Below are positions 1-64,000 of a DNA stretch of 64,000 nucleotides, piece by piece. Source of the DNA: Janthinobacterium sp. SUN073 (GTDB lineage Bacteria > Pseudomonadota > Gammaproteobacteria > Burkholderiales > Burkholderiaceae_D); NCBI RefSeq assembly GCF_030397665.1, contig NZ_JAPUBT010000003.1:186001-250000 (forward strand), in the 5' to 3' direction. Numbering within the stretch: the first letter of the stretch is position 1; the number at the start of each line of letters is the position of its first letter. The position numbers and the translations under genes are program-made. Under the pieces are notes generated by a model. That model ran no database searches. It worked only from the letters and a program-made list of their open reading frames with translations, and was not told the DNA's origin.

Positions 1-135
1 AACACAAAAAAACAGCTCCGACGTGAGTATGTCAACATTCCGCAAGCGTAACTGCTTCGGCCGCATTGTTTCCAATACATCGATCAGCGCCTGTTCCAGC
101 GCAATATAAGACGGGTACAGCGTGGCTGCGGACAT
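1..135 (-). CDS. Partial hypothetical protein, N-terminal 45 codons
   Basis: An open frame starts at the ATG at 135-133 and runs off the left edge without a stop. The start is preceded on the minus strand by a strong ribosome binding site (AGGAGG, five bases before the ATG), which is why I accept this short piece. The visible 45 residues begin MSAATLYPSYIALEQALID and are partly amphipathic; I recognise no family. It is the third gene in a row on the minus strand and may share a transcript with the two small genes upstream. Confidence 0.6.
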   Translation of the reverse strand, partial: MSAATLYPSYIALEQALIDVLETMRPKQLRLRNVDILTSELFFCV

Positions 136-180
136 GTTCCTCCTGTGTAATGCGTGCCCGATCTATCGCACCCTGACCGC

Positions 181-462
181 CTACTTCCGCTCCGGCTCAT
201 TGCCGTTTTGTATTCTCCTCAACTTCTCACGCACTTTCTTCGGCATAAAAAATTTCCTAAGCATAATAATCGGCATCAACATCACTGCCACCATGGTGGC
301 ATCCTTGCGCTTCAACTGAAGAAGGAAAAGGATCAGTATTCCAGCACCAAGAGCCCATCCCGTATATGCCAGGACTTTCAATCCACCTGCAAGCGCAGAC
401 AGGCCAACAATGACAGCAATGGCAACACATCCAATGAATACATCATTTTTACTTTTATTCAT
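181..462 (-). CDS. Small hypothetical membrane protein (93 aa)
   Basis: A 93-residue protein with two hydrophobic stretches (about residues 9-45, probably two close membrane segments, and a shorter one around 56-68) and a strongly basic tail rich in K and R. That layout suggests a small inner-membrane protein with a cytoplasmic basic end. No catalytic motif is visible and I do not recognise a family. It lies 22 bases downstream of the next small gene and 45 bases upstream of the partial gene at the window edge, so the three may form one operon. The ribosome binding site is weak. Confidence 0.5.
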   Translation of the reverse strand: MNKSKNDVFIGCVAIAVIVGLSALAGGLKVLAYTGWALGAGILILFLLQLKRKDATMVAVMLMPIIMLRKFFMPKKVREKLRRIQNGNEPERK

Positions 463-484
463 GTTGAATCAACAGTAAATCCAC

Positions 485-706
485 TTATGCTTTCAACGAG
501 GCAGAACCGGCTTCATACCATACCCGAATACCGCGCTCAACCTTGACTAGCGCCATCCAGCCCCTGGTTTCCGTGATGGTTTCCATATTAATGGGGTGAA
601 CACCGGTTTTTTCCAGCCATTCATTGGCCAATACCAGCGACCTGTCCATGCCATCAGAGAGCGGACTGCCCGGCGTGGTCGAGCGAAAATCTTTAAATGC
701 GATCAT
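485..706 (-). CDS. Small hypothetical protein (73 aa)
   Basis: A short soluble-looking protein beginning MIAFKDFRS. I chose the ATG at 706 because an AAAAGGTG ribosome binding site sits a few bases upstream; a GTG two codons earlier (712) would overlap that site. The sequence has mixed composition, ends in a small segment with two tryptophans and an arginine-rich turn, and has no signal peptide or membrane segment. I do not recognise the family. It heads a run of three small minus-strand genes. Confidence 0.5.
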   Translation of the reverse strand: MIAFKDFRSTTPGSPLSDGMDRSLVLANEWLEKTGVHPINMETITETRGWMALVKVERGIRVWYEAGSASLKA

Positions 707-936
707 GTACACCTTTTATTCAGTCAGCATCATTTCAGCGGACAAAGCCTTCAGCCTCCATTATCGTAGCCATGTGCGCCAAACGCCGAAGCAGGCACCA
801 TGAAGCATAACAAATTACCGGTGAGAAACATACGCACATTGTCACGACTACATGGCGCCGCCGATGCGGCGATACCGGCAGGCGCCTTCCGCTTCCCGCA
901 TCGGCAGCAGGAAGGCGCCATAGCCAATTGCCAGCC

Positions 937-3015
937 TTAGAACTTCAGCTGCAGCCCCAGATCAATCGACCTGCCCTCGGCCGGCAAGGCTTGCAACGCC
1001 CCGCCATTCGCTTTCAGCCCCGACAAGTACACGCCACCGAGCGGGTCCGCATACGCGCGGTTGAACAGGTTGCTCACGCCTGCGCTCAGGCTGGCCATCT
1101 TGCTAAATGCCACGCTGCTGCGCAGGTTGACGAGCGCATAGCCGCCCGTTTCCGGTTCGAAGCGGCGCGCGTCGACCTTGTCCTTGCGGGCCACGATCTT
1201 CGTTTCGATGCGGCTGCTCCAGGCGCCCAGCTTGTGCTCGACGGCCAGCAAGGCGTTAAATGGCATCATGCGGTACAGGTCGCCGCCATCGCTGCGCTTG
1301 CCCCGCGTGTAAGCGGCGTTGCCCGTCGCCATGAAGCGGCCCCAGCCCGCACTGCTGGCCAGCGGCAGCTGCCACGCCAGATTCGCGCCGTACAGCTTGG
1401 CGTCGTGGTTGGCAAAACGCAGCAAGTTGCCGTTGGCGCCCATTTTCATGTACGGGTGGAAGGACGCCAGCACGTCGACGTCGATGTAATTGTCGACCTT
1501 GCTATAGTAGGGATTCAGACGCACGAACCAGCCCTCCTCGCCGCCGCCATGCCAGTCGGCAGTGAACGCGGCCGTGTAAGCCGTCTCGGGTTTCAGGTCG
1601 ATGTCGCCCACATAGCCGTTGCCGTCGCCAAACCAGTTGGTCATGGTCATCGCCATCGAGCCGCGGCCCCACGAGTAGCGCTCGTACAGATTCGGCGAGC
1701 GCACCTTGCGCGCCAGCGCGAATTCGTAGCTGCTGGCCGCATCGGGCGTGAAGGTGGCTTGCGCCGAGGCATCGATATTCGTGTCGCGCTGGCTACGGCT
1801 GCGCGCATTGAAGGCCCTGGCGGCCATCAGGTCCGGCATGTTCATCATGTTGGTGCCGTACGATTGCACGTCGCCCGCATCCATGCGCACGGATTCGCCG
1901 CGCACGCCCAGCACGCTCGTCCAGCGCGCATCGTGCCGCGTTTCCAGCTCGCCGAACAGCACGGTGCGGTCGCGCTTGCCGTCATTGATGTTCAAATAGG
2001 TGCGCGGCCCCATCATCATGGAACCGGGCACGGCCGGCCAGTAGTCGTCGAGGCGGAAGCCGTGCCATTCCTGGCCCAGGCGCAACTCGCCCGCGGCGGT
2101 CGGCAGGCTGGCCATCAGCGCATAGCCCGTGTTGCGGCCATGCGTAATCATCGGCATCGAACCCTTGCGCTCGGGTGAAAAGAAGCCCATTTCGTGGTCC
2201 GTCTGCTGCCAGTAGGCGCGCGCGTCGAGCACGCCCCAGCCGAACTCGCCTTTATAAGCGAGATTGGCGAACTGGCCGTGGTTGTCCGTCATGTCCATGT
2301 ACTGGTTGGGAAAACCCTGGTATGGGATGTGCTGCACGCCGGCGCGCAGGGTCAGCTGCTGTCCATCGCGTTTCGCCGCCAGCACGATGGCCTGGTTGAT
2401 ACTCTCGAACATGCTGCCCAGCACCTTGTTGCCGTGGCCATCGTCATAGCTGTGGCCGCGCGTGTACGCGCCGTTGTAGCCGATGCTCAGCGCGTCGCTG
2501 GCGGCCGAGGCATTCACGCTGGTCGCCACGCTGTTGTTGACGCTGCGTCCCGAGACGGCAAAGCTGCCTTGCGTCAGCAGCGGCGCGCCGGGCTGGGCGA
2601 ACACGGGCGCGTTCGACTGCACCTCGATGGTGCCGGCGATGCTGTCGCCGCCCGCGCTGACGGGTGTGACGCCCGCGATCAGGCGGATGCGCTGCACTTG
2701 TTGCGGATCAATGTAGGACAGCGGCGCATTCATATGATTGGCACAGGCCGAGGTCAATTCCATGCCGTCGATGCGAATCTTGATGCGGTCGTCCGCAAAG
2801 CCATTGACGACGGGCAAGCCAGACACGCCGCCGCCGGCCGCCACGCTGTAGCCGGGAGTGCTGCTGAGCATCAGCGCCGTGTCGGCGGCGGACCGGTAGC
2901 CATCCTTGACGCCCGCGACGATGACTTTCATCTCGGGAAGAACAACTTCAGTGCGCGTTTGCGCCACGGCAGGCATGGCAATGGCGAGGGAAATCAATAA
3001 CGGTAAATGTTTCAT
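937..3015 (-). CDS. TonB-dependent copper receptor, OprC/NosA-like
   Basis: A 692-residue outer-membrane receptor with a Sec signal peptide (cleavage near residue 18), a plug domain (about 26-140) and a 22-strand-type barrel ending in a terminal aromatic/basic strand (LGLQLKF). The plug carries CANHM at residues 91-95, giving the CxxxM pattern that binds copper in OprC. The loops are unusually rich in methionine (for example MPM, MMM and MKM clusters), which fits a soft-metal ligand. Family knowledge: OprC/NosA receptors import copper and are linked to copper enzymes such as nitrous oxide reductase. The DUF2946 gene just upstream supports a copper role. The plug and CxxxM are seen; metal specificity is inferred. 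Confidence 0.85.
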   Translation of the reverse strand: MKHLPLLISLAIAMPAVAQTRTEVVLPEMKVIVAGVKDGYRSAADTALMLSSTPGYSVAAGGGVSGLPVVNGFADDRIKIRIDGMELTSACANHMNAPLSYIDPQQVQRIRLIAGVTPVSAGGDSIAGTIEVQSNAPVFAQPGAPLLTQGSFAVSGRSVNNSVATSVNASAASDALSIGYNGAYTRGHSYDDGHGNKVLGSMFESINQAIVLAAKRDGQQLTLRAGVQHIPYQGFPNQYMDMTDNHGQFANLAYKGEFGWGVLDARAYWQQTDHEMGFFSPERKGSMPMITHGRNTGYALMASLPTAAGELRLGQEWHGFRLDDYWPAVPGSMMMGPRTYLNINDGKRDRTVLFGELETRHDARWTSVLGVRGESVRMDAGDVQSYGTNMMNMPDLMAARAFNARSRSQRDTNIDASAQATFTPDAASSYEFALARKVRSPNLYERYSWGRGSMAMTMTNWFGDGNGYVGDIDLKPETAYTAAFTADWHGGGEEGWFVRLNPYYSKVDNYIDVDVLASFHPYMKMGANGNLLRFANHDAKLYGANLAWQLPLASSAGWGRFMATGNAAYTRGKRSDGGDLYRMMPFNALLAVEHKLGAWSSRIETKIVARKDKVDARRFEPETGGYALVNLRSSVAFSKMASLSAGVSNLFNRAYADPLGGVYLSGLKANGGALQALPAEGRSIDLGLQLKF

Positions 3016-3108
3016 GGCGCTGCTTTCAGATTCTGTATGGGTAAGACGAACAGGCGCAAGCGCAGCGCAGTGCCGCGCGGCGCAAGGCAGTTCAGGGAAA
3101 GGGACAGA

Positions 3109-3504
3109 TCAGAAAGCGGCGGGCGGGCCACGGGGCTGGACGGGAGTCCAGGCGAACAGCGGCGTGGCGGATTGGTAGAACAGCTCGGGCAGCAAGCCCG
3201 TGAGAATTTCTCCGGACGCGAGCACAAGCGAGGTAAGCGGCAGCGCCAAGGTGTCAGCATGCATGCTGCAGCACGGGCAATCGCCCATGCGCATGCTGCC
3301 CTTGGAAGTATCGGGGGCGTCCGTGGACCATGTTGCGGGCAACATGTTCATGCCGCCCGCCACCGAACAGATTTCCAGGCTGGGCACGGCCATGCCGCTG
3401 GCAACCGTCAGCGCGCGCGACACCGTAGGGGCGAGCGTGGCCAGGAAGATGGCGATACACGCGATCCACAGGACGATGCTGGCCTTGCCTTTGCTGATGA
3501 ACAT
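3109..3504 (-). CDS. DUF2946 family protein, copper-associated
   Basis: A 131-residue protein with one N-terminal hydrophobic segment (about 8-28) and a cysteine/methionine/histidine motif, GDCPCCSMHAD, at residues 74-84, flanked by more methionines (M71, M73). This is the pattern of DUF2946 proteins, which usually sit next to copper resistance or TonB-receptor genes. The rest is hydrophobic with a proline-rich end. It precedes the OprC-like receptor by 93 bases on the same strand, so co-transcription is likely. The metal-ligand-like residues are visible; the biochemical role of the family is unknown. Confidence 0.75.
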   Translation of the reverse strand: MFISKGKASIVLWIACIAIFLATLAPTVSRALTVASGMAVPSLEICSVAGGMNMLPATWSTDAPDTSKGSMRMGDCPCCSMHADTLALPLTSLVLASGEILTGLLPELFYQSATPLFAWTPVQPRGPPAAF

Positions 3505-3559
3505 GGCAACATTGTATCAGGGCAAGCCTCCTGCGCACAGGGCGCAAGTCAAACCTTAC

Positions 3560-5704
3560 TTACAAATCCACCTTCATGCTCAGCTTGATGGCGCGCGGCG
3601 CACCCGAGGCCAGGCGCGTGCCGGCGCCGGCCCAGTAGCGCTTGTCGGCCGCATTTTCCACGTTCAGCTGCCACACGACGGATTTCTGCATCAGCGTGCT
3701 GGCGTAACGGGCACCCGCGCTGAAAAGCGTCACCCCGCCGAGGAAAGCCTGGTTCAGGTCGTTGACGGGACGGGCGCTGTAGTAATACGCGCCGCCGTTG
3801 ACGGACAGGCCCGGTACAGAGTCAAACGCGTAAGCCAGAAAGGCGCTGGCCGTGCGCCTGGACGCGTTTTCCGGCGCCTTGCCGTTGTAATCGGCGTTGA
3901 TGTGGGCAAACTTCGGGTCGAGCAACTGGGCCGACGTTTGCCACGACAGTTGGCGCGTCAATTTCCCTTGGGTCGACAGTTCCAAGCCGCGGTAGCGCTG
4001 TTCGCCATCCGACGTGAACACATTGCTGGCATTCGTGTAGTAGCCGGGGCGCGTAATGTCGAACAGCGCGGCAGAGACCAGGGTGCCGCCCGGCGTCAGC
4101 CAGCGCGCGCCCAGCTCTTTCTGCTTGCTCACGCCGGGCGCCATCTTGACGCCCTGGTTGACGGTGCCCGTCGGGCCCGTCTCGCCCTCTTCCAGCCCCC
4201 GTGCCGTCGACGCGTAGAGAGACAGCTGGGGCGTGAACTTGTAGATGAGCGAGGCCATCGGCGTCGTCTTGCTGACGTCGTAGTGGCTGGCGCCCTGGTC
4301 GCTTTGATAGCTGCTGCGGCGTACGCCGATGATACTTTGCCATTGCGGGCTGAAGACCATGCGGTCGAGCGCGTACAAGCCCGTGTCGCGCGTGTCGAGC
4401 GCGGCCGTCGTGGGCGAAGCCGGCTTGGGACCGAACGCGACATTCGTCACGGGCACGGGGTTGTACAGGTTTTGCGATGCAATCGTGTAATTGCTCTGGT
4501 AAATAGGGTCTTGCGACTTGTCCGTGCGCGAGGCGCCCAGGGTGAGTTCATGGGCGATGAAACCCGTGCTGAAATTGCCGGCAAGTTCCGCGCGCAGCAA
4601 GTCCGACGCCGTCACGCTGTGCTGGATATTGCCCGTGATGCGGCCCGCCCCCGTGGCCAGCGCCGCTGCGTTATTCAGGCGAAAGATCGCCAGGCGGCGG
4701 TCGCGCGCCGTTTCCGAGTGGCCCGCCTCGACCGTCAGGGCCCAGCCATCTGCGATGGCATAGTCGGCGCGCAATTGCGCGTTTTTCGTCTGCGCTTCGA
4801 ACGCCGACCAGTCGGGGCCGATCAGCTGGCGCGGATCAACGGCGCGCGGCAAACTGATCACGCCTTTTACAGCGGTGGGCAAGGCCACGCCCGCCTGTTC
4901 CGTCACCTTGCGGCGGTCGTATTCCAGGTCCGCCTTCAGCAGCAGTTTATTGCTCACGCGCCAGTCCAGCGCGGCGGAGAGAAAGCTGCGGTTGCCATTG
5001 CCGACATTGTCCAGCCAGGAACCCAGCGTCCCACCGGCCGCGTTGATGCGCACGCCGAACTCCTGCTGCGCGCCAAAGCGGCGGCCCACGTCGACATTTG
5101 CCACCGCGCTGCCACGGTCATCGAGGCTCAGGCCCATGCTGGTGACGGGCTGGCTGCCCGCCCGCTTGGTGACGAAGTTGACCACGCCAGCGGGCGAGGT
5201 AAAACCGTAGTACAGGGCCGAGGCGCCCTTCAGCACTTCCACCCGCTCCTTGTTTTCCATGGGTACTTGCGAGAAGTTCATGATGGGCATGGAACCGTTG
5301 AGGCGGTAATTCGTGCGGTTTTCCACGGCGATGCCGCGTATCACCAATTGATCCCACGTCTCGCCGCCGTTTTGCTGGCGCGTCACGCCCGCCGTATTGC
5401 GCACGGCATCGTACAGCCCAGAGACGGCTTGCTGCTCCAGCAATGCGCGCGTGATCACGTTGACGGTCGATGGCACGTCCATGATGTTGGCGCCACGAAA
5501 GCTGCCCGCCTCCGTGGTGAGCGGCACCAGGCCTTGCGCTCGGGCGCCCGTCACTTGCACGGCTTGCATGACTTTCGCATCGCCAGCCGTCAAGTCGTCC
5601 TGGCCGCTGCCCCCATTGACGGCGCCGGCCGTATGGGAAGCGAAAGCCAGCGACAGGGCGGCGGCGACTGGAAGCAGGCGGGTGCGAGGAGAGACGACAG
5701 GCAT
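3560..5704 (-). CDS. TonB-dependent siderophore receptor
   Basis: A 714-residue outer-membrane receptor with a Sec signal peptide (cleavage near 28), a TonB-box-like region (VMQAVQVTG, about 45-53), a plug with the typical siderophore-receptor sequence around VIRGIAVENR and ERVEVLKGASALYYG, and a C-terminal barrel ending in a terminal strand (LSMKVDL). There is no N-terminal STN signalling domain, so it should only transport. It imports a ferric siderophore across the outer membrane using TonB energy; the ligand cannot be read from the sequence. A near-consensus Fur box lies 64 bases upstream of the ATG, so iron repression is expected. It lies 55 bases upstream of the DUF2946 gene on the same strand. 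Confidence 0.9.
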   Translation of the reverse strand: MPVVSPRTRLLPVAAALSLAFASHTAGAVNGGSGQDDLTAGDAKVMQAVQVTGARAQGLVPLTTEAGSFRGANIMDVPSTVNVITRALLEQQAVSGLYDAVRNTAGVTRQQNGGETWDQLVIRGIAVENRTNYRLNGSMPIMNFSQVPMENKERVEVLKGASALYYGFTSPAGVVNFVTKRAGSQPVTSMGLSLDDRGSAVANVDVGRRFGAQQEFGVRINAAGGTLGSWLDNVGNGNRSFLSAALDWRVSNKLLLKADLEYDRRKVTEQAGVALPTAVKGVISLPRAVDPRQLIGPDWSAFEAQTKNAQLRADYAIADGWALTVEAGHSETARDRRLAIFRLNNAAALATGAGRITGNIQHSVTASDLLRAELAGNFSTGFIAHELTLGASRTDKSQDPIYQSNYTIASQNLYNPVPVTNVAFGPKPASPTTAALDTRDTGLYALDRMVFSPQWQSIIGVRRSSYQSDQGASHYDVSKTTPMASLIYKFTPQLSLYASTARGLEEGETGPTGTVNQGVKMAPGVSKQKELGARWLTPGGTLVSAALFDITRPGYYTNASNVFTSDGEQRYRGLELSTQGKLTRQLSWQTSAQLLDPKFAHINADYNGKAPENASRRTASAFLAYAFDSVPGLSVNGGAYYYSARPVNDLNQAFLGGVTLFSAGARYASTLMQKSVVWQLNVENAADKRYWAGAGTRLASGAPRAIKLSMKVDL

Positions 5705-5767
5705 GACATCGGGCTTTCAATGAAAAAAGAGTACAGATGGAAACTTACGGTTAGCCGCCATGATACC

Positions 5768-5786
5768 GATAATGAGAATCATTATC
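5768..5786 (-). promoter_or_regulatory. Fur box upstream of siderophore receptor
   Basis: The 19-base sequence GATAATGAGAATCATTATC differs from the classical Fur consensus at one position and is almost perfectly palindromic. It lies 64-82 bases upstream of the receptor start at 5704, a usual place for an iron-responsive operator. Fur-Fe(II) binding here would repress the receptor in iron-replete cells. Confidence 0.9.
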
Positions 5787-5949
5787 AATGAAGGGGTGAG
5801 TTTGTGTGAGTTTTGCAGAAGAAAGACGGTCACCCCGGCGCCTGTTATCACTTGAACACGTTTGGATTTTGCAGACGAGGCCGCAAAGAGGCATACTGAC
5901 AGTCACGGCGTGCAAGATGTGCCGCCCAACAAGATCAAAAGGTTAGTTC

Positions 5950-8900
5950 GTGAACACAATCGACAAAAAAAGCGTGCAGACGAAAACAATTCGCTGGAAA
6001 CGCTGGCAGCGCTGGGCCGTCGGCACCGGCTGCGCCTTGGCCGCCTACAGCGCGGCAGGCTTCTGGCTGGTGCCCTACGTCATCAAGCACCAGCTGCCCA
6101 AATTTGCAGAAAAAGAACTCGCGCGCCAGGCCAGCATCGCCGACGTGCGCTTCAACCCGTTCACCTTGAGGCTGGAAGCGGAGCAAATCGCTTTCAAGGA
6201 AGCGGCCAGCGCGGATGGCAAGAGCAATGCGCCGCTGCTGTCCATCGGCGCCCTGGCCGTGCAGCTGGAATGGAAATCCATCGTGCGCCGCGCCTGGAGC
6301 CTGGCGGAAATCCGCATCACGGCGCCACAGACTCATTTGACCATCACGCCGGACGGCAAGTTCAACCTGGCCGAAGTGCTGGCCACCTGGCAACGCAATC
6401 ACCCGGAAAAAAGCGACGGCGGCATGCCACGCCTCGTCATCGCCCACTTTGCGCTGGAGCAAGGCAAAGTGGATTGGCAAGACCAGAAGGCGGGCTATGC
6501 GGACAACTTCACGCCCATCAACTTTACGCTCGACAATATCTCCACCCTGCCCGACGCAAACGGCAGCTACAGCCTCAGCGCCGACGCGGCGCGTGGCGGC
6601 AAGCTGCACTGGCGCGGCACAGCCTCGCTCAGCCCCATCCGCGGCGAAGGCGAACTGATCCTGAACGACGCCTCCCTGCCCGGCCTGGCCGCGTATTTGA
6701 AAGCCTATACGCGCGCCACGGTGACAAGCGGCAAGCTGTCGGCGCGCCTGCCCTACGCCTTTTCCTATGCCGACGGCAAGCTGCAAGCCACAGTCAAAGG
6801 CGCGGGCCTGGCCTTGCGCGACTTGGCATTGGCACAGGACGGCAAGGGCGCACCGTTTACCTCGCTGAACACCCTGGGCATCGCCGGCGTGAACGTGGAC
6901 CTGGCGCGCCAGAACGTCACGGTGGATAAAATCAATCTGTACGGCGGCAAGGTGGCCGTGCGGCGCGACAGCAGGGGCGAGATCGATGTGGCGAACCTGA
7001 TGCTGCCTGGCAATCCCGAACCTGTAGCATCAGCCACCGCCGCGCCTGCCGCACCAGCCAAGCCGGGCAAGTGGCAAGTGGACTTGAAACAGCTGGCCTT
7101 GGCCAATGTGGACGTCTCCGCCATCGATGAAACCGTCTCGCCTGCCCTGCAGCTGAGTGCCAAGCAACTCCAGCTGAACTTGCAACTGGCCTTGCAACAA
7201 GGTCCAGCGGGCATGGCTAGCGTGATCGACGGCGCGAATGTCAGCCTGGCGGATCTGGCCATGCAGCGCGGCGCACAAACACCGTTCAAACTGGCCCAAT
7301 TGGGTTTTACGGATGGCAAGATCGACCTGGCCGCGCATACCGTGCACCTGGGCGCCGTGACGGCCAGCGGCGCGCAGATCGATCTGGCGCGCAACCGCCA
7401 GGGAGAGTTTGCGATTGCACAAAAGCTGCCCGTATTTGCCTCCGGCAAAGCCGACTCCGCCAAGGACGCGCCGTCCACGCCGTGGTCCACCAAGGTAGAC
7501 AAGGTAGAACTGAGCAAGTTCGGCGCCCGTTTCGACGATGCGGGCACCGGCATCAAGGGCACGCTGCAGGACGCCCGCCTGTCGCTACTCAACGTCAGCA
7601 ACGATATGAAGCAGGCGCTGCCGTTCGAGCTGGGCGTGGGCCTGCGCGAAGGCGGCTTGCTCACCGCCAAGGGCAAGTTCGTGCCGGGCACGGGCGCCGT
7701 CGATGCGCAATTGAATTTGAAACAACTGACCCTGGCCCCTGTGCAACCCTTGCTGGCGCAGCATGTGAAGCTGAAGCTGGCGGGCGGCACCCTCTCCGGC
7801 AGCGGCCGCCTGACGACGGGCGGCGGCGCGCCGAAAGCGCCCAAGGTCCGTTATGAGGGCGGCGTGGATATCGCCGGCCTGGTGCTCAATGAAACGGATG
7901 GCAAGCGCTTTGCCTCATGGAAAAGCGTGCGCGCCGACAAGCTGACGGCCAGCGTGGGCCCTGATTTTGTCGACATCCCCGAACTGCGCGTGGTGGAACC
8001 GAACGCCCAACTGATCATCGAAAACGACCGCAGCCTGAACGCGCAGCGCTTGCTGGTGAAGGCACCCGAGCCGGCGACTGCGCCAGCGCCAGCAACCGCC
8101 AGCGCACCCGGCGCTGCAGCACCGGACGCCGCCTTCCCCGTACGCGTGCGCCGCGTGCGCCTGCAAAACGCCAAGCTGGACTTTGCCGACCTGAGCTTGC
8201 GGCCCCAGTTCGCCGCCAAGATTTATGAACTCAATGGCGTCATCACGGGTCTGTCCACCAAGCGCGATGCGCGCAGCCAGATCGAGCTGGACGGCCGCAT
8301 CGACGAATTCGGCCTGGCCCGCGTGCGCGGACAGCTGAATCCGTTCGCCCCGACCGACAACACGGACTTGAACGTGGTCTTCAAGAACGTCGACATGGTG
8401 TCCGCCTCGCCGTACACGATGAAGTTCGCCGGCTACAAGGTGGCTGAAGGCAAGATTTCGCTGGACTTGCAATACAAGGTGCGCAACCGCCAGCTCGACG
8501 GCACCAACCAGATCGTGCTCGACAAGCTGACCCTGGGCGAACGCATCGACAGTCCGGACGCCTTGAAACTGCCTCTGGAACTGGCGCTGGCCATCCTCAA
8601 GGATAGCGACGGGCGCATCGACCTGGGTTTGCCCGTATCGGGCGACATGAACGACCCGCAATTCAGCTATGGCGCCCTGATCTGGAAAGCCGTGGGCAAT
8701 GTGCTGACGAAAATCGTCACGGCGCCATTCCGCGCGCTGGGTAACTTGCTGGGCATCAGCGCCGACAAGCTGGAATCGATCGACTTCGATGCGGGCAGCG
8801 CCGTGCTGCTGCCGCCCGAGCGGGAAAAGCTCAAGCAAGTGGCGCACATCCTCGCCAAGCGCGAACAGCTGAAGCTGGCCGTGCCGGGCCAGTACAGCGA

Positions 8901-9435
8901 CACGGACGGAGCCGCCCTGCGCGCCCAGGCCGTGCGCCGCGCCGTCGCCGCCAAGGCCGGCATCAAGCTGGAAGCGGGCGAGGAACCGGGGCCATTGAAC
9001 CTGGGCGAACGCAAGATACGGGGCGCCCTGCGCGAGCTGTACGGCGAACGCTTCGGCAAGGCCGAGCTGGACAAGCAGAAAAAGGCGGCTGAGTCCGCTG
9101 CGCCTGCTGCAGCGGCGGCATCCGCCGTTGCCTCCGCCCCGCCGGCAACGGCCAAAATCCCCGTCTTGCAGCGCCTGGGCAAGCTGATCGAAGGCGAACC
9201 GCAAGTGGCCGACACAGGCGCGTTTTATGGAGGCTTGCGCGAGCAACTGGAAGCCAGGCAGCCCCTGCCTGCCGATGCGCTCGCCAAGTTGGGCACCCAG
9301 CGCAGCGCGGCGATTCTGGCTGCCCTGCAGCAGGACGGCACGCCGGCAGCCAGGGTCAGCGCCGGTGCACCGGAAAAAACGGAGGCCGCGCCTGGCAAGC
9401 TGGTGGGGTTAAAGCTGGGATTGGCGGCGCAATAG
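5950..9435 (+). CDS. DUF748 domain-containing envelope protein (AsmA-like superfamily)
   Basis: A 1161-residue protein that starts at GTG 5950, behind an AAAAGG element. One membrane anchor near residues 23-45 is followed by a very long periplasmic region with the DUF748 pattern: repeated beta-rich blocks such as RFNPFTLRLEAEQI near the N-terminus and LPLELALAILKDSDGRIDL in the distal part. Alanine/proline linkers interrupt the blocks (around 356-372, 714-730 and 1055-1072). Near residue 945 is an OmpA-like stretch (FDAGSAVLLPPEREKL). DUF748 proteins belong to the AsmA/TamB-like group, thought to act in envelope lipid or outer-membrane homeostasis. That role is inferred from the group, not shown here. 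The gene stands alone. Confidence 0.85.
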   Translation: MNTIDKKSVQTKTIRWKRWQRWAVGTGCALAAYSAAGFWLVPYVIKHQLPKFAEKELARQASIADVRFNPFTLRLEAEQIAFKEAASADGKSNAPLLSIGALAVQLEWKSIVRRAWSLAEIRITAPQTHLTITPDGKFNLAEVLATWQRNHPEKSDGGMPRLVIAHFALEQGKVDWQDQKAGYADNFTPINFTLDNISTLPDANGSYSLSADAARGGKLHWRGTASLSPIRGEGELILNDASLPGLAAYLKAYTRATVTSGKLSARLPYAFSYADGKLQATVKGAGLALRDLALAQDGKGAPFTSLNTLGIAGVNVDLARQNVTVDKINLYGGKVAVRRDSRGEIDVANLMLPGNPEPVASATAAPAAPAKPGKWQVDLKQLALANVDVSAIDETVSPALQLSAKQLQLNLQLALQQGPAGMASVIDGANVSLADLAMQRGAQTPFKLAQLGFTDGKIDLAAHTVHLGAVTASGAQIDLARNRQGEFAIAQKLPVFASGKADSAKDAPSTPWSTKVDKVELSKFGARFDDAGTGIKGTLQDARLSLLNVSNDMKQALPFELGVGLREGGLLTAKGKFVPGTGAVDAQLNLKQLTLAPVQPLLAQHVKLKLAGGTLSGSGRLTTGGGAPKAPKVRYEGGVDIAGLVLNETDGKRFASWKSVRADKLTASVGPDFVDIPELRVVEPNAQLIIENDRSLNAQRLLVKAPEPATAPAPATASAPGAAAPDAAFPVRVRRVRLQNAKLDFADLSLRPQFAAKIYELNGVITGLSTKRDARSQIELDGRIDEFGLARVRGQLNPFAPTDNTDLNVVFKNVDMVSASPYTMKFAGYKVAEGKISLDLQYKVRNRQLDGTNQIVLDKLTLGERIDSPDALKLPLELALAILKDSDGRIDLGLPVSGDMNDPQFSYGALIWKAVGNVLTKIVTAPFRALGNLLGISADKLESIDFDAGSAVLLPPEREKLKQVAHILAKREQLKLAVPGQYSDTDGAALRAQAVRRAVAAKAGIKLEAGEEPGPLNLGERKIRGALRELYGERFGKAELDKQKKAAESAAPAAAAASAVASAPPATAKIPVLQRLGKLIEGEPQVADTGAFYGGLREQLEARQPLPADALAKLGTQRSAAILAALQQDGTPAARVSAGAPEKTEAAPGKLVGLKLGLAAQ

Positions 9436-9884
9436 TCTATTGAATAGGGCCTTGCCAGCCTGAATCGCCACCAGTCGTTTGGCCTCTTCTGATACATAGT
9501 TCATGAAAGATGAAAACCGATGGATCGTCTTGGGGGCCTGGGTGTCCTGGCTGGCACCTGGTGTGCGATCTCGTAGCGGCCTAATCCAACGACGAGGCAG
9601 GGTCTGGCGTCTCTATGGCCTGCCCTGCAGAGACTCCTGCCTCGCTCAAGTAAGAGCAGGCCTTTCCTTGTCAAAACAGAAGGCGGAGCCCGGCCCCGGT
9701 TTCCAGGCGCTAGTATATCGTGCATGTCTATTGCACAATGATTAACATCCACAGCTTGTCGCTCATCTTTACACTTCCCCTCGACTGCCACGGGCAATCC
9801 TGAGCAACCCTTGATTTAACAGAGCCCCAACGGATTGGCATAGTTAATGCTTAGCTAGTCCCATGAGGCCAACCAGGGGATTCC
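9436..9884. other. Gene-free accessory stretch with strong stem-loop
   Basis: This 449-base interval has no convincing gene: the two 80-98 codon frames in it lack family features, and the minus-strand one lacks a clear ribosome binding site. It contains a strong stem-loop (9593-9644) and alternative pairings around it, such as GGCCTGC at 9618-9624 against GCAGGCC at 9656-9662. The layout resembles the non-coding end of an IS110-family element, but I see no recombinase gene beside it. The last 60 bases should hold the promoter and ribosome binding site (AGGGG) of the operon that starts at 9885. Confidence 0.5.
9593..9644. repeat. Strong stem-loop (possible structured RNA)
   Basis: CGAGGCAGG at 9593-9601 pairs perfectly with CCTGCCTCG at 9636-9644. 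Inside it, GTCTCT at 9609-9614 pairs with AGAGAC at 9629-9634, leaving an asymmetric internal loop and a 14-base apical loop. There is no run of T after either end, so it does not look like an intrinsic terminator. An outer stem, internal loop and inner stem are the shape expected of a structured RNA. Confidence 0.55.
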
Positions 9885-10424
9885 ATGCTCAATACACTAC
9901 ACAAATCGTTCGGTAGCGCGCTGGCAGCACTCATACTGCTCGCGCTGGCACACAGCGCGCACGCGCTGCCGCTGCTCACGCTCACGTCAACACAGGCCAC
10001 CATACCGGCCTCGGCCGGTAGCAGCATCGGAATCACCGGCAGCATCATCAACCGGACCAACACGGCGCTGGACGCGACCGACCTGTTCCTGAATTTCGGC
10101 AATTTCGATCCGGGCGCGCTGACGCCACAGCAAACGTTGGGACTGGTCCTGTTCAGCATTCCCAGTTTTTCGTTCCGGGACAATGTTGCCCTGTTCACTA
10201 TCGACGTGGCGGCCAACGCGCTGCCCGGCGTGCATACGCTCGACGTGATGCTGCAGGACCTTGGCGGCAACTTCTCCGACGTCGTCAGCTTCAGCTTCCT
10301 GGTCAACCAAGTGGTGACCGTATCGGAGCCGCCCACGCTGGCCATCATGCTGGCCGGCCTGGCTGGCATGACCGGCATGATGCTTTTCCGTACTGTCTCC
10401 AACCATGGAGGCAATCATGGCTAG
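9885..10424 (+). CDS. Exported protein with PEP-CTERM-like tail
   Basis: A 179-residue protein with a Sec signal peptide (cleavage near residue 28, ...SAHA/LPLL), a beta-rich middle region rich in T, S, N and F, and a C-terminal tail at 147-170. The tail reads S-E-P-P-T-L-A-I then a hydrophobic helix (MLAGLAGMTGMMLF) then one arginine. This resembles a PEP-CTERM sorting signal, which normally has PEP, a hydrophobic helix and an RRR-type basic end, but the basic cluster is reduced. It is the first gene of a five-gene operon; AGGGG precedes the ATG. A surface or extracellular protein is likely; its function is unknown. Confidence 0.65.
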   Translation: MLNTLHKSFGSALAALILLALAHSAHALPLLTLTSTQATIPASAGSSIGITGSIINRTNTALDATDLFLNFGNFDPGALTPQQTLGLVLFSIPSFSFRDNVALFTIDVAANALPGVHTLDVMLQDLGGNFSDVVSFSFLVNQVVTVSEPPTLAIMLAGLAGMTGMMLFRTVSNHGGNHG

Positions 10425-11136
10425 CAAGCCACAGATCGCCACGGGCAACGCCACGGTCATCAACACCGGCGAAGAAGTCATCGTCTCGATCACTGTGACC
10501 AACATCGGTAGCGAAACCGCCAGCAAGGTGTTCCTGACCGGCGCCACACTGGGTGCGGCACGGCGAATCAGCCCGCAGAATTTTCCGGTGTACATCGGTA
10601 GCCTGACGACCGAAGGCAGTGGCAGCATAGGTGCCAGATTCAGCACCACCGGGCTGACGCCCGGCCAGCAATACCTGCTGACCCTGCGCGGCACCTACGA
10701 GGCCGGCGGCACGCTGGGCTTCGTCGTCAATCGCTACGTGATGATTCCGCAGCCGGCGCCGTATGCCTCGCCACGTCTGCGCTCGCATGTGAACGTGCTG
10801 CTGAGTAACGCCACCTGGACCTATACCATCTTCAACGATGAGCCGCTGGGCAGCTCCTTGTATATCGCCGCCTTCCACCTCGACATCGTGGCACCCACCA
10901 CCGTCACCGGCACGCCACACGGCTGGCAGTCCGAGTCCGACCTGATGACCTATGCGGGCTGGATTTCCGCTGATGCCCATATCGCGCCCCAGCAAGCGCT
11001 TGGCGGTTTCGAGATCCAAAGTCCGACCGGGCGCTCCGAGTCCACCGCCTACAGCCTGATCTCCTGGGACCATGCGGCCAACAATGCCGGACCGGTGGGG
11101 CTGGACACGGTACTGTCGCCATCCAGAGCACGATAG
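10417..11136 (+). CDS. Hypothetical beta-rich protein, CARDB/Ig-like N-terminal part
   Basis: A 239-residue protein whose first 100 residues look like an immunoglobulin-type or CARDB-like beta domain (alternating V/I/T strands such as EEVIVSITVTNIGSETASKV). A second beta-rich part of unknown type follows. I chose the ATG at 10417 because GGAGG lies six bases before it; an upstream in-frame ATG at 10405 lacks such a site. The gene overlaps the end of the preceding gene by 8 bases, so translational coupling is likely. No signal peptide or membrane segment is visible, which is odd between two exported proteins. It may stay in the cytoplasm, or leave with a partner. Confidence 0.6.
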   Translation: MASKPQIATGNATVINTGEEVIVSITVTNIGSETASKVFLTGATLGAARRISPQNFPVYIGSLTTEGSGSIGARFSTTGLTPGQQYLLTLRGTYEAGGTLGFVVNRYVMIPQPAPYASPRLRSHVNVLLSNATWTYTIFNDEPLGSSLYIAAFHLDIVAPTTVTGTPHGWQSESDLMTYAGWISADAHIAPQQALGGFEIQSPTGRSESTAYSLISWDHAANNAGPVGLDTVLSPSRAR

Positions 11137-11145
11137 GTGAACGAC

Positions 11146-12057
11146 ATGAAAACCTCAGACCATACCGTACTCGACGACATCGCACGCACGCTCGCTGGCG
11201 TCACCTCGCGCCGCGCCGCACTGAAAATGGTCGTGCTCGGCCTGGGCGGCATGACCCTGGCCCGCTTCGGCATCAACAACGCCTGGGCGGCGCGCAATTG
11301 CCTGTGCAATAACCGCGTGTACGACTCCGCCCTTGCCTGCTGCACGCCCAACGGCGTGGTGCAAAAGCACCCCATTGCCAATCTGGCGCACTGCCCTTCC
11401 CGCACCGCCAACCTGGCGCATACCTGTAGCGCCAATGGTTGCGGCGCGGCCGGATCGTGGGTGTCGCCGCCGCAAAGTTACTTCGGCGTCAGCTTCGTTC
11501 CCGCTTGCAATACTCACGATTGTTGCTACGACAAGTGCAACCAGAACAAGGCAGCGTGCGATACCAACTTCCTTAGTGAGCTTAACGCTATTTGCACCGC
11601 AGCCTTCCCCGGCACGGGCAACATACAGAACATCAAGCGCGGCGGTTGTCTGTCCCAGGCGCAGACCTATTACAACGCGGTGTCCTCGTATGGCCAAAAC
11701 GCGTATGACGACGCGCAGAAACTCTCGTGCGACTGCTGCCCGCCTGAGGCTTGCCGCACCTGCGCCGGCGGCAGTTGCGGCGCCTTCCCCGCATGCGTCG
11801 GCGGCGGCGACTGCGTGTGCTTTACGACGCCGAATGGCTCGGGCGTCTGCGTGCACGGCAATACTCCTTGTGCCGGTTTGCCCACCTGCAGCTCCAACGA
11901 CGATTGCCCACCGGGATACGGTTGCGCCGGCTCAAATTGTTGCGGCGGCACCGCATTGTGCGGGCCACTGTGCTCCGACCTGACGAACGCATCGATCATC
12001 TCGCCGTTTGGTGGCACTCAACGTTACGATGGACCTACCCTGGGAGGAAAGAGATAA
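11146..12057 (+). CDS. Tat-exported, cysteine-rich phospholipase A2-like protein
   Basis: A 303-residue protein from the ATG at 11146, which has AGGTG six bases upstream; a GTG at 11137 is possible. Residues 21-27 read SRRAALK, a twin-arginine motif, followed by a hydrophobic segment and an A-W-A cleavage region near 46-48. Residues 121-131 read CNTHDCCYDKC, the CxxHDxCY active-site signature of secreted phospholipase A2, with H124 and D125 as the expected catalytic pair. A cysteine-dense tail (about 195-277) resembles granulin/EGF-like knots. I count 32 cysteines, enough for 16 disulfides. The gene overlaps the following thiol-oxidoreductase fusion by one base. Expected activity is phospholipid ester hydrolysis, possibly calcium-dependent; this is inferred from the motif only. 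Confidence 0.7.
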   Translation: MKTSDHTVLDDIARTLAGVTSRRAALKMVVLGLGGMTLARFGINNAWAARNCLCNNRVYDSALACCTPNGVVQKHPIANLAHCPSRTANLAHTCSANGCGAAGSWVSPPQSYFGVSFVPACNTHDCCYDKCNQNKAACDTNFLSELNAICTAAFPGTGNIQNIKRGGCLSQAQTYYNAVSSYGQNAYDDAQKLSCDCCPPEACRTCAGGSCGAFPACVGGGDCVCFTTPNGSGVCVHGNTPCAGLPTCSSNDDCPPGYGCAGSNCCGGTALCGPLCSDLTNASIISPFGGTQRYDGPTLGGKR

Positions 12058-13121
12058 TGGACGCGTTCATAGTGCCATTCACCGTCTTGCGCCTGCTGTT
12101 GGGCGGCGTCTTGCTGATCGCCGCTGTTGGCAAGCTACTTCACCGGCAGGCGTACGCTCAAACGCTGGCGCAATTCGGTATTCCCACTGCGTTGCAGCCG
12201 CAACTGGCGTGGCTGATGCCGACGTGCGAACTGGCGATCGCCTTCATGCTGACGCTGGCGACGTCCACGTGGTGGGGCGCCAGCGCCGGCGCCGCCCTGC
12301 TGGCGCTCTACAGCACCGTGCTGGCGTACAAGCTGCAGCAAGGCCAGCGGCCCAGATGCAACTGCTTCGGTCAGCAGGACGCCACGCCGATCGGCCCCGC
12401 TACGCTGCTCAGGAACGGGGTACTGCTGTCGATGGCGGGCGCACTGATTTACGCTGGTCCGGCATACGCGCATGCTCCTGTATGGCCGCATCTGGCCAAG
12501 ATATTGGTCACGGCCCCGACACTGTCGATATGCATCGCCGTGATGGCGGTGCAATGGTGGCTGTTACTGCATACGCTGCGCCAGAACGGGCGCCTGATCT
12601 TGCGCATGGATACGCTGGAGCTGCGACTCGACGCCGCCAACATTCAGCCACTGCATGCGCTCGACATGCGGCCGCGCGGACTGGCAGTCGGCAGCATGGC
12701 GCCGGACTTCGCGCTGCCGGAAATGGGCACTGGCGAAGCGAAGACGCTGGCGCAGCTCAGGTCTGCCGGCCTGCCGGTGCTGCTGGTCTTCTCCGACATC
12801 GCCTGCGGCCCTTGTGCCGAACTGGCGCCGCGCATTGAGAGTTGGCATCGGCAATACCAGGGCTTGATCAGCATCGCCGTCATCCTGCGCGTCGATGCCG
12901 GACAGCTGCACCGTCCACATACCGCCGGCTCCTGCACCACGCTGCTGCAAGAGGACCGCAAGGTATCCGAGCGCTACGACGCGCTGGTGACTCCGAGCGC
13001 CGTACTGGTGTCCGCCGAGGGGACGATCGCATCGCATCTGGCGCTGGGCTCAAAAGACATATACGATCTACTGGAAGCAACCGCACCGCAGATCCATGAA
13101 AACCGGAACATCGCCGCTTAA
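12057..13121 (+). CDS. MauE-MauD-type fusion: DoxX/MauE membrane domain plus thioredoxin-like domain
   Basis: A 354-residue protein whose start overlaps the upstream stop (TAATG) behind GGAGGAAA. Residues 1-175 form a MauE-like domain with about five membrane segments and a CNCFG motif at 101-105. Residues 207-345 form a redoxin/thioredoxin-like domain with C250-G-P-C253 and a cis-proline-type loop (VTPSAVLV, 311-318). In methylamine utilisation, MauE and MauD are separate proteins needed to form the many disulfides of the amine dehydrogenase small subunit. Here they are one chain, next to a 32-cysteine protein, which suggests it is a dedicated oxidase for that protein. Motifs are seen; substrate assignment is inferred. 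Confidence 0.8.
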   Translation: MDAFIVPFTVLRLLLGGVLLIAAVGKLLHRQAYAQTLAQFGIPTALQPQLAWLMPTCELAIAFMLTLATSTWWGASAGAALLALYSTVLAYKLQQGQRPRCNCFGQQDATPIGPATLLRNGVLLSMAGALIYAGPAYAHAPVWPHLAKILVTAPTLSICIAVMAVQWWLLLHTLRQNGRLILRMDTLELRLDAANIQPLHALDMRPRGLAVGSMAPDFALPEMGTGEAKTLAQLRSAGLPVLLVFSDIACGPCAELAPRIESWHRQYQGLISIAVILRVDAGQLHRPHTAGSCTTLLQEDRKVSERYDALVTPSAVLVSAEGTIASHLALGSKDIYDLLEATAPQIHENRNIAA

Positions 13122-13479
13122 ATCCCCACGACAGGCAAGCCGGCTAGTGCTGACGGTCGGCACTAGCCTGCACCTGATCACCGCACTATTTCTGGCCAAC
13201 GGTGGCGGCATCGTCTTTCGGACGGCGCTGTGCGCCTGGTCGCTGGCGCCCTACCTATTGCTGGCACTTGCGCTACAACGCAGCAAGAATTGCGGCGCTC
13301 TGCTAGCCGGCGCCCTGCTGATGCTGCTGTTGGACGCGCACACCTACTGGTCGGTGTTCGTGGCCCCGCAAAGCTCCACTGCTGCATTGGGTCTGCTAAT
13401 GGCACCGTTGTTCAACCTGTTCTGCATGGCGCCGTTATCGATTGCAGCCAACATGTGGCTGGGCCACAGGCGATCTTAG
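13096..13479 (+). CDS. Small membrane protein of the PLA2/MauED operon (127 aa)
   Basis: A 127-residue hydrophobic protein with a basic N-terminus (MKTGTSPLKSPRQASR), about four predicted membrane segments (roughly 17-37, 43-60, 66-84 and 95-117) and a basic C-terminus. It starts 26 bases inside the preceding gene, so it is probably coupled to it and closes the operon. I recognise no family and see no catalytic motif. It could be a membrane partner of the thiol oxidoreductase, or an accessory or immunity-type protein, but nothing in the sequence decides this. Confidence 0.6.
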   Translation: MKTGTSPLKSPRQASRLVLTVGTSLHLITALFLANGGGIVFRTALCAWSLAPYLLLALALQRSKNCGALLAGALLMLLLDAHTYWSVFVAPQSSTAALGLLMAPLFNLFCMAPLSIAANMWLGHRRS

Positions 13480-13483
13480 AGGG

Positions 13484-13732
13484 GAGCCCGATTTTTTACA
13501 CATGCATATCAGGGACTTGCCGCACATGTCCGAGGAAGCCGAACGCCGTTATCTGTTCGTCGCCATCGACCGCGCCACGCGCCGGATCTTCATGGGCATC
13601 TATGCCGACCAATCCGACAGCTGCAGCTCCGACTTTTTCAACAAGGTCAAAATGGCCTCTCCGGTCACTTTCCTCACACTATTCACTGGCAACGGCAGCC
13701 AGTTCACGGACCGCTTCACCAGCAAGACTTGA
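13484..13732 (+). pseudogene. IS481-family transposase fragment (degenerate DDE core)
   Basis: This frame encodes only the middle of an IS481-type integrase-core transposase. It is recognisable from FLHMHIRDLPHMS, RRYLFVAIDRATR and LTLFTGNGSQFTDRF. The usual catalytic aspartates are lost: the family pattern HxDIKYLP reads HMHIRDLP here, and the TDNGS/EF motif reads TGNGSQF. The N-terminal helix-turn-helix and the C-terminal part with the third acidic residue are absent, and there is a stop soon after the second motif. It lies just behind the accessory operon and is a dead remnant. Confidence 0.8.
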
Positions 13733-13872
13733 TACGCGCCAGAGCACGTCTCGATGAGCCCAATCTCGACTTCACCGATTTTCCCTATTTTGCCGCAGAG
13801 CGGATAGAACTGATTGTGTAAAAAGACGACGCTGTCATGCTGCGCGATTTCCCCGCTGTGCGGCACCGCCGA

Positions 13873-13897
13873 GGCGGCGCTGCACAGCGATGCCGCC
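13873..13897 (-). terminator. Hairpin directly after gcd, terminator-like without T run
   Basis: GGCGG (13873-13877) and CGCTG (13878-13882) pair with CAGCG (13885-13889) and CCGCC (13893-13897), with only a small bulge, just past the stop of the glucose dehydrogenase gene on the minus strand. No U-rich tract follows, so it may be a 3' stabiliser rather than a true intrinsic terminator. Confidence 0.35.
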
Positions 13898-13899
13898 CC

Positions 13900-16353
13900 C
13901 TACTTGTCTTTGCCTCCTGCTGACACCCCCTCGTCCGGCAAGGCAAACGCCACCAGGCTATCGCCCATCTTCGTGCCCAGCGACCCATGGCCGCCGGCCA
14001 TCACCACCACATACTGCTTGCCGGTCTTGTCGGAGACATAACTCATCGGCGTGGCCTGGCCGCCGGCCGGCAGACGGGCTTTCCAGACGGTTTTGCCGTT
14101 GCGCACGTCGTAGCCGCGGATGGTGTAGTCGAGCGTGCTGCTGAGGAAGGCCACGCCGCCACCCGTGGTGCTGATGCCGCCCAGGCTGGGCACGCCCAGC
14201 GGCAAGGCGATGGGCACGGGGGCGCTGTCGCGCGTGGTGCCGTTCTTGTGCATCCACACTTTTTTCATGGTGCGCAAGTCGACGGCGGCGATATAGCCCC
14301 ACGGCGGCGCCTGGCATGGAAAGCCCAGCGGCGACAGGAAAGGCTTGATTTCCACGGCAAACGGCACGCCCGTCTGCGGCTGCAAGCCCATTTCAGTACC
14401 CGTGCCGCCCGGCGCATTGGCTTGCGCGCGCGGCACCAGGCGTTCCAGGAAGCCCATGTAGTCGGGATTAACTAACAGCAACTGACGCACGGGATCGACG
14501 GCCGCCCCGCCCCATTCGAAGATGCCGAGCGGGCCCGGCGAAATGATGGCGCCCTTGATCTTGCCTTCGGCCACCGTTTGCGGCGTGAACGGCCCTTCGT
14601 AGCGGTGCTGGCGGAAGATGATGCGGCAAGCGAGCTGGTCGAATGGCGTCGTGCCCCACATATCCGTTTCGCTGATGTGTTTTTCAGGCAGGAACGTGAG
14701 GGCCGAGAACGGCTGCGTGGGCGACAACTTGTCGCCAGGCGCGGCGTTGGCCGTCGGCACGGGCTTTTCCGGCGCCGGCACCACCAGGCTGCCATCGCGC
14801 CGGTCGATCACATAGATGTCGCCGCGCTTGGTGGTGGCCACGACCGATGGCACTTTACCTTTCGGCGTGTCGATGTCGACCAGCGTGGGCTGGCCGCCGA
14901 TATCCATGTCCCAGATATCGTGGTGCACGGTCTGGTACACCCAACGTACTTTCCCGGTGACAAGATCAAGCGCGACGATGGCACTATTGTATTTCTCGCC
15001 GTTCGGATTGCGCTTGCCACCCCATGTATCGGGCGTTTCATTGCCCATCGGAATGTAGACCATGCCCAATTTTTCATCCACGCTGGACACGCCCCAGGAA
15101 TTCGGTGAATTGTTGGTGTACGTCTTGCCGTCAAGAATCGGCGCCGTGTCGTCCGGATTCGAGGCATCCCAGTTCCACATCAGTTTGCCAGTGACGGGAT
15201 CGTAGCCGCGGATCACGCCCGAGGGCTCTTCCGTGGAAAAATTATCGGTCACGCTGGCGGCCATCACCACCACGTTCTGCGCCACGGCCGGCGGCGACGT
15301 GGGCATCAAGAAGCCCCGCTTCTTCATGCCCATGCCGTGGTACAGGCCGATCACGCCGTTTTCGCCGAAGCTTTTGCACGCTGCGCCCGTATCGGCATTC
15401 ACGGCGATCAGGGTCGCATCCATGGTGGGCGCGAAGATGCGGCGCGGACACTCCATGCCGGCCGCCTCGGGCGCCGGATCGCCCTTGGCGCGGCCCGCGT
15501 TGACGTCCCAGTAGGCCACGCCGCGGCAAATCATGTGCTGGTAGCTGGACGCATCGCGGTTGATCTTCGGATCGTGGCGCCACAGTTCCTTGCCCGTGTC
15601 CGGGTCCAGCGCGATGACGATGTTATGCGGCGTGCACAGATACAGCATGCCGTTCACTTTCAGCGGCGTGACTTCATTGGCGATCTCGCCCGGATCGTTC
15701 GGGCCCTTGAAGTCGCCCGTGTGGTACACCCATGCCTGTTTCAGCTGCGCGGCGTTGGCCGGCGTGATCTGCGCGGCCGGCGCGTAGCGGTCGCCATAGC
15801 CGGAGCGGCCATACGCGGCCCAGTCGTTGGGCGCCACGCCCGGCGCGAAGTCGCCTTGCGGCGCGGCCGCCATGTTTTTGGCCGGCACTTCACCGTGCAG
15901 CGTGTGGTAATCCTGGAACAGCGAAAACACGCCCACGGCAGCCGTCAGCACCACGGCGGCGGCCAGGGCGCTCTTGCCCGCGTCGCGCGGTTTCGCCCCG
16001 GCGGCCAACGGCGGAGCGAGGCGGCGGTCGATGAAGGGCAGCAGCAGCAGCCAGACGGCGGCGGCGAACCAGATATCGAGACGGGGCAGCAATTGCCACC
16101 AGTCGAACTTCACTTCGATGACGGACCAGATCAGGGTGGCGAACAGCAGCAGCGCGAGAAACAGCTGGGCGCTGCGCCGCCCCTTCCACACCAGCGCACC
16201 GGCGACCAGCATGCCGATGCCAGCCACGACGTAATACCAGGAGCCGCCAAGGCTGACGAGCCAGGCGCCACCGCCGGCAAGCGCCAGGCCCAGCAAGATG
16301 AAGATGACTGCAGTGAGGATAAGCAAGGGTCCAGGCCGGGCAGAGGCAGTCAT
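13900..16353 (-). CDS. gcd: Membrane-bound PQQ-dependent glucose dehydrogenase
   Basis: An 817-residue protein with the typical Gcd layout. An N-terminal membrane domain of five segments (about residues 8-150) anchors it in the inner membrane. A periplasmic eight-bladed quinoprotein propeller follows, with characteristic stretches such as DWAAYGRSGYGDRYAPAAQI and the tryptophan-docking motifs of PQQ enzymes. It oxidises periplasmic glucose to gluconolactone and passes electrons to ubiquinone. Length matches the E. coli family member (about 796). No pqq biosynthesis genes are in this window, so PQQ must come from elsewhere in the genome or from outside. The gene is monocistronic and divergent from the chemoreceptor gene. 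Confidence 0.93.
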   Translation of the reverse strand: MTASARPGPLLILTAVIFILLGLALAGGGAWLVSLGGSWYYVVAGIGMLVAGALVWKGRRSAQLFLALLLFATLIWSVIEVKFDWWQLLPRLDIWFAAAVWLLLLPFIDRRLAPPLAAGAKPRDAGKSALAAAVVLTAAVGVFSLFQDYHTLHGEVPAKNMAAAPQGDFAPGVAPNDWAAYGRSGYGDRYAPAAQITPANAAQLKQAWVYHTGDFKGPNDPGEIANEVTPLKVNGMLYLCTPHNIVIALDPDTGKELWRHDPKINRDASSYQHMICRGVAYWDVNAGRAKGDPAPEAAGMECPRRIFAPTMDATLIAVNADTGAACKSFGENGVIGLYHGMGMKKRGFLMPTSPPAVAQNVVVMAASVTDNFSTEEPSGVIRGYDPVTGKLMWNWDASNPDDTAPILDGKTYTNNSPNSWGVSSVDEKLGMVYIPMGNETPDTWGGKRNPNGEKYNSAIVALDLVTGKVRWVYQTVHHDIWDMDIGGQPTLVDIDTPKGKVPSVVATTKRGDIYVIDRRDGSLVVPAPEKPVPTANAAPGDKLSPTQPFSALTFLPEKHISETDMWGTTPFDQLACRIIFRQHRYEGPFTPQTVAEGKIKGAIISPGPLGIFEWGGAAVDPVRQLLLVNPDYMGFLERLVPRAQANAPGGTGTEMGLQPQTGVPFAVEIKPFLSPLGFPCQAPPWGYIAAVDLRTMKKVWMHKNGTTRDSAPVPIALPLGVPSLGGISTTGGGVAFLSSTLDYTIRGYDVRNGKTVWKARLPAGGQATPMSYVSDKTGKQYVVVMAGGHGSLGTKMGDSLVAFALPDEGVSAGGKDK

Positions 16354-16668
16354 GATGCTCCTTTACAAGAGTCAGTCAGCGGCAGGCGAATGCGCACCGT
16401 ATTTGATGGCGATCAAGGAGTTCCATTTTTTCACTATTTGGCCAAGCATGGCACACGCCTGAACGCGCTATCCGCGCGGTGTTGCTTTTCATCACAGGCC
16501 ATCCCCGCCAGCCCGCCGTTTTTCTTGTAATTTCAAAAACAAACACAAAATAAATCAAATAAATAACAAATTTCTCGAATAAATCAAATTTTTACCGTAA
16601 AATGAAAATCACGAACCCTGGCAACCGAATTTCCCGATTTTCAACCTTCACGTGGAACGGCACTCATC
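16354..16668. other. Divergent intergenic region gcd / chemoreceptor
   Basis: A 315-base interval without a gene. The half near the chemoreceptor (about 16530-16620) is strikingly AT-rich compared with its surroundings, with repeated AAATAAAT-type runs, and should hold the promoter of the plus-strand signalling block. I looked for a flagellar sigma-28 promoter (TAAA, 15 bases, GCCGATAA) and found no good match. I see no clear operator on the gcd side. Confidence 0.5.
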
Positions 16669-18375
16669 ATGACCATCGCCAAACGCCTGTATGCATTGAT
16701 ACTCTCCGTCATCCTGGGGCTGGCCGCCCTGACTGCCATCAGCGTGTATGAAATGGACCGTGTATACACGGCGGCCAGCTACTCCACCGTCAATACCGTT
16801 CCCAGCCTGCTGACACTGAACACCGCATTTGTATCCTTCGCGCAATTGCGCACGCAGGTATGGCAACATCTGGCCGCGAAAGACCCCGCCGTGCGCGGCC
16901 AGCTGGAAACCTCGATGCGCACCGCCCGCGTCGCCGTCGGACAGGCGCTGGACAAATATGAGAAGGAAAACCTCTCGGACGAGCAGGACCGCGCGCTGCT
17001 GGCGGCCGACCGCGCCGTGCTGGCCCGCTACGATAGCGTGCGCGAAAAAGTGCTGGCGCTGTCGAATGCGGGCGAGTTCGACGCGGCACGCGACGTGCTG
17101 ATGCAGAACCAGGCCATCATCAAGGAACTGGTCGATGCCCTCGCCGCCCACCACGGCTACAACGAAAAGCTGGGCAAGACGGGCGCGGCAGAGGGCATCG
17201 CCACCGCTGCCAGCGCGCGCTGGATTTCCATCAGCGTGGCCCTGGCCGTGATGCTGCTGGTGGCCGGCATGGGCTTGCTGCTGGCGCGCCGCATCGTCGC
17301 CTCGCTGGCCAGCGCCATCGAGGTGGCCCACACCATCGCGGGCGGCGATCTCAGCGTGCAGATCAGCGCCGCGTCGAACGACGAGGTGGGTCAGTTGATG
17401 ACAGCCCTGAGCGAGATGAGCGAGAGCCTGGTGCGCATCGTCGCCGAAGTGCGCTCCGGCACGGAGACCATCAACACGGCCTCGGGCGAGATCGCGGCAG
17501 GCAACCTGGACCTGTCGGCACGCACGGAACAGCAGGCCGGCTCGCTGGAAGAAACCGCCTCGGCCATGGAAGAGCTGACGGCCACCGTGCGGCAGAACTC
17601 GGACAATGCCCGCCAGGCCAAGCAGATGGCCGTCAGCGCCTCGGACAAGGCGGTGCGCGGCGGCGAGGTGATGGGCGACGTCATCCGCACCATGGAAGCG
17701 ATCGACAGCGCGTCCAACAAAATTGCCGACATCATCAGCGTCATCGACGGCATCGCCTTCCAGACCAATATCCTGGCCCTGAATGCGGCCGTGGAAGCGG
17801 CGCGGGCCGGGGAGCAAGGACGCGGTTTTGCCGTCGTGGCCACCGAAGTGCGCAACCTGGCGCACCGTTCGGCGGCGGCCGCCAAGGAAATCAAGGCACT
17901 CATCAGCGACTCCGTGGAGCAGGTGGAACAAGGTGGCAAGCTGGTGCAGCAAGCCGGCGCGGCCATGACGGAAGTGGTCGACACGGTACGCGGCGTGACC
18001 GACATCGTCAGCGAAATCTCGGCCGCCAGCGCAGAGCAAAGCACGGGCATCGACGAAATCAACCGCGCCATCACGCAGATGGATGAAGTCACGCAGCAGA
18101 ATGCGGCGCTGGTCGAAGAAGCGGCGGCGGCATCGCAATCGCTGCAGGAGCAGGCGAGCAATCTGGCCAGCGTGGTCGGCGCCTTCAAGCTGGCGCACGG
18201 TCAGGCCAACGCGGCGCAACACAGCACACCGGTGCGCCCAGCCCCAGTCCCAGTCCCAGCCGCCAAGCCTGCAGCGCGCAAGGCGGCACCGCTCAAGCTG
18301 GTCGCACGGCGCGACCCCGCTCCTGCCCGCGGCACGGCCAGCGCCAGTGCCGGCGGCGACTGGGAAGAATTCTGA
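16669..18375 (+). CDS. Methyl-accepting chemotaxis protein
   Basis: A 568-residue chemoreceptor. Membrane segment 1 (about 8-28) and segment 2 (about 185-205) flank a 150-residue periplasmic four-helix-bundle-type sensor domain. A HAMP domain (about 205-260) and a long methyl-accepting signalling domain follow. The conserved hairpin tip appears in full around EAARAGEQGRGFAVVATEVRNLA. After an alanine/proline linker the C-terminus ends in DWEEF, which fits the xWxxF pentapeptide that tethers CheR and CheB in high-abundance receptors. The ligand is unknown. No che genes lie nearby, but the downstream genes are all signalling proteins. Confidence 0.93.
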   Translation: MTIAKRLYALILSVILGLAALTAISVYEMDRVYTAASYSTVNTVPSLLTLNTAFVSFAQLRTQVWQHLAAKDPAVRGQLETSMRTARVAVGQALDKYEKENLSDEQDRALLAADRAVLARYDSVREKVLALSNAGEFDAARDVLMQNQAIIKELVDALAAHHGYNEKLGKTGAAEGIATAASARWISISVALAVMLLVAGMGLLLARRIVASLASAIEVAHTIAGGDLSVQISAASNDEVGQLMTALSEMSESLVRIVAEVRSGTETINTASGEIAAGNLDLSARTEQQAGSLEETASAMEELTATVRQNSDNARQAKQMAVSASDKAVRGGEVMGDVIRTMEAIDSASNKIADIISVIDGIAFQTNILALNAAVEAARAGEQGRGFAVVATEVRNLAHRSAAAAKEIKALISDSVEQVEQGGKLVQQAGAAMTEVVDTVRGVTDIVSEISAASAEQSTGIDEINRAITQMDEVTQQNAALVEEAAAASQSLQEQASNLASVVGAFKLAHGQANAAQHSTPVRPAPVPVPAAKPAARKAAPLKLVARRDPAPARGTASASAGGDWEEF

Positions 18376-18429
18376 ACCCGTCGCCATGACATCCGTTTTC
18401 AACCACTCTCACTGCATGCAGGCATTGCC

Positions 18430-19068
18430 ATGAACTCCTTCCTCGCGGTCCATCCTTACCTTCGTTGCGACGATGTCTCGCTGATGCGGCCGGCGCTGGC
18501 GCTGGCGAGCTTGCTGCTGCTGCTGGCCGCCCTGCTCTGGCGCCGCCTCCGCTGGCGCCAGGCCGGCCGCGCGCCGGCCGCCAGCGCGACAGCTGCCGAT
18601 CTGCATCAGCAGCTGCAAATGCGCAAGGCCACCGAGCCGGCCAAGGCGGCAGACACGGCACCGCCGCCACAGCCCGAGGCGCTGGACACGCCGCCGTTCG
18701 AGCTGGCCCGCCTGGACGCCATGTTCGGCTACGACCGGCGCTTGCAGGGTGAGATTCTGGCCCTGTTCGTGGCCGAGACGCGCGACCGGCTGGCCGGCAT
18801 CGCCCATGCGCTGCGCTGCGAACGCCCGGCCCCGGCAAGAGTGCTGGCACAGGAAATTGTCGACAGCAGCTACGCCATGGGCCTGCTTCCCTTGCAGGCA
18901 CTGGCGCGCCAGGCCGTGCATGCGGGCTTTTCCAACGATATCGGCGCGCTGCGCCGCCTGCATGCGGACCTGCTGATGGCGCTCGACGTGCTGTCGCAAG
19001 CGGTCACGGCCCTGCAAACGGGCGCCGCGCGGGAGGATGACTGCAGCGGCATCGGGAGCCGGCCATGA
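18430..19068 (+). CDS. Membrane-anchored degenerate Hpt-like protein
   Basis: A 212-residue protein with one membrane segment (about 19-37), a proline/alanine linker and a C-terminal helical domain (about 90-195) that looks like a histidine phosphotransfer domain. Aligned without gaps to the real Hpt protein encoded at 20725, the phosphorylatable histidine is replaced by glutamine (Q141, in AQEIVDSS) and the usual glycine is also lost. It therefore should not carry phosphate and may act as a docking or inhibitory partner. It ends in a 4-base overlap with the HDOD gene. The fold assignment is by eye. Confidence 0.6.
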   Translation: MNSFLAVHPYLRCDDVSLMRPALALASLLLLLAALLWRRLRWRQAGRAPAASATAADLHQQLQMRKATEPAKAADTAPPPQPEALDTPPFELARLDAMFGYDRRLQGEILALFVAETRDRLAGIAHALRCERPAPARVLAQEIVDSSYAMGLLPLQALARQAVHAGFSNDIGALRRLHADLLMALDVLSQAVTALQTGAAREDDCSGIGSRP

Positions 19069-19979
19069 AGGCGCACCTCGATCTGGCCAGCCTGCTCGGC
19101 GGCGCCATCCTGCCCTCGCCCGCCTGGCGGCGCCACTGGCTGGCGACCTTGTTCCAGCAACAGGTGCCGTTCGACGAGCTGGCCGAACAACTGGGCTGCG
19201 ATCCGGCCCTGACCGGCACGGTCATCGGCCTGGCGAATCGGGCCGTGCCGCCGGGTGAGCGCCAGCATGCGGCAGTCGACGCCGCGATGCTGGCCGCCAT
19301 CGGCCTGCCCGCCCTGCGCCAGGCGTTCGCCATCCCGGCCCTGCCAGCGGCCACGTGTGCGCACTTCGACGAGCAACGATTCTGGTCGCACTCGCAGGCC
19401 ATGGCCTGCGCCGCCCGCGTGGCGGGCGAAGCGCTGCAACTGGCGCCGGCCAAAGAGCTGTACACTTGCGGCTTGCTGGCCAACATCGGCCAACTGGCCC
19501 TGGCCGTGCTGCATCCGCAAGCGTATGGACAACTGCTGGGCCAGCACGGCGGCGCTGCCAGGGCGCTGCTGCTGTGCGAGGAATCGCGGCGCTTCGGCCA
19601 CCACCAACTGGCGCTGTCAGCCAGTCTCATGCGGGGCTGGGGCATGCCGGACATCCTGTGCGATGCCGTGCGATGCCATGCCGCGCCACCCGGCTTCGGG
19701 CAGGCCGGACGCATGACAGACCTGGCCTGGCTGCTGAAACTGGCCAGCGGTTTCGCCGACCTGATACTGCGCAATGGCGTGGGGCCGCGCGGGCCGGCCA
19801 CGGCCGCCGCGCGAGTACTGGGTCTGGATGTGAACCATATGGAAACGCTGTTACGCCACAGCAACGCGGAGTGGAGCGAATGGCGCGAAATCCTGGAAGC
19901 GCACGCCCATATTGCCCTTGGCCGCATGCGCAGCAGAATCGGGCCCGCCGCGCTGCAGGTTTTTAGTGAATTCATCTAA
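19065..19979 (+). CDS. HDOD domain protein
   Basis: A 304-residue cytoplasmic protein with an HDOD domain: an all-helical HD-like module without the metal-binding HD pair. The central block at about 100-215 includes FWSHSQAMACAARVAGEAL, the LYTCGLLANIGQLAL stretch and HHQLALSASLM. HDOD proteins act as signalling scaffolds or regulators of motility, cyclic-di-GMP and chemotaxis systems and are common beside response regulators. It overlaps the preceding Hpt-like gene by ATGA, so the two are likely translated together, and the response regulator gene follows 74 bases later. Confidence 0.8.
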   Translation: MKAHLDLASLLGGAILPSPAWRRHWLATLFQQQVPFDELAEQLGCDPALTGTVIGLANRAVPPGERQHAAVDAAMLAAIGLPALRQAFAIPALPAATCAHFDEQRFWSHSQAMACAARVAGEALQLAPAKELYTCGLLANIGQLALAVLHPQAYGQLLGQHGGAARALLLCEESRRFGHHQLALSASLMRGWGMPDILCDAVRCHAAPPGFGQAGRMTDLAWLLKLASGFADLILRNGVGPRGPATAAARVLGLDVNHMETLLRHSNAEWSEWREILEAHAHIALGRMRSRIGPAALQVFSEFI

Positions 19980-20053
19980 TTTGTTGAAATTGATTTTTTG
20001 AGCGTGATTGCGTATCATTCCATTCAACTTCATCCTCGACCATAAAGTCCATC

Positions 20054-20680
20054 ATGCACACTGCAGACGTATGCACTACCCAAAAGGCTGCCGAAATCCT
20101 CGGCATCTCGGTCACATCGGTGCAGCAACTGGTCGAGGCCGGCGTTATCGAAGCCTGGAAGACCAAGGGCGGCCACCGGCGCATTCCCCTCGCGGCCGTC
20201 GAGGCCTACAAGGGCAATCCCGGCCAGCAAGGCCAGGATCAGCGCGCGGCACGCGCCAGCCGCCCCGCAGCATCGGGCCGCCCGCCGTCCATCCTGGTGA
20301 TCGAAGACAATCCGATCGAACGCGCGCTGTATGAAAAACAGATCGGTTCATGGGGCTTGCAGGCAAGCTTGCGCTTTTGCGAGAACGGCTACCAGGCGCT
20401 GATGGAAATCGCCCGCGACCAGCCCGACATCCTGCTGGCCGACATCATCATGGAAGGCATCGACGGCTACGAAGTGATCCGCACCATCCTGGCCGACCCG
20501 CTGCTGGCGGACATGCATATCGCCATGCTGTCGAGCCTGACGCCAGAGGAACTGGAAGAACGCGGTGGCGTGCCGCCCGGCGTGGTGTTCTTTGCCAAGC
20601 CCGTCAATTATGACGAGCTGCGTGGCTATCTGCGCGCCTGCTGCGCCGGCCATGCGCGGCGCAACAGCCTGGCCGCCTAG
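20054..20680 (+). CDS. Response regulator with excisionase/MerR-type DNA-binding domain
   Basis: A 208-residue protein. Residues 6-55 form an excisionase/MerR-like winged helix (TTQKAAEILGISVTSVQQLVEAGVIEAWKT, then GGHRRIPLAAVEAY). A glutamine/alanine linker leads to a receiver domain (about 77-198) with the acidic pair (VIEDN), phosphoacceptor D130 (ADIIMEGIDG) and lysine K182 (FFAKPVN). The DNA-binding domain at the N-terminus of a receiver protein is unusual: most regulators have it at the C-terminus. Hpt and hybrid kinase genes directly follow, so phosphate probably arrives by a phosphorelay. Its targets are unknown. Confidence 0.82.
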   Translation: MHTADVCTTQKAAEILGISVTSVQQLVEAGVIEAWKTKGGHRRIPLAAVEAYKGNPGQQGQDQRAARASRPAASGRPPSILVIEDNPIERALYEKQIGSWGLQASLRFCENGYQALMEIARDQPDILLADIIMEGIDGYEVIRTILADPLLADMHIAMLSSLTPEELEERGGVPPGVVFFAKPVNYDELRGYLRACCAGHARRNSLAA

Positions 20681-20724
20681 CGCGCCAGCGCTTTTCCCGC
20701 TCTTCCCTCGTTCCGGAGCCCCCC

Positions 20725-21087
20725 ATGCAAGCCTATCGCCACATCGATCCAGCCGTGCTGTTCCAGGCCACCGGCCACGACCTGGAGATGTTCCGCGCCC
20801 TCTCGCAGACCTATCTCGACACGGCGCCGGCCATGTTTGCGCGCGTCGAGCAAGCCGTGCGCGGCGGCGCGGCGCCAGCCATCGTGCATAGCTGCCATAC
20901 CTTGCGCGGCACCGTGGCCCTGCTGGGCGCCAGTGCCCTGGTGGCGCGCCTGGCGCAACTGGAGCAGCTGGTGCGCCACCAGGGCGTGGCGGCACCGGGC
21001 TGGCTGGAGGAAACGGCAGCGCTGGTCGGCGCAGTGGAGCAGGAGGTCGGCCGCAGCATGCGCGAGTACACGGGCGCGCAGGCATGA
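20725..21087 (+). CDS. Histidine phosphotransfer (Hpt) protein
   Basis: A 120-residue single-domain Hpt protein. H58 in CHTLRGTVALLGA is the expected phosphorylated histidine, in the standard HxLKG setting, with helices before and after it that would form the four-helix bundle. It has a good ribosome binding site (CGGAG). Its stop overlaps the start of the hybrid kinase gene by ATGA, so the two proteins are probably made in step. It should shuttle phosphate between the receiver of that kinase and the regulator encoded at 20054. Confidence 0.88.
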   Translation: MQAYRHIDPAVLFQATGHDLEMFRALSQTYLDTAPAMFARVEQAVRGGAAPAIVHSCHTLRGTVALLGASALVARLAQLEQLVRHQGVAAPGWLEETAALVGAVEQEVGRSMREYTGAQA

Positions 21088-23297
21088 ACGCCCGCCAGGC
21101 CGTCTTGCGCCTGGCGCACCGCTATCGCCCGCGCACCACGGCAGCCGTGGTGGGCTTGGTGCTGGTATGCCTGCTGGCGCTGCGCATCGTCGTTTCCGGC
21201 GTGCTGCTACACCGCGAAGCCGTCGATGACTGGCAACAGGATCTGTCCAACCTGTCGCTGCTGCTGGCGGAAAACACGGCGCAAAGCATGACGGCGGCCC
21301 GCCTGGTGCTCGACAGCGTCAGCAACGACATCCAGGCCGCCGCCCCCGCGGATGCGCGCGCGCTGGCCGCCGCCGTTGGCACCCCGGCCATGCACCAGAT
21401 GCTGCGGCACAAGATCGGCGGCGTGCCGCAAGTGGACGTGGTGTCCATCGTCGGCAGCGATGCCAGCGTGCTGGTCTTCAGCCGCGCCTATCCCGCGCCG
21501 CCCATCCGCCTCGACGAGCGCGATTACTTCGAGTATCACCGGCGCCACCCGGACGGCGGCATGCATGTCAGCGCGCCCGTGCAAAACAAGGGCAATGGCG
21601 CCTGGACCTTCTATATCAGCCGGCGCATCAGCAGCCCGGACGGCCACTTCCTGGGCGTGGTGCTGGTGGGCCTGTCGTGCGACTTCTTCAGTAAATTCTT
21701 CCAGAACACCAGCATCGGCGAACATGCGGCCTTTTCCCTGTACCGCAGCGACTACACGCTGCTGGCCCGCTGGCCGGCCGTGCCCGCCATGATGGGCCAG
21801 CGCAACCTGACGGGCAGCACCTACCGTCTGCTGGAGCAGGGCAAGACGCATGGCGTGCTGCAGGTGGACTCGCCGCGCGCGGCCGAGCAGGGGCGCACGG
21901 TCGACCGCCTGGCCGGCGTACGGCTGGTGCGCGACTATCCGCTGGCCATCAATGTGACCATTACGGACGACGTCTACCTGGCGACCTGGCGGCGCATGCT
22001 GCGCACCATGGGCGGCGCGGCGGTCATCAGCCTGCTGGTGCTGGCCCTGGCCATCGCGCTGATCCTGGCCCTGCTGCGGCGCCAGGAGCGCGACGCGGCC
22101 ATGGCGCTGGCGCTGCAAGCGCGCGCGGAAGCGGCGAATGCCGCCAAGTCGCGCTTCCTGGCCATCATGAGCCACGAGATCCGCACGCCCATGGCCGGCA
22201 TCGCCGGCATGGCCGAACTGCTGCAGGAAACCAAACTCGACGCGTCACAGCAGCAATATGCGCAGCGTATCGGCGATGGCGTGCAGCACCTGATGCGCAT
22301 CCTGAACGACATCCTCGACCTGTCCAAGGTCGAGGCAGGCCAGATGAACATCGAACTGCGCGACTTCGACCCGCGCCTGCTGCTCGACGATGTGCTGGCC
22401 CTGCACCGCCCGCACGCCGAGCGGAAGAAGCTGCACCTTGCCAGCGACGTCGGCAACAGCGTGCCGCAGCGGCTGTGCTCGGACCGCACGCGCATCGCGC
22501 AAATCCTCGGCAACCTGCTCAGCAATGCCATCAAGTTTACGCCCTCCGGCAGCGTGACCGTGCGCCTGCACCTGGAAGCGGCCACGCCGGACGGCGCCAG
22601 CGCCTGCCTCGTCGCCAGCGTCCACGACCAGGGCATCGGCATGAGCCAGCAGCAGCTGAGCCGCATCTTCGAGCCGTTTTGCCAGGCCGACGACAGCATC
22701 AGCGGCGTGTATGGCGGCACGGGACTGGGCCTGAGCATCTGCAAGCACCTGGTAGCGCTGCTGGGCGGCGAGATTTTCTGCAACAGCGAGCCCGGCGCCG
22801 GCTCCCGCTTCACCGTACGCATTCCCTGCCAGGAGGCCCAGGCGCCAGGCGCCTGCACGCCGGAGCCAGAGGCGACGCCAGCGCCGCCCGTCGAAGCCAC
22901 TCCCGCATCGGCATCCGTGCCGGGCGCGCGCATCCTGCTGGTCGAGGATACGGCGCTGAACCGCCAACTGGTGTGCCTGCAGCTATCCGGCCGCGGCTAC
23001 CACATCGACACGGCGGAGAACGGCGCACTGGGCCTGCAGGCACTGGCCGCGCAGCAGTACGACCTGGTCCTGATGGACTGCATGATGCCCGTCATGGATG
23101 GCTACCAGGCTTGCCAGGCCCTGCGTGCCCGCGAAGCGGCCAGCGGTGCGCCGCACCTGCCCGTCATCGCCCTGACGGCCGGCGTGACCGAGGACGACCG
23201 GCAGCGCTGCGTGGCGGCCGGCATGGACGACTATCTGTCCAAACCCTTTACGGCCGCCCAGCTGCGCGCAATGGTGGAGCGCTGGCTGACGCGCTAG
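21084..23297 (+). CDS. Hybrid sensor histidine kinase, Cache type
   Basis: A 737-residue inner-membrane hybrid kinase. Two membrane segments (about 15-38 and 311-333) enclose a double-Cache-type periplasmic sensor domain (with DERDYFEYHR, typical of this group). A HisKA domain follows with H364 (MSHEIRTP), then an ATPase domain (N box NLLSNAIKF, G boxes DQGIGMS and GGTGLGLSI). After a proline/alanine linker comes a receiver with D665 (LMDCMMPVMDG) and a conserved lysine in LSKPF. It lacks its own Hpt domain, which the overlapping gene upstream supplies. The small-molecule ligand is unknown. Confidence 0.92.
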   Translation: MNARQAVLRLAHRYRPRTTAAVVGLVLVCLLALRIVVSGVLLHREAVDDWQQDLSNLSLLLAENTAQSMTAARLVLDSVSNDIQAAAPADARALAAAVGTPAMHQMLRHKIGGVPQVDVVSIVGSDASVLVFSRAYPAPPIRLDERDYFEYHRRHPDGGMHVSAPVQNKGNGAWTFYISRRISSPDGHFLGVVLVGLSCDFFSKFFQNTSIGEHAAFSLYRSDYTLLARWPAVPAMMGQRNLTGSTYRLLEQGKTHGVLQVDSPRAAEQGRTVDRLAGVRLVRDYPLAINVTITDDVYLATWRRMLRTMGGAAVISLLVLALAIALILALLRRQERDAAMALALQARAEAANAAKSRFLAIMSHEIRTPMAGIAGMAELLQETKLDASQQQYAQRIGDGVQHLMRILNDILDLSKVEAGQMNIELRDFDPRLLLDDVLALHRPHAERKKLHLASDVGNSVPQRLCSDRTRIAQILGNLLSNAIKFTPSGSVTVRLHLEAATPDGASACLVASVHDQGIGMSQQQLSRIFEPFCQADDSISGVYGGTGLGLSICKHLVALLGGEIFCNSEPGAGSRFTVRIPCQEAQAPGACTPEPEATPAPPVEATPASASVPGARILLVEDTALNRQLVCLQLSGRGYHIDTAENGALGLQALAAQQYDLVLMDCMMPVMDGYQACQALRAREAASGAPHLPVIALTAGVTEDDRQRCVAAGMDDYLSKPFTAAQLRAMVERWLTR

Positions 23298-23352
23298 CCG
23301 GCAATGCACACCTACCGGCCGGCGCTGAATACAACACTTCCGCATAAAAATC

Positions 23353-23389
23353 ATTTTATTCGATAAAATCAATTATATTCGCTATAATT
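23353..23389 (+). promoter_or_regulatory. Two tandem AT palindromes with a perfect -10 hexamer
   Basis: ATTTTAT-TCG-ATAAAAT (23353-23369) and AATTATA-TTCGC-TATAATT (23371-23389) are two perfect inverted repeats one base apart. The second contains TATAAT (23383-23388), a consensus -10 element placed 82 bases before the kinase start at 23471. No good -35 is visible, which would fit an activator-dependent or repressed promoter. The flanking DNA is GC-rich, so the AT-rich block stands out. Confidence 0.45.
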
Positions 23390-23470
23390 GACAAATCAAC
23401 GCGCCAGTGACGCCGGACTTCCGCGCATAACGGAAAACCTGGCAAACCTGGCAGACCTTGCGGAGGCAGC

Positions 23471-25180
23471 ATGCGGCAGTACAGATACTGGAAGGCCATG
23501 GCCTGGGAGCGCTGCGATACGCGCACCCTGCTGTCGCTCTTCATGGCGGTCCTGCTGGCGGGGCTGTGGAGCATCACCATGCTGCAATTGCAGCGCGCGC
23601 ACGACGCCGCCATCACCGATGCCGGGCGCGATGCGCGCAGCATGGCGCGCGTCTTCGACGAACACGCGATCCGCACGATCGAGGCGGCGGACCAGGCGGT
23701 CACCTACCTGCGCGGCCGCTACCAGGCGCTGGGCAGTCGCCTCGACATCGTGACGGACCTGCAGCAAGGCCTCAATCCCGGCCCCCTGTACAATCTGTTT
23801 ACCATCGTCGACGAACGGGGCGACACGGTACTGTCGAGCCACCCCTTCAAACCGACCAACCTGGCCGACCGCGAACACATCCGGATACACATGCAGCGCG
23901 ACAGCGGCGAACTGTATATCAGCAAGCCGGTGCTGGGGCGCGTGTCGAAAAAATGGTCGATCCAGATGACGCGCCGCATCAACCATGCCGATGGCCGCTT
24001 CAAGGGCGTGGTGGTGGTCTCGATGGACCCGTATTACTTTACGCGCCTGTACGACGAAGTCGACCTGGGCGACAACAGCTCCATCACGCTCGTCGGCAAT
24101 GACGGCGTGGTGCGCGCGCGCCGGGTCGGCGCCGTCAACACCATCGGCCAGGATCTCGGCGGCAGCAAGGTATTTACCTTAATGCAAGGTAACACGCGGG
24201 GCAGCTTCACCGAGCGCAGTCCCGTCGACGGCACCCTGCGCATTTACGCCTTCGAAAAACTGGCCAACTATCCGCTCTACATGCTGGTCGGACTGGACCG
24301 CGACACGGTATTGGCCGACTACGTCTCGCGCCGCAACCAGGCCTTGCTGATGGCCGCCGTCACGAGCGCGCTGATCGTGCTGTCCTGGGCGGCGCTGGTG
24401 CTGCTGATCGGCCGCCTGGTCCACAGCCGCGCCAGGGCCATCGCCGCCAGCGAGGCCAAGTCTCGCTTCCTGTCGAACATGTCGCATGAATTGCGCACGC
24501 CCCTCAATGGCATCCTGGGTTTCTCCGAGCTGCTGCTGGAGCGGCTGCGCGAGCCGGAACAGGCCGCCTACGCGCAAACGATACAGGACAGCGGCCGCCA
24601 GTTGCTGGCCATGGTCGAGGCGGCGATGGAACTGAGCGCGCTTGAAAACGACCAGGTGCGGCTGGAGTCCGCCGCCGTGCCGCTGGACCAGTTGCTGGCA
24701 CTGGCGCTGGCGCCGCACCGGCAGCGCGCGGCGCACAAGGGCCTGCTGCTGGCCTCGCACATCGCGCCCGCAACGCCGCCCAGCATCGATTGCGACCGCG
24801 TGCGTCTGGTGCGCGTGCTCGATATCCTGCTCGACAATGCCATCGCCTACACGTCCGCGGGGCGGGTCGATGTCCACGTCATGACGAGTGGCGCGGAGCT
24901 GCAGATCGAGGTGCGCGATACGGGCATCGGCATCGCGCAGGCGCAGCAAGCCGACATCTTCGACAAATTCTCGCAGGCGGACGACTCGCCGAGCCGCGCC
25001 CATGGCGGCGCCGGCATGGGCCTGGCCATCGCGCGCCAGCTCGTCACCTTGATGGGCGGCAGCATCGGCGTGACATCCGCGCCGGGCCACGGCGCCGCCT
25101 TCCGCCTGCGGCTGCCGCTGGGCGGCACGGCCAGCGCGATGGCGGCGGACGGCAAATTGACCACACTTTCGCATGCATAG
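23471..25180 (+). CDS. Sensor histidine kinase, Cache type, without receiver
   Basis: A 569-residue kinase starting at an ATG preceded by GGAGG. Membrane segment 1 (about 20-38) and segment 2 (about 290-315) flank a double-Cache-type periplasmic domain (with ADREHIRIHMQRDSGELYIS). The HisKA phosphoacceptor is H339 (MSHELRTP), and the ATPase domain has DNAIAYTS as the N box plus DTGIGIA and GGAGMGLAI. There is no receiver domain, unlike its two neighbours, so its phosphate partner must be a separate protein, perhaps the regulator at 20054. An upstream AT-rich palindrome region suggests it has its own promoter. Confidence 0.9.
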   Translation: MRQYRYWKAMAWERCDTRTLLSLFMAVLLAGLWSITMLQLQRAHDAAITDAGRDARSMARVFDEHAIRTIEAADQAVTYLRGRYQALGSRLDIVTDLQQGLNPGPLYNLFTIVDERGDTVLSSHPFKPTNLADREHIRIHMQRDSGELYISKPVLGRVSKKWSIQMTRRINHADGRFKGVVVVSMDPYYFTRLYDEVDLGDNSSITLVGNDGVVRARRVGAVNTIGQDLGGSKVFTLMQGNTRGSFTERSPVDGTLRIYAFEKLANYPLYMLVGLDRDTVLADYVSRRNQALLMAAVTSALIVLSWAALVLLIGRLVHSRARAIAASEAKSRFLSNMSHELRTPLNGILGFSELLLERLREPEQAAYAQTIQDSGRQLLAMVEAAMELSALENDQVRLESAAVPLDQLLALALAPHRQRAAHKGLLLASHIAPATPPSIDCDRVRLVRVLDILLDNAIAYTSAGRVDVHVMTSGAELQIEVRDTGIGIAQAQQADIFDKFSQADDSPSRAHGGAGMGLAIARQLVTLMGGSIGVTSAPGHGAAFRLRLPLGGTASAMAADGKLTTLSHA

Positions 25181-25228
25181 TCATACGCAAAAGTTGTCCT
25201 GCATCCATATCGGGTATAGCATCGCCCC

Positions 25229-28200
25229 ATGACCTATCACACAGATGCGGCGGCGGTACGCAGACAATGGATCGAATGGCTGTTTTTACTCCTCGGCTTG
25301 CTCCTCGTGGCGGCCGCCCTTGCCTACGCGCACCTGGCCGAAGCCGCGCGGCACGACGCGGCCGAGCGTGAACGGCTCAGCGTGCTGACGGCACTGCTGG
25401 CAAAAAATATCGAAGTCGACCTGGCAGCGACCAACCTGGTGCTCGACGGCGTGATCCGCGACTATCTTGGCGCCAATACCGCGGCAGACTCCGGGCAAGC
25501 CCTGACCCGGCGCCTGGCCGCAGTGGTCGACGCCATGCCGGGCGTGCGCACCATGCTGGTCATCGATGCGAAGGGCAAGCCGATCGCCACCAATATCGCG
25601 GAACTGGCCGACCAGGATTTTTCGCGCCGCGGCTACTTCCAGACGGCGCGCGACGCCCCTGATGCGCGCATGCTGTACATCTCGGCGCCCTTCCATTCCT
25701 TCAAGGGCGACCTGGTCATCACGGCGTCGCGCATGGTGCAGGACCAGCAGGGCCGCTTTGCCGGCGTGGTGCTGGCTACCCTCGATCCCGAATACTTCAC
25801 GGCCAAGTTCCGCACCGCCATGTATGCCCCCGACGTCTGGGCCGTGGTGCTGCATGGCGACGGCCGGCAGTTCCTGAACTATCCCGCCAGGGCCGCGAAT
25901 GGCGGCAATGTGGACCTGCCCGGCAGCTTCCTGCGGCGCTTTCGCGACAGCGGCTATCAGGCTGGCGTACTGAGCGGCGTCGAGATTGCCGGCGCCGCCG
26001 CACCCCGCATCATGGCCATGGCGACCATCGCGCCGCCCGCGCTGCACATGGACCGTGCCATCATCATCGGCCTGAGCCGCGAAGAAGCGGCCATCGCCGC
26101 CCCGTTGCGGCGGCAGGCGCTGGCCTACGTCCTGTGCTTTGCCATGCTGGCGCTGGCCGGGGCCAGCCTGCTGTTCTGGAGCCAGCGGCGGCGGCGGCAG
26201 CAGGCCGCCTGGCATGCGGAACAGGAAACGGAGCGCCAGGCCATGCAAGCCGTGTCCGACAGCGAAACGCGCTTTCGCACCTTGATCGAAGATGCGCCCG
26301 TGGCCATCGCCATCCTGCGCCACGGTCGCTTCATCTACTCGAATCCCCGCTACCGCAGGCTGCATGGCTACTCGTTCGAAGACGATCTGAACGGTCTACC
26401 GTGGTCCACCATGATTTCCGCGCAATCGCAAGCGGCACTGGCCACCAACGAAGCGCTGATCGAGGCGGACTCGCCCAGCGAACAGGTGTTCGAAGCCGTC
26501 GGCCTGGACAAGCAGGGCCTTCCCGTGCCCGTCTTCAAGACCACCACGCGCGTAATGCTCAAGGATGGACCTGCCACCTTGATCTTTGCGCAGGATGTTT
26601 CCGCGCAAAAGCAGGCCGAAGAGGCCATGCTGCTGGCGCGCGATGCGGCCGAGGCGGCCAACCGCAGCAAGGCCGAATTCCTCGCCAACATGAGCCATGA
26701 AATCCGCTCGCCGCTCAACGCCATCCTCGGCATGGCATGGCTGCTGGAACGGGGCAGCCTGGACGGGGAAGGACTCGAGATGACGCGCAAGATCCGCGCC
26801 GCAGGCCAGTCCTTGCTGGGGATCATCAACGACGTGCTCGACGTGTCGAAAATCGAGGCGGGTCACATGAACATCGAACAGGCGCCGTTCCGCCTGGCCG
26901 AGGTGATCGAGAAGATTGCCGCCAGCATGGGCGTGGCCGCGCATGACAAGCCGATTGAGGTGCGGATCGGGCCGCTGCCCGATGGCGTGGACCTGGTGCT
27001 GGGCGACGCGCTGCGGCTGGAACAGGTGCTGGTCAACCTGACCAGCAATGCCATCAAATTCACGGCGCAGGGTACGGTCGAGCTGTTGAGTACACTGGAA
27101 AGCCGCGACGGCGACGCCGCAGTGCTGCGTTTCAGCGTGCGCGACACGGGCATCGGCATCGCGCCCGAGGCGCAGGAAACGATCTTTTCCGCCTTCGCCC
27201 AGGCCGACACGTCCACCACGCGCCGCTTCGGCGGCACGGGCCTGGGCCTGACCATCTGCCGCCAGTTGGCCAGATTGATGGGCGGCTCGCTGCGCCTGCA
27301 AAGCCGCCTGGGCCAGGGCAGCGAATTCAGCTTCACGGTGCCGCTGCAACTGCTGCCCGCCAGCACCCAGTCCTCGCCGGACATGCAAGCCTTGCATGCA
27401 TTGCTGGCCGATGCCAACGCCGACACGCGCGAGGCCGTTGCCGCCGTGGTGCAGGGCCTGGGCTGGAGCGTGCATGCCGTGTCCGACGGGCGGGCGGCCC
27501 TCGACTATGCGCTTGCCTGCGCCGAAGACGCGCGGCCCGGCGTCGTCCTGCTGGCCGCGCGCATGCCGGAGCTGGACGGCGAAGCGACGGCGCGCGCGCT
27601 GCGCGAATACCTGCCGCCGCAAGACTGCCCCGTCATCATCCTGGCAGCGGGCGGCGTGCCAGCCACGCGGCCGGCGCGGCGCCATACCGACCCGGCCGAT
27701 CCGGCCGACGCCATCCTCAACGAACCGGTGACGGCTTCCAGCCTGTACAACGCGACGATGGAAGCGCGCCAGCAGCGCGCCCGGGCCGCCGGCCTGGACG
27801 CCAGCCTGGATGTGCCGGAAGAACGCGTACTCACCGGCGTGCGCGTGCTGGTGGTCGATGACAGCGAAATCAACCGCGATGTGGTCAACCATATCCTGTG
27901 CGACCAGGGGGCAGTGCCCTCGTTCGCCTGCGATGGCAGGCAGGCGCTGGACTGGCTGCTGGCCCACCCCGCCGATGTCGACATCGTGTTGATGGATGTG
28001 CAGATGCCTGTCATGGATGGCTTGCAGGCGACGCGCGCCTTGCGCCAGCTGCCGCAGTTTCAGGACTTGCCCGTGGTGGCGCTGACGGCCGGGGCGTTCC
28101 AGACACAGCGCACGGCGGCACTGGAAGCGGGCGTGAATCATTTCATCAGCAAACCGTTCGACGTGCCGCAGACCATCGCCCTGATCGCGCGCGCGCATCG

Positions 28201-28642
28201 GCGCCATGCGCAAGGTCTGCCAGCCCTGCCGCCGGTCGTGACCGAAGCGGCGATGCCCGTGCCGCCGTGCGGCGCGGCAGCCGTGATCGACGTGCAGCAA
28301 GGCATGGCGCAGTGGCTCGATGAGGCGCCCTACCGCCAGCATCTGTCGCGTTTTGGCAGTAACTATCGCAATACGGTGGATGCCATGCGCGCGCTGCTGG
28401 CAGCCAATGCGCGCGACGATGCCGCCGCGCTGGCGCACAAGCTGGCGGGCGAGGCTGGCAGCCTGGCCCTGCCCGCCACCCTGCAAGCCGCGCAGCAAGC
28501 GGAACAGCTGCTGCACGCAGGCGACGATGCGTCGGCCGCGCTCGACACGCTGGAACAGGCGCTGGCGCGCGCCATCGAGGCCGCCGCCGCCTTCACGGCG
28601 CAAACGCCGCCCGGCCAGCCGGCCATGCCCATGATAAAATGA
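25229..28642 (+). CDS. Hybrid sensor kinase with PAS, two receivers and Hpt
   Basis: A 1137-residue protein. Two membrane segments (about 11-30 and 292-312) flank a Cache sensor (DFSRRGYFQTARDA). Next come a PAS domain (about 345-465), HisKA with H490 (MSHEIRSP), an ATPase domain (NLTSNAIKF, DTGIGIA and GGTGLGLTI), a first receiver, a second receiver with D923 (LMDVQMPVMDG) and a C-terminal Hpt with H1070 (AHKLAGEAG). The first receiver has alanine (A776) where the phosphoacceptor aspartate belongs, so it is a pseudo-receiver. The protein carries all relay steps in one chain. The start has no ribosome binding site, and a TATAGC element sits eight bases upstream, so the message may be leaderless. 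Confidence 0.9.
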   Translation: MTYHTDAAAVRRQWIEWLFLLLGLLLVAAALAYAHLAEAARHDAAERERLSVLTALLAKNIEVDLAATNLVLDGVIRDYLGANTAADSGQALTRRLAAVVDAMPGVRTMLVIDAKGKPIATNIAELADQDFSRRGYFQTARDAPDARMLYISAPFHSFKGDLVITASRMVQDQQGRFAGVVLATLDPEYFTAKFRTAMYAPDVWAVVLHGDGRQFLNYPARAANGGNVDLPGSFLRRFRDSGYQAGVLSGVEIAGAAAPRIMAMATIAPPALHMDRAIIIGLSREEAAIAAPLRRQALAYVLCFAMLALAGASLLFWSQRRRRQQAAWHAEQETERQAMQAVSDSETRFRTLIEDAPVAIAILRHGRFIYSNPRYRRLHGYSFEDDLNGLPWSTMISAQSQAALATNEALIEADSPSEQVFEAVGLDKQGLPVPVFKTTTRVMLKDGPATLIFAQDVSAQKQAEEAMLLARDAAEAANRSKAEFLANMSHEIRSPLNAILGMAWLLERGSLDGEGLEMTRKIRAAGQSLLGIINDVLDVSKIEAGHMNIEQAPFRLAEVIEKIAASMGVAAHDKPIEVRIGPLPDGVDLVLGDALRLEQVLVNLTSNAIKFTAQGTVELLSTLESRDGDAAVLRFSVRDTGIGIAPEAQETIFSAFAQADTSTTRRFGGTGLGLTICRQLARLMGGSLRLQSRLGQGSEFSFTVPLQLLPASTQSSPDMQALHALLADANADTREAVAAVVQGLGWSVHAVSDGRAALDYALACAEDARPGVVLLAARMPELDGEATARALREYLPPQDCPVIILAAGGVPATRPARRHTDPADPADAILNEPVTASSLYNATMEARQQRARAAGLDASLDVPEERVLTGVRVLVVDDSEINRDVVNHILCDQGAVPSFACDGRQALDWLLAHPADVDIVLMDVQMPVMDGLQATRALRQLPQFQDLPVVALTAGAFQTQRTAALEAGVNHFISKPFDVPQTIALIARAHRRHAQGLPALPPVVTEAAMPVPPCGAAAVIDVQQGMAQWLDEAPYRQHLSRFGSNYRNTVDAMRALLAANARDDAAALAHKLAGEAGSLALPATLQAAQQAEQLLHAGDDASAALDTLEQALARAIEAAAAFTAQTPPGQPAMPMIK

Positions 28643-28667
28643 TCGATATGATAACTCGGAGGACGCC

Positions 28668-28793
28668 ATGATCTGGTGCAGGGATTTGCTGCTGAGGGCC
28701 TTGATGCTGGGCATGCTGCTATTCGTCGTGGGCGAATCGCTGTCCTACTGGACGCCGGAACTCAAAAAACTGATGGCCTGGCGCCCCTTCTGA
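28668..28793 (+). CDS. 41-residue small membrane-type protein
   Basis: A 42-codon frame with CGGAGGA six bases before the ATG. It follows the hybrid kinase by 25 bases on the same strand. The peptide begins MIWCRDLLLRALMLGMLLFV, has one hydrophobic helix (about 7-22), and ends with a basic/aromatic tail (KKLMAWRPF). That is the size and shape of a small single-pass membrane peptide. It ends four bases before the convergent nnrS stop. I recognise no family. Confidence 0.5.
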   Translation: MIWCRDLLLRALMLGMLLFVVGESLSYWTPELKKLMAWRPF

Positions 28794-28797
28794 CAGC

Positions 28798-30009
28798 TTA
28801 GCCTTCGCGCCCATCCACCCTGGCGCGCCACAGATAGGGCGCATACACGCACGCATACAAGCCAAAGGCCAGCGACCAGCACGCGCCGGCAGCCAGCAGC
28901 AGCGGCATGGCCAGCGCTGCGGGACCGACGGCGGCCAGCAGGCGCGCCAGCGCGCCCAGCTGGACCAGCCAGTACATCGCCGCTTCCGCCCGGCCGCCTT
29001 TCAACGGCCGCCCCGTGTGGCCCAGGGTGGTGCGCGTCATCATGCCGATGATCAATCCCGCCATCGAGCCCACCGTCAGCGCGTGAAATGCGGCGCTGGC
29101 CGGCAGCAGGCCCAGGCTGGCGGCCGCCAGCAGCGCAAAGCCGACGCCTATCCACGCATATGACAGGTGCAAGATCCACAGCAAGGGCACGCGCAGCGTG
29201 CGCTGCGGCTGCCAGGCCAGCAGATTGGCCAGCGAGACGCCGGCAGCGCAGAACGCCAGTGGCGCCGTCAGCCAGGCTGGCGCGCCTGCCAGCCACGCGA
29301 TGGCGGCCGCCGCCATGCAGGCCACGGCGACCAGCGCCCGCTTCGGACTGGCCACCGGCGTGCTGCCCGGTGCGCCATTGCGGGTAAACATGGGAATGAC
29401 GCGCGCGCCGATCACCGATTCGATCAGCACGATGATGAAGATGGCCGCCTGCACGGGCACGAACAGCGACAGCGGCAGCCAGCCCAGCACGGCCGCGTGG
29501 AACAGGCCATTGGCCAGCGCCAGCAAGGCCAGCAAAGCGACCAGGAACAGGTTGCGCGTATTGCCGGAACGGTGCAGCACCTGGTACAGAGGCCAGGCGG
29601 CCAGCGGCAGGAACAGCCACTCGACCAGCGCCGGCACCAGCCCGGGGCCGCACAGCATGGCGATGCGCCCCGCCAGCCACAGCGCCGCCAGCGCCATCAG
29701 CTGCGCACCGTGCGGCGTGGGCAAGCCCGTCCAGTTGCGCCCCGCCGTATACAAAAACCCCACGACGACGGCCAGCGCGAAGCCGAACACCATTTCATGC
29801 ATATGCCAGCCCAGCCCCACTTGCAGGCCGCCCGTCAGCAAGCCGGCATAACTGGCCAGCCACAGGGGAATGCTGATGGCCGCAAACACGGCCGCCAGCA
29901 GATAGAACGGGCGGAAACCCAGCTGCCAGACGGCATGGCGGGCATGCCAGGGCGCGGCGCCTGCTGTCGTGGAAGGTGGAGAAGGTTCGCTGATCGGGGT
30001 AATGGCCAT
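28798..30009 (-). CDS. nnrS: NnrS family protein
   Basis: A 403-residue polytopic protein with about 12 membrane segments and the NnrS hallmarks: an early RPFYLLA motif (FRPFYLLAAVFA), a central GWHMHEMVFGFALAVVVGFLYTAGRNWTG stretch (split here as histidine-rich and GRNWTG parts), RVIPMFTRNG, and MTRTTLGHTGRPL near the C-terminus. NnrS is a haem/copper membrane protein whose expression is usually tied to nitric oxide and denitrification regulators and which protects against NO stress. It lies next to narXL on the same strand. A nested palindrome sits just upstream of the start. Confidence 0.9.
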   Translation of the reverse strand: MAITPISEPSPPSTTAGAAPWHARHAVWQLGFRPFYLLAAVFAAISIPLWLASYAGLLTGGLQVGLGWHMHEMVFGFALAVVVGFLYTAGRNWTGLPTPHGAQLMALAALWLAGRIAMLCGPGLVPALVEWLFLPLAAWPLYQVLHRSGNTRNLFLVALLALLALANGLFHAAVLGWLPLSLFVPVQAAIFIIVLIESVIGARVIPMFTRNGAPGSTPVASPKRALVAVACMAAAAIAWLAGAPAWLTAPLAFCAAGVSLANLLAWQPQRTLRVPLLWILHLSYAWIGVGFALLAAASLGLLPASAAFHALTVGSMAGLIIGMMTRTTLGHTGRPLKGGRAEAAMYWLVQLGALARLLAAVGPAALAMPLLLAAGACWSLAFGLYACVYAPYLWRARVDGREG

Positions 30010-30017
30010 GATGGGCT

Positions 30018-30056
30018 CGCTTTTAAAGATATATTCAATATACTACTTTAAAAGCG
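30018..30056 (-). promoter_or_regulatory. Nested palindrome just upstream of nnrS
   Basis: CGCTTTTAAAG (30018-30028) and CTTTAAAAGCG (30046-30056) form a perfect 11-base inverted repeat. Within it, TATATT-C-AATATA (30030-30042) is a second inverted repeat, offset by one base. It begins nine bases before the nnrS ATG. It could be an operator (NsrR-type sites are AT-rich inverted repeats of similar size, though this is not a clean match) or an RNA hairpin controlling translation. Confidence 0.5.
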
Positions 30057-30087
30057 CAAGGACGGCCATCGGCAAAAAGGACTAGAT

Positions 30088-30112
30088 GTGGGGGTCAGCC
30101 CCCCCCCCCCAC
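30088..30112. repeat. G5/C12 hairpin with 12-C homopolymer
   Basis: GTGGGGG (30088-30094), TCAG, then twelve consecutive C (30099-30110) and AC. The G and C runs can pair. It lies between the narL stop and nnrS. Homopolymers of this length slip easily, so the exact C count may vary between cells or be a sequencing error. Confidence 0.6.
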
Positions 30113-30119
30113 TACCGGG

Positions 30120-30782
30120 CTACTTGCCCTGGCGGTGCTCGACCGCATACACGGCCGCCTGCACGCGGCTGGTGAGGTTGAGTTTTTTCAGCACGTTCTG
30201 CACGTGGATCTTGACCGTGCTTTCGGCCAGGTCGAGGGTGCGCGCGATGCCCTTGTTGCTCTCGCCGCGCGACAGACAGTCGATGATTTCTTTTTCGCGC
30301 GGCGTGAGCTTGTCGAGTTCCGACACGGGCTCCTCGCGCCGCGTGCCCGCCTGCAGCTGCGCCACCAGCTTGCCCGTCATCGCTTCGGCGATGACGACTT
30401 CGCCGGCGGCCGCGCGGCGGATGGCGCGCACCAGGTAGTCGGCGTCGATATTCTTGATCAGGTAGCCGCAGGCGCCCGCGCGCAGGGCCGTGGCCAGATC
30501 CTCCGCGTCTTCCGACACGGTGAGCATGACGATGGCCGTGTCGGGACAGTCGTGCTGCATCAGCTGCAGCGCTTCCACGCCCGACATGCCGGCCATGTTC
30601 AGGTCCAGCAGTACCACGTCGGGCTGCAACTGGATGGCGCGCTTGATGCCTTCGACGCCATCGGCCGCTTCACCCACCACGGAAAAATCGGTATGCCGCT
30701 GCAGCAGCGAGCGTATACCGCTGCGGAACAGCGCGTGGTCGTCCACCAGCATGACGGTGATCGGTTTATCGGGAGTCTCCAT
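30120..30782 (-). CDS. narL: Nitrate/nitrite response regulator NarL
   Basis: A 220-residue NarL/FixJ-type regulator. The receiver domain (about 7-125) has the acidic pair D14-D15, phosphoacceptor D60 (VVLLDLNM) and a lysine in YLIKN. The LuxR-type helix-turn-helix (about 150-215) reads LTPREKEIIDCLSRGESNKGIA then STVKIHVQNVLKKL. It follows narX by 24 bases and should be phosphorylated by it. Nearby nar genes are its expected targets. Location inside the nitrate cluster separates it from generic regulators of this family. Confidence 0.9.
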   Translation of the reverse strand: METPDKPITVMLVDDHALFRSGIRSLLQRHTDFSVVGEAADGVEGIKRAIQLQPDVVLLDLNMAGMSGVEALQLMQHDCPDTAIVMLTVSEDAEDLATALRAGACGYLIKNIDADYLVRAIRRAAAGEVVIAEAMTGKLVAQLQAGTRREEPVSELDKLTPREKEIIDCLSRGESNKGIARTLDLAESTVKIHVQNVLKKLNLTSRVQAAVYAVEHRQGK

Positions 30783-30806
30783 TTTTTTGTACTTTCAGAT
30801 AGTGTC

Positions 30807-32708
30807 TTAGGCGGCGCGGCGCTGCTCGCGCGACAGGTGCAGTTCGACGGTCGTGCCGCCACCGGGACAGGCGTGCACGTCGAACGTGGCGTCGATGCGC
30901 TGCGCGCGCTCGCGCATGATATGGATGCCGACATGGCTGTCGCCCTTTTCCAGCACGGCGGCAGCATCGAAGCCAACGCCATTATCGCTGATCGTCAAGG
31001 TAAAGTCCTGGTGATCGGCGAGACGCACCTCGACGTGGCTGGCCTGGGCGTGCTTGCGGATGTTCGACAGCGCTTCCTGCACGATGAATAGTAACTGCAA
31101 TTGCTGCTCGCGGGGGAATGGCGCGCCGTCGACGTCGGCCAGCAGATCGGCCTCGATGCCCGTCTGGCGGCGGAATTTGTCGATTGCCGCGCGCAGGGAG
31201 CCGATCAGGTCGTCCTCCATCAGGCGGCTGCGGAAGTTGGCCAGCAGTTCGCGCACGTCCTCGTAGCTTTCCTTCACGCCCGCATGCAGGGCCGGCACGA
31301 TGCCCGCCACTTCATCGAAACGCGCATTGCGCACGGAGTCGTCCAGCATCTGCACTTGCAGGTTGAGGAAATTGAGGCTTTGCGCGATGCTGTCGTGCAG
31401 GCCCTGCGCCACCAGGTTGCGCTCTTCGGAAATGGCCATCTCGCGCTCGCGCGCGGCCAGGCGCAGGTTTTCCAGCGCGATGCCCAGCAGCTGGCCCAGG
31501 GTTTCCAGCAGCGCCAGCTCGCGCGCGGAAAACACGCGCGCATGGCGGAAGTGCAGGTTGAAAAAGCCCAGGTGCTGTTCATGCGCATGGATATGGAAGA
31601 CGGAGACGGTGGCAAAGCCCTCGCGGTGGCAGCGCAGCTCGTGCGCCTTGTCGATGCGGCGCATGTCGTGCACCTTCGCCACCTTCATCTCGACGGCCGT
31701 GCCGCACAGGCAGTCGCCCACTTTCAGGCAATGCTCGGACGCCACCAGCTCTTCCGACAGGCCGTGGTGCACCACCATGTGCAGATTGCCCCGCTCCGCA
31801 TCGAGCACGCGCACGGTGGAGCCGTCCGCCTCGAAATAGTCGACGATGCGCTGCATGAAGCCGCCGCAGATGTCTTCCAGGGGCTGCGGGCGCTGCAGGA
31901 AAGCGGCGCTTTCGTACAGCAGCGCCAGTTCGCGGTTGCGGTACTCGAGGGTGGCCGTCTTGCTGCGCACGCCCTCTTCCAGGTTGCCGTACAGGGCCTG
32001 CAGACGGTCGGCCATCTGGTTGAAGCCACTGGCCAGCTGGCCGAATTCGTCATTGCTTTCGACGGCCAGGCGCACGCTGAAATCGCGCTCCTTCATGCGC
32101 TGCATGCCCAGGCGCAGACGCGTCACCGGCTCGATAATGAGCATGAACATCAGGTAAATCATGCTGACCGTGCCGATGACGGCCATGCCAACCAGGATCA
32201 GCTGCGAGGCACGCAGCCAGAAGGTACGCTGCTCGCTATCGTGCTCGATCAGGCGCACCAGCTGGTCGACCTGGCCGACGAAGGTGTCGGCGTCATGCTC
32301 GAACTGGCGCGCGCGCGCGGTGGAATCGGCGGCCAGGGCGGCCGGACGCAAGGCGCCGCGCCAGGCGGCGCCGATGCGCTCGAATTCGGACTTGATGACA
32401 GTGCTGGGGGGCAGGAACAAGGGGCGCTGCGGGTCGCCGTGGCCGATCTTCGCCAGGGTCTCGTCGATCAGCAGCACCTGCTGGCGCGCCTGCTCGCCGG
32501 CGTCGCTGGCCAGCAGCAGGGTCAGGCGGTAGGTCTGCATGCGCAGGCGCCCCGTTTCATTGATGGCGGCAGAACTGCCTTCGAGCTGCCACGACAGGAA
32601 CAGGGTGCAGCCGATGGCGCTCAGGGCCAGTACCAGCATGAGCAGCAGCGCGCCGACGATCTTGGTCGACAGCTTCTGCCAGGAGGAAAACATCGCCTTG
32701 AATTTCAT
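30807..32708 (-). CDS. narX: Nitrate/nitrite sensor histidine kinase NarX
   Basis: A 633-residue kinase. I chose the ATG at 32708 (MKFKAMFSS) because AAAGGA precedes it and the first membrane segment (17-39) then sits at a normal distance; the longer frame upstream runs into a palindromic repeat. Residues 50-61 read NETGRLRMQTYR, the nitrate-binding P box of NarX. A second membrane segment and HAMP domain, a cysteine-containing GAF-like middle, and a HisKA_3 domain with H438 (GLHDSIAQS) and ATPase domain follow. It senses periplasmic nitrate or nitrite and phosphorylates NarL. Confidence 0.92.
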   Translation of the reverse strand: MKFKAMFSSWQKLSTKIVGALLLMLVLALSAIGCTLFLSWQLEGSSAAINETGRLRMQTYRLTLLLASDAGEQARQQVLLIDETLAKIGHGDPQRPLFLPPSTVIKSEFERIGAAWRGALRPAALAADSTARARQFEHDADTFVGQVDQLVRLIEHDSEQRTFWLRASQLILVGMAVIGTVSMIYLMFMLIIEPVTRLRLGMQRMKERDFSVRLAVESNDEFGQLASGFNQMADRLQALYGNLEEGVRSKTATLEYRNRELALLYESAAFLQRPQPLEDICGGFMQRIVDYFEADGSTVRVLDAERGNLHMVVHHGLSEELVASEHCLKVGDCLCGTAVEMKVAKVHDMRRIDKAHELRCHREGFATVSVFHIHAHEQHLGFFNLHFRHARVFSARELALLETLGQLLGIALENLRLAAREREMAISEERNLVAQGLHDSIAQSLNFLNLQVQMLDDSVRNARFDEVAGIVPALHAGVKESYEDVRELLANFRSRLMEDDLIGSLRAAIDKFRRQTGIEADLLADVDGAPFPREQQLQLLFIVQEALSNIRKHAQASHVEVRLADHQDFTLTISDNGVGFDAAAVLEKGDSHVGIHIMRERAQRIDATFDVHACPGGGTTVELHLSREQRRAA

Positions 32709-32746
32709 AGATCCTTTTGCTTTAACAAGCCCATTCTTAGCGCCAC

Positions 32747-32866
32747 GACACCTGACAAAACCGTAGCGAGCGGCAGTGATTTGTGGCCGAGAAGCGCAAC
32801 CGTACTCTAGTACGGTGAGCATCGCCGGCCGCAAAGCGCGACGCGCAGTAGGTTTGGCCAGGTGTC
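32747..32866. repeat. 120-base imperfect palindrome between moaA and narX
   Basis: The two halves are inverted copies. GACACCTGACAAAACC at the left end matches the inverse of GGTTTGGCCAGGTGTC at the right end with two differences, and the centre is a perfect ACCGTAC-TCTA-GTACGGT (32799-32816). The intervening parts also pair with few gaps. It starts 39 bases before the narX start and ends just before the moaA stop at 32871. Its size and shape suggest an interspersed palindromic repeat or MITE-like element, or a two-way terminator. No second copy was noticed in this window. Confidence 0.7.
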
Positions 32867-32870
32867 TATC

Positions 32871-33857
32871 CTAGCCGCCCGTCTGCGCCATGAACCTGAT
32901 AATTTTATCGGGCTGCGTATTGAAATCATGCTGCTGCGGCTTGAGTTCGATGGCGGCGCGGATCGCCGCTTCGATCTCCGCATCGGTGGCCCCGCCGCGC
33001 AGCATGGGGCCAAGGGCGAATTTTTCTTCCTGCCCCAGGCACAGGTACAGGGTACCATCGACGGACAGGCGCACGCGGTTGCACGTGGCGCAAAAATGCT
33101 GCGACATCGGCGTGATGAAGCCGATGCTCGAACGGCCATCGGCTGTCGCCATGTAGCGTGCCGGCCCGCCCCCCAGTTCTTGCGCCTGCGGTACCAGACC
33201 AAAGCGGGCCGCCAGGCGCTCGCGCACTGGCCCGAGCGGCATGTAGCTGGCATTGCGGCCCGTACTACCCATCGGCATGGCTTCGATCAGGCGCAGGATG
33301 AACTGCTGCTCGATACAGAAAGCCGCCATGGCCTCGATCTGGCCGTCATTGACGCCGCGCATGGCCACCATATTGATCTTGATCGGGTCGAAACCGGCCG
33401 CCTTGCCCGCCATCAGGCCGTCCAAAATAGGCTGCAGGCTGTCGCGCCCCGTGATCTGCTGCATGCAGGCGCGGTCAAGCGAATCGAGGCTGACATTGAT
33501 GCGGTCCACGCCCGCCGCGCGCAAGGCCACGGCGTGCTTGCCCAATTGCGTGGCGTTGGTCGACAGCGACAGATCCTGCAAACCGGGCAGCGCGGACAAC
33601 CTTTGCGCCAGCTCGGGCAGGTTGCGCCGCAACAGCGGCTCGCCACCCGTCAGGCGCACGCGGCGCGTGCCAAGGCGCACGAAAATTCCCATCAGGCGCT
33701 CGATCTCGTCGAACGTCAGCCAGTCCTTCGGCTCCTCGAAGCCGCGAAAGCCCTTGGGCATGCAGTAACTGCAGCGCAAGTCGCAGCGGTCGGTGACGGA
33801 CAGCCGCACATAATCGATCGAACGGCCAAAACGGTCCTGCAACTTGACGCTACCCAT
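32871..33857 (-). CDS. moaA: GTP 3',8-cyclase MoaA (molybdenum cofactor)
   Basis: A 328-residue radical-SAM enzyme that catalyses the first step of molybdopterin synthesis, turning GTP into 3',8-cyclo-GTP. The N-terminal CxxxCxxC cluster motif is C25, C29, C32 (CDLRCSYC), and the second cluster is held by C256, C259 and C273 (CATCNRVRLSVDG...LC). The GGEPLLR motif and the C-terminal GG needed for activity are present, so the enzyme looks complete. Placing it with narGHJI makes sense because NarG needs molybdenum bis-MGD. Other copies may exist elsewhere in the genome. Confidence 0.95.
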   Translation of the reverse strand: MGSVKLQDRFGRSIDYVRLSVTDRCDLRCSYCMPKGFRGFEEPKDWLTFDEIERLMGIFVRLGTRRVRLTGGEPLLRRNLPELAQRLSALPGLQDLSLSTNATQLGKHAVALRAAGVDRINVSLDSLDRACMQQITGRDSLQPILDGLMAGKAAGFDPIKINMVAMRGVNDGQIEAMAAFCIEQQFILRLIEAMPMGSTGRNASYMPLGPVRERLAARFGLVPQAQELGGGPARYMATADGRSSIGFITPMSQHFCATCNRVRLSVDGTLYLCLGQEEKFALGPMLRGGATDAEIEAAIRAAIELKPQQHDFNTQPDKIIRFMAQTGG

Positions 33858-33891
33858 GACGCTACTCCTGATTCTTCCGTGATTGTAAAGG

Positions 33892-33918
33892 CTGGGGCAC
33901 GATCTGGCTGTGCCCCAG
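33892..33918 (-). terminator. Hairpin between isomerase gene and moaA
   Basis: CTGGGGCAC (33892-33900) and GTGCCCCAG (33910-33918) form a perfect 9-base stem with a 9-base loop in the 88-base gap after the isomerase stop. On the minus strand it is followed by CCTTTAC rather than a long T run, so it may reduce rather than stop transcription into moaA. Confidence 0.5.
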
Positions 33919-33945
33919 AAGGCCTAGCGGCCTACGCCTTTCGGG

Positions 33946-34707
33946 CTATTGCACCAATGGACTGGCTGTGCCTTCGACGCTGGCACCTTCCAGTTCGATG
34001 CCCGCGATGTCGGCGCGCCCCACCAGCAAGTGCAAGTACTGGTGCACGGCGCGCTGCCACGCGGCGCGCGACAGCCGGTCGGCGATCTGCGCCTGCACCG
34101 CCTCGTAGGCGATGGCCTGGCCTTCGACCCGGCGCAGCACTTGCACGATGTGGTAGCCGAAGCGCGTTTCCAGCAAGTGGCCGGCCAGCGCGCCCGCCTC
34201 CAGGCGGAACAGCAGCGCGTCAAATTCCGGCACGCTCTGGCCCGGCGACAGCTGGCCCAGGTTGCCGCCCAGCGCGCCCGACGGACAGTTCGAATACTGC
34301 GCCGCCAGTTCGGCGAACCGTTCCGGCGCCAGCTTCAACGCGTCGAGCACGGCTTGCGCCGTCGTGCGCAGCAGCTCCAGCGGCGCCTCGGGGGTCACCT
34401 GGAACAGGATGTGGCGCGCCTCGACCAGCGCGCCGCTGCGAAACAGCTGCGGGCGCTGCGCATAAAAGGTGCGGCAAGCCGCATCGTCGGCCGGCGGTAC
34501 GCGCACTTCCTGCTCGAACAGCGCTTCGACCAGGGCATCGTCGCTATCTGCTTGCAAGCCCAGGCGCTGAGCCTCGTCCAGCAGCAGGCGGCGCAGCACC
34601 AGTTCATGCACGGCCTGCTTCAGCGGATTGCCCGCCTGCTGGTGGTGCGGCAGTTCCTGCGCGATGTCGGCATCGTCGATATCGATGCCATTGACAGAAA
34701 TTCCCAT
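33946..34707 (-). CDS. Parvulin-type peptidylprolyl isomerase of the nar operon
   Basis: A 253-residue protein from the ATG at 34707, which has AAGGAG upstream; a longer frame runs into narI and is rejected. An N-terminal helical part (about 1-95) precedes a parvulin/rotamase domain (about 95-190) with ARHILFQV, SNCPSGALGGNLGQLSPGQSVPEFDALLF and TRFGYHIVQVL. There is no signal peptide, so it probably works in the cytoplasm as a folding helper for the nitrate reductase, in the manner of NifM. It follows narI by 25 bases. The exact client is inferred. Confidence 0.85.
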   Translation of the reverse strand: MGISVNGIDIDDADIAQELPHHQQAGNPLKQAVHELVLRRLLLDEAQRLGLQADSDDALVEALFEQEVRVPPADDAACRTFYAQRPQLFRSGALVEARHILFQVTPEAPLELLRTTAQAVLDALKLAPERFAELAAQYSNCPSGALGGNLGQLSPGQSVPEFDALLFRLEAGALAGHLLETRFGYHIVQVLRRVEGQAIAYEAVQAQIADRLSRAAWQRAVHQYLHLLVGRADIAGIELEGASVEGTASPLVQ

Positions 34708-34732
34708 GATGATTCTCCTTTCAATGACCGCC

Positions 34733-35419
34733 TTAGCGGCGGCGCACCAGTTGATAGGCGCGGCCCAAATAGGCAACTGCGCCAAAGCCGCTCCACACGT
34801 GCACCAGACGGGTGAACGGGAAGATGACGAACAGCGACATGCCCATGAACAGGTGCAGCTTGAACACCAGCGGCGCATCGACGATGAAGCTGGCGGCGTC
34901 GCTGCGGAAGGTGACGATGTGCTGCGCCCAGTTCATCAGCAAGACCATCATGTGGCCATCCATGTGCGAAGCCGAGACGAAGATCGACGACAAGCCCAGC
35001 AGCAAGGTCAGCAAAATCCACAGCATCACCAGCTTGTCGCCGGCCGTGGTGACGGCGCGCAGCCGGTCATTGGAAAAGCGGCGCACCAGCAGGATCAGCA
35101 GGCCCGCAAGGCACAGGCCGCCCATGATGCCGCCAGCGGCCATGGCGACGCCCTGTTTCAGGCTGTGCGTCACGCCCAGCGTATCCCACACCCAGACGGG
35201 CGTGAGCAAGCCGGCCGCATGGCCGAACAGCAAGCCGATGATGCCGATGTGGAACAGGATATTGCCCAGGCGCAGGCTGCCACGGTGCAGCAGCTGGCTG
35301 GAATCGGACTTCCACGTGTATTGCTCGCGGTCGAAACGGATCAGGCTGCCGAGGAAAAAAATCGCCAGCGCGATGTATGGATAAATGCCATACACAAATT
35401 GATGCAAGTAATTACTCAT
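34733..35419 (-). CDS. narI: Respiratory nitrate reductase gamma subunit NarI
   Basis: A 228-residue cytochrome b with five membrane segments, close to the E. coli length (225). H57 and H67 correspond to two of the four haem ligands; further histidines near the C-terminal half (for example in MNWAQHIVTF and RLVHVWSGF) fit the others. It takes electrons from quinol at the periplasmic side and passes them to NarH. It follows narJ by 34 bases with a normal ribosome binding site. Confidence 0.95.
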   Translation of the reverse strand: MSNYLHQFVYGIYPYIALAIFFLGSLIRFDREQYTWKSDSSQLLHRGSLRLGNILFHIGIIGLLFGHAAGLLTPVWVWDTLGVTHSLKQGVAMAAGGIMGGLCLAGLLILLVRRFSNDRLRAVTTAGDKLVMLWILLTLLLGLSSIFVSASHMDGHMMVLLMNWAQHIVTFRSDAASFIVDAPLVFKLHLFMGMSLFVIFPFTRLVHVWSGFGAVAYLGRAYQLVRRR

Positions 35420-35453
35420 GATGTACTCTCCTCATGCGGGCGCAGTGGGCCCA

Positions 35454-36110
35454 TTAAGCGGCGCGGCGCGGCTGCGGGTGAAAATGCACGGGATGGACGC
35501 CGCCCGGGGCTTGACGCAGCAAGGGCTCGACGCCATCCGCACCGGGTCCGAAGGTTTCCAGCGCCTCGTCCATATCGCGGATGGGCGGTTCGGCCAGCAT
35601 TTCGGCCGCCACGGGGCTCAGGCGTTCGAGCACCGTGAAGACGGGCGCATACGGACTGCCGTTGGCCGTCAGCTTGCGGCCGATATGCGCCAGCACGTGG
35701 ACGGCGTCGCCCAGCAACGGCGCCGATGCCGCCTCGTCGAGCTGTGCCAGGAATTCCAGGAACAGCGGCACGAAGTCGGGCAAATCGTCGCCCGTCATCT
35801 GCAAGCCATGGCGCTTGTATTCCTCCATCAGGTCGACCATGGCCTGGCCCCGGTCGCGCGATTCGCCGTGGATATGCTCGAACAGGTGCAGCGAGTGCGA
35901 CGGATTGCGGTCGAACGTGGCCACGTACTGCTGCTGCAGGTCGATCAGGCTGCTGCTTTCCAGGTGCGCCAGCAAGGGCCGCAACAGCGCGTGCTGTTCC
36001 GGCACGGCCGCCAGCGCGGCATCGACCTGCGGCAGATGCGCGATCAGCTCGGGCTCGGGATACAGCAACAGCCGCGAGAGGATTTGATACTGATTCATAG
36101 CGTGTGTCAT
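35454..36110 (-). CDS. narJ: Nitrate reductase molybdenum cofactor assembly chaperone NarJ
   Basis: A 218-residue TorD/NarJ-family chaperone. It is helical, with the family stretch LLLYPEPEL near the start and SLHLFEHIHGESRDRGQAMVDL in the middle. It binds apo-NarG, helps molybdenum cofactor insertion and holds back membrane attachment until the enzyme is complete. It lies 9 bases after narH and before narI, the standard narGHJI order. Confidence 0.93.
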   Translation of the reverse strand: MTHAMNQYQILSRLLLYPEPELIAHLPQVDAALAAVPEQHALLRPLLAHLESSSLIDLQQQYVATFDRNPSHSLHLFEHIHGESRDRGQAMVDLMEEYKRHGLQMTGDDLPDFVPLFLEFLAQLDEAASAPLLGDAVHVLAHIGRKLTANGSPYAPVFTVLERLSPVAAEMLAEPPIRDMDEALETFGPGADGVEPLLRQAPGGVHPVHFHPQPRRAA

Positions 36111-36119
36111 CTCAGCTCC

Positions 36120-37670
36120 TTAAGCGCCTGGCGCCGTTTTGCGCGACTTCGGCATCTGCATGAAGATGGCCGAACCGTGTTTTTTCTTGCCGAACAAGGT
36201 CGGTTCGCTGGTGCCGTCCGAACAGCCGTTGCCGAAGCTGAAGCCGCACGAACCCTTCTCGTTGAAGCTGTCCTCAGCCATTTCCTTGTGGCTGCTGGGG
36301 ATGACGAAGCGGTCTTCGTAATTGGCAATCGCCATGATGTGGTACATATCCTCCACCTGCGCCTTGGTCAAGCCCACTTGTTTCAGGACCGTGAGGTTCT
36401 CCACCTTCTCGACCGTTTTGCTGCGCATGTAGGCACGCATGGCCAGCATGCGGTCCAGCGCCGTGACGATGGGCGGCTGGTCGCCGGCCGTCAGCAAATT
36501 GGCCAGGTACTGCACGGGAATGCGCAGGCTTTGCGTGTCCGGCAGCATGCCGTTCACGCCCAGCTTGCCCGATTCGGCTGCCGCCTGGATCGGCGACAGT
36601 GGCGGCACGTACCACACCATCGGCAAGGTGCGGTATTCGGGATGCAGCGGGAACGCCACTTTCCACTCGACGGCCATCTTGTAGACGGGCGACTTGACGG
36701 CCGCTTCCAGCCACAGGTCAGGAATGCCCTGGCGGCGCGCCTCGGCGATGATGGCCGGGTCGTGCGGATCGAGGAACAGGTCGAGCTGCGCCTGGTACAG
36801 GTCCTGCTCTTGCGGCACGGAGGCCGCTGCCTCGATCTTGTCGGCGTCATACAGCAGCACGCCCAGGTAGCGGATGCGGCCCACGCACGTTTCCGAGCAC
36901 ACGGTAGGCTGGCCAGCCTCGATGCGGGGGAAGCAGAAGGTGCACTTCTCCGCCTTGCCGGACGACCAATTGTAGTAAATCTTCTTGTACGGGCAACCGG
37001 AGATGCACATGCGCCAGCCGCGGCACTTGTCCTGGTCGATCAGCACGATGCCGTCGTCTTCACGCTTGTACACGGAGCCAGATGGGCAAGACGCCACGCA
37101 CGTCGGATTGAGGCAATGCTCGCACAGGCGCGGCAGATACATCATGAAGGTGTTTTCGAAGGTGCCGTACATCTCCTTCTGCATGTTGTCGAACAGTTTA
37201 TCCTTGCTGCGCTGGGCAAATTCACCGCCCAGGTCATCTTCCCAGTTCGGACCCCACTCGATTTTTTCCATCTTTTTCCCCGTCAGCACGGAGATCGGAC
37301 GGGCCGTCGGCGGCGTCTGCGACAGCGGCGCGCTTTGCAGGTGCTCGTAGTCGTAGGTGAACGGCTCGTAGTACTCGTCGATGGCGGGCAGGTTCGGGTT
37401 GGCGAAGATATTGGCCAGGATTTTCAAACGGCTGCCCTGGCGCGGCTCGATCTTGCCCGCGTCCGTGCGGCGCCAGCCGCCATTCCACTTGTCCTGGTTT
37501 TCCCACTGCTTCGGATAGCCGATGCCCGGTTTGGTTTCCACGTTGTTGAACCATGCGTACTCGACGCCGTCGCGGCTGGTCCATACGTTCTTGCAGGTGA
37601 CGGAACAGGTGTGGCAGCCGATGCACTTGTCCAGGTTCAGCACCATGCCGATTTGCGCTCTGATTTTCAT
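36120..37670 (-). CDS. narH: Respiratory nitrate reductase beta subunit NarH
   Basis: A 516-residue iron-sulfur protein (E. coli: 512). I start at the ATG at 37670 (MKIRAQIGMVLNLDKC), where GAAGGAG precedes it; the site lies inside the last codons of narG. The first cluster motif is C16, C19, C22, C26. Two further cysteine groups (around CEHCLNPTCVASCPSG, and CRGWRMCISGCPYKKI with a tryptophan in place of one cysteine, as expected for the 3Fe-4S site) are visible. It wires electrons from NarI to NarG. Confidence 0.95.
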   Translation of the reverse strand: MKIRAQIGMVLNLDKCIGCHTCSVTCKNVWTSRDGVEYAWFNNVETKPGIGYPKQWENQDKWNGGWRRTDAGKIEPRQGSRLKILANIFANPNLPAIDEYYEPFTYDYEHLQSAPLSQTPPTARPISVLTGKKMEKIEWGPNWEDDLGGEFAQRSKDKLFDNMQKEMYGTFENTFMMYLPRLCEHCLNPTCVASCPSGSVYKREDDGIVLIDQDKCRGWRMCISGCPYKKIYYNWSSGKAEKCTFCFPRIEAGQPTVCSETCVGRIRYLGVLLYDADKIEAAASVPQEQDLYQAQLDLFLDPHDPAIIAEARRQGIPDLWLEAAVKSPVYKMAVEWKVAFPLHPEYRTLPMVWYVPPLSPIQAAAESGKLGVNGMLPDTQSLRIPVQYLANLLTAGDQPPIVTALDRMLAMRAYMRSKTVEKVENLTVLKQVGLTKAQVEDMYHIMAIANYEDRFVIPSSHKEMAEDSFNEKGSCGFSFGNGCSDGTSEPTLFGKKKHGSAIFMQMPKSRKTAPGA

Positions 37671-37671
37671 A

Positions 37672-40600
37672 CTATGCTCCTTCTTCCTGCAACGGGCCTT
37701 CGAGCCAGTCAACCTTGTTCATCTTGCGCACCAATACGAATTCATCGCGGTTGGAGCCCACCGTGCCGTAGTAATTGAAGCCGTACGCCAGCTGGGCGTA
37801 GCCGCCGATCATGTGCGTCGGCTTGGGCACGGCGCGCGTCACCGAGTTATGGATGCCGCCCCGCTTGCCCGTCATCTCCGCGCCAGGCACGTTGATGATC
37901 TTTTCCTGCGCGTGGTACATCATCGTCATGCCGGCCGGGATGCGCTGGCTGACGACGGCGCGCGCCGTCAGGCTGCCGTTCACGTTGAAGACTTCGATCC
38001 AGTCGTTGTCGACGATACCGGCCGTCTTCGCATCCGTTTCCGACAGCCACACGTGCGGTCCGCCGCGCGACAGGGTCAGCATGCGCAGGTTGTCCGAATA
38101 TGTGGAGTGGATGCCCCATTTCTGGTGCGGCGTCAAAAAGTTCAGCGCCAGTTCCTTGTTGCCGTTCGGTTTGGTGCCCAGCAGCGCTTCCGTTGTCTTG
38201 GTATTGATCGCCGGCTTGTACACGCACAGGCCTTCGCCGAAATCGCGCATCCACAGGTGATCCTGGTAAAACTGCTGGCGGCCCGTCAGCGTGCGCCATG
38301 GGATCATTTCATGCACGTTGGTATAACCGGCCGTGTAGCTGACTTCTTCGCTTTCCAGACCCGACCAGGTGGGCGAGGAAATGATCTTGCGCGGCTGCGC
38401 CTGCACATCGCGGAAGCGGATGCTGTCATGCTCGCGCGGCTTGGCCAGATGCGTGTGCTCGCGTCCCGTGATGGCCGACAGCGCGGCCCAGGCTTTCACG
38501 GCCACGTGGCCATTCGTTTCCGGCGCCAGCGTCAGGATCATCTCGGCCGCATCGATGGCCGTGTCGAGGCGCGGCTGGCCCTTCGACACGCCTTCATCGA
38601 GCACCGTGCGGTTGATGCCGCGCAGTACGTCGACTTCATGGCCCGTTTTCCAGGAAATGCCCTTGCCGCCGTTGCCGATGGTTTCCAGCAGCGGCCCGAT
38701 CGAGGTGAATTTCTTGTAGACGTCGCGGTAGTTGCGCTCGACCACCGTCATGTTCGGCATGGTCTTGCCTGGAATGGCGTCGCATTCGCCGGCGCGCCAG
38801 TCCTTGGGGTCGAAAGGCTGGCCCAGTTCACCAGGGGTGTCGTGCATCAGCGGCGTGAGGATGATGTCTTGCTGAGTGCCCAGCAGTTCGCCACCGATTT
38901 CCGAGAATTTCTCGGCCAGCCCTTTGTAGATTTCCCAGTCCGACTTCGATTGCCACAACGGCTGCACGGCTTCCGACAGCGGGTGGATGAACGGGTGCAT
39001 GTCCGAGGTGTTCAAGTCATCCTTTTCATACCAGGTGGCCGTCGGCAGCACCACGTCGCCATACAAACACGTGGTCGACATGCGGAAGTCCAGCACCACC
39101 AGCAGATCGAGCTTGCCTTCGGCGGCGGGACGCACTTTCACCTGTTTCGGCGTGATGCAATCATCTTCGTCGCTGAGCAAGCCATTCTGCGTGCCCAGCA
39201 GGTATTTCAGGAAGTACTCGTGGCCCTTGCCCGAGCTGCCCAGGATGTTCGAGCGCCAGACAAACATATTGCGCGGGAAGTTGGCCGGATTGTCCGGGTC
39301 GTCGCACGAAAACTGCAGCTGGCCCGCCTTGATCTGGTCGAGCGCATACGCGGCCGGTGCCTGCCCTGCCGCCTTGGCGGCCTTGGCCACTTCCAGCGGA
39401 TTGGTTTGCAACTGCGGCGCCGATGGCAGCCAGCCCATGCGTTCAGCCTTGGCGTTGTAATCGAGCAGGGTCAGGTCGCCCGTGCCGCCGGCCGCCGATG
39501 GCGAGGCGATGTCGCCCGTTTCCAGCTTTTCGTGGCGCCATTGGCTCGTATGGGCATAGAAGAACGAGGTGCCGTTCATCTGGCGCATCGGGCGTACCCA
39601 GTCCTGGGCGAAGGCCAAAGGCGTCCAGCCCGTTTGCGGACGCAGCTTTTCCTGACCCACGTAATGGGCCCAGCCGCCGCCCGACTGGCCGATACAGCCG
39701 CACATCATCAGCATATTGATGATGCCGCGATAGGTCATGTCCATGTGGTACCAGTGATTCAGGCCGGCGCCCACGATGACCATGCTCTTGCCGCGCGTCT
39801 GGTCCGCGTTTTGCGCGAACTGGCGCGCCACGGTGATCACGTCGGCGCGTTTCACGCCCGTGTGCTTTTCCTGCCAGGCGGGGGTGTACGGCACGTCGTC
39901 GTCATAGCTTTCCGCCACGTTTTCGCCGCCCAGGCCACGGTCGATACCGTAGTTGGCCAGGGTCAGGTCGAACACGGTGGTGACCAGGGCGGTGCTGCCG
40001 TCGGCCAGGCGGATGGTTTTCACCGGCACCTTGCGCAGCAGCATGTCGGACGCATCCTTGCCGCCGAAGTAGGCGAAACCCACTTCCGTGACGGCGTCGC
40101 TGTCGTTGATCATGGACAGCATCGGCACGATGGGCACGCCGCTGCCGCCGGCCTTCTGTTCCAGGTTCCACTTGCCCGACTCACCCCAGCGGAAGCCGAT
40201 CGAGCCGGCCGGCGCGGTAATCGCACCCGTGGTTTCGTCGATGACCAGGGTTTTCCATTCCGGGTTGTTGGTTTCGTCGAGGTTGTTGTCCAGATGCGAA
40301 GCGCGCAGGAAGTAATCGGGCACCAGGGTGCCGTTATGCTCCTTGAGCAGCACCAGCATGGGGAAGTCCGTGTACTGGCGCGCATACTCGCGGAAGTAGT
40401 CGGACTGGCCTTCCGAGTGGAATTCCTTGAGGATGACGTGGCCCATGGCCAGCGCCAGCGCTGCGTCCGTGCCCTGCTTCGGCGCCAGCCAGATGTCGCC
40501 GAACTTCACCATTTCGCCATAATCGGGCGAGATAGCCACGGTTTTCGTGCCCTTGTATCGCACTTCCGTGTAGAAGTGGGCGTCCGGCGTGCGCGTCATC

Positions 40601-41370
40601 GGCACGTTCGAGCCCCACACCATCAGATAGGTCGAGTTGTACCAGTCGGCCGATTCCGGCACGTCCGTCTGTTCGCCCCACACTTGCGGGCTGGCCGGCG
40701 GCAAGTCGCAGTACCAGTCATAAAAGCTCAGGGCCACGCCGCCGATCAGCGACAGGTAGCGCGTGCCGGAGGCATAGCTGACCATGGACATGGCGGGAAT
40801 CGGCGAGAAGCCGACGATGCGGTCCGGGCCGTATTTCTTGATCGTCAGCGCATTCGCGGCGGCGATGATTTCATTCGATTCGTCCCACGTGGCGCGCACG
40901 AAGCCGCCCAGGCCACGGATGGATTTGTACTGCTGCGAGCGCACGGGGTCCTGGCTGATCCAGTCCCAGGCGGTGACGGGGTCCATGGTCTTGCGCGCTT
41001 CGCGCCACATTTCCATCAGGCGGCCGCGCACCATCGGATACTTCACGCGCTGGGCCGAATACACATACCAGGAATAGCTGGCGCCGCGCGGGCAGCCGCG
41101 CGGCTCATGGTTGGGCAGGTCGGGCCGCGTGCGCGGGTAATCGGTTTGCTGGGTTTCCCAGGTGATCAGGCCATTCTTGACATACACCTTCCAGCTGCAA
41201 GAGCCGGTGCAGTTCACGCCATGCGTGGAGCGCACGATCTTGTCGTGCTGCCAGCGCTGACGGTAGGCGTTTTCCCAAGTGCGGTCTTCATCGACCACGG
41301 TGCCATGGCCGTTCGAGAACGGCTCGGCAGGCTTGCTAAAAAATTTAAGACGGTCCAGAAAGTGACTCAT
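37672..41370 (-). CDS. narG: Respiratory nitrate reductase alpha subunit NarG
   Basis: A 1232-residue molybdoenzyme (E. coli: 1247) carrying molybdenum bis-MGD and the FS0 cluster, with ligands H50, C54, C58 and C93 (STHGVNCTGSC ... RGCPRG). It reduces nitrate to nitrite on the cytoplasmic side of the membrane complex. The N-terminus has the vestigial Tat-like start of NarG (MSHFLDRLKFF) rather than a real export signal. It heads narGHJI; the stop is one base from the narH start, so the two are tightly coupled. A conserved motif shared with narK1 lies 105 bases upstream. Confidence 0.97.
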   Translation of the reverse strand: MSHFLDRLKFFSKPAEPFSNGHGTVVDEDRTWENAYRQRWQHDKIVRSTHGVNCTGSCSWKVYVKNGLITWETQQTDYPRTRPDLPNHEPRGCPRGASYSWYVYSAQRVKYPMVRGRLMEMWREARKTMDPVTAWDWISQDPVRSQQYKSIRGLGGFVRATWDESNEIIAAANALTIKKYGPDRIVGFSPIPAMSMVSYASGTRYLSLIGGVALSFYDWYCDLPPASPQVWGEQTDVPESADWYNSTYLMVWGSNVPMTRTPDAHFYTEVRYKGTKTVAISPDYGEMVKFGDIWLAPKQGTDAALALAMGHVILKEFHSEGQSDYFREYARQYTDFPMLVLLKEHNGTLVPDYFLRASHLDNNLDETNNPEWKTLVIDETTGAITAPAGSIGFRWGESGKWNLEQKAGGSGVPIVPMLSMINDSDAVTEVGFAYFGGKDASDMLLRKVPVKTIRLADGSTALVTTVFDLTLANYGIDRGLGGENVAESYDDDVPYTPAWQEKHTGVKRADVITVARQFAQNADQTRGKSMVIVGAGLNHWYHMDMTYRGIINMLMMCGCIGQSGGGWAHYVGQEKLRPQTGWTPLAFAQDWVRPMRQMNGTSFFYAHTSQWRHEKLETGDIASPSAAGGTGDLTLLDYNAKAERMGWLPSAPQLQTNPLEVAKAAKAAGQAPAAYALDQIKAGQLQFSCDDPDNPANFPRNMFVWRSNILGSSGKGHEYFLKYLLGTQNGLLSDEDDCITPKQVKVRPAAEGKLDLLVVLDFRMSTTCLYGDVVLPTATWYEKDDLNTSDMHPFIHPLSEAVQPLWQSKSDWEIYKGLAEKFSEIGGELLGTQQDIILTPLMHDTPGELGQPFDPKDWRAGECDAIPGKTMPNMTVVERNYRDVYKKFTSIGPLLETIGNGGKGISWKTGHEVDVLRGINRTVLDEGVSKGQPRLDTAIDAAEMILTLAPETNGHVAVKAWAALSAITGREHTHLAKPREHDSIRFRDVQAQPRKIISSPTWSGLESEEVSYTAGYTNVHEMIPWRTLTGRQQFYQDHLWMRDFGEGLCVYKPAINTKTTEALLGTKPNGNKELALNFLTPHQKWGIHSTYSDNLRMLTLSRGGPHVWLSETDAKTAGIVDNDWIEVFNVNGSLTARAVVSQRIPAGMTMMYHAQEKIINVPGAEMTGKRGGIHNSVTRAVPKPTHMIGGYAQLAYGFNYYGTVGSNRDEFVLVRKMNKVDWLEGPLQEEGA

Positions 41371-41613
41371 GCTACCTCCACATTGCGCCGCAAGAGCGGC
41401 GCCAGGTCATAAAAACGCTGCAAGCAGGATGGCTCAAGCGTCGATACAAACAGTCTATCGATGCGCCGTGTCCGGCGGTATTGGCAAGAAGTCGGTTTCC
41501 CGCACCAGGAATGCATAGATGCGTAGTCACCCGGATAGTCACTATTGCCTATGGGCGCCGCGACCGTGCTGCGGTATACCTGTCGTCATCGTTCAACACT
41601 GAGAAAGAGCACC
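41371..41613. other. Divergent region between narG and the small plus-strand gene
   Basis: This 243-base interval holds the narG promoter and the start signals of the plus-strand gene at 41614. I see no clean TTGAT-N4-ATCAA FNR site. What stands out is the GCGGTATTGGCAA motif at 41475-41487, repeated almost unchanged before narK1. Confidence 0.5.
41475..41487 (-). promoter_or_regulatory. Conserved motif upstream of narG (copy 1)
   Basis: Read on the minus strand it is TTGCCAATACCGC. It lies 105-117 bases upstream of the narG start. A copy that matches at 11 of 13 positions lies 114-126 bases upstream of narK1, and both are preceded by ACTT-type bases. Shared sequence and position suggest a common regulator of nitrate respiration. 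Confidence 0.45.
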
Positions 41614-41985
41614 ATGTCGATTACCGATTACGCCAGCTTGCTGCGCAGCGCCCGCGACCAGGAACAGCCGCAACGCCTGCTGTTCACCTTTACCCAGGCG
41701 CAAGCCCAGCCAGGCGGCCAGGGCAAGTCCCTCACACCCGTGATGTGCGCCGACAAGCTGCCCGATGAACTGGGCAGCTTCGAGACATTGATGGAGGAGT
41801 CGAAACAGATGCAGACGCACTGGGACGTGGTCTTCGTGGCGGGACTGGCGGGCCAGGACGGCCAGCCGCCCGCCGCGCAGGACTGCGAGGCGCCCCTGCG
41901 CGCCATGGTGACGGCCATCGAGCAAGGCCGCATCGACGGCCTGCTGGCATTTGACCGCAGCGGGGATTTGTTACGTTTTAGCTGA
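41614..41985 (+). CDS. Conserved hypothetical protein (123 aa), betaproteobacterial type
   Basis: A 123-residue cytoplasmic protein from the ATG at 41614 with an AAAGAG element upstream; an earlier in-frame ATG at 41545 is less likely. The sequence (QRLLFTFTQAQ, LTPVMCADKLPDEL, WDVVFVAGLAGQDGQPP) recalls a small family seen in Burkholderiales that databases sometimes label as a ribonucleotide reductase subunit, a name I think is not justified. No catalytic motif is visible. It is the only plus-strand gene inside the nitrate cluster and overlaps the end of the carbonic anhydrase gene by 15 bases tail to tail. Confidence 0.65.
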   Translation: MSITDYASLLRSARDQEQPQRLLFTFTQAQAQPGGQGKSLTPVMCADKLPDELGSFETLMEESKQMQTHWDVVFVAGLAGQDGQPPAAQDCEAPLRAMVTAIEQGRIDGLLAFDRSGDLLRFS

Positions 41986-42666
41986 GTCCGGCCAAGGGCG
42001 CTCATGCAAATGACGCGCCCTTTCGATCGGACACACGAGCGGCAAAAACTGCTGCTGGCGCGCCGAATACGCCATCAGCGCCCCGCTGTCGATGTCGAAA
42101 TACCATCCATGCAATTTCAACACCCCCTGTTCCACCCGGCGCTTCAGCCATGGGTAGGTCAGCAAGTTGTCCAGCGACTGCAGGATGCTGGCCAGCTCGC
42201 ACGCATGGTGCTGCTCTTCCGACGAGCGGTGCGCCAGCTCGCGCCGCACACGCTGCGCCACCGGTTCGGCGATGCGCATCCACTGTCCCACGAAGTCCGT
42301 TTCCTGCCCTTCCGCGCGCGGCTGCGGTTCCAGCAGCGCGCGAATGCCGCCGCAGCGCGCGTGGCCCAGCACGATGACCCTGGCCACTTCGAGCTTGCAG
42401 ACGGCAAACTCGATGGCCGAGCTGACGCCGGGCGGCGCGTCGGGCGTGCACGGCGGCACCAGGTTGGCGATATTGCGCACCACGAACATGTCACCCGGGT
42501 CGCTGCCCGTCAGCAGCATGGGGTCGACGCGCGAATCGCAGCAGCCGATCAGCAAGGTCGTGGGCCGCTGCCCGTCGCGCAGGCTGTCGTACAAGGTCTG
42601 CGGCTCGCTGAAGTACTGCTGCTGAAACAGGCTGAAGCCGTTGACGAATTTTTCCAGTTCTTCCAT
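41971..42666 (-). CDS. can: Beta-class carbonic anhydrase
   Basis: A 231-residue zinc enzyme. C42, H102 and C105 (CCDSR ... GHARCGG) are the expected zinc ligands, and D44-R46 form the conserved dyad. It interconverts CO2 and bicarbonate in the cytoplasm. It sits between narK2 and narG on the same strand, 56 bases after narK2 with a perfect hairpin in the gap, so it may be expressed separately. Why it lies in a nitrate cluster is unclear; supplying bicarbonate or buffering pH during anaerobic growth is possible. Confidence 0.93.
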   Translation of the reverse strand: MEELEKFVNGFSLFQQQYFSEPQTLYDSLRDGQRPTTLLIGCCDSRVDPMLLTGSDPGDMFVVRNIANLVPPCTPDAPPGVSSAIEFAVCKLEVARVIVLGHARCGGIRALLEPQPRAEGQETDFVGQWMRIAEPVAQRVRRELAHRSSEEQHHACELASILQSLDNLLTYPWLKRRVEQGVLKLHGWYFDIDSGALMAYSARQQQFLPLVCPIERARHLHERPWPDSAKT

Positions 42667-42688
42667 GACATACTCTCATTTCCTCAAC

Positions 42689-42713
42689 GTCTGGCAAGAA
42701 CGACTTGCCAGAC
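42689..42713 (-). terminator. Perfect hairpin between narK2 and carbonic anhydrase
   Basis: GTCTGGCAAG (42689-42698) and CTTGCCAGAC (42704-42713) form a perfect 10-base stem with a 5-base loop, 9 bases after the narK2 stop. On the minus strand the next bases are GTTGAGG, not T-rich, so this is a weak terminator or a 3' stabiliser. Confidence 0.5.
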
Positions 42714-42722
42714 ATTCCAACT

Positions 42723-44120
42723 TTAGCAAGGCATCGCCGCATTCTTGCGCGCATAGCACCACCAGGTGATCGCGATGCAGCTGACATAAAAGCCGATGAA
42801 GCACCACAAGGCCGCGTCGGGGCTGCCCGTCAGCGAAATCGAGGTGCCATAGCTTTTCGGAATGAAGAAGGCACCGTAGGCCGCCACGGCCGACGTGAAG
42901 CCCAGGACTGCCGCGCCTTCCTTGTTGGCGTCAACGATGGCTTGCTCCTGCGCCTCCTTGCCCTTGCCGGCGGCCGCGCGCTGGTGCTCCGTCAAAAAGA
43001 TCACGGGGATCATGCGGAAGGTCGACGCATTGCCGATGCCCGTGCCGGCGAACAGCAGCATGAACATCCAGAAGAAGCCACTAAAACTACCACCCACGCC
43101 GGCTTGCGGCATGAAGTACAGCACGCCCAGCACGGCGCCTATCATCAGCAGGAAGGACCACAGGGTGACGCGGGCGCCGCCCAGTTTATCGGAAATCACG
43201 CCACCGGCCACGCGCGCCAGCGCACCGACCAGGGGGCCGAGGAAGGCGTAATCGAGCGGGTTGACGTCGGGGAACTGGATCTTGATCAGCAGCGGAAACG
43301 CGGCCGAATAACCGATGAAGGAGCCGAAGGTGCCCGTGTACAGCCAGCACATGAGCCAGTTGTGCTTGCGCTTGAAGATCACGGCCTGCTCGGAAAACGA
43401 GGCCTTGGCCGAGGCCAGGTCATTCATGCCGAACCAGGCCAGCAAGGTCGACAGCGCGATGAACGGCACCCAGATGAAGCCCGCGTTTTGCAGCCACATG
43501 TCCTTGCTCACGCCATTCTTGACCCAGGTCAGCGAATCGCCGCCCCAGGCGCCGAAGACGGCGAAGGTGATCACCAGCGGCACGACGAACTGCACCACCG
43601 ACACGCCCAGGTTGCCCAGGCCCGCATTCATGCCCAGCGCGAAACCCTTGCTCGCCTTCGGATAGAAAAAGCTGATGTTGGCCATCGACGAGGCGAAATT
43701 GCCGCCGCCGAAGCCGCACAGCAGCGCCAGGATCAGCATGGTCGGATAGCCCGTGTTCACATCCTGCACGGCCAGGCCGATGCCGATGGCGGGAATCAGC
43801 AGCGAGCCCGTGGAAATGGCCGTCCAGCGCCGGCCGCCGAAAATCGGCACCATGAACGAATAAAAGATGCGCAAGGTGGCGCCGGACAGGCCCGGCAAGG
43901 CCGTCAGCCAGAACAGCTGGTTGTTACTGTAGGTGAAACCGATGTTGGGCAGGTTGACCACCACCACGCTCCACACCATCCACACGGCGAACGCCAGCAG
44001 CAGCGCGGGTATCGAGATCCACAGATTGCGCGCGGCCGTGGACTTGCCCGTGTTTTGCCAGAAGCTGGGGCTTTCCGGCTCCCATGTATTGATCATATAG
44101 CGGCTCACTGGGTTACTCAT
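42723..44120 (-). CDS. narK2: Nitrate/nitrite transporter, NarK2 type
   Basis: A 465-residue major-facilitator protein with about 12 membrane segments. The nitrate signature appears around GFGGGNFASSMANISFFYPKAS, and a second glycine-rich stretch in the C-terminal half fits the other signature region. Arginines in the membrane (for example in GATLRIFYSFMVP) fit the substrate site. NarK2-type carriers exchange nitrite for nitrate. Its start overlaps the stop of narK1 by four bases, so the two are coupled. Assignment to type 2 rests on gene order and sequence style. Confidence 0.88.
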   Translation of the reverse strand: MSNPVSRYMINTWEPESPSFWQNTGKSTAARNLWISIPALLLAFAVWMVWSVVVVNLPNIGFTYSNNQLFWLTALPGLSGATLRIFYSFMVPIFGGRRWTAISTGSLLIPAIGIGLAVQDVNTGYPTMLILALLCGFGGGNFASSMANISFFYPKASKGFALGMNAGLGNLGVSVVQFVVPLVITFAVFGAWGGDSLTWVKNGVSKDMWLQNAGFIWVPFIALSTLLAWFGMNDLASAKASFSEQAVIFKRKHNWLMCWLYTGTFGSFIGYSAAFPLLIKIQFPDVNPLDYAFLGPLVGALARVAGGVISDKLGGARVTLWSFLLMIGAVLGVLYFMPQAGVGGSFSGFFWMFMLLFAGTGIGNASTFRMIPVIFLTEHQRAAAGKGKEAQEQAIVDANKEGAAVLGFTSAVAAYGAFFIPKSYGTSISLTGSPDAALWCFIGFYVSCIAITWWCYARKNAAMPC

Positions 44121-45418
44121 AACGTTACTCCTGCAGGTTGATTGGTTGGTGCCGCACGCAGCGGCTTGAACGAGAAGTACATCCAGACGAGGGAAACGCA
44201 GACGGTGCCGTACAGCAGCATGAAGGCGCTCGAACGCACGCCGGTGAAGTCCACCAGGGCGCCGAACATCACGGGCAGGATGAAGCCACCGAGACCGCCG
44301 GCCAGGCCCACCACGCCAGAGACGGCGCCGATGTTGTCGGAAAAGTCATCGCCGATGAACTTGAAGACGGATGCCTTGCCCACGGCCATGGCAATGCCGA
44401 CGATGAACAGCAGCGCGGTGAACCACAGCGGCGACAGGCCGATATGGATGGCCAGCGGCCCCGTGACGGTCTCGATCACCATCTGCGTTTGCGGATACGA
44501 CAGCAGGAAGAAGCACACCCAGCACACCCACATCACGGCCCAGGTCACCTTGGCCGCACCGTATTTGTCCGAGATCCAGCCGCCAAACGCGCGCAGCACG
44601 CCGCCCGGCAGCGAGAAGCAGGCAGCCAGCAGCGCCGCGTGCTTCAAATCAAAACCGTATTCGGCCACGTAATACTTCGTCATCCATAGCGCCAGCGCCA
44701 CATAGCCGCCGAACACCACCGAGTAGTACTGGCAGTAGCGCCATACACGCGGGTCCTTCAGCACCTTCATCTGCGCCGAAAAACTTTCGCCCGATGGTGC
44801 CAGGTGCGATTTGTCCGTGTACGAAAACAGCCAGAAGATGATGGCCGTGGCCAGCATGGCCACCGCATACACCTTCGGCAGCATTTGCCAGCCGAAGGCG
44901 GCGACGATGCCCGGCGCGACGAACTTGGTCAGCGCGGAACCGGAGTTACCGGCGCCGAAGATGCCCATCGCCAGGCCGCGGCGCTCCTTTTCATACCAGC
45001 GCGCCACATACGGTGTGCCGACGGAAAACGAGCCGCCCGCCAGGCCCACGAACATACCCAGCACTAGGAAGTGCCAGTAGGCGGTAGCGTAGGAAATCAG
45101 GTAGATCGGCACCACGCTGGCCAGCATCAGCAGGAAGAAGACGCGGCGTCCGCCGTATTTGTCCGTCCAGATGCCCAGCGGCACGCGCACGAGGGAGCCC
45201 GTCAGCACAGGCATGGCGGCCAGCAGGCCGAATTGTGTTTCAGTCAAGCCCAGGCTGGTCTTGATGGGGATGCCCAGTACGGCAAACATCATCCATACCG
45301 CGAAGCAGATGGTAAATGCGAAGGTACTGCTGATCAGTACGGACGCCTGCTTGCGCCGCATGCCGGGTTCGACTGCCTTGTTACTACTGTTGTTCTTAGT
45401 GCCATCTAGGGTAGCCAC
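44117..45418 (-). CDS. narK1: Nitrate transporter, NarK1 type
   Basis: A 433-residue major-facilitator carrier. I place the start at the GTG at 45418 (ATLDGTKNN), which has ATGGAG eight bases upstream. The reading frame extends 42 codons further, but that part has no ribosome binding site and contains the conserved promoter motif. There are about 12 membrane segments, with the signature LAGGSFSVGTPYVARWYEKERRG. NarK1-type proteins are thought to import nitrate with protons and so start nitrate respiration before nitrite builds up. Pairing with narK2 is common in denitrifiers. Confidence 0.88.
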   Translation of the reverse strand: MATLDGTKNNSSNKAVEPGMRRKQASVLISSTFAFTICFAVWMMFAVLGIPIKTSLGLTETQFGLLAAMPVLTGSLVRVPLGIWTDKYGGRRVFFLLMLASVVPIYLISYATAYWHFLVLGMFVGLAGGSFSVGTPYVARWYEKERRGLAMGIFGAGNSGSALTKFVAPGIVAAFGWQMLPKVYAVAMLATAIIFWLFSYTDKSHLAPSGESFSAQMKVLKDPRVWRYCQYYSVVFGGYVALALWMTKYYVAEYGFDLKHAALLAACFSLPGGVLRAFGGWISDKYGAAKVTWAVMWVCWVCFFLLSYPQTQMVIETVTGPLAIHIGLSPLWFTALLFIVGIAMAVGKASVFKFIGDDFSDNIGAVSGVVGLAGGLGGFILPVMFGALVDFTGVRSSAFMLLYGTVCVSLVWMYFSFKPLRAAPTNQPAGVTL

Positions 45419-45745
45419 GATGTTTCTCCATGAATGCACTGGCCGTCTGGCCAGCCGTCCCGACCAGCTTACGTGGCGCAGGGGAAAGGCACTATCGGCC
45501 ACAGGGTGATTCTGGAAAGGCAATCTGGATAGCCGTATCGGCAAAAGTGACTAGATGGCGCGGTGCGGACCTAGCCTGGATGGCGGGCGTTTTACAAACG
45601 CAGGTATTTTTGACACACTCGGCACCGGCACACGAAGGAGCTGGCCGGATTCGTGCCTTGCCAGCACCTTATCCCGGCGACCTATGGCGCGGCGCGCCAA
45701 AGGCGGCTATGCTGGCGCCATTGTCAACGCCTGTAAAGTCACCGC
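45419..45745. other. Divergent region narK1 / sirB-type gene
   Basis: A 327-base interval without a gene. It contains the conserved narG/narK1 motif (45532-45544) and should hold the narK1 promoter on one side and the promoter of the SirB2-type gene on the other. I could not identify a convincing FNR site or -35/-10 pair. Confidence 0.5.
45532..45544 (-). promoter_or_regulatory. Conserved motif upstream of narK1 (copy 2)
   Basis: Read on the minus strand it is TTGCCGATACGGC, 114-126 bases upstream of the narK1 start. It matches the narG copy at 11 of 13 positions. This copy is nearly palindromic (GCCG-ATA-CGGC), which fits a dimeric regulator. Confidence 0.45.
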
Positions 45746-46123
45746 ATGGATTATCTGAGCCTCAAGCATTTCCACATGGGTTGCGCCGCCGCCAGCGGCT
45801 GTCTTTTCCTCTTGCGCGGCGCCTGGATGCTGCGCGCCTCGCCCGCCTTGCAGCAGCGCTGGGTAAAAATCCTGCCGCACCTGATCGACACGGCCTTGCT
45901 GGCCAGCGCCATCGCCCTGGCCGTGTGGAGCGGCCAGTCGCCGGGCAGCCAGCCCTGGCTGGCCGCCAAGCTGTGCGCGCTGGTGGCCTACATCGTGCTG
46001 GGCACCATCGCCCTGAAACGGGGCAAGACGCCGGCCGTGCGCGGCGCCGCCTTCGCGCTCGCCGTGCTGGTCTTCGCCTACATCATCGGCGTGGCCATCA
46101 CCAAGCAGGCCTGGCCGCTCTGA
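45746..46123 (+). CDS. SirB2 family membrane protein
   Basis: A 125-residue protein with four membrane segments and the SirB2 pattern (YLSLKHFHMGCAAASGCLFLLRGAWML at the N-terminus, LPHLIDTALLASAIAL, and WLAAKLCALVAYIVLG in the second half). SirB was named from an invasion gene regulator in Salmonella, but the molecular role of this small membrane family is unknown. It is monocistronic and ends five bases before the convergent receptor gene. Confidence 0.82.
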   Translation: MDYLSLKHFHMGCAAASGCLFLLRGAWMLRASPALQQRWVKILPHLIDTALLASAIALAVWSGQSPGSQPWLAAKLCALVAYIVLGTIALKRGKTPAVRGAAFALAVLVFAYIIGVAITKQAWPL

Positions 46124-46127
46124 TGCA

Positions 46128-48605
46128 TCAGAAGATGTAGCGCAGGGTGATGCTGGCATTGCGCGGCGCGCCCCAGTAGCCCTGGTTGTACATGCCGAGC
46201 TGGCTGTAGTAATGCTTGTCGAACAGGTTGTTGACGTTCGCCTGCAGCGACAGCTGGCGCGACAGCGCGTATTTCGCCATCAGGCTGGCCACGGCATAGC
46301 CGCCCTGCTCCACGCGCTCCGTGCCCTTCGGCCCCGTGGCATCGCGGTAGGCGCCGCTCTGCCAGTTCACGCCGCCGCCCACCGATAACGCGCGCCAGTC
46401 GCCATGCAGCTGATACGTGGAAAACACGCGCGCCAGGGTTTGCGGCACATAGCTGTTCAAGCGCGCGCCCGCGTTGTCCTCAGCCGCCGCGTGCGACACG
46501 CTGGCCGATACGTTCCAGCCCTTGGCCAGCTCGCCCGAGACGTCCAGTTCCACACCTTTGCTGGTGGTGCCCGAGGCCGCGAAATACGCCTGCGTCAGCG
46601 AATTGCCGACAAAATGGCCCGTGTCTTCCTGCGCCAGGCCATCCTGCGCGATGCGGAACACGGCCAGTGCCGCATTGAGTTTGCCGCCAAAATACTCGCC
46701 CTTCACGCCCGCTTCCACATTCTTGCCCTGCACGGGGTCGAGATAGCGGCCAAACCGGTCCTGGTAGCCCTGCGGCTTGAAGATCTTGCTGTAGCTGGTG
46801 TACAGCGCATGCTGCGCGTCGATATCCCATACCAGCCCCGCATACGGCGTGACGGCATGCTTGGCATAGGCGTAGCTGCCACCCCAGTCATCGACGTGGT
46901 CCGCCTTGTAGCGGCTGTAGCGCGCGCCGACGATCAGTTTCAGGGGATCGGCCAGCGAAAAGCGCGCCGTGCCATAGATGCCGCGCTGCTGCACCGTGTC
47001 GAGCAGTTGCCAGCGCGAGAAAGTCGGGGTATTCCAGTCCGGCTCCGGCGTCACGCCCTGCCATTGATGGAAATTGCCGTAATCGACGCTGCTGCCGGCA
47101 ATACCCGGATTGCTGGAGAACTGGTTGCTGCCCGAGACGCCGAACGCCAGGTCGTGCGTGCGCCCCAGCAGTTGCAGCGGTCCCTGTACATAGGCGTCGA
47201 CGCTGTCCTGGCGCCGCGTGCCCGAGTAAAAGCCGGCGTAGCCCGTCACGCCCTGCCCCGTGGCATTGTCCGGCCAGGTATTGGCGAAGAGCTCGGCCGC
47301 CGAATAATCGCCCCAGCCGTGATTCAGCATGGCCGTCAGATTCCAGCCGCCGCCCAGGCTTTGCTCCAGGCGCAAGAAAGCCGTCTGGCTGGTACTGAAC
47401 CAGCGGCTCCAGGTGGTGGCTGTGGTGGCGGAGCGGGAAAACGTAGCGCGCTCGCCATCCGCATACCACAGCGGCAAACCGCCATACATGCCGCCGCGCG
47501 GGCGATTATCCTGGTATTCATAACCGGCGATCAGTACGCTGCCGGGCGCCAGGTCCGCTTCCACGGTGGCGTAGGCCATGGCCTTCTTGCCGTGATACAG
47601 GTTCACATACGATTCGCTGTCCTGGTAGCTGGCCACGACACGGCCACGCACCTTGCCGTCCGCAGTCAACGGCGTGGACAGGTCGGCGCTGGCGCGCGCA
47701 TTGTTCCAGGAACCCAGGCTCAGGGCCGCATTCCCGGCCAGCTGCCCCGATGACGCGCGCTTGCGCACCAGGTTGATGGTGGCCGACGGTTCGCCCGCGC
47801 CCGTCAGCAGGCCGGTGGCGCCGCGCACGATCTCGACCCTGTCGTAGGCCGTCATGTCCAGCGTGCTGTCGCCCACGTTGTAGGCATTGTCGACCGTGGT
47901 GGGGATGCCGTCGTACTGGTAGCTGGCAATGGAAAAGCCGCGCGCGAAAAACGAGGTGCGGTCGCTGTCGTAGCGGTTGATGGCGATGCCGGCCGCGTTT
48001 TGCAGCACGTCTTCCACCGTTTGCAGGTTCTGGTCATCCATTTGCTGGCGCGTGACCACGCTGACGGCTTGCGGCGTCTCGCGCACGGACAGGCCCAGGC
48101 GCGTGGCCGAGCGCATGGTCTGCGTCGTATAGGCGCCGCTGCCTTCCGTCGCGCCGTTCGCATCAAAGCTGGCACTGACCTTCATCTCGGGCATGGTCTG
48201 GCCGCCATCGGCCGCTGCCGCGTCGAGCACATAGCCGCCATTTGCCTGCGGCACCGCACGCAAGCCTGACCCGGCGACGATGGCGCCCAGCGCTGCAGGC
48301 ACGCTGTAGCTGCCCGTCAGGCCGGCGCTGCGCTTGCCCGCCAAGGCGGCGGCCTGATAGGAAAGCATGGTGCCCGTCTGCTGACCGAAGCGCACCAGTA
48401 CCTGTTCCAGGGTGCCGGCAGGTATCGCCAGCTCGATGCGCGCCGTATTGGCTGCCTGGGCAAGGGGGGCGGCAGCCGAGGCGCCGCTGGCGGCGAACAA
48501 CCACAGGGCCTGGCTGACGGCCAGCGCCGCCACGCGGCGGCGGCATACGGTGGAAGCGGAAGAAGCGTAAATAGGAGTTGTGCTGGGCATGCGGGCTATT
48601 TTCAT
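46128..48605 (-). CDS. TonB-dependent siderophore receptor with STN signalling domain
   Basis: An 825-residue receptor from the ATG at 48605 (an ATG at 48590 is equally possible, and neither has a clear ribosome binding site). After the signal peptide comes a secretin/TonB short N-terminal domain (about residues 51-120, ELAIPAGTLEQVLVRFGQQTG) that talks to the FecR-type protein. A plug (VETPQAVSVVTRQQM-like stretch, DRVEIVRGATGLL) and a barrel ending in ASITLRYIF follow. It both imports a ferric siderophore and signals its presence. It is the third gene of a fecI-fecR-receptor operon, 70 bases after fecR. Confidence 0.92.
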   Translation of the reverse strand: MKIARMPSTTPIYASSASTVCRRRVAALAVSQALWLFAASGASAAAPLAQAANTARIELAIPAGTLEQVLVRFGQQTGTMLSYQAAALAGKRSAGLTGSYSVPAALGAIVAGSGLRAVPQANGGYVLDAAAADGGQTMPEMKVSASFDANGATEGSGAYTTQTMRSATRLGLSVRETPQAVSVVTRQQMDDQNLQTVEDVLQNAAGIAINRYDSDRTSFFARGFSIASYQYDGIPTTVDNAYNVGDSTLDMTAYDRVEIVRGATGLLTGAGEPSATINLVRKRASSGQLAGNAALSLGSWNNARASADLSTPLTADGKVRGRVVASYQDSESYVNLYHGKKAMAYATVEADLAPGSVLIAGYEYQDNRPRGGMYGGLPLWYADGERATFSRSATTATTWSRWFSTSQTAFLRLEQSLGGGWNLTAMLNHGWGDYSAAELFANTWPDNATGQGVTGYAGFYSGTRRQDSVDAYVQGPLQLLGRTHDLAFGVSGSNQFSSNPGIAGSSVDYGNFHQWQGVTPEPDWNTPTFSRWQLLDTVQQRGIYGTARFSLADPLKLIVGARYSRYKADHVDDWGGSYAYAKHAVTPYAGLVWDIDAQHALYTSYSKIFKPQGYQDRFGRYLDPVQGKNVEAGVKGEYFGGKLNAALAVFRIAQDGLAQEDTGHFVGNSLTQAYFAASGTTSKGVELDVSGELAKGWNVSASVSHAAAEDNAGARLNSYVPQTLARVFSTYQLHGDWRALSVGGGVNWQSGAYRDATGPKGTERVEQGGYAVASLMAKYALSRQLSLQANVNNLFDKHYYSQLGMYNQGYWGAPRNASITLRYIF

Positions 48606-48675
48606 GAAAGTGAATGAAGGGTTCACTTGCCATGTCACGCGAAAATCGAAAACCCCTCAGTTTTTCAGAAAGTAT

Positions 48676-49650
48676 TTATGCATGCTGCCGATGCGGCACC
48701 ACGCTCACCCAGAAACGCGTGCTCTGGCGCACGTCGACGGGCAAGGTGCGCGTCAGCATGTCCAACACCTGCCCCGTATCGGCCAGCGGGTAGATGCCGG
48801 ACACGCGCAGATGGGCGATGGCCGGATCGCAAGCCAGGCGCCCATGGCGGTAGCGCGCCAGCTCGCCGATAAAATCGGCCAGCGGCATATCGTGCGCCAC
48901 CAGCATGCCCGTCGTCCAGGCGTCCGCGCCGGCAGGCAAGGCTTCGACGGACCCGATGCGGCCCGCCGTGAACATCGTTTGCTGGCCGGGGTGCAGCCTT
49001 TGCACGGCGCCGGGCGCCAGCATTGGCATGATGTCGACCGCGCCCGCAAACACGCCCAGGCGCGTGACTTCGCCACCGGCGCGCACGGCAAAGCGCGTGC
49101 CCACCGGTTGCAAGCGGCCCTGGGCCGTCTGCACAATAAAAGGCCTGCCGGCCGGATCGCGCGCCGTGCTGACCATGATCTCGCCCCTTAATAACGTCAC
49201 CAGGCGCTGGCGCGCGTCATAGCGCACGTCGATGGAGGTGGCCGTATTGAGGGCGATGCGCGTGCCGTCGTCCAGCACGACGTGGCGCAGCTCGCCCGTA
49301 CCGGTACGGTAATCGGCCAGCCAGAAGCGCGCCTGCTCATCGCCGCCCACCAGCCAGGCGCCGCCGCCCACGGCCAGCAGCGCCAGGAATTTCAACGACT
49401 GGCGGCGCGCGGCATTGGCCTGCGCATGGATCGGTTTGCGCGCCAGGGTGCCATGCGCCAGCGGCGCGGGCAAGGCACGCATGCGCGCCATGCAGCCTTC
49501 CACATGCTGCCAGGCTTGCTCATGTTCCGGGTCGCTGTCGCGCCAGGCGCGCCAGGCCTGCTCCACTTCCGGCGCTACGTCGCCAGCCTGCAGGCGCACC
49601 AGCCATTCGACAGCCTGCAGGCTGGCCGCTTCCGGCGTGGAGGCGCCCAT
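48676..49650 (-). CDS. FecR-type anti-sigma factor/sensor
   Basis: A 324-residue inner-membrane protein. The N-terminal DUF4880-like part (AVEWLVRLQAGDVAPEVEQAWRAWRDSDPEHEQAW) lies in the cytoplasm. A single membrane segment (about 86-102) and a periplasmic FecR domain (about 112-210, with RHVVLDDGTRIALNTATSIDVRY) follow. It receives the signal from the receptor's STN domain and controls the FecI-type sigma factor. The ATG at 49650 overlaps the fecI stop (ATGA), so the two are coupled; this is why I chose it over the longer frame. Confidence 0.9.
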   Translation of the reverse strand: MGASTPEAASLQAVEWLVRLQAGDVAPEVEQAWRAWRDSDPEHEQAWQHVEGCMARMRALPAPLAHGTLARKPIHAQANAARRQSLKFLALLAVGGGAWLVGGDEQARFWLADYRTGTGELRHVVLDDGTRIALNTATSIDVRYDARQRLVTLLRGEIMVSTARDPAGRPFIVQTAQGRLQPVGTRFAVRAGGEVTRLGVFAGAVDIMPMLAPGAVQRLHPGQQTMFTAGRIGSVEALPAGADAWTTGMLVAHDMPLADFIGELARYRHGRLACDPAIAHLRVSGIYPLADTGQVLDMLTRTLPVDVRQSTRFWVSVVPHRQHA

Positions 49651-50162
49651 CACGGTGCCGGAGGAGAAAAGAAACACTGGTGCATGGCTTTCACCAGGTA
49701 GCGCTGCACGGTGGCCAGCGAGACATTCAGTTCCAGCGCGATGGCCGCCTGCGGCATGCCATCGAGCTGCGACAGCAGAAACGCGCGGCGCACGGCCGGC
49801 GCCAGGCCATCGAGGCGGCGGTCGATGTCGAACAGGGCTTCGAGCAAAATCGCCTGCGCTTCGGGATCGGGCGCGTGCTGCGCCGGCAGGCTGGCCAGGG
49901 TGTCCAGATACGCCGCTTCCAGGTCGCGGCGGCGGTACAGATTGCCCAGCACGCCCTTGGCCACCGTCGTCAAAAAGGCCCGCGGCTCGCGCACGACGAT
50001 GCTTTCTTCGCGATTGAGCAGGCGCATGAAAGTGTCGTGCGCCACGTCGGCCGCATCAAAGGCGTTGCCCAACTTGTGCCTGAGCCAGCCTTGCAGCCAC
50101 CGGTGGTGATCGTGATACAGGCTGCCCACCTGCTGGTGAACGCCGGGTTGGGCAGGCGGCAC
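49650..50162 (-). CDS. FecI-type ECF sigma factor
   Basis: A 170-residue extracytoplasmic-function sigma factor. Region 2 (about 15-80) includes GNAFDAADVAHDTFMRLL, and region 4 (about 115-165) includes PAVRRAFLLSQLDGMPQAAIALELNVSLATVQRYL. The start is a GTG at 50162 with GGGAG about 12 bases upstream. It directs RNA polymerase to the receptor operon when the siderophore is present. A Fur-like box lies 26-44 bases upstream, so it is probably also iron-repressed. Confidence 0.9.
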   Translation of the reverse strand: MPPAQPGVHQQVGSLYHDHHRWLQGWLRHKLGNAFDAADVAHDTFMRLLNREESIVVREPRAFLTTVAKGVLGNLYRRRDLEAAYLDTLASLPAQHAPDPEAQAILLEALFDIDRRLDGLAPAVRRAFLLSQLDGMPQAAIALELNVSLATVQRYLVKAMHQCFFSPPAP

Positions 50163-50187
50163 GTCGCATACTCCCTAGCTTGCAAAT

Positions 50188-50206
50188 AATAATGATTCGC
50201 ATTCTA
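50188..50206 (-). promoter_or_regulatory. Fur-like box upstream of fecI-type gene
   Basis: The 19 bases at 50188-50206 (AATAATGATTCGCATTCTA) match the Fur consensus at 13 of 19 positions, with the left half nearly perfect. They lie 26-44 bases upstream of the sigma factor start, where Fur would block the promoter. Confidence 0.65.
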
Positions 50207-50265
50207 TCCCTATGCGGTGCCGCGGCGCAAGCGACCTGCCGGCCGCTGCCCCACCCTGCACCTGC

Positions 50266-50907
50266 TTATTTGGCGCTGTTTTTTTCCAGAAGTTTCTTGC
50301 CGGTGGCGTCCTTTAGCCACCATTCACGCACCTCGAGCGCCTTGTTCTCGATGCTGGCATTGGCCAGCAAGGGATTTTTCTTCAGGTAGACGATATCTTC
50401 CTCGAAATTGTCGTGTATCGAAGCCACTTCCAGGAAACGGTTGGCATCCAGACGTCCCAGGTAGATGACCTTGCCAGCCACGACGTCAAACTCGATCGCC
50501 TTCGGCGACGATTCGGAGTACTTGGACCTGCTTCCATAGTCAAGCAGCCAGATGAGGATGCGGTAGCGTCCCGGCGTCAGCTGCAGCGCAAAAGTACTGC
50601 CCTTGCCCGTAGGCACTTTTGGCGCGACATTCTGCAAGGAGACCTGGCCGGAGGGAGCATGGCTGGATAACCACAGATCTTTGTCCTTGTTGCCGGCAAG
50701 GTCGCTGCTGACAATGCCGAATCTGGCGCCATGCGCCTCGAAGACGGCGCGCTCGAATACGGTGCCGACGACAACGCCCTTGGCAGGGTCGGGGGTCGTG
50801 TAGGTAAACGCAGGCGCGCTATTGTGGCCGGTGACGCAGCCGGACAACAGCGCAGGCAGCAAGACGGCGCACGCCAGCGCGCGCAGCATGGTGGTTCGGA
50901 CAAACAT
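50266..50907 (-). CDS. Hypothetical lipoprotein
   Basis: A 213-residue protein from the ATG at 50907 with AGGATC upstream; the longer frame to 50955 would bury the signal peptide and is rejected. Residues 20-24 read LLSGC, a lipobox, so C24 should be lipidated and the protein anchored to the membrane facing the periplasm. The rest is beta-rich with an aromatic/proline core (TPGRYRILIWLLDYGSRSKY). This is the kind of fold in which a short beta sandwich carries a conserved R-Y-R motif. I recognise no named family. It is monocistronic. Confidence 0.7.
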   Translation of the reverse strand: MFVRTTMLRALACAVLLPALLSGCVTGHNSAPAFTYTTPDPAKGVVVGTVFERAVFEAHGARFGIVSSDLAGNKDKDLWLSSHAPSGQVSLQNVAPKVPTGKGSTFALQLTPGRYRILIWLLDYGSRSKYSESSPKAIEFDVVAGKVIYLGRLDANRFLEVASIHDNFEEDIVYLKKNPLLANASIENKALEVREWWLKDATGKKLLEKNSAK

Positions 50908-51176
50908 GGATGATCCTGGATGAAATGAAGAAAATGGGTAACAAGTAACGGGCAAAGGGCGACAAGCGCACCTGTGCCTGCCTGGGCATTGAAAAATATT
51001 TCCACATGGGAATATTTTTAGTGTATCCGCTTGGCAGGAAAATGTCTAGTTGATAAGTAGTCGAAGAACACAGTACGATTTCTGCGGAACGCGGCAAGCC
51101 GCACGGCGATGATAGTATTAACAACATCATGCACGCGCTGGCCATCCCGGCCATGCCGCCCCATTGAAAGGCAAAC

Positions 51177-51689
51177 ATGCTGCTATCTGAACTGCTGACC
51201 AAGCTGACCTGCGGTGAACTGGAAGGAGAGGAACTCGACGAAGCCGTCACCGCCATCACCGACGCGCCCTCCGCTCCGCGCGACGAGTGGATCGACAGCG
51301 ATGCGCAGGCCTACACGGTGGCGATCCTCTTGCACCTGGCCTGCTATATGGCGTCGAGCGACAAGCTCGATGAACTGCACGAACAGATACAGGACATGTT
51401 CGACGAATTCCCGGACTTCCCCTATGAAATGCTCGAGGACAGCGGCGGTAGCGCGCTGCCCTATTTCGAGTGGCTGGACACGGAACTGGCACAGCGCGCC
51501 GTGGAAGACGGCGGCTATGAGCTGATCCAGATCGACGGCAACGGTTCCGACGAAATGGATGCGCTGGTGGTGTACCGGCGCGATACAAACGACATCATCC
51601 AGGCGGCGGCATTGATGGGCGTGACGATACGCCAGCCGCTCACCTACTATCGCGGCATCGAAGCGATGGTGGGCAAGCGGCCGTTCTGA
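51177..51689 (+). CDS. Acidic hypothetical protein (170 aa)
   Basis: A 170-residue cytoplasmic protein with GAAAGG ahead of the ATG. It is strongly acidic, especially in the first two thirds (many D and E, for example in EDSGGSALPYFEWLDTELAQRAVEDGG). It has no signal peptide, membrane segment or recognisable catalytic motif. It could be a small regulatory or immunity-type protein, but nothing nearby supports that. It ends ten bases before the convergent DUF3472 gene. Confidence 0.6.
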   Translation: MLLSELLTKLTCGELEGEELDEAVTAITDAPSAPRDEWIDSDAQAYTVAILLHLACYMASSDKLDELHEQIQDMFDEFPDFPYEMLEDSGGSALPYFEWLDTELAQRAVEDGGYELIQIDGNGSDEMDALVVYRRDTNDIIQAAALMGVTIRQPLTYYRGIEAMVGKRPF

Positions 51690-51699
51690 GACCCCACGC

Positions 51700-52977
51700 C
51701 TATTGCATCGGCAAAGCCGCCACATCGACGGAGGGCAGCAGGCCCGTGGCCGGGCGCGTGAAGTTCTGGCCGGTTTTCACGTACTCGGCAAAAAAGCCGC
51801 CGTTACGCAGGTAGAACTTGCCGTTTTCCAGGCCGCCCGCGTAATCCATGCGCTGCGCATTGGTGGCCGTGGCATCGCCCGTGTAGCGCCCTGCCGTCAC
51901 TTCGGACCAGGCGCCGGAAACGTTCCTTGCCCACTGGTTGCCGAACTGGACGCGGCGCTCCGTGTGGCCCAGGGTATCGATGAAGTTCTCGAGAAAGGAA
52001 TGCACGCGCGTCAGATACGTGGAAATCGCCGGCCGCTTCCAGGTGGCGATGTAGCGCCACTTGCCCGTTTCCGGCGCAAAGAACCAGGCCGAATAATCGC
52101 TGCCGCCCTTGCCGTCGGGCCGCGCGCGCGTGATGAAGCGGTACGTGGTGCCGGCCACCCAATTATATGAAAGGTAGGTTTGCCCACCCGTGCCCTCGCC
52201 GCCAAATGCATTGTCGATGACGCCCTCGCCCTTGCTGACCAGGGTGGTCTTGGCGCCATTCTCGGCATCCCACACCGAGAACAATATCCAGCGTTCGCTC
52301 GGTGACTTCACCTGGATGCCCATGTAGCCCTGGCCAAAGCCGTTGGCCATGAAGTAGGAGCCGATCGCGTCCTGCCCCTGGGGTATCGTCATCTCGTTAT
52401 AAAAATACTCGGTATTGGCCGGCACCGCGTAGCCCATGTGCACGGACGGTCCGCGCCGCGACCAGTAGTAATTGGCCGGGTCACTCGCGTAATTGAGCGC
52501 GGCGCTCGACGCCACCTTCAACGCGGCGACCTCGCCGAACGTGGCCTTGGCGCGCGTCAATCCCTGCAAGTCCACCTTCACATAGCCGGCCGCCGGCACA
52601 TTGACCGTACCGACGGCGTAGGTCTTGCGCACCTTGCCGGCCAGCTTGACGTCGAACGGCGTGCCGTTGATCTTCACGCGGATGGTGCTGTTGCCGCCAT
52701 CGGCCAGGCTGGCATCGAGCGCCACCTGGACGGGACCTGCTTCAGCCACGCGGAAATACGTGCTGGCGACGGTAGCCGGATTGCTCCAGCCGGTCAGGCC
52801 ATGCTCGCCGATGACGGCGCCCTTGTCTGCACTGGTGATGAAGGCATTGCCGGCCAGTTCCACGCTGGCGGGCGTCGCGGACGCCATGGGCGCGGCCACG
52901 CAGGCGGCCACGCAGGCGGCCAGCAAGGGCATGGCGGGAAGGACGGCATGGAGTAGTGCACTTCGGTGTTTCATCAA
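51700..52977 (-). CDS. Exported DUF3472/DUF5077 protein
   Basis: A 425-residue exported protein with a long alanine-rich signal peptide (about 1-36). An N-terminal jelly-roll-like DUF5077 part (about 36-155, VELAGNAFITSADKGAVIGEHGLTGWSN) is followed by a DUF3472 part (about 165-400, with YYWSRRGPSVHMGY and WIYISYNWVAGTTYRF-like stretches). These two domains commonly occur together near glycan-degradation genes, probably as a carbohydrate-binding or processing protein, though no activity is established. The start has AGGAGA upstream. An intrinsic terminator lies between it and the GH109-like gene, so it has its own or a read-through transcript. Confidence 0.75.
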   Translation of the reverse strand: MMKHRSALLHAVLPAMPLLAACVAACVAAPMASATPASVELAGNAFITSADKGAVIGEHGLTGWSNPATVASTYFRVAEAGPVQVALDASLADGGNSTIRVKINGTPFDVKLAGKVRKTYAVGTVNVPAAGYVKVDLQGLTRAKATFGEVAALKVASSAALNYASDPANYYWSRRGPSVHMGYAVPANTEYFYNEMTIPQGQDAIGSYFMANGFGQGYMGIQVKSPSERWILFSVWDAENGAKTTLVSKGEGVIDNAFGGEGTGGQTYLSYNWVAGTTYRFITRARPDGKGGSDYSAWFFAPETGKWRYIATWKRPAISTYLTRVHSFLENFIDTLGHTERRVQFGNQWARNVSGAWSEVTAGRYTGDATATNAQRMDYAGGLENGKFYLRNGGFFAEYVKTGQNFTRPATGLLPSVDVAALPMQ

Positions 52978-52991
52978 CGTCTCCTGATATG

Positions 52992-53026
52992 AAAAAAAAC
53001 CGCTACGGCGGCAGGCGCGGTAGCGG
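52992..53026 (-). terminator. Intrinsic terminator after GH109-like gene
   Basis: On the minus strand CCGCTAC and GTAGCGG (53020-53026 and 53000-53006 on the plus strand) form a stem with a 13-base loop, followed at once by TTTTTTTT. It lies 12 bases past the GH109-like stop. Its T run ends only about 14 bases before the DUF3472 ATG, so that gene depends on read-through or a promoter hidden here. Confidence 0.85.
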
Positions 53027-53037
53027 GTTGTGAAGCC

Positions 53038-54429
53038 TTAGTACTTGCCGTCGAGGGCGAAGATCGGCTTGCGCGCTTTCCACTGGCCGCCCGTGAAGTC
53101 GGGGAAGTCCAGGGTCTGGAAGTTGGCGGCGATCGATTGCTCGGACAACGGCGTGATGGCGCTCCACGTCACGGCGTCGTAGATATCGATCGGCATCGGC
53201 GCATTGGCCTTCAATGCTTCGACAAAGGCGTGGATGACGAAGAAGTCCATGCCGCCGTGGCCCGCGCCTTCGGCTTGCGCCGCATACTTGCGCCAGACCG
53301 GATGCTCATACTTGTCCTGGTAGGCCTTGAAATCATCCCACTGGTGCGGCTTGCTGACGCCTTCGATGTGGATCGAGTTGTTCAAGTCCATCCACAGGCC
53401 GTCCGTGCCTTGCACGCGGAAGCCCAGCGAATACGGGCGCGGCAGGCTGGTATCGTGCTGCAGGATAATGGTTTCACCGTTTTCACACGCCAGCGTGGTG
53501 GTGACGACGTCGCCCAGCTTGAATTTCACCTTGGCGTTCGCATGCTGCGCGCCGCCCGGCTGCTTGACGATGTAGTCGTGCAAGCCGCGCGCCTTGGTGG
53601 CGAAGGCGTTGATGCGCGTAAAACGGTTGCCGCGGTTGATATTGGTGTACATGGCGCACGGGCCGATGCCGTGGCTCGGATACAGCTCGCCATTGCGCTC
53701 GACCGAGTGCTGCGTGCGCCAATGGGCTTCCGACCAGCCCTTTTCGCCGAATTCCACGCCGCCGCCATACGGCTTGGCCGGATTGCCGCTGTTGAATTTG
53801 ACGGCGCGCAAATCGTGCTGGTAGCCGCCCTGCAGGTGCAGCAGTTCGCCGAACAGGCCCGCGCGCACCATCTGCAGCGCAGCCATCACGTCGCGGCGGT
53901 AGCATACGTTTTCCAGCAACATGTACGGCGTGCCCGTCTTCAGTTGGGTATTGAGCACATCCCAGTGATCTTGCAGGGTGATGCCGGCCACCACTTCGCA
54001 ACCGACTGCGATCTTCGCCTGCATCGCGGCGATCGCCATCGGCGCGTGGAATTCCCACGGCGTGGCGATGATCACGCCATCGAGGCCGCCCGCGTCCAGC
54101 ATGCGCTTGTAGGCTTTCTGGTCGCGGTCTTCGCCGTATGTGCGCGGACGCGGCTTGCCGGCTTTTGCCACCTGGCCCAGCGCGTGTTTCAGCATGATCG
54201 GTTCGATATCGCACAGGGCGACCACTTCCACGTCATCGCGGCGCACCAGTTCGGCCAGCAGCACCTGGCCGCGCATGCCCGTGCCGATCAGGCCCAGGCG
54301 AACCTTGTCGCGGCCGGCGGCCGGTGCGGCGTTGGCCTCGCCAGGCAGCAAGGCGCTGCCGGCCATGGCGCCACCGGCCAGCGCTGCGCTGGCGGACAGG
54401 AAATTGCGTCGATTGATTTGTGTCGTCAT
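53038..54429 (-). CDS. Tat-exported Gfo/Idh/MocA-type protein, GH109-like
   Basis: A 463-residue protein from the ATG at 54429. Residues 6-12 (NRRNFLS) form a twin-arginine motif followed by a hydrophobic stretch, so it is exported folded, presumably with its NAD cofactor. A Rossmann fold starts at 41 (RLGLIGTGMRG). The middle has the pattern typical of GH109 (LLENVCYRRDVMAALQM and GGYQHDLRAV). GH109 enzymes cleave terminal alpha-N-acetylgalactosamine by an NAD-dependent oxidation/elimination route, but many relatives have other activities, so the substrate is a guess from context. It follows the large receptor by 66 bases with a hairpin in between. Confidence 0.75.
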   Translation of the reverse strand: MTTQINRRNFLSASAALAGGAMAGSALLPGEANAAPAAGRDKVRLGLIGTGMRGQVLLAELVRRDDVEVVALCDIEPIMLKHALGQVAKAGKPRPRTYGEDRDQKAYKRMLDAGGLDGVIIATPWEFHAPMAIAAMQAKIAVGCEVVAGITLQDHWDVLNTQLKTGTPYMLLENVCYRRDVMAALQMVRAGLFGELLHLQGGYQHDLRAVKFNSGNPAKPYGGGVEFGEKGWSEAHWRTQHSVERNGELYPSHGIGPCAMYTNINRGNRFTRINAFATKARGLHDYIVKQPGGAQHANAKVKFKLGDVVTTTLACENGETIILQHDTSLPRPYSLGFRVQGTDGLWMDLNNSIHIEGVSKPHQWDDFKAYQDKYEHPVWRKYAAQAEGAGHGGMDFFVIHAFVEALKANAPMPIDIYDAVTWSAITPLSEQSIAANFQTLDFPDFTGGQWKARKPIFALDGKY

Positions 54430-54464
54430 TGGTCTCTTCTCGCTTCCATTGGTAAGGATCGTCA

Positions 54465-54488
54465 CCGGCCCGCCGCACGGCAGGCCGG
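54465..54488 (-). terminator. Hairpin between receptor and GH109-like gene
   Basis: CCGGCC (54465-54470) pairs with GGCCGG (54483-54488), extended inward by GCCG/CGGC, giving a near-perfect 11-base stem just past the receptor stop. No T run follows. It is more likely a 3' stabiliser or attenuator that sets the ratio of receptor to enzyme than a full terminator. Confidence 0.45.
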
Positions 54489-54495
54489 CTGCAGT

Positions 54496-57400
54496 TTAAT
54501 AGGTGTATTCCGCCGTAAAGCGCACGGAACGCGGCGCCGTGCGTCCATCGACCTGCAGGTAATTGCGGGAGATGGCGCCATGGTCTTCGCGCGTTTCGGT
54601 ATAGCGGGTGACGGTCTGGCTGTTGAACACGTTGAACACGTCCACTTTCAGGCTCAGGCCTTTGACGGCGCTGGGAGTATAGGCCACATTCATGTCCAGC
54701 TGGGCTTGCCATGGCAGGCGGCCCTGGCTGCCGCGCGGCGCCGGCTTGCCGTTGCAATAGAAGTAGGAATCGCCGTAATTGCCCTCGAACTTCAGATTAT
54801 CGGGCAACGCGCCGATGCAGTTGCGCGGCGCACCCGAGATCAGCGACAGGTTGGCGCCCACCATCACGTCCGGGATGACCTGCATGAAGCCGTAGGCCTT
54901 GAAGGCGTGGCGGTGGTCGCCAGGCAGATAGCCATACGCGTTGTACATCAGTTCCTTGTGGTCGTCGCTGACCGTCAGGCCCACGTCGCCGCCGCCAATG
55001 CTGTCCGTCTGGCCTTCCATATTGCCCTTCAGGCCGGACAAGGTGTAGGTCAGCTTGCCGTACCAGCCGTTCGTGTACGGGTGCTCGACGAACATGTTCA
55101 AGGCGCGGTAGGTGCGCGATGGCAGCGGGTTGCCCCACTCCGCCGCCGATATATCCACGCGGCGCAGGCCCTTGCCATCGTCAAAGTCCACCATCAGGCT
55201 GTTGTCGCGGCCCGGGTTGATGATGGCGCACTGGAAACCGCTCCAGTTAGCCGTATCGACGCTGTTGCGCGTGGCCCAGGCTTGCAGCGGACGCGCGTCG
55301 CAGCTGTCGTCGTTGGTGTCGTTCAGCTTGCGGTACAGGACGCTGGCGCCCACTACCAGCTTCTTGCTCAGGGCGCGTTCGAAACCCAGTGAGAATTCAT
55401 CCTGCGACAGCGGCTTGAGGCCAACGGCCGTCACTTCGCGCGCATCGCGGCTCTGGCCATAGGCGTTGTTGGCCGAATACGGCTTGCTGATCGCATGCAG
55501 ACCCGTCGGCGCGCCCGTGACGGGATCGACGCCCGTGTAGGTGAACATCTCGCTGGTGGCCAGGAAGGGGCTGGCCATGTTGCTCGACAAATTCGATGGC
55601 ACCGGCAAGTGGTAGCGGCCGCCGTTGGCGAAGAATTTCAGGGTGCCGTCGCCCAGGTAATCCCAGGTGGCGCCCAGGCGCGGGGCGATCATGTTGCGCT
55701 GCGAAATGAAGGCCACGCCATCGCTGCTGTAGTTGGTGAACTGTTCCCGGCGCAGGCCCAGATCCAGCAGCACCCGTTCCGTGACCTGGTAGTGATCCTG
55801 GATGTACTGCGCCGATTGCACGCTGGTCGGACGCGCCAGGTTGGCATTGAGCTCCTTGCTGACGTAATAGCCCTGCTTGCCGTAGCCGTCGCCCTGGTAC
55901 GGCGTTTCAAAGGCGCCGTTGATCGGCAGATTCGGATCCGTGGCCCGCTGGTAGTTCCAGCGGTAACCGCCGGCCAGGCTCAGGCCCACCTTCGATTCCA
56001 CGTCGATGCGGTCGATGCCGCCGCGCAGCGAGTGCTTGCCCAGCTTGTATTCCAAGTCCAGGCGCTTGGCTTTCTGGCGGTCTTCCGAGGATGGGTCGAC
56101 CAGGGTCCCCGTCACCGCCTGCGGATTGGCGTACGTCAGTCCAGGTACACGGGTATCGCTATTCGAGACCGTCTGCGCCAGGCTCGGATCGTAGCCATTC
56201 GGCGTGCGGCGGTGCGATGTGCGCGATTCGCCCATCATGGCCGTCACCGTCAGCTTGTCCGTCAGGTAGCCCGTGTACTTGAAGATGTCGACATTCGCGC
56301 CTGGCGCGGCCGACGAACCGCAGCAGTTGATGGTGGTCTCGCTGCCGCCGCCAGGCACGTTGTTGCGTTTCAAGGTGGCATAGTCGAAGCCATAGCTCTG
56401 GCTATCCGTTGTCGTGCGGTCATACAGCTTGGTATATTCAAAGTGATGGTCGTCCGTCAGGTTGTAGTCCAGCTTGGCCATCATGCGGTCAACCTTGCTC
56501 TTGCTCTCGCGCCAGCCGTTCGGCTGCACCTTGTCCGAGTCGTCGCGCGCACCGGCGACGGCGCCGCCGTCCGTGCGCGTCTGTTCCAGCGCCACGAAGG
56601 CGAACAGCTTGTTCTGGATCAGCGGCCCGCTGCCGTACAAACCGACGACCTTGCTGGTGCTGCCGTTATCGCGATTCCAGTACTTCAAGGTGCCATCCGT
56701 GCCCGGATTGGCGCCCGTGTTCGGGTAGTACCGGTTTTCCGTTGTCCCCTTCAGCGAACGGGGGATGATGGAGACCTTGCCGCCGAATTCGACCTTGTTG
56801 CCGCCGCTCTTGGTGGTGATGTTGATCACGCCGCCCGTGGAGCGGCCAAACTCCGAGCCGTAGCCGCCCGACAGCACCTGCAGGTTGGAAATCGCGCCAA
56901 ACGGCAGCTCCGACGCGCCCACCTGGGTGAGGATATTCGTGATGGGGAAACCGTTGACGTAGAAGGCGTTTTCCGACTGGCCCGAGCCGCCGATCGATGG
57001 CGCATTGCCATACACGCTGTTGGTGCCGCGTGCCACGCCAGGCGTCAGCTGCACGATGGAAGCGACGTCATTTCCGACCGGCAGCGCTTTCAATTCCTTG
57101 GCGGTGAAGATCACGCCATTGTTCGTGTTCGATACGTCGATCGGGTTACGCGACGCCTTCACCACGACGGTTTGCTCCTGGCCCACGGAACCGGCCACGC
57201 TGGCCGGACCGAAGTTCGCTTCCGCACCGGCGCCGATCAGGGCTTCGACTTCCTGCGACGCTTCCACCGAACCGGCACGCAGCACGCGCACCGCATAGCG
57301 GCCTGGCGGCATGGAATTGGCCACATAGCGGCCCGACGTATCGGGCGTCAGAGTGCGCCGCACGCCCGTCGCCAGGTTTTCCAGCACGACGGTGGCACCG

Positions 57401-57540
57401 GCCGGTGCGCTCACTTCGCCGAAGATGGTACTGGTGGCGTTCGACTGTGCCCAGGCCTGGCCTGGCACGCCGGCCGCCAGGGCGATCACGATCGCGGCGG
57501 CGCGGCTGATGTCGCGCAATTTGAGTCGGGTGGTATGCAT
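54496..57540 (-). CDS. Large TonB-dependent receptor with N-terminal carboxypeptidase-regulatory-like domain
   Basis: A 1014-residue outer-membrane receptor of the Oar/SusC-like style. After the signal peptide (cleavage near 32) comes a beta-sandwich carboxypeptidase-regulatory-like domain (about 36-105, GATVVLENLATGVRRTLTPD), then a plug (about 130-250, with VVVKASRNPIDVSNTNNGVIF and GGVINITTKSGGN) and a very long barrel ending in SVRFTAEYTY. Receptors of this size usually take up oligosaccharides or peptides rather than siderophores. Gene order suggests it feeds products of the GH31 enzyme to the cell. Confidence 0.88.
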   Translation of the reverse strand: MHTTRLKLRDISRAAAIVIALAAGVPGQAWAQSNATSTIFGEVSAPAGATVVLENLATGVRRTLTPDTSGRYVANSMPPGRYAVRVLRAGSVEASQEVEALIGAGAEANFGPASVAGSVGQEQTVVVKASRNPIDVSNTNNGVIFTAKELKALPVGNDVASIVQLTPGVARGTNSVYGNAPSIGGSGQSENAFYVNGFPITNILTQVGASELPFGAISNLQVLSGGYGSEFGRSTGGVINITTKSGGNKVEFGGKVSIIPRSLKGTTENRYYPNTGANPGTDGTLKYWNRDNGSTSKVVGLYGSGPLIQNKLFAFVALEQTRTDGGAVAGARDDSDKVQPNGWRESKSKVDRMMAKLDYNLTDDHHFEYTKLYDRTTTDSQSYGFDYATLKRNNVPGGGSETTINCCGSSAAPGANVDIFKYTGYLTDKLTVTAMMGESRTSHRRTPNGYDPSLAQTVSNSDTRVPGLTYANPQAVTGTLVDPSSEDRQKAKRLDLEYKLGKHSLRGGIDRIDVESKVGLSLAGGYRWNYQRATDPNLPINGAFETPYQGDGYGKQGYYVSKELNANLARPTSVQSAQYIQDHYQVTERVLLDLGLRREQFTNYSSDGVAFISQRNMIAPRLGATWDYLGDGTLKFFANGGRYHLPVPSNLSSNMASPFLATSEMFTYTGVDPVTGAPTGLHAISKPYSANNAYGQSRDAREVTAVGLKPLSQDEFSLGFERALSKKLVVGASVLYRKLNDTNDDSCDARPLQAWATRNSVDTANWSGFQCAIINPGRDNSLMVDFDDGKGLRRVDISAAEWGNPLPSRTYRALNMFVEHPYTNGWYGKLTYTLSGLKGNMEGQTDSIGGGDVGLTVSDDHKELMYNAYGYLPGDHRHAFKAYGFMQVIPDVMVGANLSLISGAPRNCIGALPDNLKFEGNYGDSYFYCNGKPAPRGSQGRLPWQAQLDMNVAYTPSAVKGLSLKVDVFNVFNSQTVTRYTETREDHGAISRNYLQVDGRTAPRSVRFTAEYTY

Positions 57541-58034
57541 GCTGTGTCTCCGTCTATATCGAGGGTTATACGCGTCCTCCCCGCTCCGGGGCGGAGTCGG
57601 GGGGATGCCATTTTTATGGTGTTCGTCGGAAGGTAGCGCCAGACAGCCACACCTTTCGAGAAATCAGTCCGTATTGGCTGATTTTCGTTTTCTTGGGATT
57701 ACTTTAAAAAGAAAAATAAGTATCGTCAACAAAAAGAAAGTTATAACGCGAATTTATCGTTAAACCGGGTAAATAAACGCGATTTATCTTTCGATTCAAT
57801 CAGTGGCGCGGAAGATAACTTTCGTTATCGTGGTGTGACAGATACACACTTATGCAGGGAGGTGAGGAGGAACGGTGAAACGGCCCAAAAATCCGGGGGT
57901 AAAAACGCGAAAGCAGCCATGATGATCCGCTTTCACTTACGTTTATCTTTCGTATTATTCATTTCGGAATATTGTCTTTTCTTTTCCATGGCAATACCCC
58001 AGCCCGCACAGGCGGGCCGGGGCAAGGTCACGCC
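57541..58034. other. AT-rich intergenic region between the two large receptors
   Basis: A 494-base interval without a supported gene; a 67-codon frame in it has no ribosome binding site or family look. It is much more AT-rich than its surroundings. It carries an 11-base direct repeat TTTATCTTTCG (57783-57793 and 57942-57952) and a GATAAC-TTTC-GTTATC palindrome (57814-57829), possible operators for the receptor at 57540. A strong hairpin (57997-58022) closes it. Confidence 0.5.
57997..58022 (-). terminator. Strong GC hairpin after second large receptor
   Basis: CCCC-A-GCCCGC (57997-58007) pairs with GCGGGC-C-GGGG (58012-58022) around a 4-base loop, 12 bases past the receptor stop at 58035. 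On the minus strand it is followed by TATTGCC, so T-richness is weak, but the very strong stem makes termination or 3' protection likely. Confidence 0.55.
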
Positions 58035-60980
58035 TTAAAAGAACTTGTAGCTCGCCGAGAGCGCAAACTGCCGGCCGAACAGGTCCTGGCTATGGTTGTA
58101 GCCTTCCCAGCCGTTCGGGTCGTAGTACGGCTGCTTGTTGAACGCGTTTTTCACGTTCAGGCCGATGTCCAGGTGCTTGATGGGCTTCCAGCTGAAGGCC
58201 AGGTTCACCGTGGTGTACGACGGCGCGCCCTTGCACTGGCCGGCCGGCAGCGAAACCGAGGCGGCGGTGCAGTTCTCCGGCGTGTTGTCCTTGTCCCAGG
58301 GACCATACGCCCAGCGCGTCTTGCCCGAGTAGTTGACGAACACGCTGCTGACGAAGTTGCGGTAGCTCCAGTCGGCATTCACGGTGGCGCGGTAGCGCGG
58401 CGAATCGTAGTAGCCGACGGTATTGCCCTTGATGTCGCTGCCGTCTTCGCTGTCATGGGTGTCGCGCTTGCGGATGGTGGCCGCGATGCCGGTGCTCAGC
58501 TTGCCCCAGTCACCGAGCGCAAAGCGCGTGCGCGCGTCGATGTCCACGCCGTCCATCAGAGTGCGGCCGCGGTTCGAATACGAGTTGATCAAGCCGCCCA
58601 GGTTGCCCACCGAGTAGCCGGGCACGCCGCCCGCGCACACGCCAGCATTGGCGGGATTGGCGCACATGGCCGCCACCGCCGCCACGTTGCCCCGGTCCGT
58701 ATCGGTCAAGTCGTTGCGGATGGCGTTAGGCGTGCCGGCCAGCGTCGGGCCGTACTTGTCGACCAGTTCCGTAAACAGTTCGTTGAAGTCCTGGCGCACG
58801 ATTTCATCGCGGCGGTTGATGAACCAGTAATCGATGGAAATGCTCACGTCCTTGGCCGGCTGCAGCACCAGGCCCACGGTCGAAATCTTGGCCTTTTCCG
58901 GACGCAGGTTCTGGTTCGGCGGCGTCAGGCCGCCCACCGTCGTGGCGCAATTCGAGTTCAGCAGGCTCTTGCCCAGGTCCGCATCCGTCGCCACTTTTGA
59001 CTTCAGCAAGGCGCGCGCCATGGCATTCGTTTCATCGCAGCGCACCGTGTCACGGATGCCGCCCACCTGCGCAAAGACGCCGCCCGTGCCCGATTCGGCC
59101 AGGTTGGGCGCGCGGAAGCCTTCCGAATACGTCCCGCGCAGCATCAGGTCGGGCCGCGCGCGCCAGATCACGCCCAGCTTGGGCGCCAGGTTGGCGGCGA
59201 AATGCGGATATTTGTCCAGGCGCGCGGCCGCATTGACTTCCAGGGTGTCGCTGAGCGGCACCACCACTTCGCCAAACACGGCGGCGATGGTGCGCCGGCC
59301 ATCGAACCAGGAACCGCCCTGCTGCGTGATCAGGCCATTGGCCGCATCCGCGTTGCCGGGCGTGAGAAAGCTCTCGCGCATGATGTTGGTACCCACGGCG
59401 GCGCGCACTTCGCGCTCACCCAGCTTGAACAGGGTGCCTTCCAGCTTGGCGTCCCATGTCATCAGCTTGGTCCAGGATTCGATGGCGAAGGTCGGATAGG
59501 CGCCGCGCACCAGCGCCGCGTTGGCTTCGCTGATTTCGCCGAACTTGTAGGCGGGATTGTCCGAGATATACGTGCGGCCGCTGACGGGGTCTTTCGTGAA
59601 CGGGCCAAACGCCTGCTCGAAGCCCTTGATGTTGATGTTCGCCGTCTGGAACAGGGTCGAATGGCTGCCCGCCACGCTGAGCGCCGTTTCAAAATCCCAG
59701 CCGCCGCCGATGCTGCCGCGCAGGCCGACGAGCGCGCGGTAGTTTTCATCGACATTCTTCTGGCCGAAGTGGCCCGTCGCATCCTGCAGCAGGTAATTCA
59801 AGCCGGCCGCGCCGCCCATCTTGGCCAGCATGTCGGCATCGAGCTTGCCCTTCAGGTAGACGTTGTTCGGGCTGAGGAAAGGCGTGGCGAAGGTGTTCAG
59901 GGTATTGCCCGTGTTGCGAGAGAACCAGTTGTTCGTGCTGCCGCTGTTGAAGCTGGACGGACCATTCTCGCCCCGCATCTTGATGTGGGTGAAGGCGCCT
60001 TCCGCGAACGCTTCCATGTCGCCGCCCAGCTTCAGCCGGCCGCTCAGGTAAGCCGTGGCGCGCTCAGAGGTCGGACCCGTGTCGAGCTGGTTGGGCAGCG
60101 CATTCCATACGCAGCGCGTGCCCGACGCCTCGGTGATGCTGGTGTTGCAGCCAGGCGCGGCGCGCTGGGTGCGCGCATTGTTCTTCGCCTTGTCGAAGAC
60201 AAAGAAGGTCCCCGGGTTCATCACGCCCGGCTCGCTGCCGACGCCCACGCGCATGTTCGGGATGAAATTGGGATTGTTCGCATAAAAATACGCGGGACGC
60301 TTCTTATAGGTGTCGGCCAGCGCGATGCGGTCGCGCTGGTAGACGTTCACCGAACCATAGATGTTGTAGCCGTCGCTGGCCAGGTCGCCCAGGCCATACA
60401 GCACACTGGCCTGGCGCTCGCCATAGGCTTTCACGCTGGGCGAAAACTCGCCATTGGCGCGCGCTTCCAGGCCCTGGTACGACTTTTTGGTGATCACGTT
60501 GATCACGCCGGCCACGGCATCGGAGCCATACACGGCCGAGGCACCGTCCGTCAAAATTTCCATGCGCTCGATGGCGGCGGCGGGAATGGCGTCAATATTG
60601 ACGAACATGGTCTGGAAGCCGGCCGGCGCACCGTAGAAGGACAGGCGGCGGCCATTCAAGAGCACCAGCGTGCCCTGCGCCCCCATGCCGCGCAAGTTCG
60701 CTTGCGAACCGCCATCGGAACCCGTGAACATCGAGCGGAAGTCCTGCTGCGCCGGGCGGGCGGCAGGCAGGTTGTCGAGCACTTGCAGCAAGGTCAGCGC
60801 GCCCATGTTTTCGATCTGCTTGGCATTGATCACCTGTACCGGCGACGCCGTTTCAGCGTTGATGCGCTTCAGGCTGGAACCCGTCACTTCGACACGCGCC
60901 AGTTTCTCTTCCTCCGCTGCCAGCGCTGTCGACGCCAAGCCTACCGCCACCATGGCGGCCATCAGTTTTTTCAAGTGCAT
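58035..60980 (-). CDS. TonB-dependent receptor, carbohydrate-uptake style
   Basis: A 981-residue receptor. A short signal peptide (cleavage near 22) is followed by a TonB-box-like stretch (ARVEVTGSSLKRI), a plug (about 50-170, with VLLNGRRLSFYGAP, ERMEILTDGASAVYGSDAVAGVINVITKK) and a large barrel ending in FALSASYKFF. The plug wording is that of the Caulobacter/Xanthomonas group used for glycans rather than siderophores. It is directly downstream of the GH31 gene (108 bases) and probably imports the oligosaccharides that enzyme releases. Confidence 0.9.
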   Translation of the reverse strand: MHLKKLMAAMVAVGLASTALAAEEEKLARVEVTGSSLKRINAETASPVQVINAKQIENMGALTLLQVLDNLPAARPAQQDFRSMFTGSDGGSQANLRGMGAQGTLVLLNGRRLSFYGAPAGFQTMFVNIDAIPAAAIERMEILTDGASAVYGSDAVAGVINVITKKSYQGLEARANGEFSPSVKAYGERQASVLYGLGDLASDGYNIYGSVNVYQRDRIALADTYKKRPAYFYANNPNFIPNMRVGVGSEPGVMNPGTFFVFDKAKNNARTQRAAPGCNTSITEASGTRCVWNALPNQLDTGPTSERATAYLSGRLKLGGDMEAFAEGAFTHIKMRGENGPSSFNSGSTNNWFSRNTGNTLNTFATPFLSPNNVYLKGKLDADMLAKMGGAAGLNYLLQDATGHFGQKNVDENYRALVGLRGSIGGGWDFETALSVAGSHSTLFQTANINIKGFEQAFGPFTKDPVSGRTYISDNPAYKFGEISEANAALVRGAYPTFAIESWTKLMTWDAKLEGTLFKLGEREVRAAVGTNIMRESFLTPGNADAANGLITQQGGSWFDGRRTIAAVFGEVVVPLSDTLEVNAAARLDKYPHFAANLAPKLGVIWRARPDLMLRGTYSEGFRAPNLAESGTGGVFAQVGGIRDTVRCDETNAMARALLKSKVATDADLGKSLLNSNCATTVGGLTPPNQNLRPEKAKISTVGLVLQPAKDVSISIDYWFINRRDEIVRQDFNELFTELVDKYGPTLAGTPNAIRNDLTDTDRGNVAAVAAMCANPANAGVCAGGVPGYSVGNLGGLINSYSNRGRTLMDGVDIDARTRFALGDWGKLSTGIAATIRKRDTHDSEDGSDIKGNTVGYYDSPRYRATVNADWSYRNFVSSVFVNYSGKTRWAYGPWDKDNTPENCTAASVSLPAGQCKGAPSYTTVNLAFSWKPIKHLDIGLNVKNAFNKQPYYDPNGWEGYNHSQDLFGRQFALSASYKFF

Positions 60981-61034
60981 TCCTGTCTCCCTTATTATCA
61001 GTGGTTATCAGTGATTTGTTTTCGTCAGCTTGCA

Positions 61035-61070
61035 AGAGCCCCTCCCCGGTCCGAAGAGGGGCTCTTTTTT
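61035..61070 (+). terminator. Intrinsic terminator facing against both flanking genes
   Basis: AGAGCCCCTC (61035-61044) and GAGGGGCTCT (61056-61065) form a perfect 10-base stem followed by TTTTTT on the plus strand. Both neighbouring genes run on the minus strand, where the T run lies before the stem. It would therefore stop plus-strand (antisense) transcription, or act on the minus strand only as a simple hairpin. Confidence 0.7.
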
Positions 61071-61088
61071 AGTGAAATGATTGATTGC

Positions 61089-64000
61089 TTAGCGCGGCTT
61101 GACGGTCGCGCCTTCCGTGCCGGTCAGCACGGCGTTGGCCCAGTTACCGCAGACCTGGGCCGGGTGGGCGCCGCGCGCACCCAGGGTGCGCAAACTGAGC
61201 TGGCTCAGGCCGCGCACGTCGATTTCGGGTTTGACCACCCCGGGAGCCGTGACCAGGCCGCTGTCATACAGCAGCCGCTCACCGCTCCAGACCTGGAATT
61301 GCAAGCCGCCCGCGCTGCGGCAGCTATCGTCCACGCCCAGGTCGGCGCGCAGCAGATTCCAGTTGCCGGCCAGCTGCAAGTCGATGCGGCTGGCTGGTCC
61401 CACGCCGAGGCCCTTGCGGAACCACAGCCCGTTCATGCGCATCTCGGCCGCCTTGCCGGCCGGCCGGTCTTTCGCGATATGCTTCGGCAGCGCCAGGTCC
61501 GACAGATAGCGCTGCACCTCCTCGCCTTCGGCCACGCGGTGCTCGAGCACGCGGAACTCGGACAAGGTGACAGGCGCCACGTCGGTGGCCAGCGCCGCGT
61601 CGTACGCGCGCGCCACCGGCCCCGCTTGCGCCGCCGTGACCATCGGGTCGGTGGACGCGGCGCCATCGCCTTCCGGATTTTGCGTGCTCATGACGCGGAA
61701 GCGCAGCAAGCGCCCGGCCGTGGCGGGGAAGTTGATCGTCTGCGTACCCTCTTGCAATTTGAGGGTGCCGCGCGCAAGCGCCGCGCCCCATTCGCCGTTG
61801 TTGTCGCCGATGTAGATTTCATAATCGCGCACCTGGCCATGCTTCCAGTGCTGGTCGTTGCGCGGCGCCAGTTCGATGCCGTCCACCAGGCGCCGTTCCG
61901 TAAAGCCGATCACCCATTCGTGCGGCCCGCTTTTCACGGACGGGCTGCGCACGGTGCGGAACCAGGTTTCCGGCTTGCCGTCGAAAGCGTTTTCCAGCGG
62001 ATAGCCGCTTTCTTCGGCAGGACGCGCCACCACCTGCATGGCGTCGGACGGCAAGGCGCGGCCCGGCACGGGGGCGACCGGGAAGTCGGCATCGACTCTG
62101 GCCACGGCCAGCGCACCGGCAACCTGCAAAGCCAAGGGCTGGCGGATGTCCTGCGCCGCCACTTTCACGTGCAAGGTGCCTTGCCTGTCTGCCGCGTCGA
62201 AATACCAGCCTTCGACTGCCTTGTCGTAGGCGGCGCGCTCACCGGATGCCGCGATCAGTCGTTCGCCAGCGCGCACCGCTACCGGTGCCTGGCCCGCCAG
62301 CATGCGCAGCGCATAACCGCGGCGCGCTTCCTGGTCCTGGTACTGGCCATCGACGGCGCCGATGTCGACCTGCACATCGGCGCCCGTCTGGCGCATGCGG
62401 ATGACTTGCTGGCTGAAGGCGCCGCCCTGGTACTGGCGCGTATTGCCGTCGTCTTCATACAGGGTGTAGTCGGAATCGCCGTGCGGGTAGATGTCGAGCG
62501 TGAGTTGATCCTTCGGCTTCTGGCCGTCGTACAGCATTTCCGGATACATGGGCAGGATGGCGCCGGCGCGCACGAACACGGGCAGTTTATCGAGCGTCAC
62601 CTGCATGTCCAGGTCGCGCCCTTTCGCGTCCGCCGTGGCCTGACGGCCATCCCAGTAGTCGTACCACGTGCCCTGCGGCAGGTGGATGCCCTTGCGCCAG
62701 CCGCCGCTGACGGCCTGGCTGCGGTAGACGGGCGCCACCAGCACGTCGCGCCCCAGCAGGAATTGGTATTTATACGCTTCCGTGTAGGCGGCCGGGTCTT
62801 GCGGGTAATCCCACATCAGGCCGCGCACCAGCGGCGCGCCCGATTGCTCCGCTTCGCGCACGAGGGTATACATATACGGCGTGAGGCGCATCTTGAGTTT
62901 CAGATAGCGGCGGTTGATGTCGCGGTACGGCTCATCGAACCACCACGGATGCTTGCGTTCGGCCGCGGCCCAGCCGGACATGCCCATCAGGACGGGCGTA
63001 AAGCTTTTCCACTGCAAGTCGCGCAGATAGGTTTCCGGACTGCCGCCGAAGATGGCGTCCACGTCGCCCGATGCATACGCCTGGCCGGACAGGCCCGAGC
63101 CGATCAGGGTCGGGATGTGCCAGCGGATGTAGTCCCAGCTGGCGCTCTGGTCGCCCGTCCACGCCACGGCGTAGCGCTGGATGCCGGCCCAGCCCATCAC
63201 CGTCCACAGGAAGGGGCGGCTGTCGGAGTTGTTCAGGATGCCATCATAGGCCGACTTGTTCGCGTCCATGGCAAACTGGTAGCCCTTGCCCGTCCACGCC
63301 ACGTCCAGCTTTTGCACGCGGCTGCCCGCCTGGCCCACTTCCCAGGCGATCTTGTCGACGCCGTTTTCCGTCCACAGGCCCGTGCGAAAGCCATAGCCAG
63401 CCAGGCCCTTCACCGTTTCCGGCAAATTCGTGTAGCCGCAGCCGTAGCCGTCGTTGGGTAGAATCCAGCCGCCCGGCATGTCGTGTGCGCGGTACTGGCG
63501 CGCCACCGTCTCCACCACGTCGGGCGTCTTGCCCGTCGGGCCATCGGTCCAGCCCTTCGGCACGGAGCCCGGTTTTTTCACGTTGTCGCCATCGTTGTAG
63601 CAATCGGCGTCGCCGTATTCCAGCGCCCAGCGGGGCAGCATGCGCGCGCGGCCCGTCAAATCCGTGTAGCGGGCGACGACGTCGCGCAAGTCCTTGCCGA
63701 CAAAGAAATACGCGTCGAAACGGCCTTCCGCGTGCTGCAGCGAGATCTGCTCCTTATCGCGCAAGTCGTAGTGCCCGTCGGACCAGGTATTGCGCAGCAT
63801 GCCCCAGCCCCTTGAACTCATCAAAAATGGCGCGGGATTCGGGCGGTCGCCCTCTTCCCAGCCGCCCGAATACGACACGGGCACTTGCTTGCCCTTGAAT
63901 TCGAAGCGGCCATTTTGCTGGCCGCCGCCAAAGTAACGCTCGCCCGGGAGGCTCGATAGCACCTGCACGCCCTGCTTGTCGTCGAGCGACAGCGGCTGCA
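61089..64000 (-). CDS. GH31 alpha-glycosidase with CBM32-like and NPCBM domains (5' end outside window)
   Basis: The frame is open to the right edge; about 970 codons are visible and the N-terminal signal/GH31 N-domain start lies outside. The catalytic barrel is complete. The nucleophile is the aspartate at 63303-63305 (LDVAWTG) and the acid/base is the aspartate at 63150-63152 (AWTGDQSAS). Then come GH31 C-terminal beta domains, an F5/8 type C (CBM32-like) domain (ARPAEESGYPLENAFDG...) and an NPCBM domain at the C-terminus (GLGVGPASRIDLQLAG ... VGDDSC-like). This combination of domains is known from GH31 subfamily 18 alpha-N-acetylgalactosaminidases, but other GH31 activities cannot be excluded. 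It is followed by a receptor gene on the same strand. Confidence 0.85.
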   Translation of the reverse strand, partial: QPLSLDDKQGVQVLSSLPGERYFGGGQQNGRFEFKGKQVPVSYSGGWEEGDRPNPAPFLMSSRGWGMLRNTWSDGHYDLRDKEQISLQHAEGRFDAYFFVGKDLRDVVARYTDLTGRARMLPRWALEYGDADCYNDGDNVKKPGSVPKGWTDGPTGKTPDVVETVARQYRAHDMPGGWILPNDGYGCGYTNLPETVKGLAGYGFRTGLWTENGVDKIAWEVGQAGSRVQKLDVAWTGKGYQFAMDANKSAYDGILNNSDSRPFLWTVMGWAGIQRYAVAWTGDQSASWDYIRWHIPTLIGSGLSGQAYASGDVDAIFGGSPETYLRDLQWKSFTPVLMGMSGWAAAERKHPWWFDEPYRDINRRYLKLKMRLTPYMYTLVREAEQSGAPLVRGLMWDYPQDPAAYTEAYKYQFLLGRDVLVAPVYRSQAVSGGWRKGIHLPQGTWYDYWDGRQATADAKGRDLDMQVTLDKLPVFVRAGAILPMYPEMLYDGQKPKDQLTLDIYPHGDSDYTLYEDDGNTRQYQGGAFSQQVIRMRQTGADVQVDIGAVDGQYQDQEARRGYALRMLAGQAPVAVRAGERLIAASGERAAYDKAVEGWYFDAADRQGTLHVKVAAQDIRQPLALQVAGALAVARVDADFPVAPVPGRALPSDAMQVVARPAEESGYPLENAFDGKPETWFRTVRSPSVKSGPHEWVIGFTERRLVDGIELAPRNDQHWKHGQVRDYEIYIGDNNGEWGAALARGTLKLQEGTQTINFPATAGRLLRFRVMSTQNPEGDGAASTDPMVTAAQAGPVARAYDAALATDVAPVTLSEFRVLEHRVAEGEEVQRYLSDLALPKHIAKDRPAGKAAEMRMNGLWFRKGLGVGPASRIDLQLAGNWNLLRADLGVDDSCRSAGGLQFQVWSGERLLYDSGLVTAPGVVKPEIDVRGLSQLSLRTLGARGAHPAQVCGNWANAVLTGTEGATVKPR

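Follow-up and report, generated by a model that had tools for sequence, protein, structure and literature searches.

To our knowledge, few disulfide enzymes are dedicated to a single client. In Paracoccus denitrificans, the membrane protein MauE is combined with a thioredoxin-like partner, MauD, for a Cys-rich exported client, and MauA is a Tat-borne client with six disulfides. In the source that bears on these proteins, MauE is speculated to form disulfides, the function of MauD is called unclear, and the role of MauE/MauD-type pairs is still treated as open (PMC7794033). The same source describes decRiPPter candidate RiPP clusters, in which mau-type redox genes apparently have been re-used in another context; these are candidate peptide clusters of Streptomyces, and the portion of the text that describes them includes no phospholipase A2 (PLA2) (PMC7794033). 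Among the phospholipases, the classical PLA2 has a Cys44-Cys105 disulfide (PMC6251196), and the same catalytic His/Asp/Asp triad is described for the PLA2s of Streptomyces violaceoruber and Tuber borchii and for TtaP (PMC11525133).

Here we analyze an operon in which a PLA2-family gene stands next to a MauE-thioredoxin fusion gene. It lies in the window, that is, the whole 64,000-nucleotide stretch of DNA under study, and consists of five genes:

9885..10424, plus strand: gene A, 179 aa, exported protein with an N-terminal signal and a PEP-CTERM-like tail
10405..11136, plus strand: gene B, 243 aa, two Ig-like beta-sandwich domains
11137 (GTG) or 11146 (ATG)..12057, plus strand: gene C, 306/303 aa, Tat-type signal, PLA2 core and Cys-rich tail
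12057..13121, plus strand: gene D, 354 aa, MauE membrane domain and TlpA/MauD-like thioredoxin domain
13096..13479, plus strand: gene E, 127 aa, small, hydrophobic, probably a membrane protein

The frames and their overlaps lie where the first-pass annotation had placed them: A and B overlap by 20 bases, B and C abut, C and D have one base in common, and D and E overlap by 26. Promoter-like sites numbered 2 (1.3 expected) and terminator-like sites 2 (3.2 expected). The dN/dS ratio was below 1 in all 27 gene comparisons, with ranges of 0.22-0.79 for A, 0.10-0.30 for B, 0.05-0.33 for C and 0.09-0.55 for D (six pairs each) and 0.48-0.76 for E (three pairs); the values for pairs within the genus are based on few changes. 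By this measure, B and C are the most tightly constrained genes of the cassette, and E appears, on this showing, weakly constrained. The conservation of the A-D proteins across genera and the dN/dS values under 1 show that the operon is more than an accident of open reading frames.

The order A-B-C-D is the same in all ten genomes with a strong match to C, at four kinds of site. Three of these genomes belong to the window's genus and five to genus g11, and the other two are Roseateles noduli and a Rubrivivax MAG; the pairing of C and D recurs among bacteria that are only distantly related. The first-pass annotation had allowed for homologues of the five genes that never occur together elsewhere. 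This is not the situation we found, because three genomes have all five genes together and ten have A-D, with E limited to the cassettes of the window's genus. A search of the family sample detected C in 7 of 294 genomes, with strong matches in the window's genome and the five g11 genomes and a weak one in G060 (33% over 91 residues). D was found in at least 7 of 288 genomes, namely the same six and, as a partial match, G173 (the best seven candidates per genome were scored, and misses are possible). In each of the six genomes with a strong match, C and D are adjacent, and the co-occurrence of the two genes proposed as a check on the first reading thus was borne out. Within the window's genus, the DNA search located the cassette, among the matches listed, in at least 3 of 40 genomes: the window's, G1222 and G1216. 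An alignment scan of genome_contigs yielded five loci, three of them in Massilia (already counted in g11, and in the same family as the window's genome) and the others in Roseateles noduli and the Rubrivivax MAG; a single-sequence scan of the same collection found no relative.

At wider scales, the class-wide search with PF06951 gave matches in 3 of 369 genomes, and only the window's genome was above the cut-off. The order-wide search with the C alignment gave at least 2 of 300 genomes (best seven candidates per genome scored), the window's and G708, the latter match (L035), opposite a cheB-like gene, being rejected as chance. The phylum-wide search with the D alignment at E <= 1e-15 gave at least 1 of 299, the window's genome (best six candidates per genome scored, misses possible). 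Around the weak PLA2 relatives L024, L026 and L027, no D-like gene was detected within 18-19 kb (E <= 0.1), and plasmids gave no match. Among viruses, one Vibrio phage (two records) carries a distant 'phospholipase A2 domain protein' that is 33% identical to C over a third of C, and the viral contig IMGVR_UViG_3300035696_003027 (L033 8001-8378, a locus searched with the window proteins only) encodes a distant relative, 33% identical over query residues 55-186.

The B alignment had matches in 12 of 145 family genomes, of which those in the window's genome, G111, G133 and G008 were taken as real; the other eight, confined to about 80 columns of the second half of B with E-values of 2.3e-6 to 7.6e-4, were set aside, and three of them, when translated (L078, L079, L081), contained nothing B-like. 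Gene E follows D in all three cassettes of the window's genus; after the D genes of the five g11 loci and of the two Roseateles-type loci (the latter at E <= 0.1), no E-like match was detected. By the listed matches, E is present in the window's genome and G166 among 195 family genomes (G1222 and G1216 do not appear among these matches).

The position of the cassette varies within the window's genus, and two segments of the window bear on this:

9736..13474, no strand assigned: block present as a unit, 94% identical, at another chromosomal site in G1216
about 13484/13505..13727, no strand assigned: integrase-core (rve)-like fragment behind E, missing from the same site in G1222

G1222 has the block at the site it occupies in the window but lacks the rve-like fragment of about 220 bases. 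In G1226, the DUF748 gene and the PQQ dehydrogenase gene that flank the cassette are 90 bases apart and the cassette is absent; the two flanks also are near each other in many genomes of the genus (DNA search of 40, among the matches listed). No repeats bracketing the block were found in 9400-13960; each of those detected is short and has one or more arms or copies within the block. Pfam and NCBIfam recognized no transposase among the five genes. Judged from these comparisons, A-B-C-D travel together as a mobile cassette. The rve-like fragment itself does not reach the cut-off of its family (20.8 vs 32.6 bits); among the matches listed, pieces of it that are 74-86% identical are present in several genomes of the genus, with a copy in the window's own genome at C1:1084920. 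Upstream of the cassette, positions 9461-9688 of the window belong to a dispersed repeat, for which the matches listed include numerous sites across the genus, over up to about 230 bases and at roughly 75-83% identity.

The protein encoded by C has the following parts, with residues numbered from the ATG at 11146 (the alignments of C and the structure model begin one residue later):

11146..11289, plus strand: Tat-type signal read from the sequence, with SRRAALK, a hydrophobic stretch and AWA; the end is approximate
11314..11742, plus strand: PLA2 core, matching PF06951
11515..11520, plus strand: codons of H124 and D125, equivalents of His48/Asp49, invariant in 10/10
11560..11562, plus strand: codon of D139, equivalent of Asp99, invariant in 10/10
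11728..11985, plus strand: Cys-rich C-terminal tail, for which Pfam and NCBIfam searches reported no match

The first-pass annotation had described C as a PLA2-like protein with a Tat signal, a CxxHDxCY site and 32 cysteines, and each of these features holds. C scores 43.3 bits against PF06951 (group XII secreted PLA2; gathering cut-off 34), and all six members of set A1 and all six of set A5 match this family at E <= 0.01; the motif is CNTHDCCY, with the catalytic H124 and D125 numbered as proposed, and the window copy has exactly 32 Cys. The twin Arg, the Lys and the AxA of the signal are kept in all ten homologues. Its hydrophobic stretch is weak on the Kyte-Doolittle scale, with no segment above 1.6, and Tat signals often have weakly hydrophobic stretches. 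In all four PLA2s of known structure that were compared, the HD aligns with H124 and D125, and in three of them the second Asp aligns with D139. The NGCGAAG stretch ahead of HD, a candidate calcium-binding loop, is invariant in the ten homologues. The structure model of C reached a pLDDT of 46 overall and 57 in the block with H124/D125 (from an alignment of only six sequences); at this low confidence, its top two structure matches nevertheless were PLA2 crystal structures (VIA-align 2 on ranked chains). Because the model is poor, the assignment of the active site rests on sequence. On that basis, C is a PLA2-family protein with a Tat-type signal, the catalytic His/Asp/Asp and 32-34 Cys.

The conservation of the cysteines is complete in that all 32 of the window copy are kept in the ten homologues and just two further alignment columns ever hold Cys. 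These two are present in 7/10 and jointly absent in the three copies from the window's genus, where residue 120 is Ala and residue 145 is Glu, Ala or Ser. Counted from HD and CD, by our own mapping, residues 120 and 145 occupy the places of Cys44 and Cys105, and the pair was probably lost from the window's genus in a single event. Thus, C resembles the group XII enzymes in its score above the Pfam cut-off, the HD dyad, the second Asp and Cys at the places of the classical disulfide, but differs from them in the Tat-type signal, the additional Cys-rich C-terminal tail and the operon with D. With the group XIV PLA2s (S. violaceoruber, T. borchii), C has in common the aligned catalytic His, Asp and Asp; however, it remains below the cut-off of PF09056, the prokaryotic group XIV family (26.3 vs 29.4 bits), and is Cys-dense, whereas those enzymes and TtaP are described, in the sections of the sources that concern them, as having two disulfides or none (PMC6635587, PMC11525133).

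Gene D carries two redox motifs, one in each half of the fusion:

12357..12365, plus strand: CNC motif in the MauE part, its two Cys invariant in 10/10
12804..12815, plus strand: CGPC site in the thioredoxin part (CAPC in 7/10), both Cys invariant in 10/10

The fusion proposed by the first-pass annotation is supported by scores of 90.8 bits against PF07291 (MauE; gathering cut-off 27) and 30.0 bits against PF00578 (TlpA/AhpC-type thioredoxin domain; cut-off 26). The likeness to MauE/MauD thus lies in a MauE membrane protein and a thioredoxin-like partner for a Cys-rich exported client, and the differences are that both parts form one polypeptide, that the client is a PLA2 rather than a dehydrogenase subunit, and that D falls below the MauD equivalog cut-off of TIGR02661 (19.8 vs 188.6 bits); Pfam and NCBIfam recognize no mau gene besides D among the five. 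The partial match in G173 spans only the parts of D that contain the thioredoxin domain and lies in a 446-aa frame (L025 8953-10011) that D matches twice, each match including the thioredoxin half, which suggests tandem thioredoxin domains.

There is good support for the core idea of the first-pass annotation as an association, a PLA2 together with a disulfide enzyme of its own, and the reading we consider probable is that a mobile operon supplies both an exported PLA2 and the dedicated MauE/MauD-like enzyme for its maturation. Under this model, C would be exported through Tat, and the thioredoxin domain of D, in the periplasm, would make or reshuffle the disulfides of C, with the CxC motif of the MauE membrane part keeping the thioredoxin domain in its redox state, much as is thought for MauE/MauD and the Cys-rich subunit of methylamine dehydrogenase. 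B, which is Ig-like and lacks a signal, would be the probable partner of C, perhaps co-exported with it; A would be a companion protein, sorted to the surface and processed by the exosortase of the host; and C would hydrolyze phospholipids outside the cytoplasm. There is a tension here that the first-pass annotation did not address, in that Tat carries folded proteins, yet by analogy the thiol sites of D would be expected to act outside the cytoplasm.

Two genomes of genus g40, G166 and G133, in which the search of the family sample found no C, retain relics of the operon. In G166, an E homologue lies behind a remnant of D with a clear C-terminal end (67% over 49 residues, E 1.6e-13); the N-terminal end is matched over just 21 residues (E 6.5), and the central part, where the two redox motifs would lie, is gone. 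In G133, B has an uninterrupted frame and is followed, with no C between, by a D-like frame that is 40% identical over 145 residues to a g11 D (E 1.1e-22), has SAPC at the site and lacks CNC; the frame before B is A-like by eye only (signal, VPEP tail), with no tblastn match. Thus, the redox sites of D are lost in both loci without C and kept in all ten loci with C. This pattern fits an enzyme dedicated to C, but a broken operon that simply decays would give the same picture.

The alternative with the strongest standing, which we regard as a real possibility although short of probable, is a reductase or isomerase role for D, which would repair incorrect disulfides of C, with oxidation performed by the Dsb system of the host. 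Among relatives of known structure for the thioredoxin part of D (22 sequences), those with names are mostly ResA and related reductase-type thioredoxins, the CGPC or CAPC site is accompanied by Thr-Pro in all ten homologues, and the 16-17 possible disulfides of C presumably would need proofreading. DsbB is encoded in all ten cassette genomes, and D therefore may refine rather than oxidize; set against this, MauE has been linked in print to disulfide formation, as a speculation in the source concerned (PMC7794033). Accordingly, the claim that the module has its own thiol oxidase goes beyond the evidence, as CGPC/CAPC fits reduction or isomerization equally. The same applies to its description as self-contained in secretion: there is no transporter among the five genes, and exosortase (PF09721), although present in all ten cassette genomes, is general, being found in 39 of the 40 genomes of the window's genus, and therefore says nothing specific about A. 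The PEP-CTERM-like character of A holds in part. In the window's genus, the tail motif is a degenerate SEPP and the window copy stays below the NCBIfam PEP-CTERM subfamily cut-offs; 7/10 homologues have a classic VPEP or LPEP motif with a helix and Arg.

A more specific and rather unlikely version of the preferred reading is a transferable cassette for both Tat export and folding: B would bind C before export and cross with it as a hitchhiker, the dedicated D would finish the 16-17 disulfides outside, and loss of the client would be followed by decay of the motifs of D. Such carriage of a signal-less partner by a partner with a Tat signal is known for Ni-Fe hydrogenases and formate dehydrogenases, in the passages of the source that describe hitchhikers (PMC10924467); the same route is proposed here for B and C, with the difference that the binding of B to C is hypothetical. 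Window B has no Cys, and none of the ten B homologues has a hydrophobic N-terminal signal. The structure matches of B include both cytosolic (COPI, AP2, transglutaminases) and extracellular proteins, with no single family prominent (VIA-align 2), so that the fold is compatible with either site of action. A and B show no convincing profile similarity to each other. In G008 (L085 623-3262), one open frame of 879 aa combines an A-like part of PEP-CTERM type (45% over 83), a B-like Ig domain (42% over 100) and a long secreted-looking part. The B-like segment there directly follows a signal-like hydrophobic stretch, so that an extracytoplasmic B is plausible. Our hypothesis is that B rides on the Tat signal of C, which would be a simple way out, the alternative being that B is a cytoplasmic chaperone of C.

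A role of the cassette in antagonism, or in making a lytic toxin directed against other cells, as implied by the label 'toxic or lytic' in the first-pass annotation, seems doubtful to us. PLA2 activity can lyse membranes, and the patchy distribution (at least 3/40 genomes of the genus) and the movement between sites would suit such a function; however, this patchiness fits a nutrient-scavenging or surface-remodeling enzyme equally well, Pfam and NCBIfam recognize no immunity or outer-membrane secretion gene among the five, PADLOC gave nothing at E <= 0.01, and the label is not supported. Equally doubtful is the idea that C uses the PLA2 scaffold without catalysis, as a surface protein rich in disulfides, and that B and A build an extracellular structure with it. 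The large Cys-rich tail, the structural appearance of A (PEP-CTERM-like) and B (Ig-like), and the joining of A-like and B-like segments in G008 in the absence of C would speak for this idea; the invariance of the active-site His, Asp and Asp in all ten homologues stands against it.

The operon is real, conserved, mobile and, within the reach of these searches, undescribed; among the matches listed in a full-text search of the open-licence literature, no title or abstract start concerned a PLA2 with a MauE-type enzyme. If the preferred reading, maturation of an exported PLA2 by a dedicated MauE/MauD-like enzyme, is true, a Tat-borne, disulfide-dense PLA2 would be added to the bacterial lipases. 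Moreover, a single-chain MauE-thioredoxin enzyme located beside a PLA2 client that can be assayed would allow direct tests, in a laboratory host, of the role of MauE/MauD-type pairs.
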